Of a stretch of DNA of 11,174 nt, positions 1-11,174 are shown in pieces. The stretch is from contig DNBZ01000148.1 in assembly GCA_003484585.1 (NCBI GenBank), positions 1 to 11,174 on the forward strand, given 5' to 3'. Position 1 is the stretch's first letter, and every line of letters begins with the position of its first letter. The position numbers were made by a program, and so were the translations under genes. Source of the stretch: Bacteroidota bacterium (lineage in GTDB: Bacteria; Bacteroidota; Bacteroidia; NS11-12g; UBA9320). The notes beneath the pieces were generated by a model. That model ran no database searches and was not told where the DNA came from. It worked only from the letters and a program-made list of their open reading frames with translations.

Positions 1-12
1 TTCGATTTTTAA

Positions 13-486
13 CTATGCTTTTTGTTGTATAATAAACCATTCGGTTCCATTTCCCCAAACTTTTATGCCTTCATATGCTCTATTTAAGTCGAATGCATCG
101 TTAGAACCATCTAATGTTTGAGAGCCGTAAGGTGTTAAATCTACGTGGGTTGAGTTATCAAAACTAGAGTCGGTTATGATACGTTTAGTTCTATTTAGGT
201 TCTTATCTAGGGTAACATCTGGAAGTGTAAGTGTGGCTCTTCCGTTTCCGCCAACCCAACTAAGAACAATAAGTTCTGCTTCATCGTAAACTTCATCTCC
301 TAAATCGTAAGTTCCGCCAGCAACAACACTTAAAGTTGTCGGCTCTAGGTGATTCGAAATAAATCGTTGCACATCTTCCAATGTTGTTTTCTTTGTTTCT
401 GTAGACTGAACTAGAGCTATCTCTTCAGTTCCTACAATGTTTGCAGCTGTTACTTCTGTTAGTTGTGATATTTTCTTATCTGCCAT
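13..486 (-). CDS. Probable virion appendage/structural protein (157 aa)
   Basis: The N-terminus, MADKKISQLTEVTAANIVGT (1-20), with EEIALVQSTETKKTTLEDVQ (21-40), is a pattern common at the start of phage tail-fibre and appendage proteins, where a short 'KKISQLTE...d..pvvq.g.tkK.t...l' segment attaches the protein to the virion. The remainder (about 48-157) is beta-rich (LIVLSWVGGNGRATLTLPD, 72-90; IKVWGNGTEWFIIQQK, 141-156) and suits a small beta-structured tip domain. It has no signal peptide, membrane segment or enzyme motif. It starts at a TAATG overlap with the 83-aa gene and ends with TAG at 13-15, so the 12 remaining bases hold no further gene start. A capsid-associated protein is the alternative, since its neighbour is the head protease. 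Confidence 0.6.
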   Translation of the reverse strand: MADKKISQLTEVTAANIVGTEEIALVQSTETKKTTLEDVQRFISNHLEPTTLSVVAGGTYDLGDEVYDEAELIVLSWVGGNGRATLTLPDVTLDKNLNRTKRIITDSSFDNSTHVDLTPYGSQTLDGSNDAFDLNRAYEGIKVWGNGTEWFIIQQKA

Positions 487-737
487 TATAAAATAATTTT
501 GTCGTTGTTTTCTTGTAATATAAAATCTCCATTTTCTAGTAATAAGTATGAATCACCGTTTGGTGGCGGTTCAACTGGAGCTTCAGAAGGAGTTCCTGTT
601 ATGCTTCCTATTCCCTGTGCCTGCAAACTTCCGTCACAGCACTTAGACGAATATGTTCGCCCATCAGCACATAAGCAGCCTCTTCTACCGCCCTTTCTAC
701 TAGTTCTGCTGTATGTATACCTTCTTCTGCTTTTCAT
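486..737 (-). CDS. Small Arg/Cys-rich probable virion protein (83 aa)
   Basis: An 83-residue protein with three parts. The basic N-terminus has 7 Arg and 2 Lys in the first 20 residues. The Cys-rich core has Cys21, Cys23, Cys33 and Cys34 (GCLCADGRTYSSKCCDGSLQAQGIG in two pieces, 20-33 and 34-44). After a Pro-rich linker (49-60), the C-terminal hydrophobic/acidic tail YLLLENGDFILQENNDKIIL (64-83) contains two similar strands, LLLENGD and ILQENND. The CLC-CC and SLQAQGIG motifs recur in flavobacterial phages, as I recall, with no assigned function. It sits between the head protease and the 157-aa gene with TAATG overlaps on both sides. It could be a small head decoration or connector protein. 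The four Cys could bind zinc or form disulfides, but the spacing is not a standard zinc finger. Confidence 0.62.
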   Translation of the reverse strand: MKSRRRYTYSRTSRKGGRRGCLCADGRTYSSKCCDGSLQAQGIGSITGTPSEAPVEPPPNGDSYLLLENGDFILQENNDKIIL

Positions 738-1651
738 TACTTATCTAGTGAGTTAATTTTAGATTCAGACCAGCTTAAAGCTGATTTTCCACCCCACGCA
801 TCGTACATTAGTTTGCCGCACCCGTCAGAATAGCCTTTAGAAGCCTTTAGATCGCCTTTATGGCGTGAAAGGTAGCTATACATCCTTTTTATGGTAGACA
901 CGCTTATAGCCTCTCTATTGGCTAACTGGGATGCTCTACGTTTCCCTACAGCAGTTCCGCAGCTTCCCCAGCCATTCTCTTCAGCCCATTCTAAGGCTCT
1001 CTTAGCGTTGTTTGATACAGAGTCTGGATAATCGCTGTATGAGGCTAGGTTAAGAATCTTAGATTCTAGTGCGTCAGAAATCTCCTCTAACAATGAGATA
1101 GCTTCTGGGCTGTTTAGCTCATCATCCTGACTCATCTCAACTCGGTCAGTAAAGTAGCCCTCAATAGAGAATCCAGATACCCGACCTGTTTTAACGTAAT
1201 CTTCCCATACCTCATCATTGTTAACTTTCATAGAAACCATCCACGTACCTACTGGTAAATTCATTCCGTACTTTCTGGACTTATCGTGCGTTTCATCTTC
1301 TATAATCCAAGACTCTACTACAGATAATCCGTGAAGGTCTGCCTGATGTTCTAAGGTAGATTTGTTTTGGTTACCTCGCATTAAGAATAGTTCTGACGCC
1401 TGACGGACAGTATCGTCCGAGAAGAAGATGTAATACTCTTCATCCTCATTTTGGCGATAGATATTCTTATTTGGAATCAAAGCTGCACCCATAAGTATTC
1501 GCTTCTCTTCGTCAACCTTAGCTAACTCTACCTTATCTTCTTTAGATAAAGCAATAAAGTGTTCTTCGATTGCTGGGCGATCAACTATACTTATAGCCTC
1601 TATTCCTGAAAGCATTGCTTCCTCATCGATAATTAATTCTATTATTCTCAT
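737..1651 (-). CDS. XkdF-type prohead serine protease with extra C-terminal domain (304 aa)
   Basis: A putative capsid maturation protease that would cleave scaffold and capsid N-termini inside the prohead. Residues about 50-170 match the XkdF pattern: MGAALIPNKNIYR (54-66), YYIFFSDDTVRQASELFL (73-90), TLEHQADL with His102, VVESWIIEDE (111-120), LPVGTWMVSMKV (132-143) and RVSGFSIEGYF with Ser162. His102 and Ser162 are the likely catalytic pair, by analogy with HK97-fold proteases. An acidic linker (174-197) leads to a separate domain (about 204-300): DYPDSVSNNAKRALEWAEEN, VGKRRASQLANREAIS, TIKRMYSYLSRH, DGCGKLMYDAWGG and LSWSESKI. I have seen this domain attached to phage head proteins, but its function is not known to me. 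The gene follows the tape measure with an ATGA overlap, an unusual place for a head protease, and ends in a TAATG overlap. Confidence 0.78.
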   Translation of the reverse strand: MRIIELIIDEEAMLSGIEAISIVDRPAIEEHFIALSKEDKVELAKVDEEKRILMGAALIPNKNIYRQNEDEEYYIFFSDDTVRQASELFLMRGNQNKSTLEHQADLHGLSVVESWIIEDETHDKSRKYGMNLPVGTWMVSMKVNNDEVWEDYVKTGRVSGFSIEGYFTDRVEMSQDDELNSPEAISLLEEISDALESKILNLASYSDYPDSVSNNAKRALEWAEENGWGSCGTAVGKRRASQLANREAISVSTIKRMYSYLSRHKGDLKASKGYSDGCGKLMYDAWGGKSALSWSESKINSLDK

Positions 1652-3864
1652 ATTCCTGCTGTATTTATTAGATTTCTATCAAACTCCTGTTGGTTGGTAA
1701 CGTCTTTACCTACAACGTATGCTTTTATTGGTTCGTTTGTTTGTCCTGCTACTGTTTGCGCCAACTGATCCACGGAAGATGTACCAACAACATTGAAGTC
1801 TGGTGCTTGTACTGGTGCGCTCGATGCACCTCCGCCTGAAGCTGATGGTTTTCTAAACGAAGCTATTGTAGTGGCTAAAATGTTAGCTATAGATATACCT
1901 GCACTTATATTATTTCTCAATCTAAGCGGAGTCGTAACAGGTATGGTTGCTCCTAACGATGCTGTATCTTGTGCTATAGTTACTGCGTTAGCAGACTGGG
2001 TCTTAATTACAATATCAGCAATTGCAGCCCCCTTCTCCACAATTAGTGCTGCTTTTTGCATAGCCTCATTCTCTCCTGCCAAAGTACCCATAAGTTGAGA
2101 TATGCCCTTTGCAAATCCAACGTACTCCATATTAATCGTTTGCTTAGCCTTTATAGATGAAATCTCCTTATTGAGATTCAGGTCTATCTGCTGATTCTGC
2201 AATTCGAATGACTGTTTCCTTAAGTCAGCAACCTCTAAGTCTGAAAGTTTTAGCGCATCTGCATTGGCTATTTGAGCGTCTACATTATCTTTATCTTTAC
2301 CTACCTGTTCTATTTTCTTATCGAAATATTCTTCATTAGCACCTATAGAAAACTTAAGACGATCTATTTCTGTATTCTCTATTGATCTCTCAATTTTAGC
2401 TATAGCCTGCGCCTCTTTATCTTTAGCTAGAATACGCTTAGTTATGATACCATCTTCTATAGATAGAATAGCTTCACCGTGCTTAATCTTAGCATCTTCT
2501 ATAGAATTTTGATAATCTAGCTCTGCGTTAGCTATAAGTTTTCCTGCATTTTTAGCCCCCTTTACCCTTTCCTTGTACTCCTCTAGTCTCTTTGCCTGCT
2601 GCTCCTTAAAGTTCGATAATTTAGTGTCCGCCTCTCTTTTAGCATATTCTTCCTCCAAATCTAACTTCTCATCTAAAGTTCTTACATTTATCCTATCAGC
2701 TTCTTTATTATATTTATCTACTATATTTTGTATATTAAACAACCCTTCTTCAAATTCTCTAAATACTTTACTTCTCTTGCTTCCGTTTTTCTTATCGTCA
2801 GTATCGAAATTAACAATTAGTGCTAACTTTTCATATAGCTTATCAATTATCTCTTGACTATCACCTATACCTTCAGCTCTTTGTTCATCAGCGGATGCTA
2901 TGGCTTCTATAGCTGCTGCTTGGGTATTACCAAAATTAGTAATCAAAGCTGTTGTCGTTTCCCACCAACCTAAAATTTCGTCAGCATCAGCGTTCTCTAG
3001 CTTCAGTTGCTTAACTCTCTCTTCCTCTATTGCTGAAATTAATGCCGAAGTTTCTGCCTGAACCTTCAATACAGCTATTCTAGCATTAATCTGCTTTACA
3101 CTATCCGCAGTAAGTTTATTTTGTTCATCTAACTGTAGGTTTAAGTCCTCATTATCTTTTTTGACTTCCTTTAGAATCATCGCTCTTTGCTCTTGCGTGA
3201 CGTTATCATCTTCTAGCAACCTAGCTAATGTCTCCAATTTACCTATTTGCGCACCGTATACGTCAGTAGCTTCCGAAAGTGCCTTTTTCAAAGCTCTCAT
3301 AGCAGCACTAATTCCTCCTAAAGTCTTTATAAAGTTGATAAATTCCTTTGACTGCAACAACCCTATCAGTATCTGAACAGCTAGAAGCACGCCACCAATT
3401 CCCATTAGTGATTTCTTCAGTTCCCCAAAGGCAGTAGTTATACTCCCTGTTGTCTGTACAAAACTACCTCCTAAAGATACTAGTTGGGATAAGTTATTCG
3501 CTATAGCCGTAAATCCATATGAAGCATCAGATGCAAGTCGACCAGTCTCCATTAATATGGCATTATTCAGTCCAGATTGAGTCCTGAATTGCTTTGTGGC
3601 TGAACCTGCTCCTTTGGTAGACATTTCATATACAGCAGCAATCTTACCTGCGTTCTGCATTTCGTAGTTCAGCTTCTTCTGCTGTGCAGCAGCTAATTTT
3701 TGCTCACCCCTTAATGATGCCTGCTCAAATTTATTTTTATTGCTTTGCTTCGCTAGTACTCCGAATGATTTACTAAGGTCATCAGTACCCTTTTTTAGAT
3801 CGTTAACCCTAGCCTTAGCCTCGCCAGACTCAACATTTATGCTAATTAATATTTCTTGCGCCAT
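1648..3864 (-). CDS. Tape measure protein (738 aa)
   Basis: The protein sets tail length and is threaded through the tail tube. It is mostly helical and rich in Lys, Glu, Ala and Gln. The N-terminal region (1-110) is polar and helical. A hydrophobic segment MGIGGVLLAVQILIGLLQS (about 154-172) follows, then a long coiled-coil-like region (about 200-575, with LDLEEEYAKREADTKLSNFK at 401-420), then a second hydrophobic stretch (about 604-668) typical of tape measures that can interact with the host membrane. A Ser/Gly/Ala/Pro linker (672-686) precedes a C-terminal segment, APDFNVVGTSSVDQLAQTVA (687-706) and IKAYVVGKDVTNQQEFDR (713-730), a signature I associate with Bacteroidota phage tape measures. 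At about 0.15 nm per residue the tail would be roughly 110 nm. The start at 3864 overlaps the 52-aa gene by 23 bp, and its TGA overlaps the next ATG (ATGA). Confidence 0.85.
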   Translation of the reverse strand: MAQEILISINVESGEAKARVNDLKKGTDDLSKSFGVLAKQSNKNKFEQASLRGEQKLAAAQQKKLNYEMQNAGKIAAVYEMSTKGAGSATKQFRTQSGLNNAILMETGRLASDASYGFTAIANNLSQLVSLGGSFVQTTGSITTAFGELKKSLMGIGGVLLAVQILIGLLQSKEFINFIKTLGGISAAMRALKKALSEATDVYGAQIGKLETLARLLEDDNVTQEQRAMILKEVKKDNEDLNLQLDEQNKLTADSVKQINARIAVLKVQAETSALISAIEEERVKQLKLENADADEILGWWETTTALITNFGNTQAAAIEAIASADEQRAEGIGDSQEIIDKLYEKLALIVNFDTDDKKNGSKRSKVFREFEEGLFNIQNIVDKYNKEADRINVRTLDEKLDLEEEYAKREADTKLSNFKEQQAKRLEEYKERVKGAKNAGKLIANAELDYQNSIEDAKIKHGEAILSIEDGIITKRILAKDKEAQAIAKIERSIENTEIDRLKFSIGANEEYFDKKIEQVGKDKDNVDAQIANADALKLSDLEVADLRKQSFELQNQQIDLNLNKEISSIKAKQTINMEYVGFAKGISQLMGTLAGENEAMQKAALIVEKGAAIADIVIKTQSANAVTIAQDTASLGATIPVTTPLRLRNNISAGISIANILATTIASFRKPSASGGGASSAPVQAPDFNVVGTSSVDQLAQTVAGQTNEPIKAYVVGKDVTNQQEFDRNLINTAGI

Positions 3865-4000
3865 AGTAAGTACGTTTTAGTGTTTGTTTAAGTTCCTTTG
3901 CGTCTTTAACCGCCTTATACTTGCCTTTGGCAATATCTATATTCTCTGACACCCCATACCAATCATCTGTATTGAGTAATTCTAGTATATTTTTTATCAT
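3842..4000 (-). CDS. Small uncharacterised protein between hub and tape measure (52 aa)
   Basis: A reading frame below usual length cut-offs: ATG 4000 to TAG 3842, 52 codons. It fills the only gap between the hub-like gene and the tape measure. Its ATG forms an ATGA overlap with the upstream TGA (4000-3997), and its last 23 bp overlap the tape measure start. The protein begins MIKNILELLNTDDWYGVSEN, followed by a Lys-rich helical stretch (KGKYKAVKDAKELKQTLKR) and ends YYGARNIN. It is soluble and basic, with no membrane segment. Position and size suit a small assembly factor or tape-measure partner, but I recognise no family. The evidence for coding is the exact stop-start coupling at both ends and an ordinary amino-acid composition. 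Confidence 0.68.
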   Translation of the reverse strand: MIKNILELLNTDDWYGVSENIDIAKGKYKAVKDAKELKQTLKRTYYGARNIN

Positions 4001-6285
4001 TCTACGATTTCTTCTGCATTAAGGTTTATCAGTTCTAATGTTGACTTACCTGTGGTTAAATTTGTAGTTATAGAATTAATGCGATACACCACATCTTGTA
4101 TCTTAAGCTGGTCATTCAATTTGTAATGAATTAAGAAACTAGGAGGTAAGTACGCCTCAAACTTAAATATTCTTTTGGATGGATCGAATACACTCTTAAT
4201 GTAATCTCTGTAATATTTGGCGAATAAAGAATTATCTGTATATCCATCATCAACCGCAGTCCATTCATCTGGTTCTGAACCAAAGTTTATACTGTACTCG
4301 GCTGGAACAGCAGCCGTACTATCTTCATTTCTGTTTGAAGCCCTCCAATACCCAGTATATACACCTGCTGCATTAAAGTTTGGGTTACTGTAGTTAAAAG
4401 GATTTGCCGAAGCATCCACTTTGAGTCCGTAGAATAGTAATGGAGGCATTTTTGTTGAGGTGTACCCCCCTTTTGGAGGTTTAATATCGTTTAGGTCAGA
4501 ATAGTCTGGGTCTTGTGGCGAAAAATCACCTCCTGCTGCAAAACCCCATTGTATATTTGTGTCAATTATTCTTTCATACTTCAACTTACCAAAAGGCAAC
4601 TTAACCTCATATTTTTTACCTAGGAACAATGTTGGATATAACTTCTGAACTTCTAGTACTGAATCGCCAAAAGTTTTGCCAAACAAATTAGTGTGATTTT
4701 CCATTAGTAGTGTGTCTACTTCCTTAAACTTAAACTCTATTTCCGAAAATGGAAGAGAAGTATTTACTACGTGACTAGAAACATCTATATACTTACTAAT
4801 ATCAATTATTCCGTTAGATTGATTGTTCACAGCATCAGCGTAGTATTCATCTAGTGTTATGACCTTAATTACTGGAGTTGTTGAGTTATATTCAGGATCA
4901 CTTTCATCATCAATATAGTAAGCTGTTAAGTTGAACATCTTAAACATTCCCGTTAAGAAATCTAAAATCTTCATATCAGGAAGATGCTCCCTTACTGATA
5001 AGGTTACGGTTGATGTAGCTATATTATCATAATTGGGTCCAGAATTATCATCAAAAGCCATATAAACGTCTCTAAGTAATCCTCCGAATGCAGGATCAAG
5101 AACCTCAACACTCACTTCAGTTCCAGCCATAGCATTCTTTGACGAAACCTCTACTTCATACACTAAGTCTGGATCACCTTCAGTTCTCGGAGTAAAGGAA
5201 TAGTCTCCCTCGATATCATTAACTCCATCTATACTAAAAACAACTTGTCCTGTACTTTTATCTATTAGCTTTATGGAATATTTATCTTCTTGATATGCAT
5301 CAGAGGCACTACCTTTGATTCTTATATTATAATATTGTTGACCAACATAAGAGCCCGTCTCCTGACCTATTCTTAATTCAGAACCAGATACTGTAAACCA
5401 AGGAATGTCCGCATTATCATCAGGGTGTTCAGCGTATTGACTTATAATTGTCTTGTATGCATATTCATCAGACCCTTCATCACCGAAAATATTACCAGCC
5501 GAATTGCTTAACCATAAGTACAAATTGGATATAGCTTCATTATGTTTAGAAAAGAAGTCTTTAGTGCCTTCCGAGTCGTTAGGTATTAGTGTTATACCAT
5601 ACTTAGACTCAATAGCCTTTATGATGTGGTATACCTTTATAGCAGGTTTTAGGTCGTGATTGGTAACACCCCTTTTCCTATATCTGTCCAGTCCACCAGG
5701 AAAACTAGAATCTATGTATAGATTTCCTTCAAAGTTAGCGTTATTGTCGTTAGCTAATGTGCTATCATAGAATAACCTCTTTTTCGATGTAATTAACGGG
5801 TATATGAGTGCTGAAGCATCCCCATCAACCTCTAGCCCATCGCCAACTAAGAAAGCTCCAACATCACCATAAGAATATTCGTGATTGAATGATTCTAAGT
5901 CTAAGGCAATCAGTTTATCATCGCCAAACAAATCGGTTAATGATACCGTATTTCCGAAGAAGGTAACATTATAGGTATGCGGAACATTGTTCTTCATATT
6001 AACGCCATTTAAGAATATCTTACCTTTCTTAAACAATAGGCTGTTTATATATATTTTAGCTTCGTGGCGCACCCTACCATCAAATCCACCAGATATATTG
6101 AAGTTATAGAAGTGCTTAAATATCTTATTGTTTTCAGCAGAGGCTGGTAAAGCAAAAGACTGACTGTAATCAGTAAACACTTTACTTATATCTTTAGCAT
6201 CCTGAATCGAAGAAGTGACTTCAATACTCTCATCTTTGAACAGATCAATTCTTTGATCCTCTATATATATCTGTACTTCTCTCAT
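3997..6285 (-). CDS. Putative tail hub / baseplate protein (762 aa)
   Basis: A large, acidic, beta-rich protein. The N-terminus has RIDLFKDESIEVTSSIQDAK (12-31), then DISKVFTDYSQSFALPAS (32-49) and NNKIFKHFYNF (52-62). This 'dlf.de.i...sSiqd..disKvftdysqsF.lPas..N' pattern is one I associate with tail proteins of Bacteroidota phages. The middle (about 330-400) reads as an inserted Ig-like module (IKLIDKSTGQVVFSIDGVND, then YSFTPR). A further domain (430-540) has HLPDMKILDFLTGMFKMFNL, typical of a hub domain that binds a trimeric tip. The C-terminal YKLNDQLKIQDVVYRINSI and TGKSTLELINL (about 721-754) recalls the closing beta domain of hub proteins (gp27/Tal-like). The start is at a TAATG overlap and the TGA overlaps the ATG of the next small gene (ATGA). 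No peptidase or lysozyme motif is evident. Confidence 0.6.
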   Translation of the reverse strand: MREVQIYIEDQRIDLFKDESIEVTSSIQDAKDISKVFTDYSQSFALPASAENNKIFKHFYNFNISGGFDGRVRHEAKIYINSLLFKKGKIFLNGVNMKNNVPHTYNVTFFGNTVSLTDLFGDDKLIALDLESFNHEYSYGDVGAFLVGDGLEVDGDASALIYPLITSKKRLFYDSTLANDNNANFEGNLYIDSSFPGGLDRYRKRGVTNHDLKPAIKVYHIIKAIESKYGITLIPNDSEGTKDFFSKHNEAISNLYLWLSNSAGNIFGDEGSDEYAYKTIISQYAEHPDDNADIPWFTVSGSELRIGQETGSYVGQQYYNIRIKGSASDAYQEDKYSIKLIDKSTGQVVFSIDGVNDIEGDYSFTPRTEGDPDLVYEVEVSSKNAMAGTEVSVEVLDPAFGGLLRDVYMAFDDNSGPNYDNIATSTVTLSVREHLPDMKILDFLTGMFKMFNLTAYYIDDESDPEYNSTTPVIKVITLDEYYADAVNNQSNGIIDISKYIDVSSHVVNTSLPFSEIEFKFKEVDTLLMENHTNLFGKTFGDSVLEVQKLYPTLFLGKKYEVKLPFGKLKYERIIDTNIQWGFAAGGDFSPQDPDYSDLNDIKPPKGGYTSTKMPPLLFYGLKVDASANPFNYSNPNFNAAGVYTGYWRASNRNEDSTAAVPAEYSINFGSEPDEWTAVDDGYTDNSLFAKYYRDYIKSVFDPSKRIFKFEAYLPPSFLIHYKLNDQLKIQDVVYRINSITTNLTTGKSTLELINLNAEEIVE

Positions 6286-7400
6286 TAACGAATGCTTTGT
6301 ATAAATTCAGAATCCATCTCAAACTGTAGTTCGTAATTGATAAGTTTGTCGTCTCTTCTAGTTTTAAAATCTAGGGAGCTAGTTACTACACTTATCGGTA
6401 TAGCTAAGTTAGCACCTGCATTAGTTGGGCTAAGTCTATAGTTATCGTGAATGTATACATACTCCGAAACTAGCAACTGTTTCAGAACCTCATTATAACT
6501 CTCATCTATAAAACCAGTATTCATTGTGATAGATTCTCTACCCTGATTCTCTAAGTATACTCTCTGGTGATCGGATATGTTATAAGAAGCTCCGTTTGCG
6601 CCAACTGAAAGAGTATTCTTTTTATACTGCTCTCTTTGCGAAGACATACTGTCTTTACGTTTGGCGAAGAACCATATATCTTGCATTACACCAAATTTAT
6701 TTATAAAGGATACCTTATGTGGTATATTCTTGCATTCATCAATACACTTAACTTCAATGCTCTTTGAACCTCCACTAGCTGTAGAATACTGTATAGCGGT
6801 TATTCCATCTATAATTTCAGCAACATCTGTTGAGTCTTCTGGATTAGCAGCTAATGAAGCGGTCTTATCTATAGTTATAACGCTACCAGACGGATTAAGG
6901 TGTATGCTTTGGGCTACAGTATAAGGGCTAACGCTACCAGTCACCAAACCTCCTGCTTCAGCAGCATCAGCAGCGTAAGTAATTTGAGTTACACCGTCAT
7001 CACCTCTAGTATAAAATGGTATTGTCAAAGGATGTCCGCAATAGTTATGCACAACTGTATTTGATATCAGCAAATCTTTAGATAGCTCTGGGTTTATTCC
7101 GTCTTCTAATTCGCCATAACCTCTAAACGCAATAGCATCTACTACATAGAAGTCCTCACTATCATCGTCATAAGTCCTAGTGACTTTATAATGCACCCAT
7201 TTTGTCTGAACCAATGAATTGTAGTCGCCATTAAAAGATATAGTGACGTGATCCTTTATAAGTTCAGAAATCTCAAACACAATAGATGTCTCTGTGGATA
7301 ACTTAGTTTTCGTTAATGTGTAGTTAGGTGTGTCTGGAATAGCCTCTATGCTGCCACCATAAACGTATAACTCTAACTTAGCTTTTGTTAATTCTGCCAT
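6285..7400 (-). CDS. Virion structural protein, possibly distal tail / tip (371 aa)
   Basis: A beta-rich soluble protein. A short N-terminal beta region (KAKLELYVYGGSIEAIPDTP in pieces, 6-25) leads to FEISELIKDHVTISFNGDY. The middle has an Ala/Ser/Thr-rich stretch (140-215) and a possible Cys pair (CIDECK, 219-224). Then comes IPHKVSFINKFGVMQDIWFF (226-245), a motif I recall from Bacteroidota phage tail proteins, and the C-terminus closes with INYELQFEMDSEFIQSIR. The gene follows the 430-aa gene by 11 bp and its TAA overlaps the ATG of the 762-aa hub-like gene (TAATG). The likely role is a baseplate or tail-tip component working with that protein; a tail tube function is the main alternative. 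No catalytic motif is seen. Confidence 0.5.
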   Translation of the reverse strand: MAELTKAKLELYVYGGSIEAIPDTPNYTLTKTKLSTETSIVFEISELIKDHVTISFNGDYNSLVQTKWVHYKVTRTYDDDSEDFYVVDAIAFRGYGELEDGINPELSKDLLISNTVVHNYCGHPLTIPFYTRGDDGVTQITYAADAAEAGGLVTGSVSPYTVAQSIHLNPSGSVITIDKTASLAANPEDSTDVAEIIDGITAIQYSTASGGSKSIEVKCIDECKNIPHKVSFINKFGVMQDIWFFAKRKDSMSSQREQYKKNTLSVGANGASYNISDHQRVYLENQGRESITMNTGFIDESYNEVLKQLLVSEYVYIHDNYRLSPTNAGANLAIPISVVTSSLDFKTRRDDKLINYELQFEMDSEFIQSIR

Positions 7401-7411
7401 ATCGATCTATG

Positions 7412-8704
7412 TTAATTTTCATTATATATTGAGATATTCTGATCGTCATCAGTAGCATCTAAGGAAAATTCTCTGTCATTTAAGATATTACCAAATCGAT
7501 CAAAGCTCTTTATTTTAAGAGATGATCTTACTAAATGGTTAATTTCTAGTGTAGTAGGCCCCTCATCAGTACCCTTGAAGTTTATATTAAACGTTTGGCT
7601 TGAATCAAAACCGCTATAGTATATACGCTCACCAAGACCGTCTAATAACATTCCCTCCTGATTTAACCTCGATACAAGTTGTACGTTTACCTGTCCTACT
7701 GGTATATTTCTGTATGTAGCGAATGCCTCGTCGTTGGTTCTGGTTGCATCTGTTACTGTTTCTATTCTGTGTCTCGAAATCCATATTTTATAAGCACCAT
7801 TAAATTGATTACTGTCACCTATCCTTTGCTTAAACTCTATAGTGTTTGTATATCGATTTAAGTCACTCGAAGGTCTATATACTACGGTATGTCTCGCATC
7901 ATCCCAATTTACTAAGTCAATAGAATTTAAGTGCTTCGCATAATCCTTAACTACAGGCTCTAATGCTGGTGTATAATTACCGAAAACAAAACTTTTATAT
8001 TCCGATCTATCTGGGAATGTTAGCCAATCAGCATCTTGTCCGTTAAATTTGTTTGTAACGCTAGAAAGATGCTCGTCAGGTATAGTGCCTCTACCAATAG
8101 TCATAATAAATACACTATGCTGTCCACTATCTTCCGCTAAAGAAACAACTGCATTAGGACAATCTACAGCAAAGTTTACACTAGCTAAGTGTATTATAGG
8201 ATGAAATATTTCCAACACCACAGTTTCTCCGTATGTATCTATATCCGACTGTGTGGAGGTGTATGTTATTGTTTGGTCGTTTCCATCTGGATTGGTTGCT
8301 ATTGTTGTAGATGAAGGTGTTGGCGTTCCTACTGAATTTAACCAAACGGTATCGCTGTTTATCCATCCAGCCATAAACGTATAATCAGCTGGCATATTTC
8401 CTTTAATTCCTATCTTAGCATAGAAAGGAACTGTAATTCCAGTAAAATCTATATTATAATCACCAATTTGTTTTCCTACCGTTGAAATCTCATATCTATA
8501 TATTCCAGTCTGAACACCTATATTTCTAGTGTCTCCACAACTAATTGTAGTAGTTGTAACTGTTGGCTCTGTTGGTTCTTCAAACGGTTCTTCTCCACCT
8601 CCTGTATCATCGCTTTCAACTCCGCCATCAGAAACAGGCTTAGTCACATTTACGAAGTATGGACTTCTTACATTTATTTTTCTTAACTCTTCTTCTGACG
8701 CCAT
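7412..8704 (-). CDS. Virion structural protein, tail-associated, unknown role (430 aa)
   Basis: A protein of 430 residues, starting at the TAATG junction. Its N-terminus (EELRKINVRSPYFVNV, 5-20) is a motif I associate with flavobacterial phage structural proteins. An acidic Pro/Thr/Gly linker follows (about 22-53), then a beta-rich domain bounded by Cys57 and Cys182 and containing YRYEISTVGKQIGDYNIDF (69-87), resembling an Ig-like or carbohydrate-binding sandwich. A central region carries WLTFPDRSEYKSFVF, and the C-terminus is a further beta-rich segment (SLKIKSFDRFGNIL, 395-408). There are no membrane segments or signal peptide. The linker plus a compact beta domain suits a surface-exposed tail, tip or fibre-attached protein. 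A major tail protein is less likely at this size but not excluded. It is separated from the next gene by only 11 bp. Confidence 0.55.
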   Translation of the reverse strand: MASEEELRKINVRSPYFVNVTKPVSDGGVESDDTGGGEEPFEEPTEPTVTTTTISCGDTRNIGVQTGIYRYEISTVGKQIGDYNIDFTGITVPFYAKIGIKGNMPADYTFMAGWINSDTVWLNSVGTPTPSSTTIATNPDGNDQTITYTSTQSDIDTYGETVVLEIFHPIIHLASVNFAVDCPNAVVSLAEDSGQHSVFIMTIGRGTIPDEHLSSVTNKFNGQDADWLTFPDRSEYKSFVFGNYTPALEPVVKDYAKHLNSIDLVNWDDARHTVVYRPSSDLNRYTNTIEFKQRIGDSNQFNGAYKIWISRHRIETVTDATRTNDEAFATYRNIPVGQVNVQLVSRLNQEGMLLDGLGERIYYSGFDSSQTFNINFKGTDEGPTTLEINHLVRSSLKIKSFDRFGNILNDREFSLDATDDDQNISIYNEN

Positions 8705-9273
8705 TATACGAATTTTATTGTTTTACCTTTGAGGTCAAAGCCTGCCTCCTTTAGAATATCCTCCACAGACTCTTTTACATCCTCCACTACAGGAGCAACT
8801 ACCTTTAGGTTTTTTAACTGTTCCTTTACGATTCTGTTTATGAATCCTGTTGGGCGAACTCCCTGATTTGCTATCTTTCGCTGAATTAACCTTGCTAGAT
8901 TCTGTACCTTTGGAGTGCTGGTGCTTAGACCCTCCAGACTTTGTACTCCCCGAACTGACTTGTAGTTTACTGGCTTGCTTACTATCCATTGAGCTAATTC
9001 ATTTACATTTACTGTTTTTGGTTGATTCTGTTCGTTTAACCCTATTTCCTCTAAATAATCTATACCAACAATGTCGATACCTAGTCCTGTTTCTGTTTGA
9101 CTAGATAGCGTCCACTTAATACTATCTCTAGCAGCACCAGTATTGGTGATTCTAGGGTTAGCATACCCTTGTCTATCTGGTTGCGGTGTGTCCATCTCTC
9201 TTTTGAGTAATGAAACTAGCTTATCAGAATAGCTCTTTAGGTATGCGTTAGTATTTTTAGTTTTTATGGACAT
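8704..9273 (-). CDS. HK97-gp10-like head-tail connector/tail completion protein (189 aa)
   Basis: The protein has a basic N-terminal helix (AYLKSYSDKLVSLLKREMD, 10-28), then TNTGAARDSIKWTL (43-56) and IDYLEEIGLN (71-80). These resemble the 'tG.l..Si' and 'vdYa.y.E.G' signatures of the HK97 gp10 family of head-tail joining proteins. A linker follows (PVNYKSVRGVQSLEGLSTST), then a helical region LARLIQRKIANQGVRPTGFI (126-145) and an acidic C-terminal helix. Gp10-like proteins sit at the head-tail interface and are usually next to the tail terminator gene, which fits here. The start at 9273 overlaps the preceding gene by 10 bp, and the stop shares a base with the next ATG (TAATG). Function is inferred from motif resemblance and position. 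Confidence 0.55.
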   Translation of the reverse strand: MSIKTKNTNAYLKSYSDKLVSLLKREMDTPQPDRQGYANPRITNTGAARDSIKWTLSSQTETGLGIDIVGIDYLEEIGLNEQNQPKTVNVNELAQWIVSKPVNYKSVRGVQSLEGLSTSTPKVQNLARLIQRKIANQGVRPTGFINRIVKEQLKNLKVVAPVVEDVKESVEDILKEAGFDLKGKTIKFV

Positions 9274-9755
9274 TGGCTTCCGTCTGCATTAATTAACGCC
9301 ATATCATTATTTGGCATATTAATATTAACTGTCATAGACCATCCTGTTACTTTGTTTTCGAATCTATCTTCGAATAATTGTGCTGTAGGGTTGCCGTCTA
9401 TCTCGTAGTTAGCATCATACATACCGCCTCTACGTAAAGAAGATTGGATACCGTTTATAACATTCAGTAGTGAATTGTGAATATCGTGAGTATTGTCTAA
9501 GCCTAGGTGTGGGTTATCTTTAGATAATTTATCATCTTTTTCATCATCAACAATATCCATAACAATTATATTCAAAGATACGGTCATAATGTATTCCTGA
9601 AATGTAATCGAAGATATGCCAACGTGGGCTAACGGAAATATTGTCTGCTTTGACAAATCCACCTCTAATAGATCGCCAAAAGTAACTGTATTGATCAAAC
9701 TGCTGCCATCTAAGTAGGCGAATAGCTTATCGATTAAGTTGTAGTATGTTTTCAT
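9264..9755 (-). CDS. Probable tail terminator / tail completion protein (163 aa)
   Basis: The protein is 163 residues long, starting at the ATG of the ATGA overlap with the frameshifted chaperone frame. The order is an N-terminal helix (YYNLIDKLFAYL, 4-15), a strand segment (IFPLAHVGISSITFQEYIMTVSLNIIVMD, in pieces over 39-67), an acidic loop (DIVDDEKDDKLSKD), a helix with HNSLLNVINGIQSSLRR (93-109), and a C-terminal GWSMTVNINMP (138-148). Length, helix-strand-helix layout and the closing 'GW...i..P' strand resemble tail terminators (gpU-like) that cap the tail tube at the head end. This is a fold-level impression, not a sequence match. It overlaps the next gene by 10 bp. A neck or minor tail protein is the main alternative. 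Confidence 0.5.
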   Translation of the reverse strand: MKTYYNLIDKLFAYLDGSSLINTVTFGDLLEVDLSKQTIFPLAHVGISSITFQEYIMTVSLNIIVMDIVDDEKDDKLSKDNPHLGLDNTHDIHNSLLNVINGIQSSLRRGGMYDANYEIDGNPTAQLFEDRFENKVTGWSMTVNINMPNNDMALINADGSQCP

Positions 9756-10518
9756 TGTTTATATTGTTTTCGTATCATTTTAGCTTCTAGTTCATTCTTC
9801 TCCTTCTCAAACGTTAGGAATGTTAGGCATTGGTGGAGTGAGACTTTCGTAACTTCATCAAATCTTCTGACATCTCCTTTAGCAAGCGCATAGACACTTT
9901 GATACCATCCCCACTTTTTTCCAAAGCCATCCTCACTTGAGATGTTAGTTCCTCTTTCTGAAGAGTCTTCTCCATAAAGTTCAGGGTAGTCGCTGACAAC
10001 TCGATCCCTAAATGATAAAAAAAAAGCGTACAACTCATCACAACACTTAACGGCATTTCTTTCATCAACTCGTTTATTTCATCACTAGGGTCATATGGAG
10101 CAATAGTGTATCTTTCGCCCTTCCTAAAATTGACTGGACGGTATAGTACAGCCATAGCTTTATGCATATCATCCCAGTTTCCGAAGTAATTCTCTATATC
10201 GATATACTCACCTAAAGACATATCATCTAGTTTAGGAATGAATCCCATATCAACATCCAACAGTTTGAAGTGGCGAATAAGATCATAATCCTTCTCAAAA
10301 GCCATTTTAAGCACTCCTAAGAGACTTTCTATGTCTCGGTAAGGTATCTTATCCACTAGGTCGTATTCGATGCCGCAAAACGCCTCTATGAGCTTCTTGT
10401 TGATAAACTCTGCATCCTTTACCTCATCTTTACCCTTTATTGCGCCCAAATAATATTGGTACTGCCCTAAGGATATCTCATCTAAGCTGTCTGGTACGAT
10501 TAACTTTACTTCTTCCAT
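9752..10518 (-). CDS. Tail assembly chaperone, -1 frameshift product (GT-like, 255 aa)
   Basis: This is the long form made if ribosomes slip -1 at the T-run. Codons from the ATG at 10518 are read to Phe167 (10018), then 88 codons in the -1 frame to the TGA at 9752. In the lambda G/GT system such pairs bind the tape measure and recruit tail-tube subunits before leaving the assembled tail. The shifted segment is protein-like: an acidic stretch (YPELYGEDSSE), then FGKKWGWYQSVYALAKGD and a charged helix with FEKEKNELEAKM. The KWGWY...LAxGD pattern resembles the C-terminal segment of phage tail chaperones, by recollection only. No usable start exists for this segment (only a TTG at 10033), so translation needs frameshifting. 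Its TGA overlaps the ATG of the next gene (ATGA, 9755-9752), which suggests coupling. A homopolymer error at the nine-base run could also join the frames, but would leave the stem-loop and the intact unshifted frame unexplained. Confidence 0.72.
9823..10518 (-). CDS. Tail assembly chaperone, unshifted product (G-like, 231 aa)
   Basis: This is the conventional reading of the chaperone gene, ATG 10518 to TAA 9823. The first 167 residues are shared with the 255-aa form and the last 64 are unique. It has no signal peptide or membrane segment and is mostly helical and acidic, as expected for a cytoplasmic assembly factor. Two similar motifs lie 85 residues apart, LDEISLGQY (12-20) and LDDMSLGEY (97-105), hinting at an internal duplication. 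The unique tail (YHLGIELS...HSTNA) has alternating hydrophobic and charged residues typical of amphipathic helices and overlaps the -1 frame for 195 nt. No Shine-Dalgarno sequence precedes the ATG. A 15-codon in-frame minicistron ends with a TAG directly abutting this ATG. The chaperone role is inferred from the frameshift, the position among tail genes and the character of the shifted segment. Confidence 0.75.
   Translation of the reverse strand: MEEVKLIVPDSLDEISLGQYQYYLGAIKGKDEVKDAEFINKKLIEAFCGIEYDLVDKIPYRDIESLLGVLKMAFEKDYDLIRHFKLLDVDMGFIPKLDDMSLGEYIDIENYFGNWDDMHKAMAVLYRPVNFRKGERYTIAPYDPSDEINELMKEMPLSVVMSCTLFFYHLGIELSATTLNFMEKTLQKEELTSQVRMALEKSGDGIKVSMRLLKEMSEDLMKLRKSHSTNA
9980..10012 (-). 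promoter_or_regulatory. Frameshift-stimulating stem-loop, possible pseudoknot
   Basis: In the mRNA, UUUAGGG (10012-10006) pairs with CCCUGAA (9986-9980): seven base pairs with one U-G wobble and a 19-nt loop. It begins 5 nt after the slippery heptamer, within the usual 5-9 nt spacer for -1 frameshift signals. A small inner hairpin GUC-AGC-GAC is possible in the loop. Alternatively loop bases GAGUU (10002-9998) can pair with GACUC (9967-9963), four Watson-Crick pairs plus one wobble, giving an H-type pseudoknot. The pairing was worked out by hand and no folding energy was computed. Confidence 0.6.
10018..10024 (-). other. Slippery heptamer T_TTT_TTT for -1 frameshifting
   Basis: Nine consecutive T residues (10025-10017, minus strand) are read in frame 0 as CTT TTT TTT TAT (Leu165-Phe-Phe-Tyr168). 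The heptamer T TTT TTT at 10024-10018 fits the X-XXY-YYZ rule, so both P-site and A-site tRNAs can re-pair fully one base back. After the slip the next codon is TTA at 10018. The heptamer is at the right phase and precedes a stem-loop by 5 nt. Confidence 0.75.
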
Positions 10519-10589
10519 CTAAGTATTAACTGGTTTTAAGGTTTGTGTACTGAAGGTAACTTCCATCTGTAGTATATGCACCTCTATAC

Positions 10590-10672
10590 ATACTGTATAC
10601 ATACATAAAGTATTTATACATACTATATACATTAGTGTATATATACTGTATACTTGTATACTGTATGTATAC
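10590..10672. repeat. Array of GTATAC / ATACTGTATAC motifs
   Basis: On the plus strand ATACTGTATAC occurs exactly at 10590-10600 and 10643-10653. A 10-of-11 copy (ATACTGTATG) begins at 10658 and runs into another GTATAC at 10667-10672. The core GTATAC is self-palindromic and recurs four times. Copies are irregularly spaced (53 and 15 bp between starts), which suits several operator sites better than a tandem repeat or CRISPR. Low-complexity TA expansion is the main alternative. Confidence 0.45.
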
Positions 10673-10720
10673 TATATAAAAACTCTTAGTTATATTATAT
10701 ATACTATTATATATATATGT

Positions 10721-10738
10721 GCAAATATTGCAGTTGGA
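10721..10738 (-). repeat. Direct repeat copy 2, upstream of the tail operon
   Basis: The plus strand reads GCAAATATTGCAGTTGGA and matches copy 1 (11100-11120) over all 18 bases, apart from the 3-nt insertion in copy 1. On the minus strand it holds a near-palindrome, TGCAA-TAT-TTGCA, and ends in TTTGC, which could serve as a -33 box. Twenty bases downstream of that TTTG the sequence is TATATAAT, a poor match to TAnnTTTG. It may therefore be a weak or factor-dependent promoter for the tail genes, or only a regulator site. Confidence 0.5.
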
Positions 10739-10745
10739 GATGTAT

Positions 10746-11069
10746 CTATTTATTGTTGTCATAGTAGTGACAGTAGAATTCATAGATTTTTAAGTTAGCC
10801 TCCTGCTGGGTATAGGTTTTTGGCGATAAAGCTATTATTCCATTATTGTCGACAAATATCTTAACTAAGCCATCCTCGTAAGGATTCTTAATCTTAGTCA
10901 CATTAACTCTGTAACTTTCTCTTCCTGATCTCCTCGATTCTGTATCCAGATACTCTTTGCCTAGATTTATGTGTATTTTAATGCCATTAGACAAACACCA
11001 ATGCATACATTTATCCTGATCTTCCCTGTACATAGGTATACCACTCATCTTATTTCGCCTCTTAGCCAT
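10746..11069 (-). CDS. Small phage protein of unknown function (107 or 100 aa)
   Basis: This is the first gene of the cluster, and I do not recognise a family. From the ATG at 11069 it is 107 residues long: a basic start (MAKRRNKMSG), a Cys pair about 20-25 residues in (DKCMHWC), a basic/Ser-rich middle (ESRRSGRES) and an aromatic C-terminus (IYEFYCHYYDNNK). It has no signal peptide or membrane segment and is probably cytoplasmic. An in-frame TTG six bases further upstream lies inside the -7 promoter box and cannot be the start. Starting at 11069 would make the mRNA nearly leaderless. The ATG at 11048 (100 aa) has a 21-nt leader with AAGAGG nine bases before it, and is a real alternative. The gene is bracketed by two copies of an 18-nt repeat and separated from the tail genes by 227 bp, so it may be an accessory gene or an early regulator and not a structural gene. 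The reading frame is likely genuine; its function is unknown. Confidence 0.65.
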   Translation of the reverse strand: MAKRRNKMSGIPMYREDQDKCMHWCLSNGIKIHINLGKEYLDTESRRSGRESYRVNVTKIKNPYEDGLVKIFVDNNGIIALSPKTYTQQEANLKIYEFYCHYYDNNK

Positions 11070-11072
11070 ACA

Positions 11073-11104
11073 CAAATATAGTCAATTACATTCACACCAG
11101 CAAA
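11073..11104 (-). promoter_or_regulatory. Bacteroidota-type promoter (TTTG-N20-TATATTTG)
   Basis: On the minus strand the -33 box TTTG (11104-11101) is followed by a 20-nt spacer and TATATTTG (11080-11073). This matches the Bacteroidota housekeeping consensus TTTG-N19-21-TAnnTTTG at all fixed positions. If the -7 box is centred at -7, transcription would start at about 11069, on or next to the A of the first ATG of the downstream gene. No other TAnnTTTG match lies in the intergenic DNA of this window, so this is the best candidate for the promoter of the first gene and perhaps of the whole cluster. Confidence 0.7.
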
Positions 11105-11120
11105 TAGTTTTGCAGTTGGA
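11100..11120 (-). repeat. Direct repeat copy 1 (TCCAACTGCAA...TATTTGC element)
   Basis: On the plus strand this reads GCAAATA, then GTT, then TTGCAGTTGGA. Copy 2 at 10721-10738 is identical except that it lacks the GTT. Read in the direction of transcription, the element ends in TATTTGC, whose TTTG is the -33 box of the promoter feeding the gene at 11069-10746. It also contains a short inverted repeat, GCAAA/TTTGC. An extended promoter element or the binding site of a phage regulator overlapping the promoter are both plausible. Confidence 0.6.
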
Positions 11121-11141
11121 AACTAAGTCCTGTGTAGAGAG

Positions 11142-11161
11142 TAGTATAATAAGGTATACTA
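11142..11161. repeat. 7-bp inverted repeat, operator-like
   Basis: The arms TAGTATA (11142-11148) and TATACTA (11155-11161) are perfect inverted complements separated by a 6-nt spacer (ATAAGG). The site lies about 38 bp upstream of the -33 box of the promoter at 11073-11104. Its arms resemble the TATAC repeats found in the 10,590-10,672 gap. It could be a repressor or activator site, or part of the 3' end of an upstream transcription unit. There is no T-run on either side, so it does not look like an intrinsic terminator. The inverted repeat is certain; any function is inference. Confidence 0.4.
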
Positions 11162-11174
11162 AGTTACTTTTCCG

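What the first reader, a model, noticed from the sequence alone, without database searches (positions are those of the whole stretch)
9980..10025. Canonical -1 programmed frameshift signal in the tail chaperone locus
Seen directly: nine T residues carry T_TTT_TTT in the correct phase (10024-10018), a 5-nt spacer, and a 7-bp stem-loop (10012-10006 with 9986-9980), with an optional pseudoknot to 9967-9963. The -1 frame is open for 88 codons after the slip and has no usable start of its own. Tail assembly chaperones commonly use frameshifting (lambda G/GT), and this locus precedes the other tail genes. Known G/GT signals use other heptamers such as GGGAAAG, so a pure T-run with an adjacent stem in a Bacteroidota phage would add a distinct recoding element.
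Basis: partly seen in the sequence, partly recalled or inferred. Interest (0 to 1): 0.78.

Follow-up and report, generated by a model that had tools for sequence, protein, structure and literature searches.

The report
Conserved -1 recoding in phage tail gene

Summary
T_TTT_TTT in phase (10024-10018), the 88-codon -1 frame and the 255-aa product check out. Of 399 sequences examined, 395 hold both halves of the gene, all 395 in the -1 relation; 394 carry in-phase T_TTT_TTT and one (L383) has no T run but A_AAT_TTT one codon upstream. Remote homologues in bacterial genomes keep exactly nine T's, in another codon phase, at 30 of 30 loci. The stem shows no covariation and no excess stability.

It stays open for 50 codons or more in 68 of 70 clusters against 3.4 expected (132 of 138 in the larger set) and is itself conserved. 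The products share 167 residues and swap C-termini (64 or 88 aa).

Best reading: ribosomal -1 frameshifting in a tail-assembly-chaperone-like gene (0.55). RNA polymerase slippage on T9 is a live rival (0.33). T-run sites without a hairpin are known in P2-like phages. New variant of a known kind.

The parts
10017..10025 (-). T9 run; in-phase slippery heptamer T_TTT_TTT at 10024-10018
   Evidence: heptamer in phase in 394 of 395 sequences incl. the window
10018..10518 (-). shared N-terminal part, 167 aa, of both products (PHROG 32199, function unknown)
   Evidence: AlphaFold2 model of the 231-aa protein, mean pLDDT 86
9823..10017 (-). 0-frame C-terminal tail, 64 aa, and stop
   Evidence: open and conserved far beyond synonymous randomisation in relatives
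9752..10018 (-). -1 frame C-terminal domain, 88 aa (FR..YPEL..GKKWGWY), and stop
   Evidence: in -1 relation in 395 of 395
9264..9755 (-). next gene (163 aa, PHROG 30964, unknown), ATGA overlap with the -1 stop; its homologue follows in 14 of 15 relatives printed
8704..9273 (-). 189-aa tail-module gene, unknown
1648..3864 (-). 738-aa protein, taken here for the tape measure protein (inference from sequence by eye; PHROG hits of unknown function)

Best explanation
The gene makes two proteins by a -1 recoding event at an in-phase homopolymeric slippery site. Most translation stays in frame and yields a 231-aa protein. A minority shifts -1 at T_TTT_TTT (two Phe tRNAs re-pair one base back) and yields a 255-aa protein with the same first 167 residues and another C-terminus carrying the conserved W-G-W-Y domain. 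By analogy with lambda G/GT the long form would link tape measure and tail tube during assembly. Shown: conserved -1 relation, conserved heptamer, protein-level selection on both frames after the site. Inferred: that the ribosome is what slips (0.55), which form is the major one, and the chaperone role. Recoding of some kind: about 0.95.
For: -1 relation in 395 of 395 sequences that hold both halves (of 399; in the other 4 the contig ends before the second half), heptamer in 394. L383 keeps the -1 arrangement without a T run (longest homopolymer 4) and has A_AAT_TTT one codon upstream of the usual place, the only in-phase X_XXY_YYZ in the stretch scanned; background 106 per 16,942 codons. L263 has only eight T's. 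A_AAU_UUU belongs to a class (R_RR.U_UU.Y) named as shift-prone in E. coli (PMC4066793, sections 16-17). The codon before the two Phe codons ends in T in 138 of 138 clusters, although GTT is 38% of Val and TTT 79% of Phe codons in these phages. Dual coding: 0-frame open >=50 codons in 68 of 70 clusters vs mean 3.4, max 8 in simulation; -1 frame open across the 0-frame tail in 67 of 68 vs 0.3, max 3; 0-frame identity 0.344 vs 0.249 +- 0.005 in 30 clusters. Remote homologues: 30 of 30 loci keep both domains in -1 relation, T9 and a 69-85 codon 0-frame tail. First gene after terminase in P12024L and conserved order with following genes.
Against: No protein or RNA evidence. U_UUU_UUU is reported as much less shift-prone than A_AAA_AAG in E. 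coli (PMC5009743, passages), and no stimulator was found. The run is 9 or 10 in 278 of 279 distinct junctions and exactly 9 at 30 of 30 remote loci, more than a heptamer needs. A T-to-C change at the last heptamer base would be silent in both frames before TTA/TTG, yet none is seen (126 clusters have TTA/TTG, about 9 changes expected: my arithmetic, ignoring kinship). L383 is one contig; of its 23 protein relatives without FF at the site, 10 have N-F, which could be A_AAT_TTT, and 13 have S-F, A-F or D-F, which cannot fit X_XXY; their DNA is not held. Nine in-frame fused proteins exist.
Confidence: 0.55

Rival explanations
1. Transcriptional slippage: RNA polymerase slips on the T9 template and makes mRNAs with 10 (or 7) U's, which ordinary ribosomes read into the -1 frame.
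For: Run of 9 or 10 in 278 of 279 distinct junctions and exactly 9 at 30 of 30 remote loci, in a different codon phase. Baranov 2005 (PMC1088944, sections 5 and 8 read) takes a run of 9 A's or T's whose length is conserved in all homologues as very likely purposeful transcriptional slippage. In 653 phage ORFs long runs are rarer than codon shuffling predicts whatever the phase (T8 with in-phase heptamer 5 vs 12.8, without 0 vs 4.1; A8 in phase 18 vs 48; A9 or longer 6 vs 43.6), and T7 without the in-phase heptamer is rarer (12 vs 25.3) than T7 with it (26 vs 33.3). No stem.
Against: L383 has no run and L263 only eight T's, yet both keep the -1 arrangement. The two flanking T's also follow from the encoded residues (V/L before; L/F after in -1), so nine need not be selected as a length. 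In 108 ORFs sampled from the window's own genome T runs are not avoided (T7 in phase 9 vs 7.4, T8 in phase 4 vs 1.8, T9 1 vs 1.6), only A9 is (0 vs 6.2) (low power).
Confidence: 0.33
2. The -1 ORF is a separate gene with its own start.
For: A TTG begins 9 nt before the heptamer in the window; P12024L/S records annotate the -1 part as a separate ORF.
Against: 47 of 70 clusters have no ATG/GTG/TTG in the -1 frame near the junction, 1 of 70 an ATG; the conserved -1 protein begins right at the heptamer; it does not explain the fixed T's.
Confidence: 0.03
3. Sequencing or assembly error, or a decayed gene.
For: Homopolymers are error-prone; nine fused proteins exist in the protein database.
Against: The same phase in 395 of 395 sequences from many assemblies, in two cultured phage genomes and at 30 loci of bacterial genomes; both frames under selection.
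Confidence: 0.01
4. Frameshifting stimulated by the stem-loop / pseudoknot named by the first reader.
For: Seven pairs can form in the window; arm complementarity is above that of partners slid by codons and cells paired (62.5%) exceed the slid versions (27.8-48.3%, control b).
Against: Mean z of 93 clusters 0.03, control windows -0.29 to -0.01; covariation 0.144 observed and 0.144 shuffled, cells paired 62.5% vs 63.1% shuffled (control a); no consensus structure in 54 sequences. The complementarity is that of fixed codons.
Confidence: 0.06

Closest known systems
Phage P2 E / E+E' (and P2-like phages KS5, KS14, KL3, Smp131)
   Same: -1 frameshift on a T-run (TTTTTTG; T7G, T7C in relatives), no downstream hairpin reported, tail module, shared N-terminus with different C-termini (PMC3091744, PMC3931495, passages)
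   Different: P2: 91 and 142 aa, E' reaches 37 nt back into E; here 231 and 255 aa, 0-frame runs 64 codons past the site in the window and 50 or more in 132 of 138 clusters, with both frames selected; no similarity to P2 proteins was tested directly
Phage lambda G / GT
   Same: -1 frameshift giving two tail assembly proteins with a common N-terminus (PMC5009743, passages)
   Different: heptamer GGGAAAG there (from the finding and recall); shift near the 3' end of G, so GT extends G; here the C-terminus is swapped
Bacterial T9/A9 transcriptional slippage (e.g. Shigella mxiE, IS elements, Thermus dnaX)
   Same: conserved run of nine (PMC1088944, PMC5009743)
   Different: not tested at RNA level here; one lineage (L383) keeps the arrangement without a run
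Nonlabens phages P12024S / P12024L (Inhavirus)
   Same: homologous gene, T9 in phase, -1 domain
   Different: annotated as two hypothetical proteins (gp40/gp41 in P12024L, gp38/gp39 in P12024S); 0-frame tail only 25 codons

Membership tests
Programmed -1 frameshift gene | downstream ORF in -1 relation, conserved across homologues, without own start | tested here: met
   395 of 395; no start in 47 of 70 clusters
Programmed -1 ribosomal frameshift | in-phase X_XXY_YYZ heptamer at the junction | tested here: met
   394 T_TTT_TTT and 1 A_AAT_TTT (one codon upstream) of 395; 13 of 23 proteins related to the exception could not fit it, no DNA held
Programmed -1 ribosomal frameshift | downstream stimulatory structure (not always present in phage tail genes) | tested here: not met
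Programmed -1 ribosomal frameshift | transframe protein made from unaltered mRNA | not testable with these tools
   no proteomic or RNA data
Transcriptional slippage gene | homopolymer of 9 or more conserved in all homologues | tested here: not met
   278 of 279 distinct junctions, but L263 has 8 and L383 (outside that count) none
Transcriptional slippage gene | mRNAs of differing run length | not testable with these tools
   no RNA reads
Tail assembly chaperone (lambda G/GT, HK97, P2 E/E+E') | lies between major tail protein and tape measure genes | tested here: inconclusive
   directly after terminase in P12024L; tape-measure-like gene several ORFs downstream; major tail protein not identified
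Tail assembly chaperone (lambda G/GT, HK97, P2 E/E+E') | sequence or fold relation to a known chaperone | tested here: inconclusive
lambda G/GT type | 0-frame ends soon after the slip so the long form contains nearly all of the short one | tested here: not met
   0-frame tail of 50 codons or more in 132 of 138 clusters; 25 codons in P12024L/S

The most novel reading that the evidence does not exclude
The T9 run is decoded, wholly or partly, by RNA polymerase slippage, which would to my knowledge be the first tail-chaperone-like gene to use it. The gene is a long dual-coding module in which two alternative C-termini are both selected. Some Bacteroidia carry the gene in their chromosomes, perhaps as part of a scattered, domesticated phage-tail gene set, and keep the nine T's exactly.
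Probability: 0.2. Interest if true: 0.82.

Novelty: new variant of a known kind. Interest (0 to 1): 0.6.

Why it matters
A recoding site in a large family (3,286 proteins matched the 0-frame profile among 7,993 candidates scored) is unannotated in the records looked at: P12024L/S list the two parts as separate hypothetical proteins, so half of the long protein is missing. The dual-coding overlap with two selected C-termini departs from the lambda G/GT scheme. An almost fixed T9 beside one lineage without a run is a natural test case for telling ribosomal from polymerase slippage. Copies in bacterial genomes that keep the site suggest that both products are used outside ordinary phages too.

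Tried and rejected
Stem-loop as stimulator: rejected as a family element. Above-control complementarity of the arms (control b) was first read as a hint, but the pair counts show no covariation beyond shuffles and the arms are fixed codons.

Prompt stop in the +1 frame as evidence for polymerase slippage: within 3 codons in 69 of 70 clusters against 46.7 expected, max 56. The two coding frames (0-frame L-G, -1 F-R) can force it, so it was not used.

Position table: its 124 clusters were chosen for T9 in the main phase, so its invariant T's are circular and are not used as evidence.

Known-family searches: 0-frame protein PHROG 32199 (unknown), the -1 part of 5 of 69 relatives PHROG 38404 (unknown), none for the window's own. 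Pfam on 67 relatives gave only scattered hits in 1-2 members, best E 0.002; NCBIfam none for either part; Rfam none at gathering threshold in the window; PDB by sequence best E 0.04 and 0.6. Foldseek against PDB: no match at E 0.001 for the 0-frame model or the -1 domain; VIA-align none for the latter. BFVD gave 36 matches at E 0.001 or better, none with a function name. Promoter and terminator scan at chance level. No tRNA.

Genome contigs with A1 found no relative; A7 found three contigs of Winogradskyella and Flavobacterium MAGs, all T9. Own genus, family and order: only the window's genome. Remote protein against the phage collection: no match. Homology of the window's 163-aa gene to the 181-aa gene of L459 was not shown by BLASTP.

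Rows dropped before counts: one search left out L058 (the window's own copy), L219 and the host stretches L220-L239. Several loci are the same contig fetched twice; 279 distinct junctions and 138 clusters are the fair counts. L383 is outside the clusters. The pair count used 54 of the 93 clusters at 70% identity. One search found 31 places; 30 came with loci and were examined.

Searches put it one codon upstream, and 13 of 23 related proteins do not fit the heptamer, so I lowered it to 0.55 and raised the polymerase to 0.33.

Papers: passages of PMC10885494, PMC5009743, PMC3711429, PMC3091744, PMC3931495; sections 5 and 8 of PMC1088944; abstract, outline, sections 16-17 and passages of PMC4066793; the rest from search listings. 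Whether this site is in print was searched only.

Full report
What is there. On the minus strand of the window a 231-aa ORF (10518-9823) holds nine T's at 10025-10017, read cTT TTT TTT TAT, so T_TTT_TTT is in phase at 10024-10018. After a -1 shift the frame is open for 88 codons and stops at 9754-9752, overlapping the ATG of the next gene by four bases. The product would be 167 + 88 = 255 aa.

Conservation. Scans of IMG/VR with the protein and with alignments of its two parts, plus Nonlabens phages P12024L/S, gave 399 sequences with the window. 395 hold both parts, and in all 395 the second part is in the -1 frame; in the other four the contig ends before it. The search patterns lie in the two parts, not in the T run, so they do not select for it. 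394 carry T_TTT_TTT in phase. Among 279 distinct junctions the run is 9 in 259, 10 in 19 and 8 in one (L263); at 80% identity there are 138 clusters. Protein identity to the window falls to about 30%. The codon before the two Phe codons ends in T in 138 of 138 clusters, although GTT is only 38% of Val and TTT 79% of Phe codons in these phages.

The exception. L383 has no run. It reads ATA AAT TTT ATG, which holds the canonical heptamer A_AAT_TTT, by alignment one codon upstream of the usual place, and the only in-phase X_XXY_YYZ in the stretch scanned; its longest homopolymer there is four. Its 0-frame tail and its -1 domain are both open. A_AAU_UUU is in a class named as shift-prone in E. coli. 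Of 249 related proteins examined, 223 have FF at the junction; 23 close to L383 have instead N (10), S (8), A (4) or D (1) before F; P0122 lacks one F; two are gapped there. The S, A and D members cannot fit X_XXY, so the signal of that clade is not settled. What stands is that one lineage keeps the -1 arrangement without any run. This is the main reason why I prefer the ribosome to the polymerase, and it is one DNA sequence.

Dual coding. In lambda the shift lies near the end of G. Here the 0-frame runs on for 64 codons in the window and for 50 or more in 132 of 138 clusters; P12024L/S have 25. With -1 codons replaced at random by synonyms, 3.4 of 70 clusters stay open that long (max 8); 68 do. 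In the reverse test 67 of 68 stay open against 0.3 (max 3). The 0-frame tail is also more alike between 30 lineages than the -1 protein explains (0.344 against 0.249 +- 0.005), while the stretch after the 0-frame stop is near its control (0.288 against 0.268 +- 0.011). So both C-termini are under selection, and the event swaps one for the other rather than adding a domain.

Remote homologues. A profile search of 395 genomes of the window's class found, besides the window's own, L425 (T9, main phase) and a distant copy, L426, next to an ORF that looks like lipoyl synthase by eye. In that genome's family 28 of 101 genomes have a match, two of them single-contig genomes. All 30 loci examined have both domains in -1 relation, exactly nine T's, and a 0-frame tail of 69-85 codons; the run sits in another codon phase, [GCT/GGT/AGT/AAT] TTT TTT TT[G/A], which also gives a second heptamer T_TTT_TT[G/A], P2-like in the G form. 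Profiles of the two phage parts match all 30 (34-61 bits).

Stem. The window's stem is matched by 16 of 200 shuffles. Across 93 clusters the junction window has mean z 0.03, control windows -0.29 to -0.01. In 54 aligned sequences the named pairs show no covariation beyond shuffles (0.144 and 0.144; cells paired 62.5% and 63.1%), though they pair more than slid versions (27.8-48.3%), and no consensus structure is predicted. The arms coincide with codons for FR and YPE of the -1 protein.

Ribosome or polymerase. For polymerase: a run of nine or ten nearly everywhere, in two codon phases; published criteria and precedents; avoidance of runs of eight or more in the phages' other genes whatever the phase, with little avoidance of the in-phase T7; no last-base C although it would be silent in both frames before TTA/TTG. 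For the ribosome: L383 and L263; the fixed heptamer; the known P2-like sites TTTTTTG, T7G, T7C; no avoidance of T runs in a sample of the window's own genome; and the fact that neighbouring codons alone can give nine T's. I put 0.55 on the ribosome, 0.33 on the polymerase, the rest on a mixture or neither.

Counter-evidence kept. Nine proteins, of 21 candidates in one search, have the two parts in one frame, eight of them fused at the junction itself. No DNA is held for them; they may be true variants, run-length errors or gene-caller jumps. No transcript or peptide has been seen.

Noticed in passing
L426-L459 (genomes of the family of G454), e.g. L459:8934-15627, L457:2807-5745, L458:8747-9442: The same recoded gene sits in bacterial genomes among ordinary genes (TonB-type receptors, SusD, lumazine synthase; an ABC-type ATPase by eye). 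In L459 two further ORFs shared with 9 and 7 of the loci, and a large ORF, stand 3 kb away with other genes between; in L457 a 697-aa ORF with a weak tape-measure PHROG match (E 7e-4) lies just upstream; in L456 a recombinase lies upstream. This could be a scattered, domesticated phage-tail gene set (gene-transfer-agent- or tailocin-like) or prophage remnants.
   Followed up: partly
L383:1501-2291 and proteins P0130-P0137, P0139-P0152, P0162: A sister clade with N/S/A/D-F instead of FF at the junction, so without a T9 run there; only L383 has DNA here (A_AAT_TTT).
   Followed up: partly
window 10585-10717: AT-rich stretch upstream of the gene full of GTATAC-type direct and inverted repeats (36-nt arms, 83% complementary); an 85-aa ORF reads through it and is found in five near relatives.
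   Followed up: no
window 737-1651: XkdF-type protease domain (PF14550, E 3e-15) with an extra C-terminal part (PHROG 2859) lies downstream of the tape-measure-like gene.
   Followed up: no
P0121-P0129: Nine database proteins with the two parts in one frame; their DNA would show whether the run is 10 T's or the gene caller jumped frame.
   Followed up: partly
phage ORFs of the fetched loci: Runs of nine or more A's are strongly avoided in the phages' coding sequence (6 seen, 43.6 expected).
   Followed up: no
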